Shown here in pieces: positions 1 to 64,000 of a stretch of 64,000 nucleotides of DNA. The DNA is from Paracoccus methylovorus (GTDB lineage: Bacteria; Pseudomonadota; Alphaproteobacteria; Rhodobacterales; Rhodobacteraceae). The stretch is taken from NCBI RefSeq assembly GCF_016919705.1, contig NZ_CP070368.1:1178001-1242000 (forward strand), read 5' to 3'. The translations under genes were made by a program, and so were the position numbers. The notes under the pieces were generated by a model that saw only the letters and a list, made by a program, of their open reading frames with translations, searched no databases and had not been told where the DNA came from. Every line of letters begins with the position of its first letter. Position 1 is the stretch's first letter.

Positions 1-1
1 C

Positions 2-2077
2 GACCAGCCCACCGCCATCACCGAACTGGCCAAGGGGATCGTGGAAGGCGAGCGCGATCAGGTGCTGCTTGGGGCCACCGGCACCGGCAAGACCTTCACC
101 ATGGCCAAGGTGATCGAGGCGACGCAGCGCCCGGCCATCATCCTTGCGCCGAACAAGACGCTGGCCGCCCAGCTTTACGGCGAGTTCAAGGGCTTCTTTC
201 CCGAAAACGCCGTCGAATATTTCGTCAGCTATTACGACTACTACCAGCCCGAAGCTTATGTTGCCCGCAGCGATACCTATATCGAAAAGGAATCGCAGAT
301 CAACGAAGCCATCGACCGGATGCGCCACTCGGCCACCCGGGCCCTGCTGGAACGCGATGACGTGATCATCGTCGCCTCGGTTTCCTGCATCTACGGTATC
401 GGTTCGGTCGAAACCTATTCGGCCATGACCCAGGACATGGTGGTCGGCCAGCATTATGACCAGCGCGAATTCCTGGCCGAACTGGTGGCGCAGCAATACC
501 GCCGGCTTGACGCCGCCTTTCAGCGCGGCGGCTTTCGCGTGCGCGGAGATGTGGTCGAGGTCTGGCCCGCGCACCTTGAAGACCGGGCATGGCGCTTTGA
601 TTTCTTCGGGAATGAGCTTGAATCCATTACCGAATTCGATCCACTGACCGGCGCCAAATCCGACAGTTTCAAGCAGATCCGCATCTATGCGAACAGCCAC
701 TACGTCACCCCGCGCCCGACTTTGCAGCAGGCAATCAAGGGGATACGCGCTGAACTTCAGGTTCGGCTCAAGCAATTGACCGACGAAGGCAAGCTACTGG
801 AGGCCCAACGACTTGAACAACGCACGAACTTTGACTTGGAAATGCTTGAAGCTGCTGGGGTTTGCAACGGTATCGAGAACTATTCCCGCTATCTGACCGG
901 GCGAGCCCCGGGCGAGCCACCCCCGACACTTTTCGAGTTTATCCCGGATAACGCCATTGTTTTCGCGGATGAATCCCACGTATCGGTTCCGCAAATCGGC
1001 GGCATGTATCGCGGCGACTTTCGGCGTAAGTTCACGCTGGCCGAGCACGGTTTCCGCCTGCCCAGTTGCATGGATAACCGTCCGCTGAAGTTCGAGGAAT
1101 GGGACAGCATGCGCCCGCAATCGGTCTTTGTCAGCGCCACCCCCGCGCAATGGGAGATGGACCAGACCGGCGGCGTCTTCACCGAACAGGTGATCCGCCC
1201 CACCGGCCTGCTGGACCCGCAGGTCGAGATCCGGCCGGTCGAGATGCAGGTGGACGACCTGCTGGACGAGGTGCGCAAGGTCTCTGCCGAAGGGTATCGC
1301 ACGCTTGTCACCACCCTGACCAAGCGCATGGCCGAGGACCTGACCGAATACCTGCACGAACAGGGCATCCGCGTGCGCTACATGCACAGTGATATCGACA
1401 CGATTGAGCGCATCGAGATCCTGCGCGACCTTCGGCTGGGCACTTTCGACGTGTTGGTGGGGATCAACCTTTTGCGCGAGGGGCTTGATATTCCTGAATG
1501 CGGGCTGGTGGCGATCCTTGATGCCGACAAAGAGGGGTTCCTGCGCAGCGCGACCTCACTCATCCAGACCATTGGCCGTGCGGCACGCAACGCCGAGGGC
1601 CGGGTGATCATGTATGCCGACCGCATCACCGGCAGCATGGAACGCGCCATGGCCGAAACTGATCGCCGGCGCCTGAAACAGATCGCCTATAACGAGGCGC
1701 ATGGCATCACGCCGCAGACGGTGCGCAAGAATGTCGAGGACGTTCTGGCCGGGCTGTGGCAGGGCGATACGGATCAGGCGCGCATCACCACCAAGGTGGA
1801 CAAACCGCTGGTCGGGGCCAATCTGGCCGCGCATCTGGACGCGCTCAGGACACAGATGCGCAAGGCCGCCGAGAATCTGGAGTTCGAAGAGGCCGCACGC
1901 CTGCGCGACGAGGTCAAACGGCTGGAGGCCGTGGAGCTGGCCATTGCGGACGACCCGCTTGCCCGGCAATCCGCCATCGAAGAAGCGGCGGAAGCGGCAG
2001 TCAAATCCTCGGGGCGCTCGACCGCAGGACGGGCCGGGCAGCGTGGCGGCAACAAGCGGTCACGCCGCCACAGCTAG
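2..2077 (+). CDS. uvrB: Excinuclease ABC subunit B, 5' end cut by window edge
   Basis: This is the damage-recognition helicase-like subunit of UvrABC nucleotide excision repair; it is loaded by UvrA and recruits UvrC. The reading frame is open from base 2 and lacks only about 15 N-terminal residues. The visible fragment (691 residues) has the Walker A motif GATGTGKT at 24-31, the damage-probing beta-hairpin region [10 protein letters not shown] at about 77-86, the DESH box in domain 1b, and helicase motifs ending in [11 protein letters not shown]-terminal UVR coiled-coil motif ([16 protein letters not shown]) would bind UvrC. The tail is rich in Arg and Gly. The gene converges on an I78-type lipoprotein gene 33 bases downstream. 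Identification is certain; only the start lies outside the window. Confidence 0.98.
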
Positions 2078-2108
2078 GGTGCGGCGTGATCGGAACCGCC
2101 GCGCCCGC

Positions 2109-2126
2109 GGTCAGTTGCAACTGACC
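2109..2126. repeat. Perfect 18-bp palindrome at a 3' gene end
   Basis: GGTCAGTTGCAACTGACC is a perfect 18-base palindrome. It covers the stop codon and the last codons of the minus-strand lipoprotein gene and lies 32 bases after the uvrB stop. It could form a short hairpin in either transcript, but no T tract follows on either strand, so calling it a terminator would be a guess. Confidence 0.6.
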
Positions 2127-2398
2127 GAAAGCAGTTTGCCGCGGCTGTCGACGATAAAGGTCAGGCGTTCCTGATTCAGATCCATCGTCATCGGCCCATC
2201 CTTGCGTACGATGCGATACATCTGCCCTTCGGGAACCGAGATCGTGGGCGAGGTCTGGCCAACCAGATGGCTATAACGCGCAGCACCACAGGGATCGGCA
2301 ATTGAGACGATGGGCTCTTCGGGGGGCGGGGCTTCCGGCGTGCAGGCAGCCAGCGCAAACGGCGTTGCCAGAATGGCAAGGGAAAGGGACAGTTTCAT
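2111..2398 (-). CDS. Lipoprotein with peptidase inhibitor I78-type domain
   Basis: A 95-residue exported protein. The N-terminus is a lipoprotein signal ending in the lipobox LAAC, with Cys19 as the lipidated residue, followed by a Pro/Glu-rich linker. The mature domain has the pattern of the I78 inhibitor family: a CGAARY-x-HLVGQ motif from residue 37, a central RIVRKDG segment, an LNQERLTFIVD strand and a last Cys near residue 94 that could pair with Cys37. I78 proteins are proposed to inhibit serine peptidases in the periplasm. The gene lies 97 bases downstream of a parA-like gene on the same strand, too far for obvious coupling. The family match comes from motif recognition; inhibitor activity is inferred. 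Confidence 0.8.
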   Translation of the reverse strand: MKLSLSLAILATPFALAACTPEAPPPEEPIVSIADPCGAARYSHLVGQTSPTISVPEGQMYRIVRKDGPMTMDLNQERLTFIVDSRGKLLSVSCN

Positions 2399-2495
2399 CT
2401 TGACCTCATGAGTCTGGACATCCTGCCGGACAACCCGCGAGGCGGCGGTTGGTTTCGTAAGCCGCGCAAGATCGGCGGATTTCCGCAGGTCATGG

Positions 2496-3131
2496 TCAGC
2501 CCAATGCGGAAAGCACCTCTTGCATCAGGGCCTCGACCTCGGCCCGGGCGGTGGCATTGCGTGCGGTTTCGCCCGCCCCAAGCCCCTGCCCAAAAGCCTC
2601 AGCATAGGCCACGCGATTGGCAAGCTGCGCGGCGGCCACCTCGGCCCCCAGTGCGGCGGCGCCCTGGGCCACCTCGCCGGTCAGGCGGGCATGGGAACGG
2701 GTGCGGTTCAACACAATCAGCGTGTCGCATTTCTCGCGCCGCGCCAGATCCAGAACCCCTTCAGTCGCCCACAGATCGACATGGCTGGTCGCCACGGGCA
2801 CCAGCACCAGATCGGCCACGCGCAGCGCCGGACGCAGGTCGCTGTCGATCTTGGGCGGCGTGTCGATGATGACGAAATCAAAGCGCTTCTTCAGCTTGTC
2901 GGATTCGTAGCTGGCCCCCCATGCGGATGAGGTGGTGAACTCCAGCGCCTCATCCTCGCCGCGCCGTTCCAGCCGTTCCAGAAACCAGCGCCCCATGCTG
3001 CCCTGCGGATCGGTATCCAGCAACGCGACCGAATGGCCCTGCCCGCGCAAGGCCACCGCCAGATTGACCGCAATCGTGGTCTTGCCCGAGCCGCCCTTTT
3101 GCTGGGCAACAGTGATGATCCGTCCTGCCAT
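2496..3131 (-). CDS. ParA-family ATPase (orphan)
   Basis: A 211-residue deviant Walker-type ATPase of the ParA/MinD group. The deviant Walker A motif KGGSGKTT is at residues 12-19, with the extra signature Lys. LLDTDPQGS at 38-45 is the A' region and FVIIDTPPK near 87-94 is Walker B. These ATPases dimerise with ATP, bind DNA or membrane and position cargo. There is no parB gene beside it and no parS-like sites were seen, so this is not the chromosomal parAB pair. In related bacteria orphan ParA proteins position chemoreceptor clusters or other cargo; nothing here fixes the cargo. It is also unlike MipZ in length and N-terminus. Confidence 0.88.
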   Translation of the reverse strand: MAGRIITVAQQKGGSGKTTIAVNLAVALRGQGHSVALLDTDPQGSMGRWFLERLERRGEDEALEFTTSSAWGASYESDKLKKRFDFVIIDTPPKIDSDLRPALRVADLVLVPVATSHVDLWATEGVLDLARREKCDTLIVLNRTRSHARLTGEVAQGAAALGAEVAAAQLANRVAYAEAFGQGLGAGETARNATARAEVEALMQEVLSALG

Positions 3132-3233
3132 AAGCCCCTCCGTTCCGGCGATCGCCCGATTGTTTTATGCCAGACTAGGGACGAAGCGGGCGCAATGCAC
3201 GGCTTTTTGCAGTCGCAGCATCGGCTTTCTGCA

Positions 3234-3557
3234 TCAGGTCTTCCAGGTATCGACCACCTCGTACATCACCGGCTCGAAATGGCGGCACATGGCGTTGATG
3301 GCACGGTTGCGGGTGCGCATCTCGGAGCTGCGCAGCATGGCCTGATAATCGCGTCGGTCGCGCCATTGCGAATAGCTGCAGATACGGGTCTGGGCATCGT
3401 TCAGGTGGATCGCGCCCGAGACATAGCCCGGCTGGTGGCGGATGACCTGATCGTAGGCGTCGTTCAGCGCATCCAGCACGTCATGCGCCGTTCCGGGCGT
3501 CACCTCGAAGGTGCAGATCACGGTCTGGCCGGTGAATTCCTTGTCGATATGGGTCAT
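3234..3557 (-). CDS. ABM-domain (antibiotic biosynthesis monooxygenase-like) protein
   Basis: A 107-residue protein fitting the dimeric alpha+beta barrel (ABM) fold: a first strand TVICTFEVTPG, a helix with AYDQVIRHQPGYVSGAIHL, and a central SYSQWRDRRDYQAM region that resembles the conserved W-x-x-x-x-x-Y segment of the family. Members include quinol monooxygenases, haem-degrading enzymes and proteins without known activity. The ATG at 3557 was chosen because AAGGAGG lies about 10 bases upstream; an earlier in-frame GTG at 3590 would place this ribosome-binding site inside the gene. It is divergent from the dipeptidase gene, with 113 bases between the two starts. The substrate cannot be told from sequence. 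Confidence 0.75.
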   Translation of the reverse strand: MTHIDKEFTGQTVICTFEVTPGTAHDVLDALNDAYDQVIRHQPGYVSGAIHLNDAQTRICSYSQWRDRRDYQAMLRSSEMRTRNRAINAMCRHFEPVMYEVVDTWKT

Positions 3558-3670
3558 GGGCTGGGTTCCTCCTTGCCTGGCACTAGTCACCAGTTTACGG
3601 CGAAGCGCGCAAGGTTGCAGCGGTTTTCCGTCCGCGCCATGGTGGCGGCACCTCAGCGAAAGGATATGGC

Positions 3671-4720
3671 ATGATTCCGGTCTTCGACGGTCACAACGAT
3701 TTCCTGCAGCGGATGGTGGCTGCGGGATCCGAGCGCGACCGGCTTTGGCTAAAGGGGGACGGCAGCGGCCATCTGGATCTGCCGCGCATGCGGGCCGGCG
3801 GCTTCGGGGGCGGTTTCTTTGCGATCTGGACGCCCTCTCCGCCCGGTCCCGACGACTCGCTGGCGGCGATGCTCAAGAAGAACCCGCCCTTTGCCCTGCC
3901 CTTGCCGCCCGAAGTGCCGGCCACCGAGGCCCTGCCCCATGCGCTGGCCCAGGCAGGACAGTTGATGGCGATGGAGCGCAGCGGCGCGCTGAGCATCTGC
4001 AAGACCGCCGCCGAGTTGCGCACGACGATAGCCGAGGATCGAATCGCCGCCATCCTGCATATCGAGGGCGCCGAGCCCATTCCCGATCTGGATGCACTAC
4101 ATGTCTGGCACGCGATGGGCCTGCGCTCGGTCGGGCCGGTCTGGTCCCGGCCGACCCGCTATGGCCACGGCGTCCCCTTTGCCTTCCCATCCTCGCCCGA
4201 CACCGGGCCGGGGCTGACCGATCAGGGCAAGGCTTTGGTGCGCGAATGCAATCAGTTGCGCATCATGCTGGACCTGTCGCACCTGAATGAACAAGGTTTT
4301 GACGACGTGGCTGCGCTGTCGGACGCACCGCTGGTCGCCAGTCATAGCTGTGCCCATGCCATAGCCCCCAGTTCCCGCAACCTCACCGACCGGCAGTTGC
4401 AGGTCATCGCCGAATCGCGCGGGCTGGTCGGGCTGAATTTCGCGGTGGGCTTTCTGCATCCCGAAGGCCGCCGCGACCCGATGCATGGATTCGAGATCAT
4501 GCTGCGCCATCTTGACCATCTGCTTACATTTCTGGGCGAAGACGGCGTGGCGCTTGGCTCGGATTTCGACGGTGCGGACATGCCGGCGGATCTTGCCGAT
4601 GCTTCGGCCTTGCAGAACCTGCTGCAAGCCATGCAGGCGCATGGCTATGGCCGTGAACTGGTCGAAAAGATCGCCTGCAAGAACTGGCTGAACGTATTGG
4701 AAAGGACTTGGGGGGCCTGA
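3671..4720 (+). CDS. Membrane dipeptidase-type zinc peptidase (M19 family)
   Basis: A 349-residue protein of peptidase family M19, related to renal dipeptidase and the PQQ-cluster dipeptidase. These are binuclear zinc TIM-barrel hydrolases that cleave dipeptides, including some D-containing ones. Visible metal ligands are the first-strand His-x-Asp in FDGHND (residues 5-10), a Glu in HIEGAEPIPDL, His residues in DLSHLNEQGF and ASHSCAHA, and the late Asp in GSDFDGADMP. No signal peptide is seen, so it is probably cytoplasmic. AAAGGA lies 7 bases before the ATG. It stands alone; the next gene is convergent after 176 bases. Confidence 0.92.
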   Translation: MIPVFDGHNDFLQRMVAAGSERDRLWLKGDGSGHLDLPRMRAGGFGGGFFAIWTPSPPGPDDSLAAMLKKNPPFALPLPPEVPATEALPHALAQAGQLMAMERSGALSICKTAAELRTTIAEDRIAAILHIEGAEPIPDLDALHVWHAMGLRSVGPVWSRPTRYGHGVPFAFPSSPDTGPGLTDQGKALVRECNQLRIMLDLSHLNEQGFDDVAALSDAPLVASHSCAHAIAPSSRNLTDRQLQVIAESRGLVGLNFAVGFLHPEGRRDPMHGFEIMLRHLDHLLTFLGEDGVALGSDFDGADMPADLADASALQNLLQAMQAHGYGRELVEKIACKNWLNVLERTWGA

Positions 4721-4760
4721 CCGCGCCGCGTTCGCGGGGTCCTCAGTGGCAAGATGCGGG

Positions 4761-4812
4761 GGCGTCGATCTGAAACCGGATACTCTGGTAAAAACACAAA
4801 AGGATCGACGCC
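4761..4812. repeat. 10-bp inverted repeat in convergent intergenic region
   Basis: The arms GGCGTCGATC (4761-4770) and GATCGACGCC (4803-4812) are perfect inverted copies separated by 32 bases. The spacer is AT-rich and contains TAAAAACACAAAA. The repeat lies between the converging dipeptidase and ppx genes. It could fold as a long-loop stem acting on both transcripts, or be a relic of a mobile element end; no flanking direct repeat was seen. Confidence 0.5.
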
Positions 4813-4896
4813 GCCCGTGCACAAGGAAATGCCACAAGCGATCTGCGCGGGATAGTTGTCTGTTCAGATAGTATTTCCATTTATGGGCGAAGGGGC

Positions 4897-6438
4897 TCAG
4901 CCCCCGGTCACGACAGGCGTGACCCCCATAGCCTCGGCAAGAGAGCGAAAGCGCGCCTCGGCCACCTCGCCCATCAGCGCACGCCCGGTCTTGGTCAGCT
5001 TCAACTCAAGCTGATTCTTCTTGCGCTGCAGGTTCAGGGTGCCCGCCTCGGCCGGGTCCTTGACCGAGAACATGGCACCAAAGCGCAGCGCCTTGCCCAG
5101 CACCTCCGCCTCGCGGATCTCCTTGTCGGACAGCAGCCCGAACAGCGGCGCCATCGGGGAATTGGAGCGGCTGTTTTTGTAGCGGTGCAAAAGCGACAGG
5201 CCCAGAAACACCCGCTCTGGATGGGACAGCGCCGCCATATTGGCGCGCGTCACATTATCGAAACAGGCATCGGCGCGATACTCGGGATGGGTGCGCCAGG
5301 TCGTGTCATGCAACAGGCAGGCGGCCTTGACCAGCCGGTCGCGATCGGGCGGCTGATCGCCGAACAGCGGCTCCAGAAACTGATAAAGTTTCTTGCCGAA
5401 ACCCGGCATCCGCGCCATCTGCCGTTCGGCAAAGCGCGCGGCCTCGATCAGCGGATCGCGCGACCGCAGCCCGGTCGGCATGTGCTCGTAAAGCAGCCCT
5501 TCGCGAATGCCATAGGAAGAAACCGCCAGCGATTTCGGCTGCAAGCTTTGCACCAACTGCCGCAGCACCAGACTGGCCAGCGGCACCAGCTCCATCCGGC
5601 TTTGCGAGATGCCGGTCATCGCCCGCATCTCGGACACTGTCTTGTTGCCGATCCATTTCACCGTATCCGTGACGGCCTGAGGCGTCATGCGGTATTCGTG
5701 CAGGACGGTCATGGGATATCTGGCGCGCTCCATATCCAACCGCGCGATGGCCCGCCACGAGCCGCCGACCAGATAGATCTGTTCATGTCCGCGCCCCAAC
5801 CGCTCTGCCGCTACTTCGATGGCGTCCCGGATATGGTTGCGCAGCCCCGATGCGCCGCCCTTGACCTGTTGCAGCCGGAACGGACCCAGCGGCGTCGAGA
5901 TGCGGCGCCCCACCTTGCCGTCCGTCACCTCGGCCAGTTCCATCGAACTGCCGCCGATGTCGCAGACCAGCCCCTTGGCGTCCGGCCAACCCAAAAGCAC
6001 GCCCTGCGCGGACAGCCGCGCCTCTTCCTCGCCCCGGATGACCAAAAGCTTCAGCCCGGTCTCCTTCTCGACCGCCTTGCGAAAGGCGGGGCCGTCCTCG
6101 GCCTCGCGCACGGCGGCGGTGGCAACGCAGGTCAGGGTCTTGATGCCCATGCTGTCGGCCAGAACGGAAAAGCGCCGCAGGGCGGCCATACCCCGGCGCA
6201 CGCCATCGGGGTTAAGCCGGCCGGTTGCGGCCAGCCCCTGCCCCAGCCCTGCCATGACCTTTTCGTTATAGAAATAAGCCGGCGAACGCGCCGCGCCGTC
6301 AAACACCACCATGCGGATCGAGTTCGATCCGACATCGACCACGCCAACCCGGCTCAGCGCCCGTTCCGAGGCACGTTCGAACAGCGAGCGTCCGAAGGGT
6401 TCGATGGTTTCTCCGCTTGCGGTCACAATGCCGTTCAT
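4897..6438 (-). CDS. ppx: Exopolyphosphatase / Ppx-GppA family phosphatase
   Basis: A 513-residue member of the Ppx/GppA group of the sugar kinase/actin/hsp70 superfamily. It removes terminal phosphate from polyphosphate, and some members hydrolyse pppGpp. The first phosphate-binding loop VDVGSNSIRMVV is at about 34-45, and the second, CDIGGSSMELAEV, follows in the N-terminal half. A C-terminal alpha-helical HD-like domain carries HDTTW. The gene follows ppk on the same strand with 67 bases between them, so synthesis and breakdown of polyphosphate are encoded together. The N-terminus has about 30 residues before the first strand. Whether guanosine pentaphosphate is also a substrate cannot be told. 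Confidence 0.93.
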   Translation of the reverse strand: MNGIVTASGETIEPFGRSLFERASERALSRVGVVDVGSNSIRMVVFDGAARSPAYFYNEKVMAGLGQGLAATGRLNPDGVRRGMAALRRFSVLADSMGIKTLTCVATAAVREAEDGPAFRKAVEKETGLKLLVIRGEEEARLSAQGVLLGWPDAKGLVCDIGGSSMELAEVTDGKVGRRISTPLGPFRLQQVKGGASGLRNHIRDAIEVAAERLGRGHEQIYLVGGSWRAIARLDMERARYPMTVLHEYRMTPQAVTDTVKWIGNKTVSEMRAMTGISQSRMELVPLASLVLRQLVQSLQPKSLAVSSYGIREGLLYEHMPTGLRSRDPLIEAARFAERQMARMPGFGKKLYQFLEPLFGDQPPDRDRLVKAACLLHDTTWRTHPEYRADACFDNVTRANMAALSHPERVFLGLSLLHRYKNSRSNSPMAPLFGLLSDKEIREAEVLGKALRFGAMFSVKDPAEAGTLNLQRKKNQLELKLTKTGRALMGEVAEARFRSLAEAMGVTPVVTGG

Positions 6439-6505
6439 CGGTGCCTCTCGATTCCGTTACTACGCCGGGCGCACGTGCTTTGGATGGTGCAATTGACCGC
6501 TTGCG

Positions 6506-8704
6506 TCAATCCGTCGAGTGCATCAGCGCCGGAACGTCGCGGGCACCCGCCGTGCCACGCCCCGACAATGAGGGGTTTTCCATGAAGAACTTGTGACAGG
6601 AAAACAGATCGTCCCGCCCGGCAGGCAAATAGCGCAAATAACGCCCATCGGGCTGCAAAAGCCAACTCTGCGCCTCATCCGCCATGTTCGCGGCCATGAC
6701 CTGACTGGTGATCTGGGCCTTTACCGTCTCGTTGAAGCATTCCACCAGCGCCTCGACCCGGCGCGTCAGGTTGCGTCCCATCCAGTCGGCCGAGCTGATG
6801 AACACCCGCGCCTTTTTCGAAGGCAGGCCCTGTCCGTTGCCGAAACAGACGATGCGCGAATGTTCCAGAAAGCGCCCGACGATGGATTTCACCCGGATGT
6901 TTTCCGACAGGCCGACGATGCCGGGCCGCAGGCCGCAGATGCCGCGGATCACCAGATTGATCCTGACGCCCGCCTGACTGGCGGTATAAAGCGCCTCGAT
7001 CACGTCCTTGTCGATCAGGCTGTTCATCTTTGCCCAGATCTCGGCCGGGCGGCCGCGGCGGGCGAATTCCGCCTCGCGCGCGATCAATTCCAACAGCCGT
7101 TCCTTGAGGTCGATGGGCGAGATGGCGATATTCTCCAACCCGTCGGGCTGAACGTAACCCGACAGGAAGTTGAACACTTTCGACGCGTCGCGCCCCAGCG
7201 CGGGATTGCAGGTGAACAGTGACAGGTCGGTATAGATGCGCGCGGTGATCGGGTGATAGTTGCCGGTGCCGAAATGGGTATAGGTCACCAGTTGATCGCC
7301 CTCGCGCCGCACCACCGCGCTGATCTTGGCATGGGTCTTGTATTGCATGAAACCATAGACGACATGCGCGCCCGCGCGTTCCAGTCGCCGCGACTGGCGG
7401 ATGTTGGCGGCCTCGTCGAAACGCGCCTTCAACTCGACCAGTGCCGTCACGGACTTGCCCGATTCGGCGGCCTCGCACAGCGCATCCACGATCGAACTGT
7501 CGCGAGAGGTGCGGTAAAGCGTCTGCTTGATCGCCAGCACATCGGGGTCGCGCGCCGCCTGCGCCAGAAACCGCACCACCATGTCAAAGGTCTCATAGGG
7601 GTGGTGCAGCAGCATGTCCTTTTGCCGGATGGCCGCAAACATGTCGCCGTCATGGTCCTGCACCCGTTCGGGCACCCGAGGGGTGAAGCTGGGCCATTGC
7701 AGGTCGCGGCGGCTGTCCAGAACCAGTTCGCGCAGGTCCGCCATGCCCAGAAGGCCCTCGACCTCGACCACTTCCTCGGGGTCGACGTCAAGCTCTTCCA
7801 TGATGACCTTGCGCAGCCGGTCCGGCGCGCCGGCGGTGATCTTGAGCCGGATAACCGAACCCCGCCTGCGGCGCTTCAACGCCGTCTCGAATTCGCGCAC
7901 CAGATCCTCGGCCTCGTCCTCGACCTCCAGATCGCTGTCGCGCAGCACGCGAAAGGCGCAATGGCCGATGTCGCGATAGCCGGGAAACAGGCTGGGCAGG
8001 TGCATCATCAGCAGGTCTTCCAGCCGCAGGAACCGCTTGCCGCCCGGCAACGGGATGAACCGGGCGATCTGCTGGGGGATGGGCAGCAATGCCTGCATCC
8101 GCCGCCCGTCGCTTTCGCGCGCCAGCTCCAGCGCCAGCGAAAAACCGGTATTGGGGATAAAGGGGAACGGATGGGCCGGGTCGATGGCCAGCGGCGACAG
8201 CACCGGAAACACCTGGTCCATGAAATGACGGCGCAGGAATTCCTCTTCCGCGCGGGTCACGCGCGAGCGGGACAGGATGGTGATATCGGCTTGCTCGATC
8301 TCGCGGCGCAGACCGTTCCAGACCGCCTGTTGCGCACTCATCAGCCGGCGGGCATCGGCGTTGACCAGCCCAAGCTGCTCGGCCGGGGTCAGCCCGTCGT
8401 CGGAAAGGTTCGTATTGCCCTCGCGCACCAATTCGCGCAGGCCGGCGACCCGCACAGTATAGAATTCGTCCAGATTGGTGGCCGAAATCGACAGAAATCG
8501 CAGCCGCTCAAGCAGCGGGACGCGGGGGTTGCGCGCCTCATCCAGCACGCGCCAGTTAAAGGCGAGCCAACTGATCTCGCGGTTGAAAAACCGTGCGGGT
8601 CCCTCGGGCGGGCCGTCGGCCAGCTCGCGGGGGGCGGGAAAAGGGGATTTCAGAAAATCGGCCTGGGTCATGTCTGCGGAACTCGGGAAATGCGCGGGGA
8701 TCAT
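6506..8704 (-). CDS. ppk: Polyphosphate kinase 1
   Basis: A 732-residue PPK1, which makes inorganic polyphosphate from ATP gamma-phosphates on the cytoplasmic side of the membrane through a phosphohistidine. The N domain begins with [16 protein letters not shown] at about 38-53. The C1/C2 phospholipase-D-like domains show [14 protein letters not shown], holding the conserved His-x-Lys expected at the autophosphorylation site, and [11 protein letters not shown] second phosphate-binding half carries [13 protein letters not shown]. The length is normal for PPK1. The ATG at 8704 overlaps the hdaA stop as ATGA, which supports this start; an ATG at 8671 is possible. It sits in a perM-hdaA-ppk-ppx row on the minus strand. 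Confidence 0.97.
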
Positions 8705-9390
8705 GCGTCGGCGGGGGCCAGCTTGTCCAGCAACTCGGCGGCCAGACGGCGAGTGATGGCACGGCGGTCGGCAAGCGATTCCCGGTCGATGGCAGCGACC
8801 AGACGGCGGGCAAGGTCCAGATCACGCTCCATCCGCAGCGCCAGCCAGTCCACCACATCGGGCGAGACCTGAATCTGGCGATCAGCGAACAGCTTGACCA
8901 ATATCGCCGGCAGCAGCGCGTCGTCGGGCGGGCCTAGCACCGCCTGCGCCGCCGTCTCCAGCCGCGAGCGCAGGTCGGGCAGCGCCACGCCCCAGTCGCG
9001 CGGCACCGATTGCGCGGTGATCAGCAACAGAGACTGCCGGGCGCCGGCAAGGTTCCACAGATGGAACAGGCCCTGTTCGGCGACCGGGTTGCCGCCGATC
9101 TCATGCGCGTCCTCGACCACCAGCGCCGCGCCGGGACCGACGAGGTCATCGACGCTTTCGGGGGTCAGCGTCCAGCCGTGGCAGATCTGTGCGCCATGTT
9201 CCACCGCCCAGAACCCGACCAGATGCGACTTGCCGGCACCGGGCCCGCCGATCAGCAGCAATCGCCCCTGCGGCCAGCGGTCCGGCGCGTCCAGCATCGC
9301 CAGCGCATCGCGATTGGCCACGGTGATCAGGAAATCGTCGCGCGTCGAGGCGGGCGGCATCGTCAGGTCCAGCGTCAGTTGTCTGGCCAC
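8701..9390 (-). CDS. hdaA: DnaA-related regulator HdaA
   Basis: A 229-residue AAA+ protein related to the DnaA ATPase domain but without the DnaA DNA-binding domain. Hda-type proteins bind the replication clamp and stimulate ATP hydrolysis by DnaA, preventing re-initiation. The N-terminus carries QLTLDL at residues 4-9, a close match to the clamp-binding hexapeptide of Hda proteins. Walker A is GGPGAGKS at 48-55 and Walker B is LVVEDAH with Asp at about 93. The downstream ATGA overlap with ppk and the 3-base gap after the upstream transporter suggest one transcript. The short length and missing helix-turn-helix exclude DnaA itself. Confidence 0.88.
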
Positions 9391-9393
9391 CGT

Positions 9394-10698
9394 TCAGTCG
9401 TCCTTGCCATGCAGGCTTTCGCGCGCCTCGATCCAAAGCTCGGAGGGCGAAGGCGGCCCTTCGGCGTCGGGAATCCTGCCGGATTTCTGACGTTCCTGAT
9501 GCTGTTCAAGCAGATGGGCCAGATGCTCGTCGCGCTGGATCTGCGCCACGGCAATGTCGCGCGACATCTGCGCCAACTGGCGCGCGCGCTCGGTCGTGCC
9601 GCGCGGCACCATCTCGACCAGCGTGGGGGGCGCAGGCGGCGCAGGCACCTCGCGCCCGGTGTAAAGCGCGCTTTCCTTGTAGCGGGCGACGGCAAAACGC
9701 ACCAAAACCCCCAGCGCCGCTGCCACGGGCACTGCGACAAGCAGGCCGACGAATCCGAAAAGCGAGCCAAAGACGGTCAGGGCCAGCATCAGCCAGACCG
9801 GATGCAGCCCGACATGGCCGCCGACGATCTTGGGCTGCAGATAGTTCCCCTCGACCACCTGGCCCAGGGCAAAGACGGCGATCACCGCGCCGATCCACAG
9901 CGGCTGACCCCAAAAGGCAAAGAAAGCGACGCCGATGGCGGTCGCGCCCCCCACCAGCACGCCGACATAGGGAATGAAGGACAGCGAGGCCGCAATGGCC
10001 CCGATGGCCACACCGAAAGGCAGGCCGATAAAACCAAGGCTGACCGAATAGAATGTGCCAAGGATCAGGATCACCAGACCCTGCCCGCGCACGAAACCCG
10101 ACAGCGCATCGTCGATCTCATGCCCCAGTTGACGGATGGTGCTGGCATGCTGGCGCGGCAAAAGCTCGTCCAGCCGATCCACCATATTGTCCCAGTCCAG
10201 CAGCAGATAGAAGGCCACGACCGGCACGATCACGATCAGCATGACCATGCTGACCACGCCCAGGACCGAGCCCAGCACGGTGCTGACCAGTTCTCCGCCG
10301 CGTTCGCTGATCTGCTTGCCCATATTGGTCAGCGCGGTATTGATCGGGTTCCCTTCGGTAAAGACCTCGGGAAAGCGCGTCATCAGGAACCGCTGAAGCT
10401 GCTGGAACATCTCGGGCGCCGTTTCGACCAGCGACGTGGTCTGGCGCACCAGCACCGGCACCAGCAGCAGGAACAGCACCACCATCGCCAGCAGGCCGCA
10501 AAGCGTGATGATGATGACCGAGGTCGTGCGCGACAGGCCGTGACGCTCCAACCGATCGGCCAGCGGGTCGAACAAATAAGCCACCGCCGCGCCCATGATA
10601 AAGGGCATGATGGCGTTGCCCAAGCCCCACAGCGCCAGCAGCACAAGGCCAAGCGCGCCACCCCAATACAGGATCTGTTTCTGCCCCGGCAGTTGCAT
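9394..10698 (-). CDS. AI-2E family (PerM-like) membrane transporter
   Basis: A 434-residue inner-membrane protein with about eight hydrophobic segments. Paired segments near the N-terminus are followed by a periplasmic section of about 80 residues, then clustered helices including the polar-spaced [15 protein letters not shown] and a final pair with [22 protein letters not shown], the conserved end of the family. Members include AI-2 exporter TqsA and Na+/H+ antiporter-like proteins; the substrate here is unknown. The charged cytoplasmic tail of about 80 residues after the last helix is longer than the core family needs. It is the first gene of the minus-strand row leading to hdaA, ppk and ppx, 129 bases from the divergent proS. 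Confidence 0.88.
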
Positions 10699-10827
10699 GG
10701 GTCTTGTCGCTCCTGTCGCCCGTGTCCGAATTCCTATGTGGACGGTCGCGGCGCGGCTTGCAAGGAAGGGCGTTGCCCCGCTTTCCGCTCTGCGTTAACT
10801 CGGGCCGGCCATCATGAGGATTTCGCC

Positions 10828-12180
10828 ATGCGTCTGTCGCGCTATTTCATGCCCGTCCTGAAGGAAGACCCCAAAGAAGCCCAGATCGTCAGCCACAGGC
10901 TGATGCTGCGCGCCGGCATGATCAAGCAGCAGACGGCCGGCATTTATTCCTGGCTGCCGCTGGGCCACAGGGTGCTGCGCCGGATCGAACAGATCGTGCA
11001 TGAGGAACAGGCCCGCGCCGGCCATATCGCCATGCTGATGCCGACGCTCCAGCCGGCGGACTTGTGGCGCGAAAGCGGCCGCTACGACGATTACGGCGAG
11101 GAGATGCTGCGCATCAAGGACCGCCACAAGCGCGACCTGCTTTACGGTCCCACGAACGAGGAGATGGTCACCGACATCTTCCGCAGCCATGTGAACAGCT
11201 ACAAGGATCTGCCGCTGACGCTGTATCACGTGCAGTGGAAGTTCCGCGATGAGATCCGCCCGCGTTTCGGCGTCATGCGCGGCCGCGAATTCCTGATGAA
11301 GGACGGCTATAACTTCGACCTGACCAAGGAAGATGCGCTGCACGCCTATAACCGCCATCTGGTCAGCTATCTGCGCACCTATGAACGCATGGGATTGCAA
11401 GCCATTCCGATGCGCGCCGACGGCGGTCCCATCGGCGGCGACTATACGCATGAATTCCTTGTGTTGGCCGAGACCGGCGAGTCCGAGGTCTTTTATGACA
11501 GCGAGATCACCGACCTGAAATTCGGTGGCCGCCATATCGACTATGACAACGTCGCCGAGTGTCAGGCGGTGCTGGAGGAGTTCACCAGCCGCTATGCCCG
11601 CACCGACGAGACCCATGACGAGGCGCTGTTCAACCAGGTCCCGCAGGAACGTCGCCGGCAGGCGCGTGGCATCGAGGTCGGGCAAATCTTCTATTTCGGC
11701 ACCAAATACTCGGAGCCGATGGGCGCGACCGTCGTCGGACCGGACGGAAATCGCGTGCCGGTGCATATGGGCTCGCACGGGATCGGGGTCTCGCGGTTGC
11801 TGGGCGCGATCATCGAAGCCAGTCACGACGACAAGGGCATCATCTGGCCCGAGGGCGTCACGCCCTTCCATGTCGGGATCGTCAATCTGAAACAGGGCGA
11901 TGCTTCGACCGATGGCGCTTGCGAGGCGCTTTACGCCGAGTTGAAGGCGCAGGGTCTGGATCCGCTTTACGATGATCGTGACGAAAGAGCGGGTGCGAAA
12001 TTCGCCACCATGGACCTGATCGGCCTGCCTTGGCGCATCACCGTGGGTCCACGCGGCTTGGCGGCCAACAAGGTCGAATTGACCTCGCGCCGCACGGGCG
12101 AGTCGGTCGAGCTTTCGCCGCAAGAGGCGGTCGTCCGGCTGCAGGAGATTTATCGGCCGGTGGCCGAGGCGGCGAAATAA
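10828..12180 (+). CDS. proS: Prolyl-tRNA synthetase, short form without INS domain
   Basis: A class II aminoacyl-tRNA synthetase that charges tRNA-Pro. It has 450 residues, against about 570 in E. coli, because the editing INS domain between motifs 2 and 3 is absent; this short type is normal in Alphaproteobacteria. Motif 2 is seen as [18 protein letters not shown] from about residue 136 and motif 3 as [10 protein letters not shown] at about 317. A C-terminal anticodon-binding domain follows (KLQ-like [12 protein letters not shown] onward). The start [14 protein letters not shown] has AGGA 8 bases upstream. The same frame is open far upstream, but that stretch is the shadow of the transporter on the other strand. 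A strong terminator follows at 12240. Confidence 0.97.
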
Positions 12181-12210
12181 ACACCACGGCCGTGCTTGTG
12201 GCTGGGTCCA

Positions 12211-12233
12211 ATGGGTATTTGGCCAACGAAGAA
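12211..12233 (+). repeat. Dispersed intergenic repeat, copy A
   Basis: Copy A of a repeat with the core GGTATTTGGCCAACGAAGAA. It lies between the proS stop and its terminator. Near-identical cores occur at 33051-33075 (minus orientation) and 51851-51873 (plus orientation). Confidence 0.7.
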
Positions 12234-12239
12234 AAACCG

Positions 12240-12271
12240 AAAGGTGGCGTCCTGGGGCGCTGCCTTTTTTT
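12240..12271 (+). terminator. Rho-independent terminator of proS
   Basis: The arm AAAGGTGGCG (12240-12249) pairs with CGCTGCCTTT (12258-12267) over ten positions with two central G-T pairs, around the loop TCCTGGGG. It runs straight into a tract of seven T residues (12265-12271). The position, 60 bases after the proS stop, fits the end of that transcript. Confidence 0.88.
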
Positions 12272-12507
12272 GATGCGTGGCAATATGCTCGGGCGGCGGT
12301 CGTTCCGCCAGCACACGTCCGTAAGGGTCGGGAATCTGGACATCAACAACGCGACGTCGGCCTTAATGGTTTCTTCATCTGCAATTATCATTATGACGTC
12401 AAAGAGGTGATCGCGACTGTCGCCCGATTCCATGTCTGCCCGGAAATCTACTGGACTGACGGCATGATTTGGGCAGGATCGGCGGCGGGTTTGTTGGTGT
12501 ATGGGTC
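12272..12507. other. Intergenic region before the glycan cassette
   Basis: Together with the terminator and repeat, this makes a 327-base gap between proS and the SGNH hydrolase gene. The part 12340-12420 is clearly richer in A and T than its surroundings and ends with TTATCATTATGACGTCAAAG, a plausible place for promoter or regulator sites, but no convincing -35/-10 pair was found. Short open frames here lack ribosome-binding sites and codon bias. No RNA gene was recognised. Confidence 0.5.
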
Positions 12508-13674
12508 ATGGGTTCAGGCGGAGCAAAACGTATCGGCATGGGGATTCTGGTCGCCGCAATGGTTGCGGCGGGCGCATTTTTTGCCTGGCACAAGCCGCCG
12601 CGTCCGCTAACGCCTGTGCCGGCACTGAGCCTTGCGAATGACGCGGGTTTTCAGGCCAACCTGATCCCGCCGCAACCCGGATTGTCCGCCCTGCCCGCCG
12701 AGGTAACCGGACGCGTGGCAGCGGGTCCCTTGGCCGAGGGGTATCGTCACGAATGGCCGGCTTTCCATGCCTCGGCCAGGTTCGAAGGGACGGGCGTCAT
12801 CCTGCGTTTTGACGATTCGCTCAATCGCTGGCGCGTGACCGTGGATGACAAGGCGGTCGAGATTTCCCGCCCCGGGCAGCAGGATCTGCGCATAGACGGG
12901 CTTTTGCCCGGCCCTCACGATATCCGCGCCGAGAAGATCAGCGAATCAAGTGGCCCGGCGCTTTTCGGCGGATTCTTTCTGGATGATCGCGCCAAGGCAC
13001 TGTCCCCATCGCCGCCCACACCGCGGCTGATCGAGTTCATCGGCGACTCCGATACCGTCGGCTTTGCCAACACCGCCGAGCGCCGCGATTGCGATGCAGG
13101 GGAAATCTATGCTGCGACGGATACCAGCCGCAGCTTCGGCCCCCAGGTCGCGGCCGCGATTGACGCGGATTACCGAATCATCGCCCGCTCGGGCATCGGG
13201 CTTTTGCGCAATTACGGGGGGGCGGATCCGGAACATACCATGGACCAGCTTTACCCGCTGGCCCTGCCGGGGGACCCCGCAGCACCCGCCATACCGCAAC
13301 GCAAGGCGGATATCCTTGTCATCGGGCTTGGCTCCAACGTCTTCGGATCGGAACTGGCACCTGGCGAGCGTTGGCGCGACAAGGCCCAATTGCGCCATGA
13401 CTTCGGCCCCGCGCTGGCCGATTTCGCCGCCGCGCGCATGCAAGAGAACCCGGGCGCGCTTCTGGTGCTCTTGGCTTTCGGAGAATACGGGCCCGAGTTG
13501 ATCGAGGCGCATCGCACCGCCTCGGAGCTGCTGACCGCCCGGGGTTTTGGAAACCGCTTGCTTATTCTGCCCAATCCAAAGCGCAATGCCTGTCTATGGC
13601 ATCCATCGGCCAGCGACCACAAGATGATCGCACAGGCGCTTATCGACGAGTTGAAGGGGCTGGATCACCGCTGA
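12508..13674 (+). CDS. Secreted or anchored SGNH hydrolase, carbohydrate esterase 2-like
   Basis: A protein of 388 residues. A basic start and a hydrophobic segment (RIGMGILVAAMVAAGAFFAW) form a signal anchor. The middle part looks like the jelly-roll N-terminal domain of CE2 acetylesterases. The C-terminal SGNH part has the nucleophile block FIGDSDTVGFAN, the CE2-like block SGIGLLRNYGG, ILVIGLGSNVFG in place of the block III GxND region, and a last block CLWHPSASDH holding the catalytic His. CE2 enzymes remove acetyl groups from polysaccharides. ATG 12508 was preferred to a TTG at 12469, which would add 13 residues before the anchor; neither has a strong ribosome-binding site. Acetyl esterase activity on a surface glycan is inferred from the family and the GT61 neighbour. 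Confidence 0.75.
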   Translation: MGSGGAKRIGMGILVAAMVAAGAFFAWHKPPRPLTPVPALSLANDAGFQANLIPPQPGLSALPAEVTGRVAAGPLAEGYRHEWPAFHASARFEGTGVILRFDDSLNRWRVTVDDKAVEISRPGQQDLRIDGLLPGPHDIRAEKISESSGPALFGGFFLDDRAKALSPSPPTPRLIEFIGDSDTVGFANTAERRDCDAGEIYAATDTSRSFGPQVAAAIDADYRIIARSGIGLLRNYGGADPEHTMDQLYPLALPGDPAAPAIPQRKADILVIGLGSNVFGSELAPGERWRDKAQLRHDFGPALADFAAARMQENPGALLVLLAFGEYGPELIEAHRTASELLTARGFGNRLLILPNPKRNACLWHPSASDHKMIAQALIDELKGLDHR

Positions 13675-13747
13675 AACAATCGATCTGCCCCTTGCGCCCG
13701 TCGCCTTGCGTCCTCAAACTCCACCAGACAAGCCAGCCGAGCCGCCA

Positions 13748-14800
13748 ATGCATTCCCTCCGACCGATCCACAACCGCCTGCGTCGCCTTTTCGGTCTGGC
13801 CCGCGCGGATTTTTTCGACACTGCTGTCGAGCGGTGGGAAATCTGTCCCGCCGAGGTGGTCGAAATCACACCGGGGATTTGGCTGCCCGATCAGATCGAG
13901 CATATTTCGCGAACCGAATTCGGCGCGTTGCCCGATATTCTCGCGCAGATGCAGGGCAATCCGGCGGAACACACCTCGCCGACCATGGGGTATCGGTTTC
14001 GCGACGTCGATTTCGTCGATGGCGTGTTGCATGCCCGCGGGGCCGAGCGGCACTTGCGCCAGCGCAAGCAGTCCCGGCTGACATATGCCCCGCCGCGCGA
14101 AAGCCTGTCAGGGGCGCTTTACGAAAGCTGGATCGGCAACCGCTGGTTCGGCAACTGGTTGCTGAATGACTGCCTGGCCTATCGCCTTGCCGAAGATGCC
14201 GGCGCGCCCGTGACCTCGGCCCCTGTCCGCGGCGGCCATATCGCGCGCTACGAAGAATTGCTGGGCATGGCGCCGCACCGTATCGGCGACGCACATTTCG
14301 ACGAACTGATCCTGTTCGACGACCTGCACAACAACAGCCACCGCCGCGCACGCGCGCAGGAAAACCGCGCCCGCATCCTGAATGGCGCCGTGTCGAAACC
14401 CCTGCGCGGTGTTTTTATCTTTCGCGGCGACAGCGGTGATGCCCGCATCCTTGAGAACGAGGCCGAGATCGCCGAGCGGTTGGAGGCCGAATACGGCTTT
14501 CTCACACTCTATATAGACCGTCATGATGCGGATGAACTGGCCCATGCGGCCGGCGCGGCCCAACTGGTAGTCGGGGTCGAGGGGAGCCAGTTGGCCCATG
14601 GCGTGATCGCCATGGCTCCGGGCGGGACGGTGCTGACGCTGCAGCCGGCGGACCGGGTGACGACCTCTCTCAAGCTGCTGACGGATTGCTGGCAGCAGCG
14701 TTACGCCATGGTTGTGGGCTCGGGCACCGCCCGCGGCTATCTGGTGGAATGGGACCAGATCCGGCGCACTCTTGACCTGATCGCCGCCCAAATCCCCTAA
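13748..14800 (+). CDS. Glycosyltransferase family 61 (DUF563) protein
   Basis: A protein of 350 residues with the layout of bacterial GT61 proteins, which are often encoded in capsule and exopolysaccharide loci. Characteristic segments are GNRWFGNWLLNDCLAYRLAED in the first half, FDELILFDDLHNNSHRRAR, GVFIFRGDSGDARILENE, and a last block GVEGSQLAHGVIAMAPGGTVLTLQP near residue 275, matching the conserved G-S-x-L-x-N/H region of the family. No signal peptide or membrane helix is seen, so it should act in the cytoplasm on a nucleotide sugar. The ATG at 13748 is preferred over a TTG 42 bases upstream. It follows the esterase gene by 73 bases. Donor and acceptor are unknown. Confidence 0.8.
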   Translation: MHSLRPIHNRLRRLFGLARADFFDTAVERWEICPAEVVEITPGIWLPDQIEHISRTEFGALPDILAQMQGNPAEHTSPTMGYRFRDVDFVDGVLHARGAERHLRQRKQSRLTYAPPRESLSGALYESWIGNRWFGNWLLNDCLAYRLAEDAGAPVTSAPVRGGHIARYEELLGMAPHRIGDAHFDELILFDDLHNNSHRRARAQENRARILNGAVSKPLRGVFIFRGDSGDARILENEAEIAERLEAEYGFLTLYIDRHDADELAHAAGAAQLVVGVEGSQLAHGVIAMAPGGTVLTLQPADRVTTSLKLLTDCWQQRYAMVVGSGTARGYLVEWDQIRRTLDLIAAQIP

Positions 14801-14894
14801 AACCCGTCCTAACAGTCAGGTTGAGTTTGGCGCGAGACATCGGAATATGTACCCGGGCAAGCTTTATTTCCCGCCGAAGTAATTAAACAAGTGT

Positions 14895-15437
14895 ATGGTG
14901 ATGTTCGAAACTCTCCGGGATGACTACAAAAGACACGGCCGTTCGCTGACTGAGCCCGCCTTTGTCTCACTTGCCGTCTATCGCTATGGCCGATGGGCCA
15001 TCGGGCTAAGAAATCCGCTGCTGCGCTGGCTGGCCAACAAGCTTTACGCGGTGATGAAGACCCTGATCCTGAACGTGACCAAGGTCTGGATTCCGCCGCA
15101 GGTCGTTCTGGGCAAGGACTTCCACATCATCCACGCCGAGGGCTCGCTTTCCATCCATCCCGATGTGGTGATCGGCGACCGCTGCGGTGTGATGCACAAT
15201 GTCACCATCGGCACCAATATGGGGCCGGGGGCGCCGGTGATCGGCGACGATGTGTTCATTGGGGTAAATTCCTGCGTGCTGGGGCCGATCACCATCGGCG
15301 ACAGGGTGCGGATCGGCGCCAATACCGCGGTGACGACCAATGTGCCGCCGGATTCGGTGGTGATCGGGTCACCGGCCAAAATCTATCCCAGCCTGCCGAT
15401 CTTTGCCGCCAGAAAAAAGGTCCCCGCCGATGAGTGA
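14895..15437 (+). CDS. Serine acetyltransferase-like hexapeptide acyltransferase
   Basis: A 180-residue left-handed beta-helix acyltransferase of the CysE/EpsC type. An alpha-helical N-terminus (residues 1-70) is followed by hexapeptide repeats: IHPDVVIGDRCGVMHNVTIG, PVIGDDVFIGVNS, ITIGDRVRIGANTAVTTNV. The family ending GSPAKIYPS is also present. The His in the MHNVTIG coil fits the catalytic residue. It lacks the long helical domain of housekeeping CysE, and similar short proteins occur in exopolysaccharide loci. Its stop overlaps the start of the AMP ligase gene by 8 bases, so the two are probably translationally coupled. It may acylate a sugar, or accept the carrier-bound product of the next three genes. 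The start is ATG 14895; a second ATG at 14901 is possible. Confidence 0.8.
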   Translation: MVMFETLRDDYKRHGRSLTEPAFVSLAVYRYGRWAIGLRNPLLRWLANKLYAVMKTLILNVTKVWIPPQVVLGKDFHIIHAEGSLSIHPDVVIGDRCGVMHNVTIGTNMGPGAPVIGDDVFIGVNSCVLGPITIGDRVRIGANTAVTTNVPPDSVVIGSPAKIYPSLPIFAARKKVPADE

Positions 15438-17001
15438 CGATTTCGACCGCTGCATGTGGCGGATGCTGGCCGACAACCTGCCGGTCCGCGCGGAAAAGAC
15501 CGCCGCCGTGGATCAGGGCCGCGCGGCAAGCTACGCCGAACTCGCGGCCGAGGCGGGGCGCGTGGCCGATTGGCTGGTATCGCGCGGTATCCGGCCCGGC
15601 GACCGGGTGATCGTGCATCTGCGCAAGGGCATAGACGAGGTCGGGGCCATGTTCGGCGCCTGGAAAATGGGTGCCGTGGTCATCAACGTGAACATCCGCT
15701 GGACGGCTGCGCAGCTTGCCTATGTCGCGCACGACAGCCGTGCGCGCGCGGTGATTTTACCCCGCAATGCGCTTGATGCGCTGACGGGCGAACATGCCTT
15801 GCCCGAGGGCACGGCATATCTTGTTCAGGGCAAGGCCGAGGGCCTTGTCCAGGGCGCGGACCCCTGGCAGGCGCTTGCCGCCGACCAGGCTTCCGCGCCC
15901 GACGAACCCGACCCGCGCGGGTTGGCGATGATCATCTATACCTCGGGCTCGACCGGCGCGCCCAAGGGGGTGATGCTGAGCCATCGCAATATCCGCGCGG
16001 GTGCCATCTCGGTCGCCGATTATCTGGGATTGGACGAAAGCGACCGCCTGCTTTCGGTGCTGCCCTATAGTTTCGACGCCGGGCTGAATCAGTTGACCAC
16101 CATGCTCCTGACCGGGGGAACGGTGGTGCATCAACCGCTGACCATGCCGGCCGAGATCATCCGCATGGCCAAGGCCGAAGCGGTGACCGGCATCGCCGGT
16201 GTGCCGCCGCTCTGGAACCAGATCGTGCGGCTGCTGGTGGACCGGCCTACCGAACTGCCGACGCTACGCCGGATCACCAATACCGGGGGCAAGATCCCCC
16301 CGAATATTCTGGAACTGCTGCCGCAGGTCTTTCCGGGGGTCGACATCTACCTGATGTATGGGCTGACCGAGGCTTTCCGCTCGACCTACCTGCCGCCGCA
16401 GAAGTTTGCGCAGAAGATGGGTTCGATCGGAAGGCAGATCCCGAACGCGCAGGTCTTTGCCATCAAGCATGGTGAAGGCGTCGCCGGCCCGGGCGAGCAG
16501 GGCGAACTGGTCCACGCCGGCCCGCTGGTAAGCATGGGATATTGGGAGAAGCCCGAGATCACCGCACAGAAAATCCGCCCCTGTCCCGAGCTCTTCCACC
16601 TGCTGGGGGACGAGGCCGTGGTGTGGTCGGGCGATCTGGTCCGCGTCGATGAGGATGGCGATCTGTGGTTCGTCAGCCGCATGGACGAAATGATCAAGAC
16701 GCTGGGTTTCCGCCTGTCGCCCACCGAAGTCGAGGATGCGATATCGCAAAGCGGCCTTGTCACCGACGTCGTGGCCTTCGGGGTCGAGGACGCGGATCTG
16801 GGTCAAGCGGTTCACACGGTGGTGACCTATCTGCCGCAGGCCGAGGAAAGCGCGCTTGCCGCACATTGCGCCCGCACCATGCCGCATTACATGCGACCTC
16901 AGCGCTACCATTGCTGGCAAGGCGCCATGCCGCGTACGGCCAGCGGCAAGCTGGACCGTCCCGCCATCATTTCCGCGGCGAGGGCCGCATTGCAGAACTG
17001 A
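15430..17001 (+). CDS. AMP-forming acyl/aminoacyl ligase, exosortase-A-locus type
   Basis: A 523-residue member of the adenylate-forming (ANL) superfamily. It shows the phosphate loop YTSGSTGAPKG near residue 170, A5 motif MYGLTEAFRSTYL near 307, the hinge/A8 segment SRMDEMIKTLGFRLSPTEVE, and the C-terminal catalytic Lys in PRTASGKLDR near 505. The GLTEAFRSTYLPP block and the gene order (ligase, carrier protein, PLP decarboxylase) are those I associate with the AMP-ligase of exosortase-A exopolysaccharide loci (TIGR03098 type). It presumably activates an amino or carboxylic acid and loads it on the 78-residue carrier protein encoded 19 bases downstream. The start ATG lies inside the end of the previous gene. 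The substrate is unknown. Confidence 0.85.
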   Translation: MSDDFDRCMWRMLADNLPVRAEKTAAVDQGRAASYAELAAEAGRVADWLVSRGIRPGDRVIVHLRKGIDEVGAMFGAWKMGAVVINVNIRWTAAQLAYVAHDSRARAVILPRNALDALTGEHALPEGTAYLVQGKAEGLVQGADPWQALAADQASAPDEPDPRGLAMIIYTSGSTGAPKGVMLSHRNIRAGAISVADYLGLDESDRLLSVLPYSFDAGLNQLTTMLLTGGTVVHQPLTMPAEIIRMAKAEAVTGIAGVPPLWNQIVRLLVDRPTELPTLRRITNTGGKIPPNILELLPQVFPGVDIYLMYGLTEAFRSTYLPPQKFAQKMGSIGRQIPNAQVFAIKHGEGVAGPGEQGELVHAGPLVSMGYWEKPEITAQKIRPCPELFHLLGDEAVVWSGDLVRVDEDGDLWFVSRMDEMIKTLGFRLSPTEVEDAISQSGLVTDVVAFGVEDADLGQAVHTVVTYLPQAEESALAAHCARTMPHYMRPQRYHCWQGAMPRTASGKLDRPAIISAARAALQN

Positions 17002-17020
17002 CCAGAAAGGCATTGAATCC

Positions 17021-17257
17021 ATGAGCTTGAGCAAGGACGAGTTGATCCGCTATATCCGCAGCGACCTGAACATCGACACGCCGCTGGAGGGCGAGACCGA
17101 GCTGTTCTCGACCGGCATGCTGGATTCGGTGGCGATGGTAGGGCTGATCTCATTCGTCGAACAGCAGGCCGGCGTACGCGTCCAGCCCGGCGACGTGACG
17201 CTGGACAATTTCGATACCGTCGATGCCATCCTTGCCTATGTGCAGTCCCTTGACTGA
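17021..17257 (+). CDS. Stand-alone acyl carrier protein of the ligase cassette
   Basis: A 78-residue carrier protein. The phosphopantetheine site is Ser36 in GMLDSVAMVGL, preceded by a typical helix-I/loop region and followed by the acidic helix ISFVEQQAGVRV. AGAAAGG lies upstream of the ATG at about 10 bases. It differs from housekeeping AcpP, which carries a DSLD/E-type motif, and from the second carrier protein at 61.9-62.1 kb. It sits between the AMP ligase and the PLP decarboxylase, so it should carry the activated substrate on a phosphopantetheine thioester. The 3' end overlaps the next gene, which suggests coupled translation. Confidence 0.9.
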   Translation: MSLSKDELIRYIRSDLNIDTPLEGETELFSTGMLDSVAMVGLISFVEQQAGVRVQPGDVTLDNFDTVDAILAYVQSLD

Positions 17258-18494
17258 CGTTGAGACCGGCCTTGACCGGCAGTTGGCTAATGCCGCCGCG
17301 CGTTTCGGCACTCCGGCCTATGTCTATGCCACCGATCTGGTCGAGGCGCGGCTGGCGCATCTTCGCACGCATCTAGGGCGCTGGTTCGCCATCAGTTTCG
17401 CAGTCAAGAGCAACCCCAATCCAGCCATGCTGGACTGGATGCGGGACCGGCTGGATTACCTCGACATCTCATCGGGCGGAGAATTCGCATTGGGCCGGCA
17501 GGCGGGTTGGGATGCGGCGAAGATCAGCTTTACCGGCCCGGCCAAGCGCGAAACCGAGCTGCGCGCCGCCATCGAGGGCGGTTTGGGCGAGTTGGTGCTG
17601 GAAAGCCTGCGCGAGGCACGACTGGCCGATGCCATCGCCAAAGAGTTGGGCTGCATACAGCCGGTGTTGATCCGCATCGCGCCGGCGCGCGTGCCCAAGG
17701 GGTTCGGCGACCAGATGGCGGGCCGGCCCAGCCCCTTTGGCGTCGATGTCGAGGACGCGGCCGAGATCCTGCCGCAAATCGCTGCCCTGCCGAACCTGCG
17801 CATCATCGGGCTGCATATCTATTCGGGCACGCAATGTCTGAAGCCCGAGGCGATTTGCGAAAACTGGCGCATCTTCATGCAGGTGTTTTCCGATATCTGC
17901 ACGACGCTGGATCTCAGTCCTGAAAAACTGATCTTCGGTGCCGGGCTCGGCATCCCCTATCATCCTGGCGACAATGAGTTGGACCTGTCGGCAATCGCGG
18001 CTGAAATCGGTCCCGAACTCGACGCCTTCCGCGCCGGTCCGCGCTTTGCCCGCAGCCGGCTGGTGCTGGAACTGGGCCGGTATCTTGTCGGACCGGCCGG
18101 CTGGTTCGTGACCCGTGTCGTCTCGGTCAAGCAGTCGCGGGGCAGCCGAATCGCGATTTGCGACGGCGGGCTGAACGACAACCTTGCCGCCTCGGGCAAT
18201 TTCGGCATGGTGCTGCGGCGCAATTACGTCATGCATCGCATAGGCGGGGACGAGAACGGCACCCTGCCCGAAGAAAAGCAGGATCTGTCCGGCCCGCTTT
18301 GCACCTCGATCGACAAGCTGGGGGGCGGCGTGACTTTGCCGCGGCTGGAAGAGGGCGACCTGATCGCCATCCACGCTTGCGGCGCTTACGGACCGACGGC
18401 CAGCCCGCTGCATTTCATCAGCCATCCCATGCCGGCCGAGGTGCTGATAACCGGCGGTCAGATGCAGGACGTGACACGTATCCGGGACCGCTGA
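17238..18494 (+). CDS. PLP-dependent decarboxylase (DAP/ornithine decarboxylase family), cassette type
   Basis: A protein of 418 residues of fold type III. PLP would bind Lys57 in SFAVKSNPNP. Family signatures follow: YLDISSGGEFALGR, IIGLHIYSGTQ, LELGRYLVGPAGWF, ICDGGLNDNLAASGNFG, the active-site Cys in GPLCTSIDKL, and HACGAYGPTASPLHFISHP near the end. These fit the exosortase-A-associated decarboxylase group (TIGR03099 type) and resemble BtrK of butirosin synthesis, which decarboxylates glutamate while it is tethered to a carrier protein. With the ligase and ACP next door, tethered decarboxylation is a reasonable inference. It is not housekeeping LysA, which is normally monocistronic or next to argH/lppL. 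The start is uncertain: ATG 17223, ATG 17238 or TTG 17250 (8-base overlap). Confidence 0.82.
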   Translation: MCSPLTDVETGLDRQLANAAARFGTPAYVYATDLVEARLAHLRTHLGRWFAISFAVKSNPNPAMLDWMRDRLDYLDISSGGEFALGRQAGWDAAKISFTGPAKRETELRAAIEGGLGELVLESLREARLADAIAKELGCIQPVLIRIAPARVPKGFGDQMAGRPSPFGVDVEDAAEILPQIAALPNLRIIGLHIYSGTQCLKPEAICENWRIFMQVFSDICTTLDLSPEKLIFGAGLGIPYHPGDNELDLSAIAAEIGPELDAFRAGPRFARSRLVLELGRYLVGPAGWFVTRVVSVKQSRGSRIAICDGGLNDNLAASGNFGMVLRRNYVMHRIGGDENGTLPEEKQDLSGPLCTSIDKLGGGVTLPRLEEGDLIAIHACGAYGPTASPLHFISHPMPAEVLITGGQMQDVTRIRDR

Positions 18495-18503
18495 ACCCCT
18501 CTG

Positions 18504-18527
18504 TCGCGCCCGCCCCTCCGGGCGCGA
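18504..18527 (+). terminator. Strong hairpin after the cassette, no T tract
   Basis: TCGCGCCCG (18504-18512) and CGGGCGCGA (18519-18527) are perfect inverted arms of nine bases around a six-base loop, starting 10 bases after the decarboxylase stop. The following bases are TAAAATAATG, so the U tract of a textbook terminator is missing. It probably still marks the 3' end of the cassette transcript. Confidence 0.6.
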
Positions 18528-18578
18528 TAAAATAATGCTGATCTTGTGTTTTTAGGCCGATTTTATCGACCGTGTCGG

Positions 18579-18608
18579 TTGTGTTTTCCGGTGCCGCACG
18601 TCTATTAT
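18579..18608 (+). promoter_or_regulatory. Candidate sigma-70 promoter of the mrp operon
   Basis: TTGTGT (18579-18584) and TATTAT (18603-18608) are separated by 18 bases, in an AT-richer stretch directly upstream of mrpA. Transcription would start about 25-30 bases before the mrpA ATG. AAGGA follows 6 bases before that ATG. This is sequence inspection only. Confidence 0.5.
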
Positions 18609-18640
18609 CGTCGCACATCCCGAGCCTAAAAAGGAACACA

Positions 18641-21520
18641 ATGGTCGAACAGAACCTGTTGCTCTTGCTTGTTCTGACGCCATTCGTGTCGGCCGCCCTG
18701 GCGGCCACACTTCCGATTGGGGCGCGTAACGCCGAAGCCTGGCTGGCCGGGCTGACGATGATCGTCGTGCTGGTCATCCTGGGCGTGCTTTATCCCGCAG
18801 TGACCCAGGGGCAAAACATCACCGGCACCTTCCAATGGGTCAGTTCCATCGGGCTTGACCTGACCTTCCGAATAGACGGTTTTTCCTGGCTATTCATGGT
18901 GCTGGTGGCAGGGATTGGTTTTCTCGTCATCCTGTATGCACGTTATTACATGTCGCCCGAGGATCCGGTGCCACGGCTGTATTCCTGCCTGCTGGCCTTT
19001 ACCGGTGCCATGTCGGGGGTGCTGCTGTCGGGCAACATCATCATGCTGGTGGTGTTCTGGGAACTGACCAGCATCGTCTCTTTCCTGCTGATCGGCTATT
19101 GGTTCCAGCGTCAGGACGCGCGCGACGGGGCGCGGATATCGCTGATCGTGACCGCTTCGGGCGGGCTGTGCCTGATGGTGGCGATGATCATCCTGGGCCA
19201 GATCGCCGGCAGCTACGAGCTGGATGCCGTACTCAAGGCCGGGCCGCAGATCACCAGCCACCGGCTTTACCCGGTGGTGCTGATCCTGTTCCTTGTGGGC
19301 GCGTTCACCAAGTCCGCGCAGTTCCCGTTCCATTTCTGGCTGCCCAACGCCATGGCCGCCCCAACGCCGGTTTCGGCCTATCTGCATTCGGCAACCATGG
19401 TGAAGGCCGGCGTCTTCGTCCTTTTGCGCTTTCATCCGGCGCTGGGCGGCACGGATGCATGGTTCCAGATCGTCACCGGAATTGGCATGACCACGCTGCT
19501 TTTGGGTGCGGTGGCGGCGCTGTTCCGCCACGATCTGAAAGGGCTTCTGGCCTATTCCACCATCAGCCATCTGGGGCTGATCACCGCGCTTGCCGGGATC
19601 GGCAGTCCCTTTGCGCTGGTCGCAGCGGTATTTCACATCGTCAACCATGCGGTTTTCAAGGCATCGCTGTTCATGGCCGCCGGGATCATCGACCACGAGA
19701 CCGGGACCCGCGATATGCGCCGGCTGTCCGGTTTGGCGCGGGCGATGCCGGTCACGGCGATGCTGGCGATCATCGCCTCGGGGGCCATGGCCGGGGTGCC
19801 TTTGCTCAACGGTTTCCTGTCAAAAGAGATGTTCTTCGAGGCGACCTATGTCTGGAACAACGGCGGCTCGCTCGACAATTTCGCCCCTTACGTCGCCGTT
19901 CTGGCCGGAGCTTTCAGTGCAGCTTATTCGCTGCGCTTCATCGTGACGGTGTTTTTCGGCCCGCCCGCCACCGACCTGCCGCGTGAACCGCACGAGCCAC
20001 CCCTGCTCATGCGGCTGCCTGTGGCGATTCTGGTGGCGATCTGTCTGGCTGTCGGCATGTTTCCGCAGCAGGTGTTGGGCACTTGGCTGCAAACTGCGGG
20101 TCTGGCCGTCGTCGGCCCCGAACTGCCGCAATTCAGCCTGAAGATCTGGCACGGCGTCAACCCGCCCCTGATCATGAGCCTGATCGCCATGACGCTTGGT
20201 GCGCTGATCTATCTGCTGCCGCGCCGGCTGATCGATTCGGGCGAGGATGGCACCTGGCTGATGCGCCGGCTGGATTTCGCGCGCGGCTTCGACTGGCTGA
20301 TGCAGGCCACCTCGATCCGGTTTCCGCGCTTTGCGCTGCGGGTACTGTCCGCGAACGGGCTGCAGGCCCAGTTGCGCGCCATGGTTCTGCTGTCTCTGGC
20401 GGGGACTTGGTTCGTGCTGCGCAGACTGGACTGGAACGTGCCCATGCCGCAGATCGGCGCCAGCGAACTGGTCTTTGCCCTGCTTTGGCTGGTCGGCGGC
20501 GCCTGCGCCATCGGCGCGGCATGGCAGGCCAAGTATCACCGTTTTGCCGCCTTGGTGCTGATGGGCGGTGCGGGGCTGGTCACCTGCGCAACCTTCGTCT
20601 GGTTGTCGGCGCCCGATCTGGCTGTGACCCAGCTTCTGGTCGAGATCGCGACGACTGCCTTGCTGCTGCTGGGCCTGCGCTGGCTGCCCAAGCGCAACGT
20701 GGAAATCTCGGGCGACAAAACGCTGGCAGCCCGCGGTCGCCGCGCTCGCGATCTGTTGATCGCGCTGGCTTGCGGCACGGGCATGACCGCGCTGGCGCTG
20801 GCCGTGCTGCTGACTCCGCCGGGCGCCTCGGTCGGCGACTGGTTCCTGCGCAACGCCTATGTCGAGGGCGGTGGCACCAATGTCGTCAATGTCATCCTGG
20901 TCGATTTCCGTGCTTTCGACACATTCGGCGAGATCACCGTGCTCGCTGTCGTCGGGCTGACGGTCTATGCGCTGCTGCGCCGTTTCCGCCCGGCCCCCGA
21001 AAGCGTCGAGCGGCCACGCCCGCAACTGGACGCCGAAGAGCAGGCGCTGGAGGCTTATCTGTTCGTGCCCTCGGTCCTGATGCAATGGATGTTCGCGCCG
21101 ATCATCGCGCTTTCGGCCTATCTGTTCTTCCGCGGCCATGACCTGCCGGGCGGGGGCTTTGCCGCCGGCGTCACTTTGGCCATCGGGCTGCTGCTGCAAT
21201 ATGTCGCCGCCAATGTGCGCTGGGTCGAGGCACGGATCGTCGTGCTGCCGGTGCGCTGGATGGGTGCGGGTCTGACCATCTCGGCGGCGGTCGGGGCGGG
21301 GTCGTGGATATTCGGCTATCCCTTCCTCAGCGCGCATGCGCAATATCTGGACATTCCGATCCTCGGCAAGGTGCCCTTCTCGACCGCGATGCTGTTCGAT
21401 TTCGGCGTGTTCTCGACAGTGCTGGGCGCCATCGTGCTGATGTTGATCGCCATTGCCCACCAGTCGCTGCGTGTCGCCCCACGCAGCCGATCCACCGAGG
21501 CCAGCGAGGAGACGAACTGA
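18641..21520 (+). CDS. mrpA: Mrp Na+/H+ antiporter subunit A, fused to the MrpB domain
   Basis: The largest subunit (959 residues) of the Mrp/Mnh/Pha multi-subunit cation/proton antiporter, homologous to complex I subunit NuoL. The NuoL-like core shows conserved antiporter segments such as VVFWELTSIVSFLLIGYW, SAQFPFHFWLPNAMAAPTPVSAYLHSATMVKAG and HIVNHAVFKASLFMAAGIIDHETGTRD. After about residue 650 come the MrpA C-terminal part and a terminal MrpB-like domain (FRGHDLPGGGFAAGV). This fusion explains why no separate mrpB is present and is typical of group 2 operons. The start is ATG 18641, with AAGGA 6 bases upstream; an upstream extension would run through the promoter. The TGA overlaps the mrpC ATG (TGATG). 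Confidence 0.96.
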   Translation: MVEQNLLLLLVLTPFVSAALAATLPIGARNAEAWLAGLTMIVVLVILGVLYPAVTQGQNITGTFQWVSSIGLDLTFRIDGFSWLFMVLVAGIGFLVILYARYYMSPEDPVPRLYSCLLAFTGAMSGVLLSGNIIMLVVFWELTSIVSFLLIGYWFQRQDARDGARISLIVTASGGLCLMVAMIILGQIAGSYELDAVLKAGPQITSHRLYPVVLILFLVGAFTKSAQFPFHFWLPNAMAAPTPVSAYLHSATMVKAGVFVLLRFHPALGGTDAWFQIVTGIGMTTLLLGAVAALFRHDLKGLLAYSTISHLGLITALAGIGSPFALVAAVFHIVNHAVFKASLFMAAGIIDHETGTRDMRRLSGLARAMPVTAMLAIIASGAMAGVPLLNGFLSKEMFFEATYVWNNGGSLDNFAPYVAVLAGAFSAAYSLRFIVTVFFGPPATDLPREPHEPPLLMRLPVAILVAICLAVGMFPQQVLGTWLQTAGLAVVGPELPQFSLKIWHGVNPPLIMSLIAMTLGALIYLLPRRLIDSGEDGTWLMRRLDFARGFDWLMQATSIRFPRFALRVLSANGLQAQLRAMVLLSLAGTWFVLRRLDWNVPMPQIGASELVFALLWLVGGACAIGAAWQAKYHRFAALVLMGGAGLVTCATFVWLSAPDLAVTQLLVEIATTALLLLGLRWLPKRNVEISGDKTLAARGRRARDLLIALACGTGMTALALAVLLTPPGASVGDWFLRNAYVEGGGTNVVNVILVDFRAFDTFGEITVLAVVGLTVYALLRRFRPAPESVERPRPQLDAEEQALEAYLFVPSVLMQWMFAPIIALSAYLFFRGHDLPGGGFAAGVTLAIGLLLQYVAANVRWVEARIVVLPVRWMGAGLTISAAVGAGSWIFGYPFLSAHAQYLDIPILGKVPFSTAMLFDFGVFSTVLGAIVLMLIAIAHQSLRVAPRSRSTEASEETN

Positions 21521-21864
21521 TGGAACTGATCCTTGCCCTAGCCATCGGTATTCTTGTCGGATCTGGCGTCTGGCTGCTTTTGCGCCCGCGTTCCTATCAG
21601 GTCATCATCGGCCTGTGCCTGCTGGCCTATGGGGTAAACCTGTTCATCTTTGCCATGGGCCGGCTTTACATCGGCGCCGCGCCGATCATGCCCAAGGGCG
21701 GCTTCGTCGATCCGACCGCCTATGCCGACCCGCTGCCGCAGGCGCTGGTGCTGACCGCCATCGTCATCAGCTTTGCCACTACGGCGCTGTTTCTGGTGCT
21801 GATGATCGCCTCGCGCGGGGTCACCGGCACCGACCATGTCGATGGCAAGGAGCGTCATTCATGA
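21520..21864 (+). CDS. mrpC: Mrp antiporter subunit C
   Basis: A 114-residue NuoK-like membrane subunit with three hydrophobic helices: LILALAIGILVGSGVWLLL, VIIGLCLLAYGVNLFIFAMG and LPQALVLTAIVISFATTALFLVLM. The middle helix and the D-P-L-P-Q-A-L-V-L-T-A-I-V-I pattern of the third are the hallmarks of MrpC. The ATG shares its A with the mrpA stop, and the 3' end overlaps mrpD as ATGA, so the operon is read with tight coupling. Confidence 0.95.
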   Translation: MELILALAIGILVGSGVWLLLRPRSYQVIIGLCLLAYGVNLFIFAMGRLYIGAAPIMPKGGFVDPTAYADPLPQALVLTAIVISFATTALFLVLMIASRGVTGTDHVDGKERHS

Positions 21865-23579
21865 TGAACGACGCCATGCCCAACCATTTGATGATCGCGC
21901 CGATCCTGATCCCGCTGCTGGCGGGCGCGATCATGCTGTTTTACAACGACCGGCACCGGCAGATCAAACTGATCATGGGACTGGTGGCTGTGGGGCTGTC
22001 GTTCCTCGCCTCGGTCGAACTGATGTCGGATGTGAAGTCCGCGACCGAACAGGGCGGCACCGTGGTCGGGCTTTACATGCTTGGCGACTGGCCGGTGCCG
22101 ATCGGCATCGTCCTGGTGCTGGACCGGCTTTCGGCGATGATGGTGATGCTGACCGCGCTTTTGGCGGCGCCTTCGCTGATCTATGCGGCCGCCGGCTGGC
22201 ACGGCAAAGGCCAACATTACCACAGCATGTTCCAGTTCCTGCTGGCCGGGGTCAACGGTGCCTTCCTAACCGGGGATCTGTTCAACCTCTTCGTCTTTTT
22301 CGAGGTGATGCTCGCAGCCTCCTACGGGCTGATGCTGCATGGTTCCGGCCCCGAGCGGATCAAGGCCGGCTTGCATTATCTGGCGGTGAACCTGGCGGCC
22401 TCGCTGTTCTTCCTGATCGGGGCGGCGTTGGTATATGGCACCACCGGCACGCTGAACATGGCCGATATCGGCCGGGCGCTTTATTGGCTCGACGATGCAG
22501 AGCGGCTGCTGTTTCACGCCGCCGCCACCTTTCTGGGTCTTGCCTTCCTGATCAAGGCGGCGGCATGGCCACTGTGCTTCTGGCTGCCGCCGACCTATGG
22601 ATCCGCCTCGCCGCCAGCCGCCGCGATCATGGCGATCATGACCAAGGTCGGGATCTATGTCATCCTGCGGCTGTCGCTGCTGGTGCTGGGGCCGGATGCC
22701 GGTCCCTCGGCCGGGTTCGGCGCATCCGTGCTGATGATCGGCGGGGTGCTGACCATGGGCTTTGGTATGATAGGGATCCTCGGCACACCCGAACTGGTGC
22801 GCAAGGGCGGCTATCTGGCGATCATCTCGTCGGGCACGGTGCTGGCCTCGATCGGCTTTGCACAGGCCGGGGGCGGCAGTGCGATGCTGGGCGGCGCGCT
22901 TTACTATATGGTGGGTTCGACCGCAGCCATTTCGGCCTTTTTCCTGATCGCCGAGCCGGTCAGCCGCAACGACCACGGCGACGACGACGCCCCGGTCGAG
23001 GATGACGGTTTCGACCCGCTTTCGGAACGCTGGGCGCCCATGGGCCTTGGCACAGTCGAGGACACCACCGCGCCGGCCAGCCATCGCACCGTAAGCTGGC
23101 TGACCATGGCGATCTGCTTTTCGCTGGTCGCCGCGATGATCGCCGGCCTGCCCCCGATGCCGGGCTTTATCGGCAAGTTCGCCATCCTGCGCGGCGCGGT
23201 TCAGGACAACCTGCCTGCCTCGGGCCACCTGCCGGTGATCCTGTGGGCCTATGCCGCCATGCTGATCCTGTCCGGTCTGGGCGCACTGATCGCCCTGATG
23301 CGTTTCGGCATCCGCCGCTTCTGGGCCGAAGAGGGCCCCACCCCGCGCATTCTGGCACTTGAGGTCGTGCCGGTGGTCATGCTTCTGGGCATGATCGGCT
23401 TGCAGACCGTGCGCTCGGACGCGCTGCTTGGCTATACCAATGCCACCGCCAGCGCCCTGTTGGAGCCGGGCGTCTATCGCAATGCCGTGCTGAGCGGGGC
23501 GCAGGACGTTAGGGCCGCCCCGATCCAAAGCCTTGCCCCCGATCCGCAGCCCGAGACCGGCCCGGAGGAAGCGGAATGA
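21861..23579 (+). CDS. mrpD: Mrp antiporter subunit D
   Basis: A NuoM/N-like subunit of 572 residues. Core signatures include LFNLFVFFEVMLAASYGLMLHG, KAAAWPLCFWLPPTYGSASPPAAAIMAIMTKVG and ISSGTVLASIGFAQ, with Lys and Glu at the places that build the proton path. It is longer than the usual 490-500 residues: an acidic hydrophilic insert (DHGDDDAPVEDDGFDPL, about residues 374-390) separates helices in the second half, and there is a Pro/Gln/Glu-rich C-terminal tail of about 30 residues. The start ATG overlaps the mrpC stop as ATGA. A much longer open frame upstream in phase is only the shadow of mrpA/mrpC. Confidence 0.95.
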   Translation: MMNDAMPNHLMIAPILIPLLAGAIMLFYNDRHRQIKLIMGLVAVGLSFLASVELMSDVKSATEQGGTVVGLYMLGDWPVPIGIVLVLDRLSAMMVMLTALLAAPSLIYAAAGWHGKGQHYHSMFQFLLAGVNGAFLTGDLFNLFVFFEVMLAASYGLMLHGSGPERIKAGLHYLAVNLAASLFFLIGAALVYGTTGTLNMADIGRALYWLDDAERLLFHAAATFLGLAFLIKAAAWPLCFWLPPTYGSASPPAAAIMAIMTKVGIYVILRLSLLVLGPDAGPSAGFGASVLMIGGVLTMGFGMIGILGTPELVRKGGYLAIISSGTVLASIGFAQAGGGSAMLGGALYYMVGSTAAISAFFLIAEPVSRNDHGDDDAPVEDDGFDPLSERWAPMGLGTVEDTTAPASHRTVSWLTMAICFSLVAAMIAGLPPMPGFIGKFAILRGAVQDNLPASGHLPVILWAYAAMLILSGLGALIALMRFGIRRFWAEEGPTPRILALEVVPVVMLLGMIGLQTVRSDALLGYTNATASALLEPGVYRNAVLSGAQDVRAAPIQSLAPDPQPETGPEEAE

Positions 23580-24064
23580 CCCGTCTTATCCCCCATCCGA
23601 TCCTCTCGGCCACGCTGGTGCTGATGTGGCTGTTTCTGACCGCGTTCACACTGGGCCACCTGCTGCTGGGCACGATGATCGCGCTGGGGGCCGGCTGGTC
23701 GGTGGAACGTCTGCATCCGCCCCGGCCGGTATTCCGGCGCTGGCTGGCAATCCCCAAGCTGATGCTGATCGTGGCGCGCGACATCCTGCGGTCGAACATA
23801 ACCGTAGCGCGGGTGCTACTTCTGGGCCCCGACCACCCGAAATATCACTCGGGCTTTGTCGAACTGACCCTGCGGCTAAGCGATCCCAACGCGCTGGCGG
23901 TGCTGGCGATTATCGTTACCGCCACCCCCGGCACCGCCTGGATCGAGTTCGACCAGGAGGAAAACCGGCTTTTGCTGCATGTCCTTGATCTGCGTAGCGA
24001 CGACGACTGGCAGATCTTCATCCGCGACCGATACGAGGCATTGCTGCTGGAGATATTCGAATGA
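23576..24064 (+). CDS. mrpE: Mrp antiporter subunit E
   Basis: A 162-residue subunit with two N-terminal membrane helices ([33 protein letters not shown], written here as one hydrophobic region) and a soluble C-terminal half. Conserved parts include [21 protein letters not shown], and ITATPGT-like [12 protein letters not shown] with the following LHVLD. MrpE is needed for stable assembly of the complex and full antiport. The start overlaps mrpD as ATGA and the end overlaps mrpF as ATGA. Confidence 0.94.
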
Positions 24065-24342
24065 CCGCCGATATCCTTCGCTTTGCCCTGGGCTATGCCC
24101 AGATCGCCCTGATCCTGGCACTGGCGCTGGCCTGCTGGCGGATGCTTCAGGGGCCCCGTGCGCAGGACCGCGTGCTGGGGCTGGACACGATGTACAGTAT
24201 CGCCATGTTGCTGTTTCTGGTGATCGGCATGGGCAACGGCAATGTCTTTTTCTTTGAAGGCGCCTTGGTGATCGCGGTGCTGGGGTTTGTCACCACGGTC
24301 TGTGCCGCCAAGTTCCTGATGCGTGGCGAGGTGATCGAATGA
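24061..24342 (+). CDS. mrpF: Mrp antiporter subunit F
   Basis: A 93-residue subunit with three membrane helices. The [16 protein letters not shown] segment between the first two matches the conserved R-G-P-x-x-x-D-R-V-L-A-x-D signature of MrpF. In the complex it lies between the MrpD/A core and MrpG. The start overlaps mrpE (ATGA) and the stop overlaps mrpG (ATGA). Confidence 0.94.
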
Positions 24343-24770
24343 TGCATCTGGAGCAATTGCCGACATGGGCCGCGATCATCATCGCCGTTTTCGTTATCGT
24401 CGGCTCGTCGCTGGCGCTGCTGGGCGCCATGGGTCTGGTGCGGTTGAAAAGCTTTTATCAGCGATTGCACGCGCCGACGCTGGGCTACAGCTATGGCACG
24501 CTGCTGATCATCCTGGCCTCGATGCTGATGTTTTCGCTGCTCGAAGGCCGTGCGGTGGTGCATGAGCTGATGATCGGCATTTTCATCATGGTCACGACGC
24601 CGATCACGCTTTTGATGCTTGGCCGCGCTGCCCTGCGCCGCGACCGTGACCGCAAGCTGGGCCATGACGAAGACGTGCCGCCCCGAAACCGTCCCGAACC
24701 GCCGGCCGGGACCGAGGCCGGCGACACGCAGGCCAGCGATCCCGAACCCGATCTGCCGCGCCGCCCCTAG
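24339..24770 (+). CDS. mrpG: Mrp antiporter subunit G
   Basis: A 143-residue subunit with three membrane helices and the MrpG signature [21 protein letters not shown], then [17 protein letters not shown] hydrophilic Pro/Glu-rich tail of about 40 residues follows the last helix and is longer than in most homologues. It is the last gene of the operon. Its stop codon overlaps the aroB stop codon of the opposite strand by three bases, leaving no space for a terminator between the two converging units. Confidence 0.93.
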
Positions 24771-25870
24771 CGCGATTGCGCCAGTACCTGCCGCAGCATG
24801 TCGGGATCGACCGCATCGGTAACGAAAGCCTGACCGATGCCGCGCGCCAACACAAAGCGCAACCGCCCATCCTGCACCTTCTTGTCCTGAGCCATCAGCG
24901 CGATCAGCGCCTCGTCATCGGGCAGATCGCCCGGAATGTCGCGGATGCGGGCAGGCATACCCATGGCGGCGAAATGCGCCGCGACGCGCGAGGGCGCCTC
25001 TTGGCTGCACAGACCCATGCGGGCGGAAAGTTCAAAGGCCAGCGCGCAACCGATCGCCACCCCCTCGCCATGCAACAGCCGGTCGGAATAGCCTGTGGCC
25101 GATTCCAGCGCATGGCCGAAGGTATGGCCAAGGTTCAGCAAGGCGCGCTCGCCCTGCTCGGTTTCATCGCGCTGAACAATGCCTGCCTTCATCTGGACCG
25201 AATGGCGCACAGCGCGTTGACGCAGTGCCGGATCGCCGGCCAGCGCCGTGGCATTGGCCTCTAGCCACTCGAAGAAATCCTCGTCCCCCAGCAGCCCGTA
25301 TTTCGCCACTTCGCCATAGCCTGCACGGAAATCGCGCGGCGTCAGCGTGGTCAGCACGTCGATATCGGCCAGAACCAGCGCCGGCTGGTGAAAGGCACCG
25401 ATCAGGTTCTTGCCTTGTGGGCTGTTGATGCCGGTCTTGCCGCCCACCGAACTGTCCACCTGCGCCAGCAACGTCGTGGGAATCTGCACGAAACGCACGC
25501 CGCGCCGCAGGATCGCGGCCGCGAAACCAGCCAGATCGCCGATCACCCCGCCGCCAAGCGCGATCACCAGATCCTTGCGCTCGATCTTCTGCGCAAGCAG
25601 CCACTCCACGGCACGACCCAGTTCGGCCCAGCATTTCGTCGCCTCGCCCGCAGGCAGCGCCAGTGCCGGAGCGTCGACCCCCTGCGCGGCCAGCGCCTCG
25701 CGCAGCGCCGGCAGATGCAGCGCGGCAACCGTTTCATCCGTCAGGATGGCGACGCGGCGGCGGCCCGCCAGCGCCACGATCTCATCGCCAGCCTGCCCCA
25801 TCAGGCCCTGACCTATCCGGACGTCATAGGAACGCGCGCCCAGATCCACGTGAACGGTGTCGATGCTCAT
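24767..25870 (-). CDS. aroB: 3-Dehydroquinate synthase
   Basis: The second enzyme of the shikimate pathway, turning DAHP into 3-dehydroquinate with NAD+ and a divalent metal. It has 367 residues, the usual length. NAD-binding segments GGGVIGDLAGFAAAILRRG and QIPTTLLAQVDSSVGGKTGIN are clear. The metal ligands fit the Glu in GYGEVAKYG, the His in HGEGVAIGCA and the His in NLGHTFGHALE. Its ATG overlaps the aroK stop (ATGA), so aroK and aroB are one unit. The 3' end overlaps mrpG on the other strand. Confidence 0.97.
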   Translation of the reverse strand: MSIDTVHVDLGARSYDVRIGQGLMGQAGDEIVALAGRRRVAILTDETVAALHLPALREALAAQGVDAPALALPAGEATKCWAELGRAVEWLLAQKIERKDLVIALGGGVIGDLAGFAAAILRRGVRFVQIPTTLLAQVDSSVGGKTGINSPQGKNLIGAFHQPALVLADIDVLTTLTPRDFRAGYGEVAKYGLLGDEDFFEWLEANATALAGDPALRQRAVRHSVQMKAGIVQRDETEQGERALLNLGHTFGHALESATGYSDRLLHGEGVAIGCALAFELSARMGLCSQEAPSRVAAHFAAMGMPARIRDIPGDLPDDEALIALMAQDKKVQDGRLRFVLARGIGQAFVTDAVDPDMLRQVLAQSR

Positions 25871-26403
25871 TTATCCTCCAGAATCGCCGGATCATGCGTG
25901 CGTATCGCGGCCAACACGCGATCCGCCGTCTGTTCGATGCTGTCGCCGCGCTGCGCGGCAACGCGGATGTCGGCCAGTGCATAGACCGGGCTGCGTTCCG
26001 CCAGAAGCCGCGCCAATGTGCCGTGCGGGTCGGCGGTCTGCAACAGCGGCCGGGTCGGCCGGTGGCGGACGCGATGCCACAGCGTGTCCAGATCGCAATC
26101 CAGCCAGATCGAAACGCTGTCTTCGCCGATACGGTCGCGGTTTTCGGGACGCAGCCAAGCCCCGCCCCCGGTCGAGACGACACCGGGCCCCGATGCAAGC
26201 ACCCTGCCCAGCACCTCTGATTCGCGAGCGCGAAAGAATTCCTCGCCGTCGCGGGCAAAGATTTCCGGTATGGTCATGGCCGCCGCGCGCTCGATCTCGA
26301 CATCGGTGTCGGTGAACGGCCTGTGCAACCGGCGCGCAACCTCGCCACCGATCGCGGTCTTTCCCGCCCCCATCATCCCGATCAGCACGATGTTACGCCG
26401 CAT
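25867..26403 (-). CDS. aroK: Shikimate kinase
   Basis: The fifth shikimate-pathway enzyme, making shikimate 3-phosphate with ATP. It has 178 residues. The P-loop GMMGAGKT is at residues 9-16, the shikimate-binding FTDTDVEIE segment follows near 30-38, and STGGGAW gives the GGG shikimate loop. The lid region RPTRPLL is also present. ATG 26403 was taken as the start because MRRNIVLIG begins the first strand directly; the frame is open for 55 more codons upstream, but that part overlaps the divergent promoter region and has poor codon bias. It is coupled to aroB by an ATGA overlap. Confidence 0.96.
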   Translation of the reverse strand: MRRNIVLIGMMGAGKTAIGGEVARRLHRPFTDTDVEIERAAAMTIPEIFARDGEEFFRARESEVLGRVLASGPGVVSTGGGAWLRPENRDRIGEDSVSIWLDCDLDTLWHRVRHRPTRPLLQTADPHGTLARLLAERSPVYALADIRVAAQRGDSIEQTADRVLAAIRTHDPAILEDK

Positions 26404-26533
26404 CACCACCCGGATCCCACCTCTTGCAACCGGACAGACTGATGGCGTGATCTTTCGGGAAATGCCATATATATTTCGCACGAACCGGCAGCAGACCGGC
26501 ATTACAAGTATTTCGAGGCGGAAGGGACATTTC

Positions 26534-26782
26534 ATGCGGCTTTTGAAGGTGGTTGTGGTTCTGGTCATCCTGATTCTGGCGGGTCTGGCCGGTTATGCCT
26601 ATTTCGGCGACATGACCTCGGACCCAAACGAGATGCGGATGCCGGTCGAACTGGATCTGGGCGCGGACAGCCCGACGCCACAGCCGGCCGCAACCACCGG
26701 AGCCGCGTCCGCTGAGGATGGCGATGCCGCACAACCGGCCGCGACCGACGGCGCGGAAGCGGGGCAGAATGACCTCGACTGA
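26534..26782 (+). CDS. Small single-span protein with Pro/Ala-rich acidic tail, unknown function
   Basis: An 82-residue protein. An N-terminal membrane helix (residues 4-24, LLKVVVVLVILILAGLAGYAYF) is followed by a short conserved-looking hydrophilic part (SDPNEMRMPVELDLG) and a low-complexity tail of Ala, Pro, Gln, Asp and Glu. It has no recognisable family. GAAGGGA lies about 8 bases before the ATG. Its last 14 bases overlap the start of the next gene, which also encodes an exported protein, so the two are probably made together and may act together in the envelope. It is divergent from aroK. Confidence 0.75.
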   Translation: MRLLKVVVVLVILILAGLAGYAYFGDMTSDPNEMRMPVELDLGADSPTPQPAATTGAASAEDGDAAQPAATDGAEAGQNDLD

Positions 26783-28391
26783 CCGCCTCGGTCTGGCCTG
26801 CGCCCTGGCGGCGGGGCTGGCGCTTGCCCTGCCTGCCTGGGCCAAGCCACCGCTTTCGGCCAGCGATTGGCTGTCGGGCAGCGTGCAGGAACCCGGCACC
26901 ATCTCGTCCTGGCGGCCCGGCGATCCGCGCCCGCCCGAGCTCAAGCGCCGAACCACGCGCGACATCGCCCCCACCGGCGCGGTCGAGCCGGTCGGCGTGA
27001 CGCGGCTGGGCGAAGGCAATCCCGACAGCAAGGGCACGGTTTCGCCCCGCGCCGCCGGCCTGCCCGCGAACCTGTGGAGCGACAGCGAAGCGGCGGTGCT
27101 GGTGCGGCTGATCCGCAGCTCGAACCCGCGTCTGCCTGCGCTGCGGCGTCTTGAACGGCGGGTGCTGGCCGCGCAATTGCGCCCTCCGCGGACCGAGGCC
27201 GGGCAGGAAGGCATGTTGTTTCTGGCGCGGGTGGACAAGCTTCTGGACATGGGGGCCACCGGCGCTGCCAAGGAGTTGCTGAAAGCCGCCGGTCCCGGCG
27301 ACCCCGAGCGGTTCCGGCGGCTTTTCGACATCGCCCTGCTTTCCGGCGATGAGGCGCAGGCATGCGAGATCATGGACCGCACGCCCGGCGTCGCGCCCAG
27401 CTTTCCGGCGCGCATATTCTGTCTGGCTTATGGCGGCGACTGGGCCGCGGCGGCCCTGGTGTTCCACGGGGCGCAGGCCATGGGCCGGATCGACCCGCAA
27501 ATGACTGAGTTGCTGGCGCAATATCTGGACGACGGCTACTCGGATGGCGCCGAAGAGGTCGTGCCACCGCCCGTGGTCACGCCATTGGATCTGCGCCTGC
27601 ACGAGGCAATCGGCCAGCCGCTGCCATCCACCAACCTGCCCCTGGCCTTCGCGCTGGCCGATCTTGACCAGAACGAGGGGTGGAAGGCCCGGCTGGACGC
27701 GGCCGAGCGACTGGCGCGGGGTGGGGCGATTCCGGCCTCGCAGCTCCGCATGATCTATCTGGAACAAAAACCTGCCGCATCGGGCGGGGTCTGGGACCGC
27801 GCCGCCGCCGTGCAGGCGCTGGACGATGCGCTGCTTTTACGCGACGAAGCAGCCGTGGCCCGCACGTTGCCTCCCGCTTTCGACGCCATGGTCGCGGCGG
27901 GGCTGGGTCCATCGCTGGCCGATATGATCGGGGCAGAGGTCGGTGCCATGGGGATCGGTGGCAAGGCAGGCCAGATGGCGCTGTGGCTTGCCTTACAGGC
28001 CGCGCAGCCGCAGGTGGTGCAGAACCCGCCGGCCGATATCGCGCCCTTCGATCTGTGGCTTTTGCGTTTTGCCGAGGGCGAACCGGCATCCGAGCCGCCA
28101 CCGGGGAATGGCGAGCCCCTGGCGGCCGCGCTGTTCCCTGCTTTCCTTGGGCCGTCGGAACAGAACGTGCCGCAAGGCGCGGCGCAGTTGATCCTTGCCA
28201 ACCGGCGGGGCGAGGCCCTGTTTGCCGCCATCGCCGATGTCGATGCCGGGCTGGATGGCGATCTGCCGCGCGCGGCCCAAGGCTTGCGCACCTTGCGTGC
28301 GCTTGGCCAGCAGGAAATCGCCCGTCAGGCTGCGATAGAACTGATCCTGGCGCCGGCGATCATGCCCGCGCCGGGCACCGGCGCACCGTGA
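26769..28391 (+). CDS. Large exported protein of unknown function, upstream of xerD
   Basis: A 540-residue protein with a clear signal peptide (positively charged start, LACALAAGLALALPAWA, cleavage near residue 25). The rest is Ala/Leu/Pro-rich, with repeated short helical units such as AKELLKAAGPGDPERFRRLFDIALLSGDEAQA, broken here by many Gly/Pro turns. This looks like an alpha-solenoid or TPR-like periplasmic protein but fits no family I can name. Conserved-looking segments include DSEAAVLVRLIRSSNPRL and the Cys pairs in CEIMDR and RIFCLAYGGDW. The start ATG lies 14 bases inside the preceding small gene, and its stop overlaps the xerD GTG start. Function is unknown. Confidence 0.75.
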   Translation: MTSTDRLGLACALAAGLALALPAWAKPPLSASDWLSGSVQEPGTISSWRPGDPRPPELKRRTTRDIAPTGAVEPVGVTRLGEGNPDSKGTVSPRAAGLPANLWSDSEAAVLVRLIRSSNPRLPALRRLERRVLAAQLRPPRTEAGQEGMLFLARVDKLLDMGATGAAKELLKAAGPGDPERFRRLFDIALLSGDEAQACEIMDRTPGVAPSFPARIFCLAYGGDWAAAALVFHGAQAMGRIDPQMTELLAQYLDDGYSDGAEEVVPPPVVTPLDLRLHEAIGQPLPSTNLPLAFALADLDQNEGWKARLDAAERLARGGAIPASQLRMIYLEQKPAASGGVWDRAAAVQALDDALLLRDEAAVARTLPPAFDAMVAAGLGPSLADMIGAEVGAMGIGGKAGQMALWLALQAAQPQVVQNPPADIAPFDLWLLRFAEGEPASEPPPGNGEPLAAALFPAFLGPSEQNVPQGAAQLILANRRGEALFAAIADVDAGLDGDLPRAAQGLRTLRALGQQEIARQAAIELILAPAIMPAPGTGAP

Positions 28392-29356
28392 ACAGCGAGC
28401 GTGGCAGCGACCGGGGCCGTATCTCGGCCTTTCTCGACGCACAAGCGGCCGAGGCGGGGGCAGCGCGCAACACGTTGCTGGCCTATGGTCGCGACCTGAG
28501 GGATTTCACCGATTGGCTGGCGGCCCGGAACGAAAGCCTGCAAACGGTCCTGCGCGAAGGCATTGAGGATTACCTGTCCTATTGCGACGCGCAGGGACTT
28601 TCGCGCGCGACACGGGCGCGGCGGCTGTCCGCGATCCGGCAGCTTATGCGTTTTTCACTTGAAGAAGGCTGGCGCGAGGACGATCCCGCCGGCCGCATCA
28701 GCGGCCCCGGCCGGTCGCAGCGCCTGCCCAAGACGCTAGACCGGGCCGAGATGCAGGCCATGCTGGACGCCCTGCCCCGCATCGGCCGCAATGAAACCGA
28801 ACGTGCCCGCAATCTGGCCTTGTTTGAGCTGATCTATGCCACCGGCATGCGGGTAAGCGAATTGGTCTCGCTGCCCGCCGGCACCTGCCGCGGCGATCCG
28901 GTCCTGCTGTTGATCCGCGGCAAGGGCGGCAAGGAACGCATGGTGCCTCTCAGCGATCCGGCCCGTCAGGCGCTGGCGGCGTGGCTGAAGCGGCGCGACA
29001 ACGCCCCTGCGGAAAGTCCGCTTGGCCGGCTGGTCGCGGGCAAGGGTGCGCGCTGGCTGTTTCCCGCCGCCAGCCGCGAGGGGCATATGACACGTCAGGC
29101 GATGAACAACCTGCTGAGCCAATTGGCGATTGCGGCGGGGATTGATCCGGCCCGCGTCTCGCCGCATGTGATCCGCCACGCCTTTGCCACGCATCTGCTG
29201 GAAGGCGGGGCCGATCTGCGGGCAATCCAGACCCTGCTGGGCCATGCCGATCTGGGCACGACCGAGATCTATACCCATGTCATGGATACGCGGATGCGCG
29301 ATCTGGTGCTGAATCACCATCCGCTGGCGAACAGCCGCCGCAATGGAAAAGAGTGA
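28388..29356 (+). CDS. xerD: Tyrosine recombinase XerD
   Basis: A 322-residue site-specific recombinase that, with XerC, resolves chromosome dimers at dif. The N-terminal SAM-like core-binding domain (about 1-100) is followed by the catalytic domain. Catalytic residues visible are the Arg in GMRVSEL (about 154), the Lys in GKGGKERMVPL, His and Arg in HVIRHAFATHLL (about 260-263), the second His in LLGHADLGTTE, and the Tyr nucleophile in EIYTHV (about 294). The start is GTG at 28388, overlapping the previous stop as GTGA. No attachment-like repeats, tRNA or phage genes are nearby, so it is the housekeeping enzyme rather than an integrase. Confidence 0.93.
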   Translation: MNSERGSDRGRISAFLDAQAAEAGAARNTLLAYGRDLRDFTDWLAARNESLQTVLREGIEDYLSYCDAQGLSRATRARRLSAIRQLMRFSLEEGWREDDPAGRISGPGRSQRLPKTLDRAEMQAMLDALPRIGRNETERARNLALFELIYATGMRVSELVSLPAGTCRGDPVLLLIRGKGGKERMVPLSDPARQALAAWLKRRDNAPAESPLGRLVAGKGARWLFPAASREGHMTRQAMNNLLSQLAIAAGIDPARVSPHVIRHAFATHLLEGGADLRAIQTLLGHADLGTTEIYTHVMDTRMRDLVLNHHPLANSRRNGKE

Positions 29357-30708
29357 TGATCCCCGCAACCCTACCCGCCCCCCTAGCGCCATATGACCTT
29401 GCCTTCTGGCTGATCGGCGCGGTGATCCTGCTGCTTTTGGCGCTTTCGGCATTTTTCTCGGGTTCCGACACCGCGTTGACTGCCGCAAGCCGAAGCAAGC
29501 TGCGCGCCCGCACCGACAAGGGCGACCGGCGCGCCGAGGCCGCGCTTGAGGCATTGGATGATAGCGAACGCCTGAACGGCGCGATCCTCGTCGGCGACAA
29601 TTTCGTCAAGATCCTCGCCGCCAGCCTGGCGACGGCGCTGGGGATGCGCGTCCTTGGCTGGGGCGGGGTGGCGCTGGCGGTACTGGTCATGGCGCTTCTG
29701 GTGCTGGTGCTTGCCGAGGTCCTGCCCCGAACCTGGGCGCGCCTTGCCCCGGAAGACGTCGCCGGCCGCATTGCCCGCCCCTTGGGCGCATTTGCCCGCT
29801 TCCTTGCCCCCGTGGTCTGGGCGGTGCGGTTGATCGTGCGCGGACTGCTGGTGCCTTTCGGCATTCGCGCCAATCATTCGGGCCCGGTGTTTTCCGTGCA
29901 GGACGAAATCGCCGATGCTCTCGCTGTCGCCCAATCAAGCGGCACCGTGCAAAAAGAGGATCGCGATCTTCTGATGGGCGCGCTGGATCTTGGCGAACGC
30001 TCGGTCGAAGAGGTCATGCTGCATCGTTCGGGCATCGAGATGATCGACGCCGATCTGGGCGCGGCAGAGGTGCTGGATCTGGTGCTGAAAAGTCCCCATA
30101 CCCGACTGCCCGTCTTTCGCGGCGAGCGCGAGAATGTCATCGGCGTAATCCATGCCAAGGACCTGTTGCGCGGCGTGCGCCGGGCGCTTCAGGAACGCGG
30201 TCCCGAGGCGCTGCAGAATTTCGACGTGCTCAGCACCGCCATGCCGCCCTATTTCGTGCCCGAGACCACGCCGCTGGACGAACAGATGCGCGAATTCCTG
30301 AACCGGCGCACGCATTTCGCGCTGGTCGTGGATGAATACGGCAGCCTGCGCGGACTTATCACGCTGGAGGATATTCTGGAGGAGATCGTCGGCGAGATCA
30401 CCGACGAACATGATACCGAGGCAACGCAATCGCTGGTTCCGGGGCCGCAAGGCGACTATCTGGTCGACGGGGCGATGACCATCCGCGACCTGAACCGGGC
30501 GCTGGACTGGACGCTGCCCGACGAAGAGGCCAATACCGTTGCAGGTCTCGTGATCCACATGGCCCAGTCGATCCCGGCGGCGGGCCAGGTCTTTTCCTTC
30601 CAGGGCTATCGCTTTGAAATCGTCGCGCGGCGGGAAAACCGCATCACCCGGCTGCGCATCCGACCCCTGGAACAGCCGCTGCCAGATGACGAGGCTCAGG
30701 CGCACTGA
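29356..30708 (+). CDS. CNNM/CorC/HlyC-family protein with DUF21 and CBS domains
   Basis: A 450-residue membrane protein. The DUF21 (CNNM) transmembrane domain covers about residues 10-150, with the signature [25 protein letters not shown] pair follows (about 195-330; [62 protein letters not shown]), then a C-terminal CorC_HlyC domain (about 350-440). Family members are linked to magnesium and cobalt efflux or resistance; the old haemolysin name is not meaningful. The ATG 29356 shares one base with the xerD stop (TGATG); a GTG at 29353 would add one residue. It ends the four-gene row starting at 26534. Confidence 0.92.
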
Positions 30709-30940
30709 TCAAACGGCGAAAACTGCGCTGAAGGCATCTCGCTGCCTGCGCGATCCATTCCTGCGCATCGCGGGCAGGCAGGTTGCACGAAGAAGACCCA
30801 CCCGTGCGATACCTGATCTGTGGTCGATCCGCGGTCGCTTCCTCACGGGAAACCGCCCGTCCGATCCCGAGGCGGCTTGCAACCGCGCGCCCTCCTGCCT
30901 ATCAGGACATGCCGCCACACAACAGCACGGAAATCCCGAT

Positions 30941-32959
30941 ATGGACATCGTCGCCCGCCGCAAGGCCGATCCCGCTCACTGGCGCCTCGCCACCGCAATT
31001 CGCGCCCTTTCCATGGATGCCGTCGAGGCAGCGAACTCGGGCCATCCCGGCATGCCGATGGGCATGGCCGATGTTGCCACGGTCCTGTTTCGCAACCACC
31101 TGACATTCGACGCCGCCGCGCCGAACTGGTTTGACCGCGACCGCTTCGTGCTGTCGGCCGGCCACGGTTCGATGCTGATCTACTCCCTGCTCTACCTGAC
31201 CGGCTATGAGCAGATGTCGATCGACCAGATCAGGAACTTCCGTCAGTGGGGGTCGATCACCGCGGGCCACCCCGAATACGGCCATGCCGAAGGGGTCGAG
31301 ACGACGACCGGCCCACTGGGTCAGGGTATCGCCACCGCCGTCGGCTTCGCCATCGCCGAAGAGGCGATGCGCGCCCAGTTCGGCGCCGAGCTTTGCAGCC
31401 ACAAGACCTGGGTCATCGCCGGCGACGGCTGCCTGATGGAGGGCATCAGCCAGGAAGCCATCGCACTGGCCGGCCACCAGAAGCTGAAGAACCTGATCGT
31501 CCTGTGGGACAACAACGACATCACCATCGATGGACGGGTGTCGCTGTCGGATTCGACCGATCAGCTCAAGCGGTTCGAGGCTTCGGGCTGGCGTACGATT
31601 TCCTGCGACGGCCATGATCCTGCCGATATCGACCGCGCACTGACCGATGCGGCCAGCGGCAAGGACGACCGCCCGGTGCTGGTGGCCTGCAAGACCATCA
31701 TCGGCTTCGGCGCACCCAACAAGCAGGACAGCTCGGGCGTGCATGGCTCGGCGCTGGGTGCAGCGGAAATCGCCGCCGCGCGCGAAACGCTTGGCTGGGA
31801 ATCGCCTGCCTTCGTCATCCCCGAGGATATCCTTGCCGATTGGCGGGCCATCGGCATCAAGGGCCGGACCCAGCGTGAGGCTTGGGCAACCCGGGTCGAT
31901 ACGGCGGAAAACCGCGACGAATTTGCCCGCCGCATCTCGGGCGGCGTCAGCGACCGGCTTGCCCCGACCCTTGCCGCGCTCAAGGAACAGGCGTTGGCCT
32001 CGCAACCCAAGGTCGCAACCCGCCGCGCCAGCGAAATGGTGCTCGAGGTGGTGAACCCCGAACTGCCCGAAATGCTGGGCGGCTCGGCCGATCTTACCGG
32101 CTCGAACAATACGAAAACCAAGGATCTGGGCATCTTCACCCCGGAAAACCGTCAGGGCCGCTATATCCATTACGGCATCCGCGAACACGGCATGGCGGCG
32201 GCGATGAACGGCATCTGGCTGCATGGCGGTTTCCGTCCCTACGGCGGCACCTTCATGTGCTTCACCGATTACGCACGCGGCGCCATGCGGCTTTCGGCGC
32301 TGATGGGCCTGCCGGTGACCTATGTCATGACCCATGACAGCATCGGTCTGGGCGAGGATGGCCCGACCCACCAGCCGGTCGAGCATCTGGCGATCTGTCG
32401 CGCCACGCCCAACACGCTGACCCTACGGCCCTGCGACCTGATCGAAACGGCCGAGGCGTGGGAAATCGCGTTGACAAGCGAATCCAGCCCCACCGTCATG
32501 GCGCTCTCGCGCCAGAACCTGCCGCTTTTGCGTCAGGAAGCGGATGAAAACCTCTCGGCCAAGGGCGCATATGTGCTGCGCGAAGCCAGCGCCGCGCCCA
32601 AGGTGATCCTGATGGCTTCGGGCTCCGAGGTGGAAATCGCCGTCACCGCACGCGATACGCTCGAGGCTCAGGGCATCCCGACCCGCGTCGTCTCGGTCCC
32701 GTCGATGGAACTTTTCCGCGATCAGGACACCGAATACCGCCAGCAGGTCCTGCCCGCCGGCACCGTCCGCATCGCCATCGAGGCTGCGGTGCGCCAGCCT
32801 TGGGAATGGTTGCTGCTGGGCGAACGCGGGCGCGAGGAAACCTCGGGCTTCATCGGCATGACCGGGTTTGGCGCCTCGGCCCCGGCGCCGACCCTCTACA
32901 AAGAGTTCGGCATCACCGCCGAGGCCACCGTCGCCGAAGCGCGCCGCTTGCTTGGCTGA
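30941..32959 (+). CDS. tkt: Transketolase
   Basis: A thiamine-diphosphate enzyme of the pentose phosphate pathway and Calvin cycle, 672 residues. The N-terminal TPP domain shows [27 protein letters not shown] and the TPP/Mg motif [19 protein letters not shown] near residue 160 with the distal NN. The middle pyrimidine domain has [12 protein letters not shown] and [18 protein letters not shown], holding the catalytic Glu. The C-terminal domain ends in [23 protein letters not shown]. Start [11 protein letters not shown] at ATG 30941; the frame is open upstream but without coding character. The 232-base upstream region holds no recognised element. No Calvin-cycle genes are next to it, so it is likely the general copy. 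Confidence 0.97.
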
Positions 32960-32969
32960 CCCAGTATCC

Positions 32970-32995
32970 GGGCCGCGCCCAATCGGGTGCGGCCC
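32970..32995 (+). terminator. Hairpin after tkt
   Basis: GGGCCGCGCCC (32970-32980) and GGGTGCGGCCC (32985-32995) pair over 11 positions with one G-T pair and a loop of AATC, 10 bases after the tkt stop. It is followed by AAAAATCTTCTT rather than a clean T tract, so termination is likely but not textbook. Confidence 0.6.
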
Positions 32996-33050
32996 AAAAA
33001 TCTTCTTAAAATCCGCATGAGACAAAGCGGCAATGCACCCATGCACCCGG

Positions 33051-33075
33051 TTTTCTCTGTTGCCCAAATACCCAT
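33051..33075 (-). repeat. Dispersed intergenic repeat, copy B
   Basis: On the minus strand this reads ATGGGTATTTGGGCAACAGA and continues GAAAA; it shares 15 leading bases and the A-rich end with copies at 12211 and 51851. It lies between tkt and an EamA transporter gene, both on the plus strand, so its orientation is opposite to transcription here. Confidence 0.65.
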
Positions 33076-33151
33076 GCGACAATAAGCCCGGGCGCCCAGC
33101 CCGCCCCTGACAGGCACAAAACCAAACCGGCACAAGCAGAAGGGACCAGCC

Positions 33152-34078
33152 ATGACACCGCCAAAAGCCGTTTCGGGCGTGCGGTCGGCGATCCTCGCTC
33201 CTCCGGGCGATCTGGCGCGCGCGACGCAATTGCGCGGCATCCTGCTTTTGCTGTTGGCGATCTTTCTGTTCACGCTGATGGACGCGACCGGGAAATATCT
33301 CTCGACGCTCTACCATCCGGTGCAGGTGGTCTGGGTGCGCTTCGTCACCAATCTCGCCATCGTCGCCGTCGTCTTTGCGCCCCGTTTGGGCAGGACGCTG
33401 CGAACCACGCGCCCGGTCGTGCAGTTCTTTCGCGGCGTGACACAGCTTGGTTCGATCCTGCTGTTCTTCGGCGCATTGCAGTTCATCGGTCTGGCCGAGG
33501 CAACTGCGATCATGGACATCAACCCGGTGCTGATCACCCTGGGCGCGGCGGTCTTTCTGGGCGAATCCATCGGCATCCGCCGCATTCTCGGCATCCTGGC
33601 CGCGCTTTGCGGCGCCTTGATCATCATCCGCCCCGGCGCAGGCGTGTTCCACCCGGCGGCCCTGCTGGCACTGATTGCCGCATTCACCTATGCGGCCGGG
33701 GCGATCCTGACACGTATCGCGCGCAGCGATTCCACCGCGACCTCGGTGCTGTGGTCGGCGCTGGTCGGCTCGATCCTGTCCTCTCTTGCCGTGCCATTCT
33801 TCTGGCAACCGGTCGCAGCGGGCGACATCTGGGCCTTTTTATTGCTCGGCGCGCTGGGAACCGCGGCGCAGGTGCTGTTGATCCGCGCCTTTTCACTGGC
33901 CGAGGCCGCGGCCATCGCGCCGTTCGGCTATACCGGGCTGATCTGGGCCGGGCTCTGGGGCTGGTTGTTCTGGGGCGCGCTGCCCGACCTGTGGACCTTT
34001 GTCGGCGCGTTGATCATTGTGGTCGCCGGCATATATGTCTGGATGCGCGAGGCCCGCACCATGCATCGGCCGGCATGA
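33152..34078 (+). CDS. EamA-family (DMT) transporter
   Basis: A 308-residue inner-membrane protein with ten predicted helices built from two EamA repeats. The N-terminal repeat contains LFTLMDATGKYLSTLYHPVQVVWVRF and LQFIGLAEATAIMDINPVLITLGAAVFLGE, and the second repeat ends with FSLAEAAAIAPFGYTGLIWAGLWGWLFWGALPD. The family exports metabolites or amino acids; S-adenosylmethionine carriers share this RhaT/EamA pattern. GAAGGGA lies about 7 bases before the ATG. A 40-residue hydrophilic N-terminus precedes the first helix. The substrate is unknown. The downstream LpxL-like gene starts 25 bases after the stop. Confidence 0.88.
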   Translation: MTPPKAVSGVRSAILAPPGDLARATQLRGILLLLLAIFLFTLMDATGKYLSTLYHPVQVVWVRFVTNLAIVAVVFAPRLGRTLRTTRPVVQFFRGVTQLGSILLFFGALQFIGLAEATAIMDINPVLITLGAAVFLGESIGIRRILGILAALCGALIIIRPGAGVFHPAALLALIAAFTYAAGAILTRIARSDSTATSVLWSALVGSILSSLAVPFFWQPVAAGDIWAFLLLGALGTAAQVLLIRAFSLAEAAAIAPFGYTGLIWAGLWGWLFWGALPDLWTFVGALIIVVAGIYVWMREARTMHRPA

Positions 34079-34103
34079 ACCACAGCGCATGAACAGGACC
34101 GCG

Positions 34104-35000
34104 ATGAGCGAGACCCAGATCGAGACACAGGACCCCGTCCCGCTGCGCGACCGCATCGCCAATGGCGCCTTCCTGGCGGTCATGGGGCTGGCGCGCATTC
34201 TGCCCTATCGGCGACGCGTGCCGGCCATGGGGTGGTTTTTTGCCCATGTGCTGGGTCCGCTCGCCGGCTGGCGCAGGCGCATCCGCGCCAACCTGGCCAT
34301 GGCCCGACCCGATCTTTCCGAAGCCGAGGTTCGCCGCCTGACCCTCGCCGTACCCGAGAATGCCGGTCGTTCGCTGGCCGAGATCTATTCCGGCACCGAG
34401 TTCACCGACCGCATCCACCGGACCGATCCGCTGACCGGCCCCGGCCTGCCCGCGCTGGAACAGGCCGCCCTGGCGGGCCGTCCCGTCATCCTGGCGGTGG
34501 CCCATTTCGGCAATTACGACGCGATGCGCGCGGCGCTTTCGGGGCGGGGCTGGCCCGTCGGGGCGCTCTACCGTCCCATGAACAACGAGGCATTCAACCG
34601 CCATTACATCCCCGCCATGCGCGCCATCGCCGAGCCGTTGTTCCCGCGCGGGCGGTCGGGTCTAGCTGCCATGCTGCGGTTTTTGAAGGGCGGCGGCTGG
34701 CTTTCACTGGGGTTCGATCAGTTCGACGACCATGGCGCCGAATTGCGCTTTTTCGGCCTGCCCACGAAAACCGTGCTGACCCCGGCCGAGCTGGCGCTGC
34801 GTTACGATGCGCTGATCCTGCCCATCGCCGGCGTGCGCCAACCCGATGGGCTGAGCTTTCGGGTCGAGGTCGGCGTTCCGGTCCCCCACAGCGATGCCGC
34901 CACGATGATGCAGGCGCTGAACGACGATCTGGAAAGGCTGGTGCGCGACCATATGGAGCAGTGGTTCTGGGTGCACAGGCGCTGGAAACGCCGGGGTTGA
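34104..35000 (+). CDS. Lysophospholipid/lipid A acyltransferase, LpxL/HtrB family
   Basis: A protein of 298 residues of the LpxL/LpxM group, which adds secondary acyl chains to lipid A at the inner face of the cytoplasmic membrane. The catalytic HxxxxD motif is HFGNYD at about 134-139, and GGGWLSLGFDQFDDHGAELRFFG matches the second conserved block. An N-terminal hydrophobic segment (FLAVMGLARILPYRRRVPAMGWFFAHVLGPL) anchors it. The ATG at 34104 has AGGA 6 bases upstream; an ATG at 34089 is possible. With lpxD, an ACP and a ketoacyl synthase elsewhere in the window it adds to the lipid A genes. The acyl donor and position are not known. Confidence 0.88.
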   Translation: MSETQIETQDPVPLRDRIANGAFLAVMGLARILPYRRRVPAMGWFFAHVLGPLAGWRRRIRANLAMARPDLSEAEVRRLTLAVPENAGRSLAEIYSGTEFTDRIHRTDPLTGPGLPALEQAALAGRPVILAVAHFGNYDAMRAALSGRGWPVGALYRPMNNEAFNRHYIPAMRAIAEPLFPRGRSGLAAMLRFLKGGGWLSLGFDQFDDHGAELRFFGLPTKTVLTPAELALRYDALILPIAGVRQPDGLSFRVEVGVPVPHSDAATMMQALNDDLERLVRDHMEQWFWVHRRWKRRG

Positions 35001-35102
35001 GCAGCGAAACCCTTTCCCTTGGGTCGCCCTACGGTCTATAAGAACGCCAAAATCCGCCGCGCAACCAGAACGCGGCCCCAACAATGAAATCCAGAGGACG
35101 GC

Positions 35103-35627
35103 ATGAGCGACGATTCCAAAAACGCTGGTAACGAAAAGCGCCAACACGAGGGCGACGTCGCCTTTATTCAGGCGCTTGCCGAATTGCTCAACCGCAACGA
35201 GTTGACCGAACTGACCGTCAAACGCGAATATGACGAGAACGACCGGCTGACCGTTAGCCTGTCCAAGCATATCAAGCAAATCGCCCAGCCAGCCGCCGCT
35301 CCGGCCGCCTTTCCTGCCGCTGCGCCCGCAGCATTCGCCGCCGCACCTGCGGCGGCCGCAGCGCCTGCCGGCCTTGACGACCCGGCCAGCCTGCCCGGCG
35401 TCGTGGCCTCGCCCATGGTGGGCACCGCCTATCTGTCGCCCGAACCCGGCGCGACCGCGTTCGTCAGCATCGGCCAACAGGTCAAAGAGGGCGAGACCCT
35501 GCTGATCGTCGAAGCCATGAAGACGATGAACCATATTCCCTCGCCCCGCTCGGGCACGGTCAAGCGGATCCTCGTGGACGACGGCAGCCCGGTCGAGTTC
35601 GGCGCGCCCCTGATGGTCGTCGAGTGA
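35103..35627 (+). CDS. accB: Biotin carboxyl carrier protein of acetyl-CoA carboxylase
   Basis: A 174-residue carrier for the first step of fatty acid synthesis. The N-terminal domain (about 1-60) is followed by an Ala/Pro-rich flexible linker of about 40 residues and the biotinyl domain. Biotin is attached to Lys140 in [11 protein letters not shown]. The thumb-like segment [22 protein letters not shown] fits AccB rather than a general biotinyl domain. AGAGGA lies 6 bases before the ATG. It is followed after 7 bases by accC. Confidence 0.97.
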
Positions 35628-35634
35628 GGGCGGG

Positions 35635-36987
35635 ATGTTCGACAAAATCCTGATCGCCAATCGTGGCGAGATCGCGCTTCGCGTGATCCGCGCCTGCCGT
35701 GAAATGGGCATCGCCTCGGTCGCGGTGCATTCCACCGCCGATACCGATGCGATGCATGTGCGCATGGCTGACGAATCCGTGTGCATCGGCCCGCCGCCCT
35801 CGACCGACAGTTATCTGTCGCAACCCGCCATCATCTCTGCCTGCGAAATCACCGGCGCTCAGGCCATCCATCCGGGCTATGGCTTCCTGTCAGAAAACGC
35901 CGGCTTCGTGCAGATGGTCGAGGATCACGGCATCACCTTCATCGGCCCCTCGGCGGAACATATCCGCATCATGGGCGACAAGATCACCGCCAAGGACACG
36001 GCTAAATCGCTGGGTATCCCGGTGGTTCCCGGCTCGGACGGCGGCGTGCCCGACGTTGCCGCAGCCCGGCAGGTTGCGGCCGAAATCGGCTATCCGGTCA
36101 TCATCAAGGCCACCGCCGGCGGCGGCGGGCGCGGCATGAAGGTCGCCAGCGACGAGGCTGCGCTGGAAAACGCCTTCCGCACCGCCCGCGCCGAGGCGAA
36201 GGCCGCCTTTGGCAACGACGAAGTCTATATCGAGAAATACCTGCAACGCCCGCGCCATATCGAAATTCAGGTCTTTGGCGACGGTCGCGGCAACGCCGTG
36301 CATCTGGGCGAGCGTGATTGTTCACTGCAACGCCGTCACCAGAAAGTGTTCGAAGAGGCCCCCGGCCCCGTCATCACGCCCGAGCAGCGCGACCGCATCG
36401 GCAATATCTGCGCGGACGCGATGGCAAAGATCGGCTATCGCGGTGCCGGCACCATCGAATTCCTGTTCGAAGACGGCGAGTTCTATTTCATCGAGATGAA
36501 CACCCGGCTTCAGGTCGAACATCCGGTGACCGAGGCGATCTTTGGCGTAGATCTCGTGCGGCAGCAAATCCTTGTCGCCGCCGGCGAAGAGATGGAGTTC
36601 CGCCAGGAAGACCTGCAAATTCGCGGCCATGCCATTGAGGTGCGGATCAACGCGGAAAAACTGCCGAACTTTACCCCCTCGCCCGGCACGATCACGCAAT
36701 ATCACGCCCCGGGTGGCCTTGGGGTGCGGATGGACAGCGCGATCTATGACGGCTACCGCATTCCGCCCTATTACGACAGCTTGATCGGCAAGCTGATCGT
36801 GCATGGGCGCGACCGGCCCGAGGCGCTGGCGCGGCTGCACCGCGCGCTTGGCGAGCTGATCGTGGACGGGGTGGATACCACCGTGCCGCTGTTCCGGGCC
36901 TTGATCGAAAATCCCGATATTCAGCGCGGGGATTACTCGATCCACTGGCTAGAGCGCTGGCTGGCCGAGATGGCCGTCAGCGCCTGA
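35635..36987 (+). CDS. accC: Acetyl-CoA carboxylase, biotin carboxylase subunit
   Basis: A 450-residue ATP-grasp enzyme that carboxylates biotin on AccB. It opens with [23 protein letters not shown] and has [14 protein letters not shown], the Gly-rich ATP lid [31 protein letters not shown], and the catalytic region [24 protein letters not shown]. The length is that of a stand-alone AccC, without fused carrier or transferase domains. It is certainly one unit with accB; aat follows after 35 bases. Confidence 0.98.
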
Positions 36988-37022
36988 GCGATGCGGCACC
37001 CGGCGCGACAGACGGTCCCTGC

Positions 37023-37661
37023 ATGAGCGGGGACCTGACCGCCGACCGGATGCTGGCCGCCTATGCCCAAGGCGTCTTTCCAATGGCGCAATCCGCCTCG
37101 GCCCCACAGCTTTACTGGTTCGAACCTGCACTACGCGGCATTCTGCCTGTCGGCGGCGTGCATGTTTCACGCTCGATGCAGCGGTTTTTGCGCCATTGCG
37201 ACTGGAGGGCCACCATCGACCGGGACTTTACCGGCGTGGTGGCAGGTTGCGCCGATCGTGAGGAAACCTGGATCAATGCGCCGCTCTTTGCACTGTATCA
37301 GGACCTGTTCCACATGGGTTATGCCCATTCGCTGGAGGTTTACGCCGGCAAGGAACTGATCGGCGGCATGTTCGGCCTGACACTGGGCGGGGCTTTTTTT
37401 GCCGAGAGCATGTTTTCGCGCCGTAGCAATGCCTCCAAGACCGCGTTGATCTGGATGTCGTCACATCTGTCGCGTTGCGGCTTTACGCTTTGGGACACGC
37501 AATATCCAAACCCGCATCTGACCTCGATGGGCGGTCAAACCATTCCGCGTCTGGAATATCGCCGACGGCTGGCAGCAGCTTTGCGGATGAGGGCCGACAT
37601 TACTTCACAGGACCTGCCCGATGTTCAGGCCCTGTTGCAGGAAATCACCCACACGTCGTAA
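37023..37661 (+). CDS. aat: Leucyl/phenylalanyl-tRNA--protein transferase
   Basis: A 212-residue enzyme that adds Leu or Phe to proteins with N-terminal Arg or Lys, marking them for ClpS/ClpAP degradation in the N-end rule pathway. Conserved parts are DRMLAAYAQGVFPMA (here ADRMLAAYAQGVFPMAQSA), YWFEPALRGILPV, SLEVYAGKELIGGMFGLTLGGAFFAESMFSR, ASKTALIWMSSHL and the late DTQYPNPHLTSMGG. The last 37 bases overlap the end of a DUF2155 gene on the other strand. It follows accC closely and may share its transcript. Confidence 0.95.
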   Translation: MSGDLTADRMLAAYAQGVFPMAQSASAPQLYWFEPALRGILPVGGVHVSRSMQRFLRHCDWRATIDRDFTGVVAGCADREETWINAPLFALYQDLFHMGYAHSLEVYAGKELIGGMFGLTLGGAFFAESMFSRRSNASKTALIWMSSHLSRCGFTLWDTQYPNPHLTSMGGQTIPRLEYRRRLAAALRMRADITSQDLPDVQALLQEITHTS

Positions 37662-38119
37662 CGGGGATCATCCAGCGCCGAAATCGCCGGCGACGAGGCA
37701 ATCATCCAGCCTGAAAACAGCCGCGTATTGGCCTGCTGGTCGGTGATCGTCAGTTCGGCATAAGCATCCGATGTAGGATCCGCCGCCGGATACCGGCATT
37801 CCGCCAGACTAAGCTGCAACCGGCCGAACTCGGCCGATTCGCCCAAGGCCAATGGGAAATCCTGCGTCCGGCCGGTAATCTTGTCGAGCCCGCGCAGAAG
37901 TGCACCGTTGCCGCGCTCTGTCTCGGGGCCGCGGGCGGCTTCGGCCGCGCGTTGGCGTTCGGCCGCCGAAGGCTCGACAGGGACGATCGCGTCAGGGTCA
38001 TCACTGAAGGCCGGATCGATCATCAGTTGCTGATCCTCAGCCGGTTCGTCCTCTTGCGCAAGGACGGGACTGGCGACCAGCAGCAGGCACAGGCAGGCAC
38101 GGGTCAGAAGCTGGGTCAT
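37625..38119 (-). CDS. DUF2155 domain-containing exported protein
   Basis: A 164-residue protein with a signal peptide (LLTRACLCLLLVASPVLAQ), an acidic linker, and a C-terminal DUF2155 domain: GLDKITGRTQDFPLALGESAEFGRLQLSLAECRYP, then AYAELTITD, LFSGWMIASSPAISALDDPRYDVWVISC. The two conserved Cys residues could form a disulphide in the periplasm. The function of the family is unknown; it occurs widely in Alphaproteobacteria next to aat and an MlaD-like gene, as here. Its ATG overlaps the mlaD stop (ATGA), so the two are co-translated. The 3' end overlaps aat. Confidence 0.88.
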   Translation of the reverse strand: MTQLLTRACLCLLLVASPVLAQEDEPAEDQQLMIDPAFSDDPDAIVPVEPSAAERQRAAEAARGPETERGNGALLRGLDKITGRTQDFPLALGESAEFGRLQLSLAECRYPAADPTSDAYAELTITDQQANTRLFSGWMIASSPAISALDDPRYDVWVISCNRA

Positions 38120-38583
38120 GGGCTGTCTTCCGAACTTTGCGCGTCCACGAATTTCATCATCAGCGAGATAAGGCTGACCGCACCCTGCACATCCTCGATC
38201 TCATCGCCGGGGGCGAGATTGTCGGGGGCACCGCCGGGCTGCAATTCGATATAGGCGCCGCCCAAAAGCCCGTCCGACTGGATCAACGCCGCGCTGTCGC
38301 TGGGCAGGCGGATGGTGTCGGGCAGGCGCAACCGCGCCTCGGCATAGTAGGTCTGCGGGTTCAGATCGACGGCCGAAACCCGCCCCACCTTCAGACCAGC
38401 GACGCGCACATCGGTGCCGACCTCGATACCATCGACATTGGGAAAAGCCGCGCGCAGTTCATAACCGCCCGCCAATCGCGCGCCCAGCCTGCTACCTGCG
38501 GTGGACCAGACAAGGAACCCGGCCGCCACGACCAGAACGGCTGCGCCGACCCAAAGCTCGGCCCGTTCGGCGGCAGAGGTCAT
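38116..38583 (-). CDS. mlaD: MlaD-like single MCE-domain lipid transport protein
   Basis: A 155-residue protein with one N-terminal membrane helix (ELWVGAAVLVVAAGFLVWSTAG) and one MCE domain (YELRAAFPNVDGIEVGTDVRVAGLKVGRVSAVDLNP). MlaD forms a periplasmic hexameric ring of the Mla ABC system that moves phospholipids between the two membranes. The core ATPase and permease genes mlaF and mlaE are not in the window. The ATG 38583 is 4 bases from the upstream NDUFA12 stop; an ATG at 38610 would overlap that gene and adds only polar residues. It is coupled to the DUF2155 gene. Confidence 0.88.
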   Translation of the reverse strand: MTSAAERAELWVGAAVLVVAAGFLVWSTAGSRLGARLAGGYELRAAFPNVDGIEVGTDVRVAGLKVGRVSAVDLNPQTYYAEARLRLPDTIRLPSDSAALIQSDGLLGGAYIELQPGGAPDNLAPGDEIEDVQGAVSLISLMMKFVDAQSSEDSP

Positions 38584-38587
38584 GGGC

Positions 38588-38962
38588 TTACTCGGGCTGC
38601 CATGCGTCATAGTCCCGACGCTCGACCGGTTTCGCGCGATAAAGCGAGCCCGCCGGATGATAAGCCGCAGGCGTGCCGGTCAGGTTCGGCTCATGCGGTT
38701 TTTCCCATGACTTATGGGCCAGCGGAGTTTCGGTCGGCGGTTCTTTATAGGTGTGATGCAGCCAGCCATGCCATTCCGGCGAGATGCGGCTGGCCTCAGA
38801 TTCGCCATTATAGATCACCCAGCGCCGCTTGTTGTCGCGCGAGCGGTAATAGATGTTGCCCTGATCGTCCTCTCCAACCTTCTCGCCGTAAAGTTTGGTC
38901 CAGACCTGGGTGTTGAAGGTCTGGCTGTTCCACCAGGTCAAAAAGCGCAGCAGAAACGACAT
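38588..38962 (-). CDS. NADH:ubiquinone oxidoreductase supernumerary subunit NDUFA12
   Basis: A 124-residue protein of the NDUFA12/B17.2 family, an accessory subunit of complex I in mitochondria and in Alphaproteobacteria such as Paracoccus. Family features are [50 protein letters not shown], and [19 protein letters not shown]. It binds on the peripheral arm and helps assembly. Start [18 protein letters not shown] at ATG 38962; an upstream extension has no coding character. As usual in this group it lies outside the nuo operon, in front of mlaD. Confidence 0.94.
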
Positions 38963-39336
38963 GGGTGCGAACCTCATCAATCGGATATGGCCAGAGATAT
39001 GGCGTAAGTTGCGGCGAAGGTCCAGAGAAGCTTGGCGCAAGCCGACCCGACAGGGCAAATCGACGCAGCTTTGAGACGCAAATCACCGGGTAGAAAAGCC
39101 CGCCGCCCACCCCGCACAGAGCTGGCCAGACGATCTCTGCAAGCGTCCTGCTGGCCGGCCATGAACAATGACGTAAAGAGACAAGGCAGCATGACGAAGA
39201 TCTCCGTTTCATGCGTGCCTTGGACAAATGGCTCGCCCTAGGCGCACCGTCCGCCGGGGTAAGGCGGCTTTTCAGATCAGGCCGGGATCGGCCCCCCGAC
39301 CATGCGGCAGGCCCGATCCTGCATGCGGCGCGGGTT
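38963..39336. other. 374-base gap between NDUFA12 and clpX, with one hairpin
   Basis: No convincing gene is seen; the short open frames on both strands lack family resemblance. A hairpin CCGCC-GGGGTAA-GGCGG at 39251-39267 is followed by CTTTTC, which would end a plus-strand transcript, so a small RNA upstream of it on the plus strand is possible. The promoter of the NDUFA12 unit must lie near 38970-39060. No tRNA or known riboswitch was recognised. Confidence 0.4.
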
Positions 39337-40602
<1,266 letters not shown>

Positions 40603-40628
40603 CAGTTAATCCTCGTATTGCATCGGAA

Positions 40629-40648
40629 GCCCGGCAAAAGCGCCGGGC
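40629..40648 (-). repeat. Hairpin in the clpX leader
   Basis: GCCCGGC (40629-40635) and GCCGGGC (40642-40648) form a perfect 7-bp stem with a six-base loop, 27-46 bases upstream of the clpX start. On the minus strand no T tract follows, so it may be an mRNA stability or processing element rather than a terminator. Confidence 0.45.
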
Positions 40649-40729
40649 GACCGCCAGTTGCGAACGTGGGCAGACCACGCCATGCATTGCCCCTCATGTT
40701 ACGAGCCACCCCGGCCCGTCACAATCCCC

Positions 40730-40777
40730 AAAACGCCAGCCCGGCGGCTTCGCGAAGCCGTGATCACGTGCCGGGCT
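40730..40777 (-). terminator. Terminator-like nested hairpin at the clpP 3' end
   Basis: The arms AGCCCGGC (40738-40745) and GCCGGGCT (40770-40777) are perfect inverted copies and enclose the palindrome CGGCTTCGCGAAGCCG (40745-40760). Read on the minus strand the structure begins inside the last clpP codons and is followed by GGCGTTTT. It probably ends or attenuates the clpP transcript before clpX, which would let the two subunits be made in different amounts. Confidence 0.55.
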
Positions 40778-41393
40778 CGGCCTTACCGCGGGCCACCAGA
40801 ATCTCGTCGATGAGACCCCATTCCTTCGCTTCTTCGGGCGACATGAAGCGGTCGCGCTCCAGTGCTTCCTCGACCTCTTGCAGCGTGCGGCCGGTGTGCT
40901 GAACATAGATCTCGTTCAGGCGCCGCTTCAGCTTTTCCGTCTCGCGCGCATGGATCAGGATATCGGTTGCCTGCCCCTGGAAGCCGCCCGACGGCTGGTG
41001 CACCATGACGCGGCTGTTGGGCAGCGAGAAACGATGCCCCGGCTGACCGGCGCAAAGCAGCAGCGAGCCCATCGAGGCCGCCTGCCCAACAACCAGCGTC
41101 GAAACGCGCGGCTTGATATACTGCATCGTGTCATAGATCGACAGGCCCGAGGTCACGACGCCGCCGGGGCTGTTGATGTACATGCTGATGTCCTTGGTCG
41201 GGTTTTCCGCCTCAAGAAACAACAGTTGCGCCGAAATCAGCGTCGCCATGCCGTCATGCACAGGACCGGACAGGAAAATGATCCTTTCCTTCAGCAGGCG
41301 CGAGAAGATGTCATAGGCGCGTTCGCCGCGGCTGGTCTGTTCGACGACCATGGGGACGAGCGTGTTCATATAGAATTCTGCCGGATCGTGCAT
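40764..41393 (-). CDS. clpP: ATP-dependent Clp protease proteolytic subunit ClpP
   Basis: A 209-residue serine peptidase that forms the 14-mer chamber of ClpXP/ClpAP. The catalytic Ser107 is in [14 protein letters not shown], His132 in [11 protein letters not shown], and the Asp lies near 180. The N-terminus ([30 protein letters not shown]) is typical; the first eight residues would be a propeptide. The ATG 41393 has AAGGA upstream at good spacing, whereas the frame is open much farther upstream without support. It is divergent from pth, with 194 bases between the starts, where both promoters must lie. Confidence 0.97.
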
Positions 41394-41587
41394 GTCTTTC
41401 CTTGCTTTTGTCCCTGCCTGGCCTGCCCGTTCCGCGATTCGTTCAAAGGGCCTTGTCCCGTGTGACCGCTCTTTGACGCGAAAGGGTGACAGAGTCTTAG
41501 TAACGCCAGCCCGCAAGAACAAGAGAGCGATAAAATTTGCCCCTTTTCAGTCGGGCCGGTAATCTGGCCCGAGCGACGGAGAAACGC

Positions 41588-42286
41588 ATGAAAATGATCG
41601 TGGGCCTGGGCAATCCCGGCGCAAAATACGCTGCCAACCGGCACAACGTGGGCTTCATGGCCGTGGATCGCATCGCCGGCGATCACGGTTTTTCGCCTTG
41701 GCGAGCCCGCTTTCAAGGGGAAATCGCCGAAGGACGGCTGGGCGAGGAGCGTGTTACCCTGCTTAAACCCGGCACTTTCATGAACCTTTCCGGCCAGGCG
41801 GTCGGCGAGGCCATGCGCTATCTGAAGCTTACGCCCGCGGATGTGATCGTACTGCATGACGAGCTGGACCTTGCGCCCGGCAAGGTGCGGCTCAAGACCG
41901 GCGGCGGGCACGCGGGGCATAACGGGCTGCGCTCGTTGCATCAGCATATCGGTGAAAATTATCGTCGCCTGCGCATCGGAATCGGCCACCCCGGCGACAA
42001 GAATCGCGTGGCGGGCTATGTGCTGTCGGATTTCGCTAAGGCCGAGCAGGACGGGCTGGACGATTTGCTGCGCGGCATCTCGGATGGGGCCATGGCGTTG
42101 GCCGCGGGTGATGACGCGCGCTTCATGAACGCGGTTGCGGCACGGGTCGCGCCGGCGCGCAACAGCGGCACCAGACCAGCAAAACCCGAGGGCGGACAGA
42201 CGGTCAAGCCCGCGCCGAAAGCTGCCAACGATCCTCCGCCCAGCCTTTCGGATCGGCTAAGGGCGCTGACCGAGCGGTTCCGATGA
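41588..42286 (+). CDS. pth: Peptidyl-tRNA hydrolase
   Basis: An enzyme of 232 residues that frees tRNAs from stalled peptidyl-tRNA. Signatures are [23 protein letters not shown] with catalytic His19, [46 protein letters not shown] and RIGIGHPG. A Pro/Lys/Ala-rich C-terminal tail of about 45 residues (from [10 protein letters not shown] on) goes beyond the usual 190-residue enzyme and is often seen in Rhodobacterales. GGAG lies 6 bases upstream of the ATG. The stop overlaps the start of the broken DUF2332 gene (ATGA). Confidence 0.96.
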
Positions 42287-43337
42287 CCTCTTGGCGCGAA
42301 GCATTCGCCTTGCAGGCGAATGCCTGCCGCGCGCTGGGTTCGCCTCTGACGGCGCGTATCTGCGAACAACTGGCCCTGATTCTGGCCAAGGATGACAGCG
42401 TTCTGGCGCGGCGCGTCCGGACCTGGCCCGGCGATCCCAGCCACCGCGCCGACTCGGTGCCGTTGCGACTTTGCGGCGCCCTGCACGCGTTGGTCCTGAC
42501 CGGGCAGAACCCGGAACTGGCGCAAGCCTATGCCGAGGCCGACGATGCCACGCTGTATCAAAGAATATCACACACGATTCAAAGCGATCAGGCACATATG
42601 CTGGAATGGCTCGACCATGCGCCCCAGACCAACGAGGTTGCGCGGGCGGCTGTGCTGATCGCGGGGGCTTGGTTTCTGGGCCATCTGGTGCCCAACGGCC
42701 GTTTCGACCTGCTGGAGCTGGGGGCCAGCGCGGGGCTTAACCTTAACTTTCCGCATTACCGTCTTGCTGTATCTGATAGATTTGAACCTGCCCTGCTACC
42801 GGGGGATGAGGCCGCGGTCTGGCTGTGACCCCCGAATGGCGCGGCACCGCGCCTGCCTATGCGCCACTGGCGATAGGCGCGGCGCGTGGCGTCGATCTGA
42901 ACCCGCTTTCTCCGATAAAAGACGGGCTGCGTCTGCTTTCCTATATCTGGGCGGATCAGCGTGCGCGGCTGGAACGCATGCAGGCAGCCCTCGCACTGGC
43001 CGAAACCTGCCCGCCGCAGGTGGATCGCGCCGATGCAGGCGACTGGCTGGTTACCCGACTGAATGAGGCTTCCCCGAATGGCAGGCTTGTTTATCACACC
43101 GTGGCGGCGCAATATTTTCCTGCCGCCACACGTGACAAGATCGAATCCGCGCTGCTGGCAGCCGGGGCAAAAGCCAGCTTCGACCGCCCCTTGGCGCATC
43201 TGTCGATGGAGGCCGACGGCGGCGACGGCGCCGCATTGGCCCTGCGGTTGTGGGCTGGCGGAATGATGCGGGAATGGCGCCTCGGCCGGGCGGATTTCCA
43301 TGCCCGCTGGATCGACTGGCAGCCGAAGGAGATCTGA
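42283..43337 (+). pseudogene. DUF2332 family gene split by a frameshift
   Basis: Two overlapping open frames, 42283-42828 (181 residues) and 42825-43337 (170 residues from GTG), together make one DUF2332 protein of about 350 residues. The first holds the family start (FALQANACRALGSPL) and the nucleotide-binding-like block LLELGASAGLNLNFPHYRL; the second begins TPEWRGTAPAY and has GVDLNPLSP. At the join the sequence is GGCTGTGACCCC. Removing one TG pair gives an unbroken ...V-W-L-T-P-E-W-R-G frame, so a two-base insertion (or loss of one base) has broken the gene. The GTGA overlap could still allow the second half to be translated. A sequencing error is the other explanation. The function of DUF2332 is unknown. 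Confidence 0.8.
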
Positions 43338-43338
43338 T

Positions 43339-43716
43339 ATGGACCCCGCGCTCAACGTCCTTGGCGGCAGGCTCGAAACCTGCTCGACCGCGCCGCTGAC
43401 CGGATTTTTCCGCGACGGCTGCTGCAATACCGGCCCCGAGGACCAGGGTCGGCATACCGTCTGCGTGATCGTGACGGCGGAATTCCTGGCCTTGTCGAAA
43501 TATCTGGGCAATGACCTTAGCACCGCTCGCCCCGAATTCCGCTTTGCTGGATTGAAACCGGGCGACCGCTGGTGCCTGTGCGCCGCCCGCTTTCTGCAAG
43601 CGGCGCAGGAATTCGCCGCCCCCGAGGTGGTGCTGGAGGCAACCCACGCCCGCACGTTGGAAATCGTGCCGCTGGAATTGCTGCACGCCCATGCGGCAGG
43701 CCAGCACAAGGATTAG
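43339..43716 (+). CDS. DUF2237 family protein
   Basis: A 125-residue protein fitting DUF2237: NVLGGRLETCSTAPLTGFFRDGCCNTGPEDQGRHTVCVIVTAEFL, then SKYLGNDLSTARPEFRFAGLKPGDRWCLCAARF. Conserved Cys residues (CSTAPLTGFFRDGCC, WCLCA) suggest a metal or redox role, but no function is established. AAGGAG lies 7 bases before the ATG, giving strong translation. It follows the broken DUF2332 gene directly and its end overlaps the IMPACT-family gene on the other strand by four bases. Confidence 0.88.
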   Translation: MDPALNVLGGRLETCSTAPLTGFFRDGCCNTGPEDQGRHTVCVIVTAEFLALSKYLGNDLSTARPEFRFAGLKPGDRWCLCAARFLQAAQEFAAPEVVLEATHARTLEIVPLELLHAHAAGQHKD

Positions 43717-44072
43717 CGTCCGATCTGTCCCAAATAGTGCCGCACCGCATCGACGACATGGCGAAAGCGGTCGCCGCCCAGATGCTTGCCGCCATACCAG
43801 CGCGTCACGATCACCACATGATCGGTCAGTCCGGCCCGTTCCAGCATTTGCAGGATGATCTGGCTTGCACCGCTTTCGCCGTCATCGTCGCGCACCGGCT
43901 CATCCGACAGGATCGCGGCCCAGGTGTTATGCGTCGCCTTGGCGAAACGCTTGTTGCAACGCAGTTCCGCCAGCAGCGCCTCGGCCTCGGCACGCGTCCG
44001 TGCCGGACCGCCCGAAACCGCATAGCGCGACCCGCGATCCGTGATGATCTTGTCGAAAACCGTCAGGCTCAT
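43713..44072 (-). CDS. IMPACT/YigZ-family protein, N-terminal domain only
   Basis: A 119-residue protein with the UPF0029 (Impact N-terminal) domain: KATHNTWAAIL, DDDGESGASQIILQMLERAGLTDHVVIVTRWYGGKHLGGDRFRHV. Bacterial YigZ has a second C-terminal domain, which is absent here, so this is the one-domain form. In eukaryotes IMPACT acts on GCN2 signalling; the bacterial role is unknown. Its ATG overlaps the stop of the mur gene, so it is co-translated with that regulator. Confidence 0.88.
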   Translation of the reverse strand: MSLTVFDKIITDRGSRYAVSGGPARTRAEAEALLAELRCNKRFAKATHNTWAAILSDEPVRDDDGESGASQIILQMLERAGLTDHVVIVTRWYGGKHLGGDRFRHVVDAVRHYLGQIGR

Positions 44073-44491
44073 CGGCGGCGACGGACATAGAGTTCCAGCC
44101 GGTGGCGGACGATTTCATAGCCCATCTCGGCGGCAATCTCGGCTTGCAGGCGCTCGATGCGTTCGTTGACGAATTCCATGACCTCGCCGGTTTCGACATC
44201 GATCATATGGTCGTGGTGGTTGCCGTCGGCAGGCTCGAACCGGGCAGGCTCACCGACGAATTCCACCTTCTGGATCACGCCCTGCGCCTCCAGCGCCGAA
44301 AGCGTGCGATAGACCGTCGCCAAGGACACTCCTGCCCCCGCCGCCGTCGCGCGCTGATGCAACTGCATCGCGTCGGGGTGGTCCTCGGCCGCGGCCAGCA
44401 CGCGCAGCAGCGCGGCCCGCTGACGGGTAATGCGTACGCCCGAACGGCGCAGCGCATCCTCGAAGGATTGGGCGCGGGTTTCGATCTCCAT
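44069..44491 (-). CDS. mur: Fur-family regulator, manganese-type (Mur)
   Basis: A 140-residue Fur homologue. The winged-helix part has GVRITRQRAALLRVLAAAEDHPDAMQLH and VSLATVYRTLSALEAQGVI. The dimerisation part has GNHHDHMIDVETGEVMEFVNERIE, where the Cys-x-x-Cys of classical Fur is replaced by Asp and Glu; the whole protein has no Cys. This Cys-free form is usual in alphaproteobacterial Fur/Mur, where it senses Mn(II) and represses sitABCD. Its position, divergent from sitA with a palindromic operator between, fits that role. A zinc- or iron-responsive role is less likely. The start ATG 44491 has only a weak ribosome-binding site. Confidence 0.88.
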   Translation of the reverse strand: MEIETRAQSFEDALRRSGVRITRQRAALLRVLAAAEDHPDAMQLHQRATAAGAGVSLATVYRTLSALEAQGVIQKVEFVGEPARFEPADGNHHDHMIDVETGEVMEFVNERIERLQAEIAAEMGYEIVRHRLELYVRRRR

Positions 44492-44522
44492 GCAGTTTTT
44501 TGTCCCAGATGCGAAGAAATTG

Positions 44523-44559
44523 CAACTGACTTGACAGTTGAGAATCATTCGCAGATAAG
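44523..44559 (+). promoter_or_regulatory. sitA promoter with embedded Fur/Mur-type operators
   Basis: A perfect -35 TTGACA (44531-44536) is followed after 17 bases by GATAAG (44554-44559). The spacer holds TGAGAATCATTCGCA (44539-44553), which matches the 15-base Fur half-site pair TGATAATnATTATCA at 12 of 15 positions. The -35 is also covered by the dyad CAACTG-N6-CAGTTG (44523-44540). A repressor bound to either site would block RNA polymerase. This gives a direct basis for metal repression of sitABCD by the neighbouring Mur. Confidence 0.72.
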
Positions 44560-44596
44560 GGTGGCAGAGCAAGGTCAAGAAAGCAAGAATCGAACC

Positions 44597-45502
44597 ATGA
44601 ATCGCAGAGCATTCCTGACAACGGCCATGGCCGGGCTTGCCGCCCCGGCCATCGTGCCCGGACTGGCCCGCGCCCAACCGGGCAAGTTCAAGGTCGCGAC
44701 GACCTTCACCATCATCGCCGACATGGCGCGCAACGTGGCGGGCGATCGCGCCGAGGTGGTGTCGATCACCAAGCCGGGGGCCGAGATCCACAATTACGAA
44801 CCCACGCCCAGCGACCTGATCGGCGCCCGCGACGCCAGTCTGATCCTGCGCAACGGGCTGAATCTGGAGATGTGGTTCGAACAGTTCCTGCGCAATCTGG
44901 GCGACCTGCCTTCGGCCACACTGACCGACGGGATCGAGCCGATGCCGATCATGGGCGGCCATTATGACGGAAAACCCAACCCGCATGCCTGGATGGCGAT
45001 GGATACCGCGCTGATCTATGTGGACAACATTGCCGCCGCCCTGTCCAAGGCCGACCCCGAGGGCACCGGCACCTATCGCGCCAACGCCGGCCGCTACAAG
45101 GGCCAGATTGCCAAGACCGTGGGACCGCTGCGCGACGCCGCACGCGCCTTGCCCGAAGAGCGGCGCTGGCTGGTGACCTCGGAAGGGGCGTTTTCCTATC
45201 TGGCGTGCGATTTCAACCTGAACGAATTGTTCCTGTGGCCGATCAATGCCGATGCACAGGGCACGCCCCAACAGGTGCGGCGCGTGGTCGATGCCATCCG
45301 CCAGCACAATATCCCGGTGGTGTTTTCCGAAAGCACCGTCTCGGACCGCCCGGCACGCCAGATCGCGGCCGAGACCGGGGCGCGATATGGCGGTGTGCTG
45401 TATGTCGACAGCCTGTCGGGACCCGAGGGGCCGGTGCCGACTTATCTGGACCTGTTGCGCGTGACCTCGCAAACCATTGTCGAGGGGCTTTCAGATGCGT
45501 GA
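44597..45502 (+). CDS. sitA: Mn2+/Fe2+ ABC transporter, substrate-binding protein SitA
   Basis: A cluster A-I metal-binding protein of 301 residues. The N-terminus MNRRAFLTTAMAG...ARA is a signal peptide with a twin-Arg look. Predicted metal ligands are His65 in GAEIHNYEPTPSD, the His in NPHAWM, the Glu in the SEGAFSYLACDFNLNE region and the Asp in YVDSLSGPEGP. The segments FTIIADMARNVAGD and ITKPGAEIHNYEP identify it as SitA/YfeA-like (manganese and iron) rather than ZnuA, which has a long His-rich loop. The first gene of sitABCD, about 38 bases after the promoter. Its stop overlaps sitB by 8 bases. Confidence 0.93.
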   Translation: MNRRAFLTTAMAGLAAPAIVPGLARAQPGKFKVATTFTIIADMARNVAGDRAEVVSITKPGAEIHNYEPTPSDLIGARDASLILRNGLNLEMWFEQFLRNLGDLPSATLTDGIEPMPIMGGHYDGKPNPHAWMAMDTALIYVDNIAAALSKADPEGTGTYRANAGRYKGQIAKTVGPLRDAARALPEERRWLVTSEGAFSYLACDFNLNELFLWPINADAQGTPQQVRRVVDAIRQHNIPVVFSESTVSDRPARQIAAETGARYGGVLYVDSLSGPEGPVPTYLDLLRVTSQTIVEGLSDA

Positions 45503-46361
45503 CGCCCCCGGCATCGAGGTCTCGGACCTGACGGTGGCCTATCGCAACGGCTTTACCGCACTGCGCGATGCCAGCTTTAGCGTGCCGCAGGCTTCGGTGA
45601 CCGCATTGGTGGGGGTGAACGGCTCGGGTAAATCGACGCTTTTCAAGGCGCTGATGGGATTTGTTCCGGCCGCCGCCGGTAAGGTTCGGGTGCTTGGCAT
45701 TGCGGTGCCGCAGGCCCTGCGCCAGAACCTCATCGCCTATGTGCCGCAGGCGGAAGAGGTGGACTGGTCCTTTCCCGTGCTGGTCGAGGACGTGGTGATG
45801 ATGGGCCGCTATGGTCACATGGGCTTTCTGCGCCGCGCTCGGCCCGAGGATCGCCGCGCCGTGGACGAGGCGCTGGCCCGCGTCAGCATGCAGGATTTCC
45901 GTCACCGCCAGATCGGCGAGCTTTCAGGCGGCCAGAAAAAGCGCGTCTTTCTGGCACGGGCGTTGGCGCAGGGCGCCTCGGTGATCCTGCTGGACGAGCC
46001 CTTTACCGGCGTGGACGTCAAAACCGAATCCGCGATCATCGAGCTGTTGCAGCAAATGCGGGATGAGGGCCGGGTCATGCTGGTTTCGACCCACGACCTT
46101 GGTTCGGTGCCGGAATATTGCGACCGGGTGGTGCTGGTCAAGAACACCGTGCTGGCGCATGGCCCCACAGCCGAGGTCTTTACTCCGGATAATCTGCGCC
46201 ACGCCTTTGGCGGCGTCTTGCGGCATTTCGTGCTGGGCCCGCGGCATCTGCACGACGACGACGATCCGCGCGGGCTGACCGTGCTGTCGGACGACGAACG
46301 CCCGCTGGTGTTTTACGACGACAAGCAGCGCAGCGCGCGCGAAGAGGCGGCGCAGAAATGA
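45495..46361 (+). CDS. sitB: Mn2+/Fe2+ ABC transporter, ATPase SitB
   Basis: A 288-residue ABC ATPase. Walker A is GVNGSGKST at 40-48, the signature is LSGGQKKRVFLARAL, Walker B is VILLDEPFTGVD, and the H-loop is STHDL. AEEVDWSFPVLVEDVVMMGRYGHMGF is typical of metal ABC ATPases. An extra C-terminal tail of about 40 residues after VLRHFVLG is rich in Asp and Arg (HDDDDPRGLTVLSDDERP). Start at ATG 45495, inside the end of sitA; the stop overlaps sitC (ATGA). Confidence 0.95.
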   Translation: MRDAPGIEVSDLTVAYRNGFTALRDASFSVPQASVTALVGVNGSGKSTLFKALMGFVPAAAGKVRVLGIAVPQALRQNLIAYVPQAEEVDWSFPVLVEDVVMMGRYGHMGFLRRARPEDRRAVDEALARVSMQDFRHRQIGELSGGQKKRVFLARALAQGASVILLDEPFTGVDVKTESAIIELLQQMRDEGRVMLVSTHDLGSVPEYCDRVVLVKNTVLAHGPTAEVFTPDNLRHAFGGVLRHFVLGPRHLHDDDDPRGLTVLSDDERPLVFYDDKQRSAREEAAQK

Positions 46362-47218
46362 TCCGCACCCTGCTTGTCCCCTTTGAATACAGCTATATGA
46401 CCGATGCGATCTGGGTTTCGGCGCTGGTCGGCGGGGTTTGCGCCTTTCTTTCGGCCTATCTGATGCTCAAAGGCTGGTCGCTGATCGGCGATGCACTGAG
46501 CCACTCGATCGTGCCGGGGGTTGCGGGGGCGTATATGCTGGGCCTGCCCTTTGCGCTGGGGGCGTTTCTGTCGGGGGGCCTCGCGGCGTTGGCCATGCTG
46601 TTTCTGACCAAGCGCACCGGTCTGAAAGAGGACGCGATCATCGGCCTGATCTTTACCGGCTTTTTCGGGCTGGGACTGTTCATGGTCTCGCTGAACCCGA
46701 TGGCGGTCTCGGTCCAGACCATCACCATGGGCAATATCCTTGCCATCACGCCCGGCGACACGCTGCAACTGGCGTTGATCGGCGGGATATCACTGTTGAT
46801 CCTGACCGCGAAATGGCGTGACCTGATGGTGGTGTTTTTCGATGAAAGCCATGCCCGGACCATCGGGCTGAACCCGCCGGCGCTGAAGGTGCTGTTCTTC
46901 ACCCTGCTCTCAGCCTGCACGGTCGCGGCGATGCAGACCGTGGGCGCGTTTCTGGTGGTGGCGCTGGTGGTGACGCCCGGAGCCACCGCCTATCTGCTGA
47001 CCGACCGCTTTCCCCGGCTGATCCTGCTGTCGGTGGCGATCGGCTCGATCACCTCGGCGGTCGGCGCCTATATCTCGTTCTTTCTCGACGGCGCGACCGG
47101 GGGCGTTATCGTCTGCCTTCAGACCCTGATCTTCCTTGCCGCTTTTCTGCTGGCACCCAAGCACGGGCTTTTGGCCGCCCGTCGCCGTGCCCGCCAAGCA
47201 TTGAACGAGGCCGCATGA
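46358..47218 (+). CDS. sitC: Mn2+/Fe2+ ABC transporter, permease SitC
   Basis: A 286-residue ABC-3 family permease with about eight membrane helices. Conserved parts are LMLKGWSLIGDALSHSIVPGVAGAY, TGLKEDAIIGLIFTGFFGLGLFMVS, and the late TVGAFLVVALVVTPGATAYLLTDRF. FPAT family with two permease genes (C and D) is the Sit/Yfe pattern. The start overlaps sitB and the stop overlaps sitD. Confidence 0.95.
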   Translation: MIRTLLVPFEYSYMTDAIWVSALVGGVCAFLSAYLMLKGWSLIGDALSHSIVPGVAGAYMLGLPFALGAFLSGGLAALAMLFLTKRTGLKEDAIIGLIFTGFFGLGLFMVSLNPMAVSVQTITMGNILAITPGDTLQLALIGGISLLILTAKWRDLMVVFFDESHARTIGLNPPALKVLFFTLLSACTVAAMQTVGAFLVVALVVTPGATAYLLTDRFPRLILLSVAIGSITSAVGAYISFFLDGATGGVIVCLQTLIFLAAFLLAPKHGLLAARRRARQALNEAA

Positions 47219-48048
47219 TGGACTGGCTGACGATGCCCCTGACTTTTCCGTTCATGCGCGATGCGGCGCTGATCGGGCTGATGATCGCCTTGCCCGCGGG
47301 GTTGCTGTCCTGCTTTCTGGTGCTCAAGGGCTGGTCGCTGATGGGCGACGCGGTCAGCCACGCCGTGCTGCCGGGGGTGGTGCTGGCCTATGTCGCAGGC
47401 CTGCCGCTGATCCTTGGCGCATTCGTCGCGGGTATGAGCTGCGCACTTCTGACCGGCTGGTTGCAGAACAACAGCCGCGTCAAGGCCGATACCGTGCTGG
47501 GCGTGGTCATGTCGGGCATGTTCGGATTGGGGATCGTGCTTTACACGGCGATCCAGACCGACCTGCATCTGGATCATATCCTGTTCGGCAATATGCTGGG
47601 CGTCGGCCCTGAGGATCTGCGTCTGGCCGGCAGCATCTCGGCCGTGGTCGGTCTGGTGCTGATCCTGAAATGGCGCGATTTCGCGCTGCTGGCCTTTGAT
47701 CCGGTGCAGGCGCGGGTTTCGGGGTTGGCGCTGAACTTGCTGAACTATGGGCTGCTGGCAATGATCTCGGCCACCGTGGTCGCCATGCTCAGCGCGGTCG
47801 GCATCATTCTGGCCGTGGCGCTGTTGATCGCGCCCGGAGCCATCGCCTTTCTGGTCACGCGCAGGCTGGCGACGATGCTGGCCACCTCGGTCGGCGTTGC
47901 GGCATTCGGGACGGTCAGCGGGGTCTGGGCCAGCTTCTGGCTGAACAGCGCCCCGGCACCGACCATCGTTCTGGTTCTGACGGCGCTGTTCGTGCTGGCC
48001 TTTTCATGGCGCATCATCGCGACGCGGCGGGCGCAGGCGGTGGGCTAG
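47215..48048 (+). CDS. sitD: Mn2+/Fe2+ ABC transporter, permease SitD
   Basis: The second ABC-3 permease, 277 residues, similar to SitC: LVLKGWSLMGDAVSHAVLPGVVLAY, SRVKADTVLGVVMSGMFGLGIVLY, and ILAVALLIAPGAIAFLVTRRL. It pairs with SitC as a heterodimer in the membrane. The ATG overlaps the sitC stop. The stop overlaps the end of the SDR gene on the other strand by four bases, so the sit transcript runs directly into a converging gene. Confidence 0.95.
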   Translation: MMDWLTMPLTFPFMRDAALIGLMIALPAGLLSCFLVLKGWSLMGDAVSHAVLPGVVLAYVAGLPLILGAFVAGMSCALLTGWLQNNSRVKADTVLGVVMSGMFGLGIVLYTAIQTDLHLDHILFGNMLGVGPEDLRLAGSISAVVGLVLILKWRDFALLAFDPVQARVSGLALNLLNYGLLAMISATVVAMLSAVGIILAVALLIAPGAIAFLVTRRLATMLATSVGVAAFGTVSGVWASFWLNSAPAPTIVLVLTALFVLAFSWRIIATRRAQAVG

Positions 48049-48788
48049 ATCGTTCGCCCGCCATCGACCTCAAGGATGACGCCGGTGATGAAATCGGCCT
48101 CGTCCGAAGCAAGGTAAAGCGCCGCATTGGCGATGTCTCGCGGCTGCGACAGCCGGCCCAACGGAATGGTGCCGATAAAGCGGGCACGGTTTTCCGGCGT
48201 ATCCTCGCAGCCCATGAACCGCTCCAGCATGCCGGTTTCGCCCATCACCGGGGCAAGGCCGTTCACCCGGATGCCGTCGGGGGCCAGTTCCACCGCAAGG
48301 CTGCGGGTCATGATATTCACCGCGCCCTTGGATGAGTTGTACCACGTCAACCCCGGCCGCGGCCGGATCCCGGCGGTCGAGCCCACGTTGATCATCACCC
48401 CCCGTCCCCGCTCGCGCCAATGCGGCACCACGGCATGGGTCATGTGAAAGATCGACAGCACGTTGACGTCGTAGATCTTGCGAAACGCCGCCTCGTCGGT
48501 TGCAAGCAGGGGGCCGTTCGGCACCGTCCAGCCAGCGTTGTTCACCACGATGTCCAGGCTGCCGAAAGCCTTGCGCGTCTCGGCCACTGCTGCCGCGACC
48601 TGATCGCCATGGCTGACGTCGCAGGTTATGGCCAGACCGTCGATGCCCAGGGCCACCGTCCCGGCCGCTTCGGCATCGATATCCAGCACGGCCACCCGCG
48701 CCCCCTCGCGCGCGAAGGTCTCGGCAATGCCGCGACCAAAACCCGAGCCCGCGCCAGTCACCAACGCCGTCTTGCCCTGAAGCCGCAT
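48045..48788 (-). CDS. Short-chain dehydrogenase/reductase
   Basis: A 247-residue classical SDR. The cofactor loop TGAGSGFGRG is at 11-20, DIDAEAA near residue 37 suggests NAD preference, NNAG follows, and the catalytic set is Ser in NVGSTAGIRPR with Tyr-x-x-x-Lys in WYNSSKGAV. The C-terminal part (DFITGVILEVDGGRTI) is typical. It follows an aldehyde dehydrogenase gene after 15 bases on the same strand, with AAGAGGG before the ATG; together they could oxidise an alcohol to an acid. The substrate is unknown. Confidence 0.9.
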   Translation of the reverse strand: MRLQGKTALVTGAGSGFGRGIAETFAREGARVAVLDIDAEAAGTVALGIDGLAITCDVSHGDQVAAAVAETRKAFGSLDIVVNNAGWTVPNGPLLATDEAAFRKIYDVNVLSIFHMTHAVVPHWRERGRGVMINVGSTAGIRPRPGLTWYNSSKGAVNIMTRSLAVELAPDGIRVNGLAPVMGETGMLERFMGCEDTPENRARFIGTIPLGRLSQPRDIANAALYLASDEADFITGVILEVDGGRTI

Positions 48789-48803
48789 GAAAACCCCCTC
48801 TTA

Positions 48804-50252
48804 TTATGCGAAACGATGGACGATAGTTTTCAGGCGCGAGAACTCGTACAGGGCTACAAAGCCCTTTTCGCGCCCGTGCCCGGATTTGCGCACCCCGCCA
48901 AAGGGCAGTTCGATCCCGCCCCCGGCGCCATAGCCGTTGATAAAGACCTGCCCGCATCGCATAGTCCGCGCCACCCGCGCCTGCCGATCACCATCCCGCG
49001 TCCAGATACCGGCGACCAGCCCGTATTCGGTGCCATTGGCGATGGCGATGGCCTCGGCCTCGGTATCGAAGGGGATGGCAGCCAGCACCGGGCCAAAGAC
49101 CTCTTCCTGCGCCAGCGGGCTTTGCGGATCGACCGGGCCGAACAGTGCCGGCGCGACATAAAAGCCGGTGGCGGGCGCGTCAACGGCAATGCCTCCGCAA
49201 GCGATCAGCGGCGCTTTGGCCTCGGCGATATAGCGTTCGACCCGGGCCTTTTGCCGGGCCGAGATCAGCGGGCCCAGCACCGCGTCCTCACCCGAGGGTC
49301 GGGCAACGGTATCGCGAAATCGCTCGGCCAGCATTGCCGTCAGCCGCTGCCATATGCTGCGCTGGATCAGCACGCGCGAACCGGCCGAGCAGGTCTGGCC
49401 GCCGTTCTGCACGATGGCGCTGACAATGACGGGGGCCGCCGCCTCAAGATCCGCATCCTCGAACACGATCTGCGGCGATTTCCCGCCCAGTTCCAGCGTG
49501 CAGGGAATGTAGTTCTTTGCCGCCGCGATCTGGATCGCCTGCCCCACCTGGGGCGAGCCGGTGAAGCTGATGAAATCGACACCGGGATGTTCGGCCAGCG
49601 CGCGCCCCGCCACATCGCCGCGACCCGTCACGATATTGATGGCCCCGGGTGGAAAGCCTGCCTCGGTCGCAAGCTCGCCCAGACGCAGGATCGTCAGGCA
49701 CGCATCCTCGGCCGGCTTGGTCACGGTCGCATTGCCCATCGCCAACGCCGCCCCAACCGAACGGCCAAAGATCTGAACCGGATAATTCCACGGAATGATG
49801 TGGCCGGTGACCCCGTGCGGTTCGCGCATAGCTGTCACGTCATAACCGTTCAGAAACGGGATCACCTCGCCATGCAGCTTGTCGGCGGCACCGCCGTAAT
49901 ATTCGAAGTAACGCGCCAGCGCCGCCATATCGGCGCGGGACTGGGCGATGGGCTTGCCGTTGTCGCGGGTTTCAAGCTGCGCAAGCGATTCCGCCTCGGC
50001 CTCGATACGCAGCGCCAGGCGCAGCATCAGCCGGCCGCGCTCGGCAGCGGTCAGATGGCCCCAATCGCCCTCGAACGCGGCGCGGGCGGCGCGGATCGCG
50101 CCGTCCACATCCTCGGGGCCCGATTCCGCGATGGCAGCAAAGGGCTGGCCGTCGATGGGTGAAATCATCGGCATTTCGCGTCCTGAAGCGGCAGGGTGCC
50201 ATGCACCGCCGATCAGGTTCCGAGCGGGTGGCAGGTTCAGGCTTTGCTGCAT
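48804..50252 (-). CDS. NAD(P)-dependent aldehyde dehydrogenase
   Basis: A 482-residue ALDH-superfamily enzyme. It shows PWNYPVQIFGRSVGAALAMGN, the cofactor loop FTGSPQVGQ, the base Glu in LELGGKSPQ (about 253), the catalytic Cys in NGGQTCSAGSR (about 288) and EEVFGPVLA. The C-terminal block ELPFGGVRKSGHGREKG is typical for betaine/sugar-aldehyde type enzymes. Start MQQSLNLPPARNLIGG at ATG 50252; an earlier frame is open but overlaps the divergent promoter region. It is the first gene of the pair with the SDR and is divergent from the VIT-family gene. Confidence 0.92.
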   Translation of the reverse strand: MQQSLNLPPARNLIGGAWHPAASGREMPMISPIDGQPFAAIAESGPEDVDGAIRAARAAFEGDWGHLTAAERGRLMLRLALRIEAEAESLAQLETRDNGKPIAQSRADMAALARYFEYYGGAADKLHGEVIPFLNGYDVTAMREPHGVTGHIIPWNYPVQIFGRSVGAALAMGNATVTKPAEDACLTILRLGELATEAGFPPGAINIVTGRGDVAGRALAEHPGVDFISFTGSPQVGQAIQIAAAKNYIPCTLELGGKSPQIVFEDADLEAAAPVIVSAIVQNGGQTCSAGSRVLIQRSIWQRLTAMLAERFRDTVARPSGEDAVLGPLISARQKARVERYIAEAKAPLIACGGIAVDAPATGFYVAPALFGPVDPQSPLAQEEVFGPVLAAIPFDTEAEAIAIANGTEYGLVAGIWTRDGDRQARVARTMRCGQVFINGYGAGGGIELPFGGVRKSGHGREKGFVALYEFSRLKTIVHRFA

Positions 50253-50373
50253 TCTTGCCTCGTATTGGGCGGGATTCGCCCGCGGACAGCGTGAAGGCGC
50301 CGGGCGCAGGACGCAAGACTGGCAAAACCGGCACGGCAGGCTAAGCTGTCCCAAAACAAGCCAAAGGCCCGTG

Positions 50374-51081
50374 ATGACCGATCAACCCAGCGCACATCCC
50401 GACGATCCGCATTACGTCAGCCGCATGGGATGGCTGCGCGCCTCGGTCCTGGGGGCGAATGACGGCATCGTCTCGGTGGGCGCGCTGATCGTCGGTGTGG
50501 CGGCGGCCGATCCGGGGCGCGAGGCGATTTTCATCGCCGGGCTGGCCGGGCTGGTGGCGGGGGCCATGTCCATGGCCATGGGCGAATATGTCTCGGTCAG
50601 TTCGCAATCCGACACCGAACGCGCGGATATTGCGCGTGAAAGCACTGCCTTGCGCGAGATGCCGCAGGAAGAGCTGCACGAACTGGCCGCGATCTACGAG
50701 TCGCGGGGCATGACGCCCGGCACCGCTTTGCAGGCCGCGCGCGAGGTGACCGAGCATGACGCGCTGGCCGCCCATGTCCGCGACGAATTGGGGCTGAGCG
50801 AAGCGTCGAACGCCAATCCGCTGCAAGCCGCGCTGGCCTCGGCCGCAACCTTCAGCATTGCGGCGGCAGTGCCGCTGCTGGCGGCCGTTTTCGCGCCCGG
50901 CGGACAGATCGTCGCCAGCGTGCTGGTGGCGGTGATGATCGCGCTGGCGGTGCTGGGCGCGCTGGGGGCATGGGCAGGCGGCGCGCCGCCCGGACGCGCC
51001 GTGCTGCGGGTGGTGGCAGGCGGCATCCTTGCGCTGGCGATCACCGCAGGCATCGGCAAGATCTTCGGCGTCGCGGTCTAG
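50374..51081 (+). CDS. VIT1/CCC1-family iron/manganese transporter
   Basis: A 235-residue membrane protein with five predicted helices. The family signature is RASVLGANDGIVSVGALIVGVAAA in helix 1, LAGLVAGAMSMAMGEYVSVSSQSDTERAD in helix 2 and the following metal-binding loop with Glu residues (EEELHELAAIY-like segment), then helices 3-5. Members move Fe2+ or Mn2+ out of the cytoplasm. Unlike MbfA, it has no ferritin-like domain. Its position 2.3 kb from sitABCD suggests a role in metal balance. The stop overlaps the end of the dppF-like gene on the other strand. Confidence 0.9.
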   Translation: MTDQPSAHPDDPHYVSRMGWLRASVLGANDGIVSVGALIVGVAAADPGREAIFIAGLAGLVAGAMSMAMGEYVSVSSQSDTERADIARESTALREMPQEELHELAAIYESRGMTPGTALQAAREVTEHDALAAHVRDELGLSEASNANPLQAALASAATFSIAAAVPLLAAVFAPGGQIVASVLVAVMIALAVLGALGAWAGGAPPGRAVLRVVAGGILALAITAGIGKIFGVAV

Positions 51082-51833
51082 GTTTCGCGCGTATAGCTGG
51101 TGCTGGCGGCGATCAGCGCGCGGGCATATTCGCCTTGCGCCGCGCCGGCCCGCAGGGTGGCGGCGTCCATCTGCTCGATGATCCGGCCTTCGCGCATGAC
51201 CGCCAGCCGGTCGCACATATGCGCCACCACCGCAAGATCATGGCTGACCATGACATAGGTCAGCCCGCGCTCGGCCCGGATATCGCAAAGCAGGTTCAAG
51301 ATCTCGGCCTGCACGCTGACATCCAGCGCCGAGGTCGGCTCGTCCAAGAGCAAAAGCCGCGGCTCGGCCGCCAGGGCTCGGGCAATAGCCACCCGCTGCC
51401 GTTGCCCGCCCGAAAGCTGGTGCGGATAGCGAAAACGGAAGCCACGCCCAAGACCCACCTGATCGAGCAACCGGGTGATACGGGCGTCGATCTGGTCCAT
51501 GCCTTGCAGGTTCAGGGTCTCTGACAGCACCCGGTCCACGGAATGGCGCGGATGCAGGCTGGCATAGGGGTCCTGGAACACCATCTGCACCGTCTTGTGA
51601 AACTCTTGCGAGCGGCGGCGGCCGGTAATGGTTTCGCCTGCCACCTCGATCCGGCCCGACCATGTGTCGATGAGGCCGGTTATCGCGCGCAGGATGGTCG
51701 ATTTCCCCGAGCCGCTTTCGCCGACCAGCCCGAAGCTTTCCCCCGGCGCGACATGGAAATCGGCGGATTTGACCGCATCGACGCGTTCCGGCGCATGGCC
51801 GAACCAGACATTCAACTGCTCGATCGTCAGCAT
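51078..51833 (-). CDS. Peptide ABC transporter ATPase, DppF-like
   Basis: A 251-residue ABC ATPase of the oligopeptide/dipeptide/nickel group. Walker A is GESGSGKST, the Q-loop lies in VFQDPYASLHPRH, the signature is LSGGQRQRVAIARAL, Walker B is LLLLDEPTSALD and the H-loop is MVSHDL. It is the last gene of a dppABCDF-type row. The start ATG 51833 is 46 bases from the dppD-like stop; the spacer holds a dispersed repeat. DppF usually carries a C-terminal extension with an iron-sulphur or substrate-type Cys cluster, absent in this short form. Confidence 0.92.
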   Translation of the reverse strand: MLTIEQLNVWFGHAPERVDAVKSADFHVAPGESFGLVGESGSGKSTILRAITGLIDTWSGRIEVAGETITGRRRSQEFHKTVQMVFQDPYASLHPRHSVDRVLSETLNLQGMDQIDARITRLLDQVGLGRGFRFRYPHQLSGGQRQRVAIARALAAEPRLLLLDEPTSALDVSVQAEILNLLCDIRAERGLTYVMVSHDLAVVAHMCDRLAVMREGRIIEQMDAATLRAGAAQGEYARALIAASTSYTRET

Positions 51834-51850
51834 GGATTGCACCGCGGCGG

Positions 51851-51873
51851 CTGGGTATTTGGGCAACGAAGAA
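51851..51873 (+). repeat. Dispersed intergenic repeat, copy C
   Basis: Copy C reads GGTATTTGGGCAACGAAGAA on the plus strand and lies in the 46-base gap between the dppD-like and dppF-like genes, which are on the minus strand. It differs from copy A at one position in this core. Confidence 0.7.
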
Positions 51874-51879
51874 GCGGCA

Positions 51880-52734
51880 TCATGAAGCGCCCATCGATGG
51901 GGCGTCGCGCCAGCTCTCTTGCCGTTGCAGGACGGTGAGCCGTTCGACCGGGTGATCGAGGCGGGGCAGGCTGTTCAAAAGCCCCTGCGTATAGGGGTGC
52001 TTTGCGGCGTGCAGTTCGTTGGCCGGCAGTTCCTCGACCACCCGGCCGGCATACATGATCAGAACGCGGTCGCAGAACTGCGCGACGAGGTTCAGGTCAT
52101 GGCTGATAAAGATCAGCCCCATGCCGCGTTCGCGGACAAGCCGGTCCATGATGCGCAGGACCTCGTTGCGGACCGAGACATCCAGCGCCGAGGTCGGTTC
52201 GTCCGCGATCAGGATTTCCGGGTCGGGGGCGAGCATCATCGCGATCATGATGCGCTGGCCCATGCCGCCCGAAACCTCGTGCGGGTAGGCGTCGAAAACC
52301 CGTTCGGGATCGCGGATCTGCACGGCGGCAAGCATCTCGAGCGCCTTGTCGCGGGCGGCGGCGCGGTTGACACCGGTGTGCAGGCGGTAGCCTTCCATGA
52401 TCTGCCGGCCCACAGTCATCACCGGGTTGAGGCTGAACTTGGGGTCCTGCATCACCATGCTGATGCGCGGGCCGCGCAGGCGGCGCATCCGGGCTTCGGG
52501 CAGGTTCAGGATCGACTCTCCGTCAAGCTCCATCCGGTCGGCGGTGACTTGGCCCGGCGGGCGCACGAGGCCGAGAATGGCGCGGCCGGTCATGGACTTG
52601 CCAGAGCCGCTTTCGCCCACCACCCCCAGCCGTTCCCGGCCAAGGTCGAAGCCGACGCCGCGCACCGCCTGAAACACCCCCGAGCGGGTCGGGAAGGTGA
52701 CGTGCAGGTCGCGCACTGAAAGCAGCGGGGTCAT
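51880..52734 (-). CDS. Peptide ABC transporter ATPase, DppD-like
   Basis: A 284-residue ATPase partner. Walker A is GESGSGKSM, in which the usual Ser/Thr after Lys is Ser followed by Met; the Q-loop is VMQDPKFSLNPVM; the signature VSGGMGQRIMIAMML replaces the commoner LSGGMRQR; Walker B is ILIADEPTSALD; the H-loop is FISHDL. The C-terminal oligopeptide-transporter extension (HPYTQGLLNSLPRLD) is present. Its start overlaps the dppC-like stop (ATGA). Confidence 0.93.
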   Translation of the reverse strand: MTPLLSVRDLHVTFPTRSGVFQAVRGVGFDLGRERLGVVGESGSGKSMTGRAILGLVRPPGQVTADRMELDGESILNLPEARMRRLRGPRISMVMQDPKFSLNPVMTVGRQIMEGYRLHTGVNRAAARDKALEMLAAVQIRDPERVFDAYPHEVSGGMGQRIMIAMMLAPDPEILIADEPTSALDVSVRNEVLRIMDRLVRERGMGLIFISHDLNLVAQFCDRVLIMYAGRVVEELPANELHAAKHPYTQGLLNSLPRLDHPVERLTVLQRQESWRDAPSMGAS

Positions 52735-53636
52735 TCTTTGGCCCCCTTGGGGTCGAGCACATCGCGCAAGCCGTCGCCCAGCAGGTTGAAGGCCAGCGAC
52801 ACGATAAAGATCGCCAGACCGGGCATCGCAGCGACCCACCAGAAGTCGAGGATATACGCCCGCCCGTCCGAGATCATCGCGCCCCATTCCGGCATTGGGG
52901 GTTGCGCGCCAAGCCCAAGAAAGCCCAAACCGGCCGCCGACAGGATGATGCCTGCCATATCCAGCGCCACCCGCACGATCAGCGAACTGATGCACAGCGG
53001 CCAGACATGCCCGATCAGCAGCCGCAGCGGCCCCGCGCCCTGCAACCGCGCGGCCGCGATATAATCGGCGTGGCGGATGGTCAGCGTCTCGGCCCGGGCG
53101 AGCCGGGCATAGGGTGGCCACGAGGTGATGGCCAGCGCCAGCACCGCATTGCCGATGCCGGGGCCAAGTGCTGCCACGAAGGCCAGCGCCAGGATCAGCT
53201 TGGGAAAGGCCAGGAAGATATCGGTGATCCGCATCAGCACCTGGTCGACCCAGCCGCCGGCAAAACCCGCCACAGTGCCGATGAACAGCCCGATCACCGG
53301 CGCAATCAGCGCCACCGTGCCGACGATGAACAGCGTGACCCGCGACCCGAAGATCAGCCGCGACAGGATGTCCCGACCCAGCGCGTCGGTGCCCAGCCAG
53401 TTCTGGGCCGAGGGCGGCTGCAGCCGGCCGGCAAGGTTCTGGGCATAGGGATTCTGGGGCGCGATCCAGGGCGCGAAAGCCGCCACCAGCACCAGCCCCA
53501 CAAGGATCACCAGCCCGAACATCGCCAGCTTGTTGGCGCGAAAAGTCAGCCATCCCTGATACAGCGCCCCAAGCCGCGCCTGCCGCCGGGTCCGCGGCGC
53601 ATCGGACAAAAGCCATGCGCGTGTCGTTTCTGTCAT
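52731..53636 (-). CDS. Peptide ABC transporter permease, DppC-like
   Basis: A 301-residue permease with six helices and a DppC-type N-terminus (NPYAQNLAGRLQPPSAQNWLGTDALGRDILSRLIFGSR). The EAA-like loop is RAETLTIRHADYIAAARLQGAGPLRLLIGHVWP. The ending FNLLGDGLRDVLDP is conserved in the family. A longer upstream frame is only the shadow of the next gene's end. The ATG overlaps the dppB-like stop (ATGA). Confidence 0.94.
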   Translation of the reverse strand: MTETTRAWLLSDAPRTRRQARLGALYQGWLTFRANKLAMFGLVILVGLVLVAAFAPWIAPQNPYAQNLAGRLQPPSAQNWLGTDALGRDILSRLIFGSRVTLFIVGTVALIAPVIGLFIGTVAGFAGGWVDQVLMRITDIFLAFPKLILALAFVAALGPGIGNAVLALAITSWPPYARLARAETLTIRHADYIAAARLQGAGPLRLLIGHVWPLCISSLIVRVALDMAGIILSAAGLGFLGLGAQPPMPEWGAMISDGRAYILDFWWVAAMPGLAIFIVSLAFNLLGDGLRDVLDPKGAKE

Positions 53637-54733
53637 TTCGCCCTCGGGTCCAGCAGGCGGTAGAGAATATCTGAGAAAATGTTCAGCGCCACGAAACAGG
53701 CGCCGACGACCACGGTGCCGCCCAGCACCGCATTCATATCCCCCGCCAGCAGCGTCTTGGTGATGTATTGTCCGATGCCCGGCCATGAGAACACGATTTC
53801 GGTCAGCACCGACCCTTCGAGCAACGAGCCGAAGCTGAGCGCGATCACCGTGATCAGCGGCACCAATATGTTGCGAAAGGCATGGCCCCAGATCACCCGG
53901 CGTTCGGACAGGCCCTTGACGCGGGCCGTGATGATATATTCTGCCGAAAGCTGTTCCAGCATGAAGCTGCGGGTCATGCGGCTGATATAGGCAAGGCTGA
54001 AATAGCCAAGCAGGCTGGCCGGCAGAACGATATGGCTGAAGGCGTCGCGAAAAGCCCCCCAGTCGCCGGCGATCAGGCTGTCCACCAGAACCAGCCCGGT
54101 CACCATGGGCACCATTCCATCATAAATGATGCCCTGCCGCCCCGGTCCACCGACCCAGCCAAGGATGCCATAAAACAGCAAAAGCCCCATCAGCCCCAGC
54201 CAGAAGATCGGCATGGAATACCCCACCAGCGCCACCACGCGGGCGATCTGATCGACCCAGCCGCCCCGGCGCGCAGCGGCGATCACGCCCAGCGGCACTC
54301 CGACGCAGACGCCGATCAGCGTTCCCAGTGCCGCCAGTTCCAGCGTGGCCGGGAATGCCCGCTTCAGGTCCTGCGCCACCGGATGCCCGGTCGAGATCGA
54401 GCGGCCGAAGTCCCCCCTCAGCACCTCGGCCATATAGCGCAGGAATTGCTGCCATAGCGGTTTGTCCAGCCCCATGGCCTGATAGGCGGCGTCGTATTGC
54501 GCCTGTGTCGCGCGTTCCCCCACCACCTTCAGCACCGGGTCGATGGGCATCACGCGGCCGATGACGAAAGTCACAAGCAACAGCCCGACCAAGGTCAGCA
54601 CCAGCGACAGCGCAACACCGCCAAGGCTTTTTGCCCGTCGCCTGAGCCGCGCGGCCCGTGGCGACGGAGGCGTGCCGCCAGCCGGGGGCGGCGTACCCTG
54701 CCCCGGCTGGACGACGATATCAGGTTGGACCAC
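53633..54733 (-). CDS. Peptide ABC transporter permease, DppB-like
   Basis: A 366-residue permease. A 35-residue Pro/Gly-rich hydrophilic head precedes the first helix, and the DppB segments YQAMGLDKPLWQQFLRYMAEVLRGDFGRSISTGHPV and the EAA-like loop LSAEYIITARVKGLSERRVIWGHAFRNILVP follow. The end FSDILYRLLDPRAK is conserved. Downstream of the dppA-like gene by 3 bases, it overlaps the dppC-like gene. Confidence 0.94.
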   Translation of the reverse strand: MVQPDIVVQPGQGTPPPAGGTPPSPRAARLRRRAKSLGGVALSLVLTLVGLLLVTFVIGRVMPIDPVLKVVGERATQAQYDAAYQAMGLDKPLWQQFLRYMAEVLRGDFGRSISTGHPVAQDLKRAFPATLELAALGTLIGVCVGVPLGVIAAARRGGWVDQIARVVALVGYSMPIFWLGLMGLLLFYGILGWVGGPGRQGIIYDGMVPMVTGLVLVDSLIAGDWGAFRDAFSHIVLPASLLGYFSLAYISRMTRSFMLEQLSAEYIITARVKGLSERRVIWGHAFRNILVPLITVIALSFGSLLEGSVLTEIVFSWPGIGQYITKTLLAGDMNAVLGGTVVVGACFVALNIFSDILYRLLDPRAK

Positions 54734-54736
54734 GCC

Positions 54737-56338
54737 TTATTCCTTTGTCACCTGACGGTATACGACCGAGCTGACCGAGCCGCCCGAGGTCCAGTTCTGG
54801 ACATTCTGCTGCATCGCCACCTGCTCGATCTTCTGGAACATCGGGATGATCGGCGCGATTTCGCGGTACTGGCTTTGGATATCCAGATACATCTGCACAC
54901 GCTTGTCGGTATCGCCCTCAAGCGTGGCGGCGACCGTGGCCTGGTTCATCTCTTCGGGCACGGCCCAACTGTTGCGCCAAGCAAGCTGCGACAGCCCCGC
55001 ATCGGCCGCATTGTTGGGGTTATAGGCAAAGGTCGAGGCATTGGTGTTGGGATCGGCATAATCCGGGCCCCATTCGCCGATGAAGATCGGCACCTGCCGC
55101 GCGCGATAGGCGTCAAGCACCTGCGCCCCCGTCATCTGCTGGATCTCCAGCGTCAAGCCCACTTGCGCCATGGCGGCCTGCAGGGTCTGGGCGGCATCGA
55201 CATATTCGCGGATGTCGCGCACGATCGTCTTGACCGTCCCCGAGGTGATGCCGGCATCGGTCAGGATCGCCCGCGCCTTTTCGATGTCATGGGTCCAGGG
55301 GTTTTCGTCCGAGGCGCCCAGATAACCTTCGGGCAGGAAATTCTGGTGTACCTTCCACTGTCCCTTGAGGAAGCTCGATTCCATCCCGGCATAGTCGATG
55401 AGATATTTCATCGCCTCGATCATCTCGGGTTTGGACAGCAGCGGGTCCTGTTGGCCGAGCCCCATGTAAAGGATGCGGCCGCGCAGGTCGTCCATGACCT
55501 TCAGCTTGTCATTGCCCGAGACGCCGTCGACATCGGTCGGCGTCAGGTTGCGCGCAACGTCGATATCGCCCTGCTCCAGCAACAACCGCTGGGCGCTGCT
55601 TTCCTGAACATGGCGCACGATCACCCGCTTGATCGCCGGGGCACCCTGCCAGTAATCGGGATTGGCGGCCAGTTGCACCACCTCGTTCGGACGCCAGGCG
55701 GCCAGCGTGAAGGCGCCCGCGCCCGCATCATTGGTGGAAAGCCAGGTATTGCCGAAATCATCGCCCTCGACATGGGCCATGACCGTTTCCTTGTCGATGA
55801 CCGAGCCGACCTCGGACGCCAGACAGTTCAGCACGAAGCTTTGCGCATAGGGCTGGTCCAGTTTCAGGGTCAGCTTGTTGCCCTCGAAACTCACCATCTC
55901 ATCCACGTTTTCGGGGGTGAAGCCGAACTGGTTCAGGATGAAGGCCGGGGATTTGTTCAGCTTGACGGCGCGCTGCAGCGACCACGCGGCGTCCTCGGCC
56001 CGGACAGGATTGCCGGAATGGAACTTGACGCCCTCGCGCATCGTCAGGGTGATGGTCTTGCCGTCCTCGCTGACCTCCCAGGATTCGGCAAGGCTGGGCT
56101 TCACGCCCGCCGTAACGTCCAGAGGGTCCAGATCGACCAACTGGTCGTAAAGGTTGTTCACCACGTCCTGGCCCGAGAACTCGAAGCTTTGCCCGGGGTC
56201 CAGGCTGATGATGTCGTCGATCTGGTGGGCGATGACCAAAGTGTCGGCGGGCGTCTCGGCCCAGGCCGCGCTCGCCGGCACTGCCAATGATACGGCCGAG
56301 GCCAGAAGCAGCGTGCGAAGCGAAAAGCGATTCTGCAT
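54737..56338 (-). CDS. Peptide ABC transporter substrate-binding protein, DppA-like
   Basis: A 533-residue family-5 extracellular solute-binding protein. The N-terminus has a clear Sec signal (RTLLLASAVSLAVPASAAWA, cleavage near 27). The family-5 block TLVIAHQIDDIISLDPGQSFEFSGQDVVNNLYDQLVDLD and ESWEVSEDGKTITLTMREGVKFHSGNPV are clear. It starts the minus-strand row of five genes for peptide uptake through the inner membrane. The ligand class (peptide, opine or other) is not defined by sequence. The divergent gene starts 213 bases away. Confidence 0.93.
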   Translation of the reverse strand: MQNRFSLRTLLLASAVSLAVPASAAWAETPADTLVIAHQIDDIISLDPGQSFEFSGQDVVNNLYDQLVDLDPLDVTAGVKPSLAESWEVSEDGKTITLTMREGVKFHSGNPVRAEDAAWSLQRAVKLNKSPAFILNQFGFTPENVDEMVSFEGNKLTLKLDQPYAQSFVLNCLASEVGSVIDKETVMAHVEGDDFGNTWLSTNDAGAGAFTLAAWRPNEVVQLAANPDYWQGAPAIKRVIVRHVQESSAQRLLLEQGDIDVARNLTPTDVDGVSGNDKLKVMDDLRGRILYMGLGQQDPLLSKPEMIEAMKYLIDYAGMESSFLKGQWKVHQNFLPEGYLGASDENPWTHDIEKARAILTDAGITSGTVKTIVRDIREYVDAAQTLQAAMAQVGLTLEIQQMTGAQVLDAYRARQVPIFIGEWGPDYADPNTNASTFAYNPNNAADAGLSQLAWRNSWAVPEEMNQATVAATLEGDTDKRVQMYLDIQSQYREIAPIIPMFQKIEQVAMQQNVQNWTSGGSVSSVVYRQVTKE

Positions 56339-56551
56339 GATGGGGCATCCCTGTTGTCACGCCCCGTCGTACGCGGGGCTGGAGTGGTCGCAGATTGGCG
56401 CGAAGCCAGCCGTGGGGCAAGCCCCCCTATGTGAATGCGGGATCATCCCCCAGGACGGCCGCGACGCGCAGGCAGGTTTGGCGGGGAAAAACGCCCCCCG
56501 AGGCTTGCACCGGGGCGGGTGCCCGTCCTATCTCGGACTGAAGGAGAGATC

Positions 56552-57775
56552 ATGGAAAAACGCACCCTTCCCGAGCGGCCCGGCTGGCGTGACAAGGCCC
56601 AGGAGCTGGGCTTCACCTTTGCCGACATGGGCGGTGAGCCCTATTGGGACGAGACCAGCGCCTATCGCTTTACCCTGCGCCAGATCGAAGACGATATCGA
56701 GGACCCCGCGACCGAACTGCATGCGCTGTGCCGCGAGGCGGTGGATCGCGCCGTCCGAGACGAGGCGTGGCTGACCCGGCTCGACATTCCCCGACAGCAC
56801 TGGGACCTGATCGCTTCCAGTTGGGCGCGGGGCGAACCCGAACTCTATGGCCGCATGGATCTGGCCTATGACGGCAGCGGCCCGGCAAAGCTGCTTGAAT
56901 ACAATGCCGACACGCCGACCTCGCTTTACGAATCCGCCTCGTTTCAATGGCTGTGGTTCGAACAGCAGCAGGCGGCGGGGGTGCTTGACGCCGATGCCGA
57001 CCAGTTCAACAGCATCCACGAGGCCATCGTGGCGCGCTGGACCCAGATCTGCGCCGACGGCGAAGAGCTGCATTTCACCGCCGATCCCGACAACCCCGAG
57101 GATTACGCCACCGTCGAGACCCTGGCTTGGGCCGCGCGCGAAGCAGGTTTGGGCGCACATTTCACCCCCCTGTCCCAGATCGGCCTGACCGAAGAGGGGC
57201 AGTTCGCCGACGACCAATCCCGCGTGATCGGCACGCTTTTCAAGCTCTACCCTTGGGAAGACATGCTGCGCGACAGTTTCGCCGCGCATCTGCAAGCCTC
57301 TGGCACCCGCTTCATCGAGCCGCCGTGGAAGGCCCTGCTATCGAACAAGGGCATCCTGCCGCTCTTGTGGCAAATGTTCCCCGGCCACCCGAACCTCTTG
57401 CCCGCCTTCTTCCTTTCGGACGTGCAGGATGCGCTGAGCGGCGGCTCTCCCGCCACCGAGGTGGCGCAGGCCTTCGAAGCCGCCCGCGAAACGCTTGCGC
57501 GCGGCTATGTGACAAAGCCGATCTTCTCTCGCGAAGGGGCCGGGGTGGTGATCCATGAAAACGGCGATGAGGTGGCGCGCACCTCGGACGACAGCTATTC
57601 TCATCACCCGATGATCCTGCAAGGACTGGCGTCACTGCCGGATTTCGACGGTTTCCACCCGGTGCTGGGCGCGTGGATCGTGGGCGAGAATTGCTGCGGT
57701 CTCGGCCTGCGCGAGGATCGCGCGCGCATCACCCACAACCTGTCGCGCTTCAAGCCGCATTTCATCGAGGGCTGA
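56552..57775 (+). CDS. Glutathionylspermidine synthase-like ATP-grasp protein (YgiC/YjfC type)
   Basis: A 407-residue protein of the GSP-synthase C-terminal family, an ATP-grasp C-N ligase. Family segments are RPGWRDKAQELGFTFADMGGEPYWDE, AKLLEYNADTPTSLYESASFQWLW, FKLYPWEDMLRDSF, EPPWKALLSNKGILPLLWQMFPGHPNLLPAF and YVTKPIFSREGAGV. The amidase domain of true GspSA is absent, as in E. coli YgiC and YjfC, whose substrates are not known. AAGGAG lies 7 bases before the ATG. The DUF1190 lipoprotein gene follows after 2 bases, the same pairing as ygiC-ygiB. Confidence 0.9.
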   Translation: MEKRTLPERPGWRDKAQELGFTFADMGGEPYWDETSAYRFTLRQIEDDIEDPATELHALCREAVDRAVRDEAWLTRLDIPRQHWDLIASSWARGEPELYGRMDLAYDGSGPAKLLEYNADTPTSLYESASFQWLWFEQQQAAGVLDADADQFNSIHEAIVARWTQICADGEELHFTADPDNPEDYATVETLAWAAREAGLGAHFTPLSQIGLTEEGQFADDQSRVIGTLFKLYPWEDMLRDSFAAHLQASGTRFIEPPWKALLSNKGILPLLWQMFPGHPNLLPAFFLSDVQDALSGGSPATEVAQAFEAARETLARGYVTKPIFSREGAGVVIHENGDEVARTSDDSYSHHPMILQGLASLPDFDGFHPVLGAWIVGENCCGLGLREDRARITHNLSRFKPHFIEG

Positions 57776-57777
57776 CC

Positions 57778-58398
57778 ATGACCGAACGCTTCACCCGCAA
57801 ACGCTCGCGCCATGTCGCGCTGGTGCTGGCCGGAACCGCAACTCTGGCGCTTGCCGGATGCGAGGACGACCGCATGGACGCGCAAAGCTTTCCCGACCTG
57901 GAAAGCTGCATCGCCGCCAGCCAGCAAGACACATTGTGGTTCACCGAAGACGACTGCCGCAAGAATTTCGCCGCCGCGCAAGAGGAGTTCCTGGAAACCG
58001 CGCCACGCTACGAATCCAAGGAACTTTGTGAACAGGAACATGGCGTCGGAAATTGCGGTGGCGATCCCGCCCAGACGCAAGAGGCGCAGAACTCGGGCGG
58101 CGGCTTTTCCTTCATGCCGCTTCTGGTCGGCTACATGATGGGCTCGATGCTGTCGCGCGGCGGCGGGATCTTCTCGCAACCCATGGTCAAGACGGCGGAC
58201 GGGCGCTTTTCCACGCCCAAGGGCGACCAAAGTTTCGCCAGCAATCGCGGCACAGGCAAAGTATCGGCTGCGACCTTTCAGCGCGCGCCCTCGACCATCG
58301 GCAAACCCGCTATGACCGCGACGCAGGTCAGCCAAAGGGGTGGCTTCGGCGCCTCTGCCACCGCGCGTTCGGGCGGGCGCAGCAGCGCCGGGGGCTGA
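57778..58398 (+). CDS. DUF1190 (YgiB-type) lipoprotein
   Basis: A 206-residue exported protein. The N-terminus is a lipoprotein signal with lipobox LALAGC near residue 28. The DUF1190 core holds CIAASQQDTLWFTEDDCRKNFAAAQEEFLETAPRYESKELCEQEHGVGNCG, with four Cys residues that could form two disulphides. A GGGFSFMPLLVGYMMGSML patch and a long Gly/Ser/Ala-rich tail follow. It is coupled to the ATP-grasp gene before it. Function is unknown; the pairing suggests that the lipoprotein is a target or partner of the ligase. It is followed by a terminator. Confidence 0.88.
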   Translation: MTERFTRKRSRHVALVLAGTATLALAGCEDDRMDAQSFPDLESCIAASQQDTLWFTEDDCRKNFAAAQEEFLETAPRYESKELCEQEHGVGNCGGDPAQTQEAQNSGGGFSFMPLLVGYMMGSMLSRGGGIFSQPMVKTADGRFSTPKGDQSFASNRGTGKVSAATFQRAPSTIGKPAMTATQVSQRGGFGASATARSGGRSSAGG

Positions 58399-58435
58399 AC
58401 AGCTTCTTTCGTGGCAAAATATCCTCGGGGGTGAA

Positions 58436-58474
58436 TTGCGGCATCGCCGCAAGAGGGGGCAGACAGCCCCTTTT
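58436..58474 (+). terminator. Terminator after the DUF1190 gene
   Basis: Two adjoining hairpins: TTGCGG-CATCG-CCGCAA (58436-58452), then GGGGC-AGACA-GCCCC (58456-58470) followed by TTTT (58471-58474). The second has the form of a short all-GC rho-independent terminator. The stretch just before it (AAAATATCCTCGGGGGT, 58416-58432) has related blocks at 60486-60520. Confidence 0.7.
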
Positions 58475-58501
58475 CCCGTCGCCGCACCATCCAACAGGAA
58501 A

Positions 58502-58513
58502 GTTACCGCTAAC
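58502..58513. promoter_or_regulatory. Candidate LacI-family operator before eda
   Basis: GTTACCGCTAAC has the TTAnCGnTAA form used by many LacI/GntR-type sugar repressors. It lies 73 bases before the eda ATG. No LacI-family gene is in the window, so the regulator would act from elsewhere. It is only one site and imperfect at its centre. Confidence 0.35.
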
Positions 58514-58585
58514 GCACACCCTTGCGCAGCCGTCCGTAAAATAGCAACCTGCCGCGAAGTTTTCCGAAACGACATGAGGCCCGCC

Positions 58586-59224
58586 ATGACCCCCGAACAG
58601 CAGTCCCGCAAGACCCGCGTGCTGTGCGAGCTTGCCCCGGTGATTCCGGTTCTGGTGGTCGGGGATGCTGCCCGCGCCGAAGGGCTGGCGACGGCGCTGG
58701 TCGCCGGAGGCCTGCCGGTGCTGGAGGTGACATTGCGCACCCCGGCCGCATTGCAGGTGATCACTGAAATGGCCAAAGTCACCGGCGGCCATGTTGGCGC
58801 GGGAACCGTACTCACGCCCGACGACGCCAAGCGGGCGCAGGATGCCGGTGCCAGCTTCGCCGTCGCGCCGGGTGCGACCGAACGGCTGGTGCGCGCCTGC
58901 GAGGAAATCGGCCTGCCGCTCCTGCCCGGCGCCGTCACCGCCTCAGAAGTGATGCGGGCGATGGAAATGGGCTTTTCCATGCTCAAATTCTTCCCGGCCG
59001 AGGCGGCAGGCGGCGCGAAATCGCTGAAATCGCTGGCCGGGCCGCTGCCTCAGGTCAGCTTCTGCCCCACCGGCGGGGTAAGCATTCAAAATGCCCCGGA
59101 TTATCTGGCGCTTCCGAATGTGACCTGCGTCGGCGGTAGCTGGATCGCGCCGGATGCCGAGGTGGCCGCCGGGGATTGGGCGGCGATAGAGGCCCGCGCC
59201 CGCAACGCATACGCCCTGCGCTGA
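58586..59224 (+). CDS. eda: 2-keto-3-deoxy-6-phosphogluconate aldolase
   Basis: A protein of 212 residues, the class I aldolase that ends the Entner-Doudoroff pathway by splitting KDPG into pyruvate and glyceraldehyde 3-phosphate. The Schiff-base Lys134 is in MLKFFPAEAAGG. The general base Glu near 46 is in VLEVTLRTPAA. GGHVGAGTVLTPDDAKRAQDAGASFAVAPG and CPTGGVSIQNAPDYLALPNV complete the family pattern. GAGG lies 6 bases upstream of ATG 58586; an in-frame ATG at 58574 would add four residues. Phosphogluconate dehydratase (edd) is not adjacent. The MFS gene begins 7 bases after the stop. Confidence 0.95.
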   Translation: MTPEQQSRKTRVLCELAPVIPVLVVGDAARAEGLATALVAGGLPVLEVTLRTPAALQVITEMAKVTGGHVGAGTVLTPDDAKRAQDAGASFAVAPGATERLVRACEEIGLPLLPGAVTASEVMRAMEMGFSMLKFFPAEAAGGAKSLKSLAGPLPQVSFCPTGGVSIQNAPDYLALPNVTCVGGSWIAPDAEVAAGDWAAIEARARNAYALR

Positions 59225-59231
59225 TACCGCC

Positions 59232-60458
59232 ATGTTCGTCGCCCTGACCGAAATCGACCCGATGCGCCGCGCCTGGCGCAACGTCATCGTGCTTTTGCTG
59301 GCTCAGGCGCTGCTTGGGGCGCAGATGTCGATGATCTTTATCGTCGGTGGACTGGCGGGCCAGATGCTCAGCCCCAATCCCTGCATCGCCACTTTGCCGC
59401 TGTCGATGATGATCCTGGGTTCGGCGCTTTCCGCCCGACCGCTCTCGGGCTTCATGCGGCGGCATGGACGGCGGGCGGGGTTCCTGCTGGCCTGCGGCTC
59501 GGCGGCGCTGGGGGCGGCCATTGCCGCCTATGCGCTGGCCGCCGGCAATTTCTGGCTGTTCACTGCCAGCGCGCTGTTCACCGGCGTCTATATGGCGGCG
59601 CAGGGCTTTTTCCGCTTTGCCGCCACCGATTGCGCCCCGCCCGAGTTCCAGTCGCGCGCCATTTCCTGGGTGCTGGCAGGCGGGCTTGCCGCCGCCTTTA
59701 CCGGGCCGGCACTGGTGCGGATGACAGCGGAAGTGACCGCGATCCCGTTTCTTGCCACCTATGCCGCAATCATCGCGCTGAACCTGTTGGGGCCGGTGCT
59801 TTTCGCCTTTCTCGACATACCGCGCCCGCCCGCACCCATCCCGGGCAAAACCGAGGGCCGGCCGCTGGCCGAACTATTGCGGGTGCCCCAGATCGCCGTG
59901 GCGATGATCTGCGGAATGGTGTCTTATGCGCTGATGAATCTGGTCATGACCTCAGCGCCTCTGGCGGTGGTGGGTTGTGGCTTTGCCACGGCCGATGCGG
60001 CCAATATCGTGTCGGGCCATGTGCTGGCGATGTTCGCGCCTTCCTTCTTTACCGGCCACCTGATCGCCCGTTTCGGCGCCAAACCTATCGTCATGGTCGG
60101 GCTGGCGATTCTGGGCGGTGCCGGGGCCGTGGCGCTGTCCGGGGTGGATCTGCCACATTTCTTCATCGCCATGATCCTTTTGGGACTGGGCTGGAACTTC
60201 GGCTATATCGGTGCAACCGCCATGCTGACCCGGGCCTATCGCCCCGAGGAACGCGAGCGGGTGCAGGGCCTGAACGACGCCGTAGTCTTTAGCGGCGTGT
60301 TTCTGGCCTCGCTGTCCTCGGGCGGGCTGATGAACTGCATGGGCGGGTCGGCGCAGGCCGGCTGGAGCGCGGTCAACCTTGCCATGCTGCCCTTCCTGGT
60401 GCTGGCGGGCGGAGCACTGCTGTGGCTGATGCTGCGCCCACGCGAAGTGGCACGGTAA
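59232..60458 (+). CDS. Major facilitator superfamily transporter
   Basis: A 408-residue protein with twelve hydrophobic segments in two six-helix halves. The loop between helices 2 and 3 reads SGFMRRHGRRAGFLLA, the MFS motif A region, and the matching loop in the second half is GHLIARFGAKPIVMVG. The central cytoplasmic loop contains PPAPIPGKTEGRPLAELLRVPQIA. No specific substrate family could be recognised. It lies 7 bases after eda and likely shares its transcript, so a sugar acid or related compound is possible. Confidence 0.88.
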   Translation: MFVALTEIDPMRRAWRNVIVLLLAQALLGAQMSMIFIVGGLAGQMLSPNPCIATLPLSMMILGSALSARPLSGFMRRHGRRAGFLLACGSAALGAAIAAYALAAGNFWLFTASALFTGVYMAAQGFFRFAATDCAPPEFQSRAISWVLAGGLAAAFTGPALVRMTAEVTAIPFLATYAAIIALNLLGPVLFAFLDIPRPPAPIPGKTEGRPLAELLRVPQIAVAMICGMVSYALMNLVMTSAPLAVVGCGFATADAANIVSGHVLAMFAPSFFTGHLIARFGAKPIVMVGLAILGGAGAVALSGVDLPHFFIAMILLGLGWNFGYIGATAMLTRAYRPEERERVQGLNDAVVFSGVFLASLSSGGLMNCMGGSAQAGWSAVNLAMLPFLVLAGGALLWLMLRPREVAR

Positions 60459-60483
60459 GACGCAAGGGTAGGCCCCAGCCGTC

Positions 60484-60499
60484 AAACCCCCGAGGTTTT
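60484..60499. terminator. Weak bidirectional hairpin between converging genes
   Basis: AAACC-CCCGA-GGTTT (60484-60498) with T tracts of four on the plus strand and A-rich flank on the other side. It sits between the converging MFS and ketoacyl synthase genes (stop codons 75 bases apart). The short five-base stem makes it a weak candidate. Confidence 0.35.
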
Positions 60500-60532
60500 C
60501 AAACAAGATACTGATATTTTATTTGGCTGCCG

Positions 60533-61882
60533 TCACGCCTTGCGCAACGCGATCACCGCATTCAACCCGCCAAAGGCGAAGGCGTTGGACAGCACCGCCT
60601 CGACCTTGGCTTCGCGCGCCTGGTTCGGAACCACGTCCAGCGCGCATTCGGGGTCGGGCTCTTCATAGCCGATCGTCGGTGCAATAATGCCGTCGCGCAG
60701 CGCCATGATGCAGGCCAGCAACTCGACCGCGCCGGTGCCGCCGATCAGGTGACCATGCATGGATTTGGTGGAAGAGATCATCAACCGGTCCGCATGATGG
60801 CCGAAGGCATGGGCAACGGCGGCGCATTCCGTCTTGTCATTGGCCGCGGTCCCGGTGCCATGGGCGTTGATATACCCCACCTCATCGGGACGCATATGCG
60901 CGTCCTGCATGGCCCCGGTGATCGTACGCTCGGCACCGATGGCCGAGGGCATGACGATATCCTGCGCATCCGCCGACATGGAAAAACCCACCACCTCGGC
61001 CAGGATATCGGCACCGCGCGCAACCGCATGCTCCCAATCCTCGAAGACGAAAACCCCCGCGCCCTCGCCCTGCACCATGCCGTTGCGCGTGGCCGAGAAC
61101 GGGCGGCAGGCGTCCTTGGACATGACGCGCAGCCCCTCCCATGCCTTGACGCCGCCAAAGCACAGCATCGCCTCGGAACCGCCGGTCAGCATCACCGACG
61201 CCGCGCCCGAGCGCACCATGTTGAAGGCCAGACCCATGGCGTGGTTCGAACTGGCGCAGGCGGTGGCCACGGTAAAGCTGGGCCCCAACAGCCCGTATTC
61301 CATGCTCAGATGCGAGCAGGCCGCGTTGTTCATCAGCCGGGGCACGACAAAGGGATGGACGCGGTTCTTCCCCTCTTCATAGACGGTGCGGTAGTTTTCG
61401 TCCCAGGTGTTCATGCCGCCTGCAGCGGTGCCCAGCACCACGCCCGAGCGCAGGCCTAACTCGCCCTCGAAAATCAAGCCCGACTGCGCCACTGCCTGAC
61501 GCGCGGCAAGCAGCGTGAACTGGGTGAACTTATCGTAAAGAACGATCTGCTGGCGGTTGAAATAGGTCTCGGCCTCCCAGTCGCGGACCTGCCCGCCAAT
61601 GCGGATGGCCAGCCGGTCGACATCGCGGAAATCCAGCGGGCCGATGCCGCAGCGCCCCTCGCGCATGGCCTCCAGCGTCGAGGGCACGTCGCGGCCAAGT
61701 GCGTTCACCGTGCCCATGCCGGTAATGGCGACGCGGCGCATGCCGTTGGCATGCCGTCCCATGATCACCTTGCCCAGCATGGTGCGGGCGATCTTGGTCG
61801 CGCTTTTGACCTTGCCTTTGACCTTGCCGGTTTTGCGTTCCGATTTGGGCAGCTTTGGGCCCTTGTTCTTCTTGGCGTTCAT
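60533..61882 (-). CDS. Beta-ketoacyl-ACP synthase (KAS II type) with Lys-rich N-terminus
   Basis: A 449-residue condensing enzyme. The catalytic triad is Cys209 (VATACASSNHA), His341 (NAHGTGTAANDKTE) and His376 (KSMHGHLIGGTGAVE). The KAS fold starts only at about residue 49 (RRVAITGMGTVN). The first 40 residues hold 12 Lys and 2 Arg with one acidic residue, a feature not expected in FabF. The ATG 61882 overlaps the ACP stop (ATGA), which supports the long form; an ATG at 61762 with AAGGTG nearby would remove the basic part. It is grouped with an ACP and lpxD, so it probably serves a special acyl chain rather than bulk lipid. Confidence 0.88.
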   Translation of the reverse strand: MNAKKNKGPKLPKSERKTGKVKGKVKSATKIARTMLGKVIMGRHANGMRRVAITGMGTVNALGRDVPSTLEAMREGRCGIGPLDFRDVDRLAIRIGGQVRDWEAETYFNRQQIVLYDKFTQFTLLAARQAVAQSGLIFEGELGLRSGVVLGTAAGGMNTWDENYRTVYEEGKNRVHPFVVPRLMNNAACSHLSMEYGLLGPSFTVATACASSNHAMGLAFNMVRSGAASVMLTGGSEAMLCFGGVKAWEGLRVMSKDACRPFSATRNGMVQGEGAGVFVFEDWEHAVARGADILAEVVGFSMSADAQDIVMPSAIGAERTITGAMQDAHMRPDEVGYINAHGTGTAANDKTECAAVAHAFGHHADRLMISSTKSMHGHLIGGTGAVELLACIMALRDGIIAPTIGYEEPDPECALDVVPNQAREAKVEAVLSNAFAFGGLNAVIALRKA

Positions 61883-62139
61883 GCCTTTTCAGCGATCAAC
61901 TTTTCAACTGCGCCGACGATGGCGCCCAGACTGGAGATATCGAAGTCCGACTTCTCGGGTTCATTGGCGTTGAACGGCACCGAGATGTCGAACGCCTCTT
62001 CGATGGCAAAGATCGACTCGACCAGACCAAGGCTGTCGATGCCGATCTCTTGTGGCGACATATCGAGCTTCAGCTCGGACGGGTCCAGCATCGCCTGTTC
62101 TGCGATGATCTGGATGATGCGATCGCTGACTTCTGTCAT
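61879..62139 (-). CDS. Acyl carrier protein of the lpxD/KAS group
   Basis: An 86-residue carrier protein with the phosphopantetheine Ser36 in GIDSLGLVESIFAIEEAF. It has the extended helix II/III region and a KSDFDISSLGAIVGAVEKLI end. It is neither AcpP (which has ADSLDTVELVM) nor the carrier of the ligase cassette at 17 kb. GGAGG lies 5 bases before the ATG. Its stop overlaps the ketoacyl synthase start; lpxD lies 36 bases upstream. The arrangement resembles the special ACP/KAS genes for lipid A acyl chains (acpXL-type) in Rhizobiales, but sequence identity to AcpXL could not be tested here. Confidence 0.9.
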   Translation of the reverse strand: MTEVSDRIIQIIAEQAMLDPSELKLDMSPQEIGIDSLGLVESIFAIEEAFDISVPFNANEPEKSDFDISSLGAIVGAVEKLIAEKA

Positions 62140-62175
62140 CTCGGCCTCCGTTCTGTTCCGGTATATGCGGAAATG

Positions 62176-63270
62176 TTATTGCGCATCGCCCTTGTCGAGC
62201 AGTTTCTTAACAGTTTCGCGAAGCTCGGCCACCTGCGCATAAAGACGCGGCAAGCGGCGGATGTTCTTTTGCGCCTCGACATGCGTCTCCATCTTGACGG
62301 CCGGGCTACCCAGCAGCACCCGGCCGGCGGGCGCATTGGTGAATATCTTGGTCGCACCGCCGGCGATCACATCGTCGCCCACGAAGATGTTGTCGGATAC
62401 ACCGACCTGCCCGCCCAGCACCACGCGATTGCCGATCCGCGCCGAGCCGGCGATGCCCACCAGTCCGCAAAGCAGGCAGTCTTCGCCCACGATGCAATTG
62501 TGGCCGACCTGCACGAGGTTGTCGATCTTGGTGCCGCGCCCGATACGGGTCGCACGGATGGTGCCGCGGTCCACGGTCGAGTTGGCGCCGATCTCGACAT
62601 CGTCGCCGATCTCGACCCCGCCCAGCGAATGGATGCGGGTCCAGTGCTGCTGGCGGATCTCATGCCGCTCGCCCAGAGATTCACGGATTTCCTCGACACC
62701 GGATTTCTCGGGCGTGACAAAGGAAAACCCGTCCGCGCCCAGCGAGACCCCCGGATTAAGGATCACCCGGTCGCCCAATGTCACGCCATGGGCGATGCGG
62801 ACACCGGGGTGGATCAGCACGTCGCACCCGATCACGGAATCCGCACCGATCGACACATGCGAGGCGATGCGCGCCCCTGCCCCGATACGGACCCGCGCAC
62901 CGATCACCACGAAAGGACCGATGGCGGCATCGGGCGGCAAGTCGGCTGTCGGATCGATCACCCCGCTGGGATGGATGCCGGGGGCGATGCCGGGACCGGG
63001 ATCAAAGGCACGGGTCAGTGCTGCCATGGCCAGCCGCGGCCGCGCCACCACGACGGCGGCACGCAGTCCCAGCGTTTCGGGGTCCATCCCCTCGGCCAGC
63101 ACGGCCATGCCGCCCGGCGCAAGCTTTTCGGCATAGGCGGGCGAGGTCGCCAGTGCGATCTGGCCCTCGCGCGCCTGCCCCGCCTCGGCCGCACCGTTAA
63201 CGATCATATTGCCGTCGCCCCAAAGACGGGCATCAAGTGCGCGGGCCAGATCGGCGATGGTCAGTGTCAT
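62176..63270 (-). CDS. lpxD: UDP-3-O-acylglucosamine N-acyltransferase
   Basis: The third enzyme of lipid A synthesis, adding a 3-hydroxyacyl chain from ACP to the amino group of UDP-3-O-acylglucosamine. It has 364 residues. The N-terminal uridine-binding domain covers about 1-100 (DLARALDARLWG). A run of hexapeptide repeats follows (IDPTADLPPDAAIGPFVVIGARVRIGAGARI and later coils), with the catalytic His near 255 in VGHNCIVGEDCLLCGLVGIAGS. A helical tail (VEAQKNIRRLPRLYAQVAELRETV) ends it. AAGGGGAG lies before the ATG. It is usually next to bamA-fabZ-lpxA; here it stands with an L,D-transpeptidase, an ACP and a KAS. Confidence 0.95.
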   Translation of the reverse strand: MTLTIADLARALDARLWGDGNMIVNGAAEAGQAREGQIALATSPAYAEKLAPGGMAVLAEGMDPETLGLRAAVVVARPRLAMAALTRAFDPGPGIAPGIHPSGVIDPTADLPPDAAIGPFVVIGARVRIGAGARIASHVSIGADSVIGCDVLIHPGVRIAHGVTLGDRVILNPGVSLGADGFSFVTPEKSGVEEIRESLGERHEIRQQHWTRIHSLGGVEIGDDVEIGANSTVDRGTIRATRIGRGTKIDNLVQVGHNCIVGEDCLLCGLVGIAGSARIGNRVVLGGQVGVSDNIFVGDDVIAGGATKIFTNAPAGRVLLGSPAVKMETHVEAQKNIRRLPRLYAQVAELRETVKKLLDKGDAQ

Positions 63271-63296
63271 GGGACTCCCCTTGGTTCGGGGTTCAT

Positions 63297-64000
63297 CTAT
63301 TCATCCGTGGCGGCGGAATCCAGTCCGGCCTTGATCAGCGCGGCATATACCAACGCATCACGGCCATAGATGTCGGGAAAACGGCGGATCTTGCCCGTCT
63401 CATCGGGAAAGGCGGTGAAATACACCAGATGCACCGGCAACGGCGGGCGCAGGTTCAGATAGGTCTCGCGCCCGGACTTCAGCGCCTTCGAGAACACCGC
63501 CTCGGGGCTTTCGACCTGGCCCTTCAGCAACTCATGCGCCAGATCAACGGGCCGGCCCACGCGGATGCAGCCATGCGAATAGGCCCGGCTGGACTGGTTG
63601 AACAAGTGCTTGGTCGGTGTGTCGTGCAGATAGATGTTCCAAGGGTTCGGGAACATGAACTTGACCTGTCCCAAGGCATTGTCGTCGCTGGGTTTCTGCC
63701 GCATCCGATAGGGAAAGCTTTTCGCGGTGTATTGGCGGAAATCGATCCGGTCGCGCGAGATCACATTGCCAGCCCCATCCACCACGTCCAGATGGCCGAC
63801 CGCATGACGGTTGGCCTGAAGCCGCGGCAGGTATTCCTTGACCGTGATCGAGCGCGGCACGTTCCAGCGCGGGTTGACCACCATATATTTCATCAACTCG
63901 GTGAATTCGGGCGTTTCGAACTCGCGGTTGGCCTTGCCGACGACGACGCGGGTTTCGAAGATCTCCTGTCCGTTTTCATAGATGCGGGCGTTGAACTCGG
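63297..64000 (-). CDS. L,D-transpeptidase, YcbB type, 5' end cut by window edge
   Basis: The C-terminal part (about 234 residues) of an exported peptidoglycan L,D-transpeptidase with a YkuD domain. The catalytic Cys is in SRAYSHGCIRVGRP, with the conserved His two before it. The YcbB/LdtD-type segments VVNPRWNVPRSI, NPWNIYLHDTPTKHLF and PPLPVHLVYFTAFPD are seen. The frame is open to the edge of the window (EFNARIYENGQEIFETRVVVG precedes the highest internal Met), so the start, signal sequence and substrate-binding domains lie outside. It sits 26 bases upstream of lpxD on the same strand, linking wall cross-linking and lipid A synthesis in one transcript. Confidence 0.9.
   Translation of the reverse strand, partial: EFNARIYENGQEIFETRVVVGKANREFETPEFTELMKYMVVNPRWNVPRSITVKEYLPRLQANRHAVGHLDVVDGAGNVISRDRIDFRQYTAKSFPYRMRQKPSDDNALGQVKFMFPNPWNIYLHDTPTKHLFNQSSRAYSHGCIRVGRPVDLAHELLKGQVESPEAVFSKALKSGRETYLNLRPPLPVHLVYFTAFPDETGKIRRFPDIYGRDALVYAALIKAGLDSAATDE

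Follow-up and report, generated by a model that had tools for sequence, protein, structure and literature searches.

Why would a gene for a stand-alone carrier protein lie between genes for an AMP-forming ligase and a PLP-dependent decarboxylase, and where would the group made on this carrier go? The question is raised by a locus of the soil bacterium Paracoccus methylovorus, in a stretch of 64,000 nucleotides that was analysed as a whole (the 64-kb window). The initial annotation had claimed four genes, and matches to family profiles show that all of them are real and lie at the claimed positions, on the plus strand. They encode a left-handed beta-helix (hexapeptide) acyltransferase, LbH (14895..15437; PF00132, 53.9 bits), an AMP-forming aminoacyl-ACP ligase whose pocket is of the VinN type (15430..17001; AMP-binding family, 264 bits), a stand-alone carrier protein (ACP) of 78 residues with Ser36 in LDSV (17021..17257; PF00550, 25.7 bits, above the cut-off), and a BtrK/VinO-like PLP-dependent fold-III decarboxylase (17238..18494; Orn/DAP decarboxylase, 101 + 56 bits). 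The reading frames of LbH and the ligase overlap by 8 bases and those of ACP and the decarboxylase by 20 bases; the latter overlap is annotated identically in pAMI5 and pFER4. The genes and their order stood, but the boundary had been drawn too narrowly. A CE2-type SGNH carbohydrate esterase (12469..13674, plus strand; PF17996, 52.9 bits, cut-off 27.9) and a GT61 glycosyltransferase (13706..14800, plus strand; PF04577, 52.6 bits, cut-off 27) accompany the four genes in most LbH loci, and the full cassette is CE2-GT61-LbH-ligase-ACP-decarboxylase, six genes at 12469-18494. The probable start of GT61 is the ATG at 13748, and a later start of CE2 is possible at 12508. A promoter scan found none, against 1.4 expected. 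The carrier-protein cassette is thus confirmed as an observation, and its earlier interpretation is partly supported.

Is this gene order common in other genomes? Among 39 cassette rows, four (L047, L049, L051, and L053) were judged duplicates, which left 35 distinct ligase sequences. In all 35 non-duplicate LbH loci, which belong to Rhodobacterales, Rhizobiales, and one Myxococcota MAG, the order LbH-ligase-ACP-decarboxylase is kept, far more consistently than chance would allow. GT61 occurs in 32 of them (missing from three) and CE2 in 24 (missing from 11). Among 148 relatives, LbH was found in 22 genomes, beside the ligase; these are the 21 cassette genomes and G041, whose 3.1-kb contig carries the end of the ligase gene beside LbH and GT61. 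In 295 family genomes, LbH was found in three, each with the ligase and the decarboxylase, two of which (G000, the present genome, and G044) are already counted among the 148 relatives. Strain DSM 413 of Paracoccus denitrificans, a laboratory species, has all six genes, with protein identities of 80-93%. In two same-genus genomes (G027 and G040), there is a distant pair but no LbH. The decarboxylase loci L062, L064, L066, and L067 have no ligase row. Relatives of GT61 at 43-47% lie elsewhere in nine relatives and are the sole copy found in G004 and G060; none of the six such regions that were fetched has relatives of the remaining cassette genes beside the GT61 gene.

What would the ligase load? 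Since two-domain LgrA entries ranked first when the whole ligase was compared with solved structures (255 bits for the better LgrA domain vs 288 bits for VinN), a pocket fragment was used for the search, and its top match is VinN (3wv4/3wvn). D216, T285, and R317 of the ligase are equivalent to Asp230, Ser299, and Arg331 of VinN, and the short loop between beta13 and beta14 has an equal length without a gap. VinN numbers are chain positions with an offset of 16, in agreement with the published residues. According to the available parts of two papers, Asp230 of VinN binds the alpha-amino group of the substrate and Arg331 the alpha-carboxylate (PMC7756342; PMC11253843). As the VinN-type Asp/Arg pair is kept, one expects Asp or Glu to be activated through the side chain and then decarboxylated on the ACP. 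Judging from the pocket residues, a side-chain-activated amino-dicarboxylic acid is very probably the substrate, and Asp is fairly likely to be preferred over Glu. The earlier claim that an amino acid is loaded on the ACP is narrowed accordingly to the predicted loading of an amino-dicarboxylic acid via its side-chain carboxylate. On the other hand, Phe231 and Lys330 of VinN are replaced by Ala217 and Phe316, so the specificity may differ from that of VinN; the bulky residue of VinN-type ligases is lacking at position 217, which is Tyr in 10 of the 39 cassette rows.

The equivalents of D216 and R317 occur in 91/91 ligase rows and in 7/7 weaker partner ligases (98/98), in 48/48 members of a wider 40%-identical ligase group, and in all 120 homologues listed out of 2294. 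There were 117 ligase rows, of which 91 + 9 were read first and 17 were left out. Among these 17, 14 do not span the pocket (12 being pieces of a Rhizobiales AMP-binding/monooxygenase protein), L084 spans it and keeps Asp and Arg, and the edge fragments L088 and L109 keep the R317 equivalent. The second ligase of L084 lies 6 kb from the decarboxylase and likewise keeps the pair; the pair therefore does not mark adjacency alone. The Arg317 equivalent is absent from CmiS6, one FadD-like ligase, and one NRPS-type ligase in the pocket alignment, and from all 12 other AMP-binding proteins of the same genome whose pocket aligned (12 of 20 other matches were read; two were one misaligned protein, and six were without the signature frame). 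TIGR03098, the exosortase A-associated ligase, is the best NCBIfam match of the ligase (512.4 bits), below the curated cut-off of 592.35. A fatty-acid CoA ligase was rejected on the score of the best such NCBIfam model (273.9 bits, far under the cut-off of 476) and on the Asp and Arg of the pocket.

The motifs noted earlier as intact in the ligase, ACP, and decarboxylase were found in all aligned sequences: TSGSTG and Lys507 in 15/15 ligases, Ser36 in 13/13 carrier proteins (and in 39/39 cassette rows), and Lys53 and Cys351 in 18/18 decarboxylases. I take TSGSTG to be the phosphate loop, Ser36 to be the phosphopantetheine site, Lys53 to bind PLP, and Cys351 to be an active-site residue. The top NCBIfam match of the ACP is DltC, under the cut-off.

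The decarboxylase had been read as BtrK-like and not LysA, and this reading holds: its best solved match is BtrK (7ru7/2j66) with 217 bits, vs 136 bits for the best LysA. Cys351 is followed by Thr352 in 39/39 cassette decarboxylases, whereas the aligned Aquifex LysA has Cys-Glu. In a tree of 37 of the 106 locus rows and the window sequence, LysA branches apart, and BtrK, on a long branch, falls in a sister clade (87/84). A LysA-like gene 30% identical to the decarboxylase lies elsewhere in the same genome. A diaminopimelate decarboxylase (LysA) or another free-amino-acid decarboxylase was rejected on the LysA score (228 of 297.9 bits), the Cys-Thr motif, and the tree. The best NCBIfam match is TIGR03099, the exosortase A-associated decarboxylase (364.2 bits, curated cut-off 478.45). 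The proposed comparison with TIGR03098 and TIGR03099 thus gave the nearest models for both proteins, but with scores under the curated cut-offs. Sequence and tree make it highly probable that decarboxylation takes place on a carrier-bound substrate. If an amino-dicarboxylate is loaded by its side chain, the product should therefore be beta-alanyl-ACP or GABA-ACP.

Similar modules are known. VinN/VinL/VinO (vicenistatin) and BtrI/BtrK (butirosin) are predicted to share the chemistry and include the nearest solved relatives of the pocket and the decarboxylase, although they belong to macrolactam and aminoglycoside side-chain pathways. BtrJ, the partner ligase of BtrK, has a different fold. AfcQ/AfcK/AfcP (AFC-BC11) and BolO/BolC/BolN (bolagladin), likened here by the available parts of their descriptions and not by sequence, have a VinN-type stand-alone ligase, a stand-alone carrier, and a PLP decarboxylase, as the cassette does; BolN is said to be BtrK-like, and on-carrier decarboxylation is shown for Afc. 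In contrast to the cassette, with its LbH, GT61, and CE2 partners and an Ala for VinN Phe231, Afc and Bol make lipopeptides. In the sections available, AfcQ loads L-Asp and AfcP decarboxylates Asp on AfcK to beta-Ala (PMC12186527), and a bolN mutant is not rescued by free beta-alanine (PMC7756342).

Which enzyme would transfer the aminoacyl group? LbH resembles serine acetyltransferases (EpsC, 96 of 150 bits; CysE, 76.6 of 210.65 bits), but a true serine acetyltransferase was rejected since both scores are under the cut-offs, and the residues by which such enzymes use serine are presumably lost. His77, His80, and His101 occur in 39/39 rows. A low-confidence structure prediction (pLDDT 57, pTM 0.35) gave three helices followed by short strands. 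LbH relatives mostly use acyl-CoA. The CE2 esterase has PF17996 above the cut-off and keeps GDS and WHPSA, whose Ser and His are presumably catalytic; its best solved match is 2w9x (204 bits). It has an N-terminal hydrophobic segment and is probably envelope-facing. CE2 esterases remove acetyl groups. Two modules might thus share one operon, with LbH as an acetyl-CoA O-acetyltransferase balanced by the CE2 deacetylase and an unlinked enzyme transferring the aminoacyl group from the ACP. The closeness of LbH to acetyl-CoA enzymes of the CysE/EpsC kind fits this division, as do the MBOAT genes lying beside the ligase, with no LbH match, in the divergent loci L063 and L072. However, the LbH gene overlaps the ligase gene, LbH stands beside the ligase in the 22/148 relatives having it, and a family profile search found no MBOAT protein such as DltB among the six genes. 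I regard two such modules as rather unlikely, and LbH itself as a reasonably probable transferase for moving the aminoacyl group to a sugar.

A glycan is the likely destination of this group. The surface-glycan setting proposed earlier is backed by the linkage to GT61, and also by the surroundings of the cassette in Rhizobium and at least two Paracoccus, where it is flanked by polysaccharide genes. In L057 (Rhizobium terrae), these include Poly_export, a WcaJ-like phosphoglycosyltransferase, GT4, GT2, WecG, and a phosphopantetheinyl transferase; the Paracoccus loci L034 and L039 have, respectively, a flippase-family protein with GT2 and a Wzz-like protein with an AT3-SGNH acyltransferase. In pFER4, gmd, GDP-fucose synthase, and a DegT aminotransferase adjoin the cassette; the three sugar genes that separate proS from CE2 in pFER4 are absent from the 64-kb window. 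The pxm polysaccharide cluster of P. denitrificans, as far as the available part of its description goes (PMC13235738), could not be tied to the cassette locus. Would the product instead be a small diffusible molecule, a siderophore or another metabolite that contains a sugar as well as a beta-alanyl or GABA unit? In the available parts of the literature, the characterised carrier-bound decarboxylation modules (VinN/VinO, Bol, and Afc) make small molecules (PMC11284099, PMC7756342, PMC12186527), and bolagladins may act as siderophores (PMC7756342). In pAMI5, a TonB-Fhu uptake block lies directly upstream of the cassette. However, relatives of its TonB receptor, binding protein, and FhuB were found in none of the 54 further loci tested (L021-L074), and the siderophore link was rejected for this reason; its ATPase gave weak matches of 25-29% in five of the 54. 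Moreover, no PKS or condensation enzyme is among the six genes, and the recurrent partners are GT61 and polysaccharide genes. A small molecule is quite improbable as the product.

On balance, I favour a cassette whose product is an omega-amino acyl group, made on the carrier and then attached to a surface glycan. The ligase would adenylate an amino-dicarboxylic acid at its side-chain carboxylate (L-Asp is the most likely substrate, L-Glu the second), with Asp216 holding the alpha-amino group and Arg317 the alpha-carboxylate, and would then load it onto the ACP phosphopantetheine. The decarboxylase would strip the free alpha-carboxylate of the bound acyl group to give beta-alanyl-ACP (GABA-ACP if Glu). 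These two steps are based on residues, phylogeny, and characterised homologues. The later steps are based on gene linkage and family function: LbH would shift the aminoacyl group to a sugar hydroxyl or amino group, GT61 would build the modified sugar, or the one next to it, into a glycan of the envelope or the extracellular space, and CE2 would trim or move ester-linked groups outside. The glycan would gain positive charge, by a logic like that of Dlt D-alanylation, in which a ligase and a carrier supply a surface polymer with an aminoacyl group, as predicted here. Unlike in Dlt, the amino acid would be decarboxylated on the carrier, and LbH would take the place of the MBOAT protein DltB. If true, the cassette adds a pathway of a new kind by which bacterial surface glycans receive amino-acid substituents. 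More tentatively, Gram-negative envelopes may have a Dlt-like system for charge modification. Side-chain-loaded Asp or Glu would be decarboxylated on a dedicated carrier, and a beta-helix acyltransferase with an aminoacyl-ACP donor would attach the resulting beta-alanyl or GABA groups, perhaps as short oligomers of beta-alanine such as AfcQ produces, to an exported glycan; the exosortase A-associated pair would be the same chemistry elsewhere.

Does the cassette have an exosortase partner? The initial annotation had described it as lacking one. This stands for the present genome, where a PF09721 search gave no match, but not absolutely: 2 of 21 same-genus cassette genomes have a match (52.8 and 33.3 bits; the present genome and 18 others have none), and in one Paracoccus genome, G055, an exosortase-like gene lies about 12 kb from the cassette. 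A crude and insensitive exosortase BLAST of short fetched flanks gave 0/39 cassette loci and 6/52 of the loci L075-L126, and was also blank for L043-L045, whose genomes have an exosortase. It is highly improbable that the trio is a strayed exosortase A-associated module that serves PEP-CTERM protein sorting or the associated polysaccharide; despite the G055 gene, the nearest NCBIfam models, and the 39-40% identical decarboxylases of G091, G102, and G128 with an exosortase 9-14 kb away, both model scores are under the cut-offs, 19 of the 21 genomes are without a match, and 13/14 cassette decarboxylases in the tree form one clade apart from those three (97/96). The cassette also differs from the exosortase A-associated pair in having the ACP between the ligase and the decarboxylase, as well as LbH and GT61, while the ligase Asp and Arg are common to both. 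The TIGR03098/TIGR03099 pair has so far been named only for its company with exosortases. Asp and Arg in every partner ligase read predict that the group as a whole shares one chemistry, in which an amino-dicarboxylate is activated at its side chain and then decarboxylated on a carrier; the ligases of L043, L044, and L045, which have an exosortase at a distance of 9-14 kb, also keep both residues.

The cassette of Paracoccus methylovorus consists of six genes on the same strand, encoding a CE2 esterase (12469-13674), a GT61 enzyme (13706-14800), a left-handed beta-helix (LbH) acyltransferase (14895-15437), an AMP ligase (15430-17001), an ACP (17021-17257), and a PLP decarboxylase (17238-18494). 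The LbH and ligase genes overlap by 8 bases, and the ACP and decarboxylase genes by 20 bases. The set is flanked by a proline-tRNA ligase gene (proS) and a cation/H+ antiporter gene, as named from the same positions in a relative, plasmid pFER4, and lies in a 4.38-Mb Paracoccus genome of five contigs. Two public plasmid records give the cassette genes generic names (serine acetyltransferase, AMP-binding protein or AMP-dependent synthetase, acyl carrier protein, and type III PLP-dependent enzyme). The initial annotation described the LbH, ligase, ACP, and decarboxylase genes correctly and also mentioned GT61; the CE2 gene is an additional part of the set. Its observation was sound and its interpretation pointed in the right direction. 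The main gain here is a precise and testable chemistry, in which Asp (or Glu) would be loaded through its side chain on the ACP, decarboxylated there, and passed to a surface glycan; this pathway's acceptor, transferase, and glycan product are putative.

Is this cassette common? The decarboxylase was found at E <= 1e-60 in 27 of 148 relatives, yet in only 7 of 295 genomes sampled across the family. Therefore, the gene set is patchy. Neighbourhoods were examined in 26 relatives and around the best 80 of at least 561 confirmed loci in named genomes. In this sample, an LbH gene occurs in 39 locus rows, or 35 loci once four judged duplicates are removed. The order CE2-GT61-LbH-ligase-ACP-decarboxylase is found in 21 of these 35, while seven lack only CE2, two lack GT61, four have GT61 or CE2 shifted to the opposite side, and one has the four-gene core alone. 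The cassette occurs, among others, in P. denitrificans DSM 413, P. thiocyanatus, P. kondratievae, and P. limosus (without GT61), as well as Neorhizobium, Rhizobium, Ruegeria, Defluviimonas, and one Nannocystaceae MAG. The flanks vary from lineage to lineage, and thus the cassette holds together by itself. Two genomes of the same genus (G027 and G040) have a distant decarboxylase and a distant ligase, with no LbH match in their neighbourhoods.

The top NCBIfam match of the ligase is the exosortase A-associated model TIGR03098 (512 bits; cut-off 592). In a listing of 120 from the 2294 homologues of the ligase, most entries have no given name and one is called exosortase A-associated. The top solved match for the pocket region is VinN, which is described as activating 3-methylaspartate at the beta-carboxyl group; in the same account, Asp230 appears to serve the alpha-amino group, and Ser299 and Arg331 the alpha-carboxyl group (PMC7756342). 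Phe231 and a short beta13-beta14 loop are given as other VinN features (PMC11253843). The window ligase matches VinN at D216, T285, R317, and loop length, and mismatches it at Ala217 and Phe316. Both D216 and R317 are present in all 91 ligase rows of at least 250 bits (39 from cassettes, 48 from L075-L126, which are loci labelled exosortase-type by clade and similarity alone, and 4 others) and in 7/7 partner ligases with lower scores, among which L042 and L073 are probably a single contig, judging from its length. The pocket argument extends to the exosortase-associated pair. In the pocket alignment, R317 is absent from the FadD-like ligase of L040, the NRPS-type ligase of L112, and CmiS6, whose substrate 3-aminononanoate, as presented in PMC11253843, is without a carboxylate of the kind that the Arg would hold. 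It is also absent from all 12 proteins with an alignable pocket among the 20 other AMP-binding matches of the P. methylovorus genome. Residues 217 and 285 covary across the ligase group in two sub-types, Ala/Thr and Tyr/Ser, with counts of 34 and 14 among the 48 L075-L126 ligases and 29 and 7 among the 39 cassette ligases (the other three are Tyr/Thr). VinN has Phe/Ser there, unlike both sub-types. These sub-types may mark a substrate difference, such as Asp versus Glu. A second ligase, 34% identical, was seen about 6 kb from the decarboxylase in L084 (17578-19065); it keeps the Asp/Arg pair, and a Lys precedes the Arg as in VinN.

The decarboxylase has TIGR03099 as its top NCBIfam match (364 bits; cut-off 478), followed by lysA (228 bits; cut-off 298). 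Its closest solved relatives are two BtrK sequences at 217 bits, one of them named L-glutamyl-[BtrI acyl-carrier protein] decarboxylase, and the best LysA scores 136. A tree of 41 rows was made, including 14 cassette rows, two LysA rows, BtrK, and an ODC-like outgroup. The two LysA rows group together, separate from the rest (100/99), although mutual attraction between the LysA rows and the outgroup is possible. Thirteen of the 14 cassette decarboxylases form one clade (97/96) with that of L062, a locus having an ACP and no match for LbH or ligase; the Nannocystaceae decarboxylase falls outside. BtrK is placed in a sister clade with the G091, G102, and G128 rows with modest support (87/84), BtrK and the outgroup being long branches. 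At the Cys-Glu position of the aligned LysA, Cys-Thr is found in 39/39 cassette rows, 51/52 L075-L126 rows, and 14/15 others. Elsewhere in the genome, a LysA-like gene (C1:1345339-1346493; 30% identical) groups with Aquifex LysA, and a second, more distant family member lies at C1:1780303-1781319.

Decarboxylation on a carrier has precedents. In AFC-BC11 synthesis, AfcQ is reported to put L-Asp on AfcK, where AfcP repeatedly decarboxylates it to beta-Ala (PMC12186527). VinO is described as decarboxylating 3-MeAsp only once loaded on VinL (PMC11284099), and beta-alanine reportedly fails to rescue a bolN mutant (PMC7756342). All three belong to small-molecule pathways. By title and abstract, the open literature gave no fitting work on TIGR03098/TIGR03099 as a pair or on carrier-bound decarboxylation in glycan decoration, subscription papers being mostly outside the search.

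A profile search found no exosortase (PF09721) in the P. methylovorus genome. The profile matched 6 of the 27 genomes searched: four outside the genus and two within it. The former score at least 152 bits, and three lie on the same contig as the ligase/decarboxylase pair, 9-14 kb away. Within the genus, G055 has an exosortase-like gene (C12:43662-44405; 52.8 bits) about 12 kb from the cassette (L039), and G056 has a 33.3-bit match on a contig other than that of its cassette. An exosortase match was found in the flanks of 6 of the 52 L075-L126 loci; most flanks gave no match.

The neighbours of some cassettes are glycan genes. In Rhizobium terrae (L057), the cassette adjoins genes for Poly_export, a phosphoglycosyltransferase (WcaJ model, 398 bits, cut-off 411; TIGR03025, 368 bits, cut-off 296), GT4, GT2, WecG, a GMC oxidoreductase, and a phosphopantetheinyl transferase. 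By gene clustering, most of them recur in L056, L058, L059, L065, and L069. Rhizobiales loci carry the phosphopantetheinyl transferase close to the cassette, along with a protein of 1213 aa that combines AMP-binding, luciferase-monooxygenase, and carrier domains (both in L057:16939-21234). In Paracoccus, L034 has a GT2 and a flippase-family protein beside the cassette, and in L039 the neighbours are a Wzz-like protein (26.2 bits against a cut-off of 25.5) and an AT3-SGNH acyltransferase. Just upstream of the pFER4 cassette, gmd, GDP-L-fucose synthase, and DegT aminotransferase genes lie between it and proS (L146:2334-5545); Pfam also detects Gmd and DegT in L038 and the epimerase in L048. The DegT aminotransferase might provide an amino sugar as a possible acceptor. 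These three genes are absent from the window site, where there is no room between the proS end (12180) and the CE2 start (12469). Two phosphoglycosyltransferase genes exist elsewhere in the P. methylovorus genome. In the region C1:1425299-1431137, about 3 kb separates a phosphoglycosyltransferase (198 bits) from a frame of 1541 residues that has AMP-binding matches. On plasmid pAMI5 of P. aminophilus, a TonB receptor and a Fhu-type uptake block (L145:419-6531) are immediately upstream of CE2; none of 54 other loci contains a relative of its TonB, binding-protein, or FhuB gene.

More distant loci in a Phycisphaerales MAG (L072:5978-13832) and a Thioploca MAG (L063:4844-9881) combine MBOAT genes with a ligase, a carrier, and a decarboxylase, the former with an additional sub-threshold GDSL match. 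The pairing of MBOAT with a ligase, together with this GDSL match, is reminiscent of the Dlt layout.
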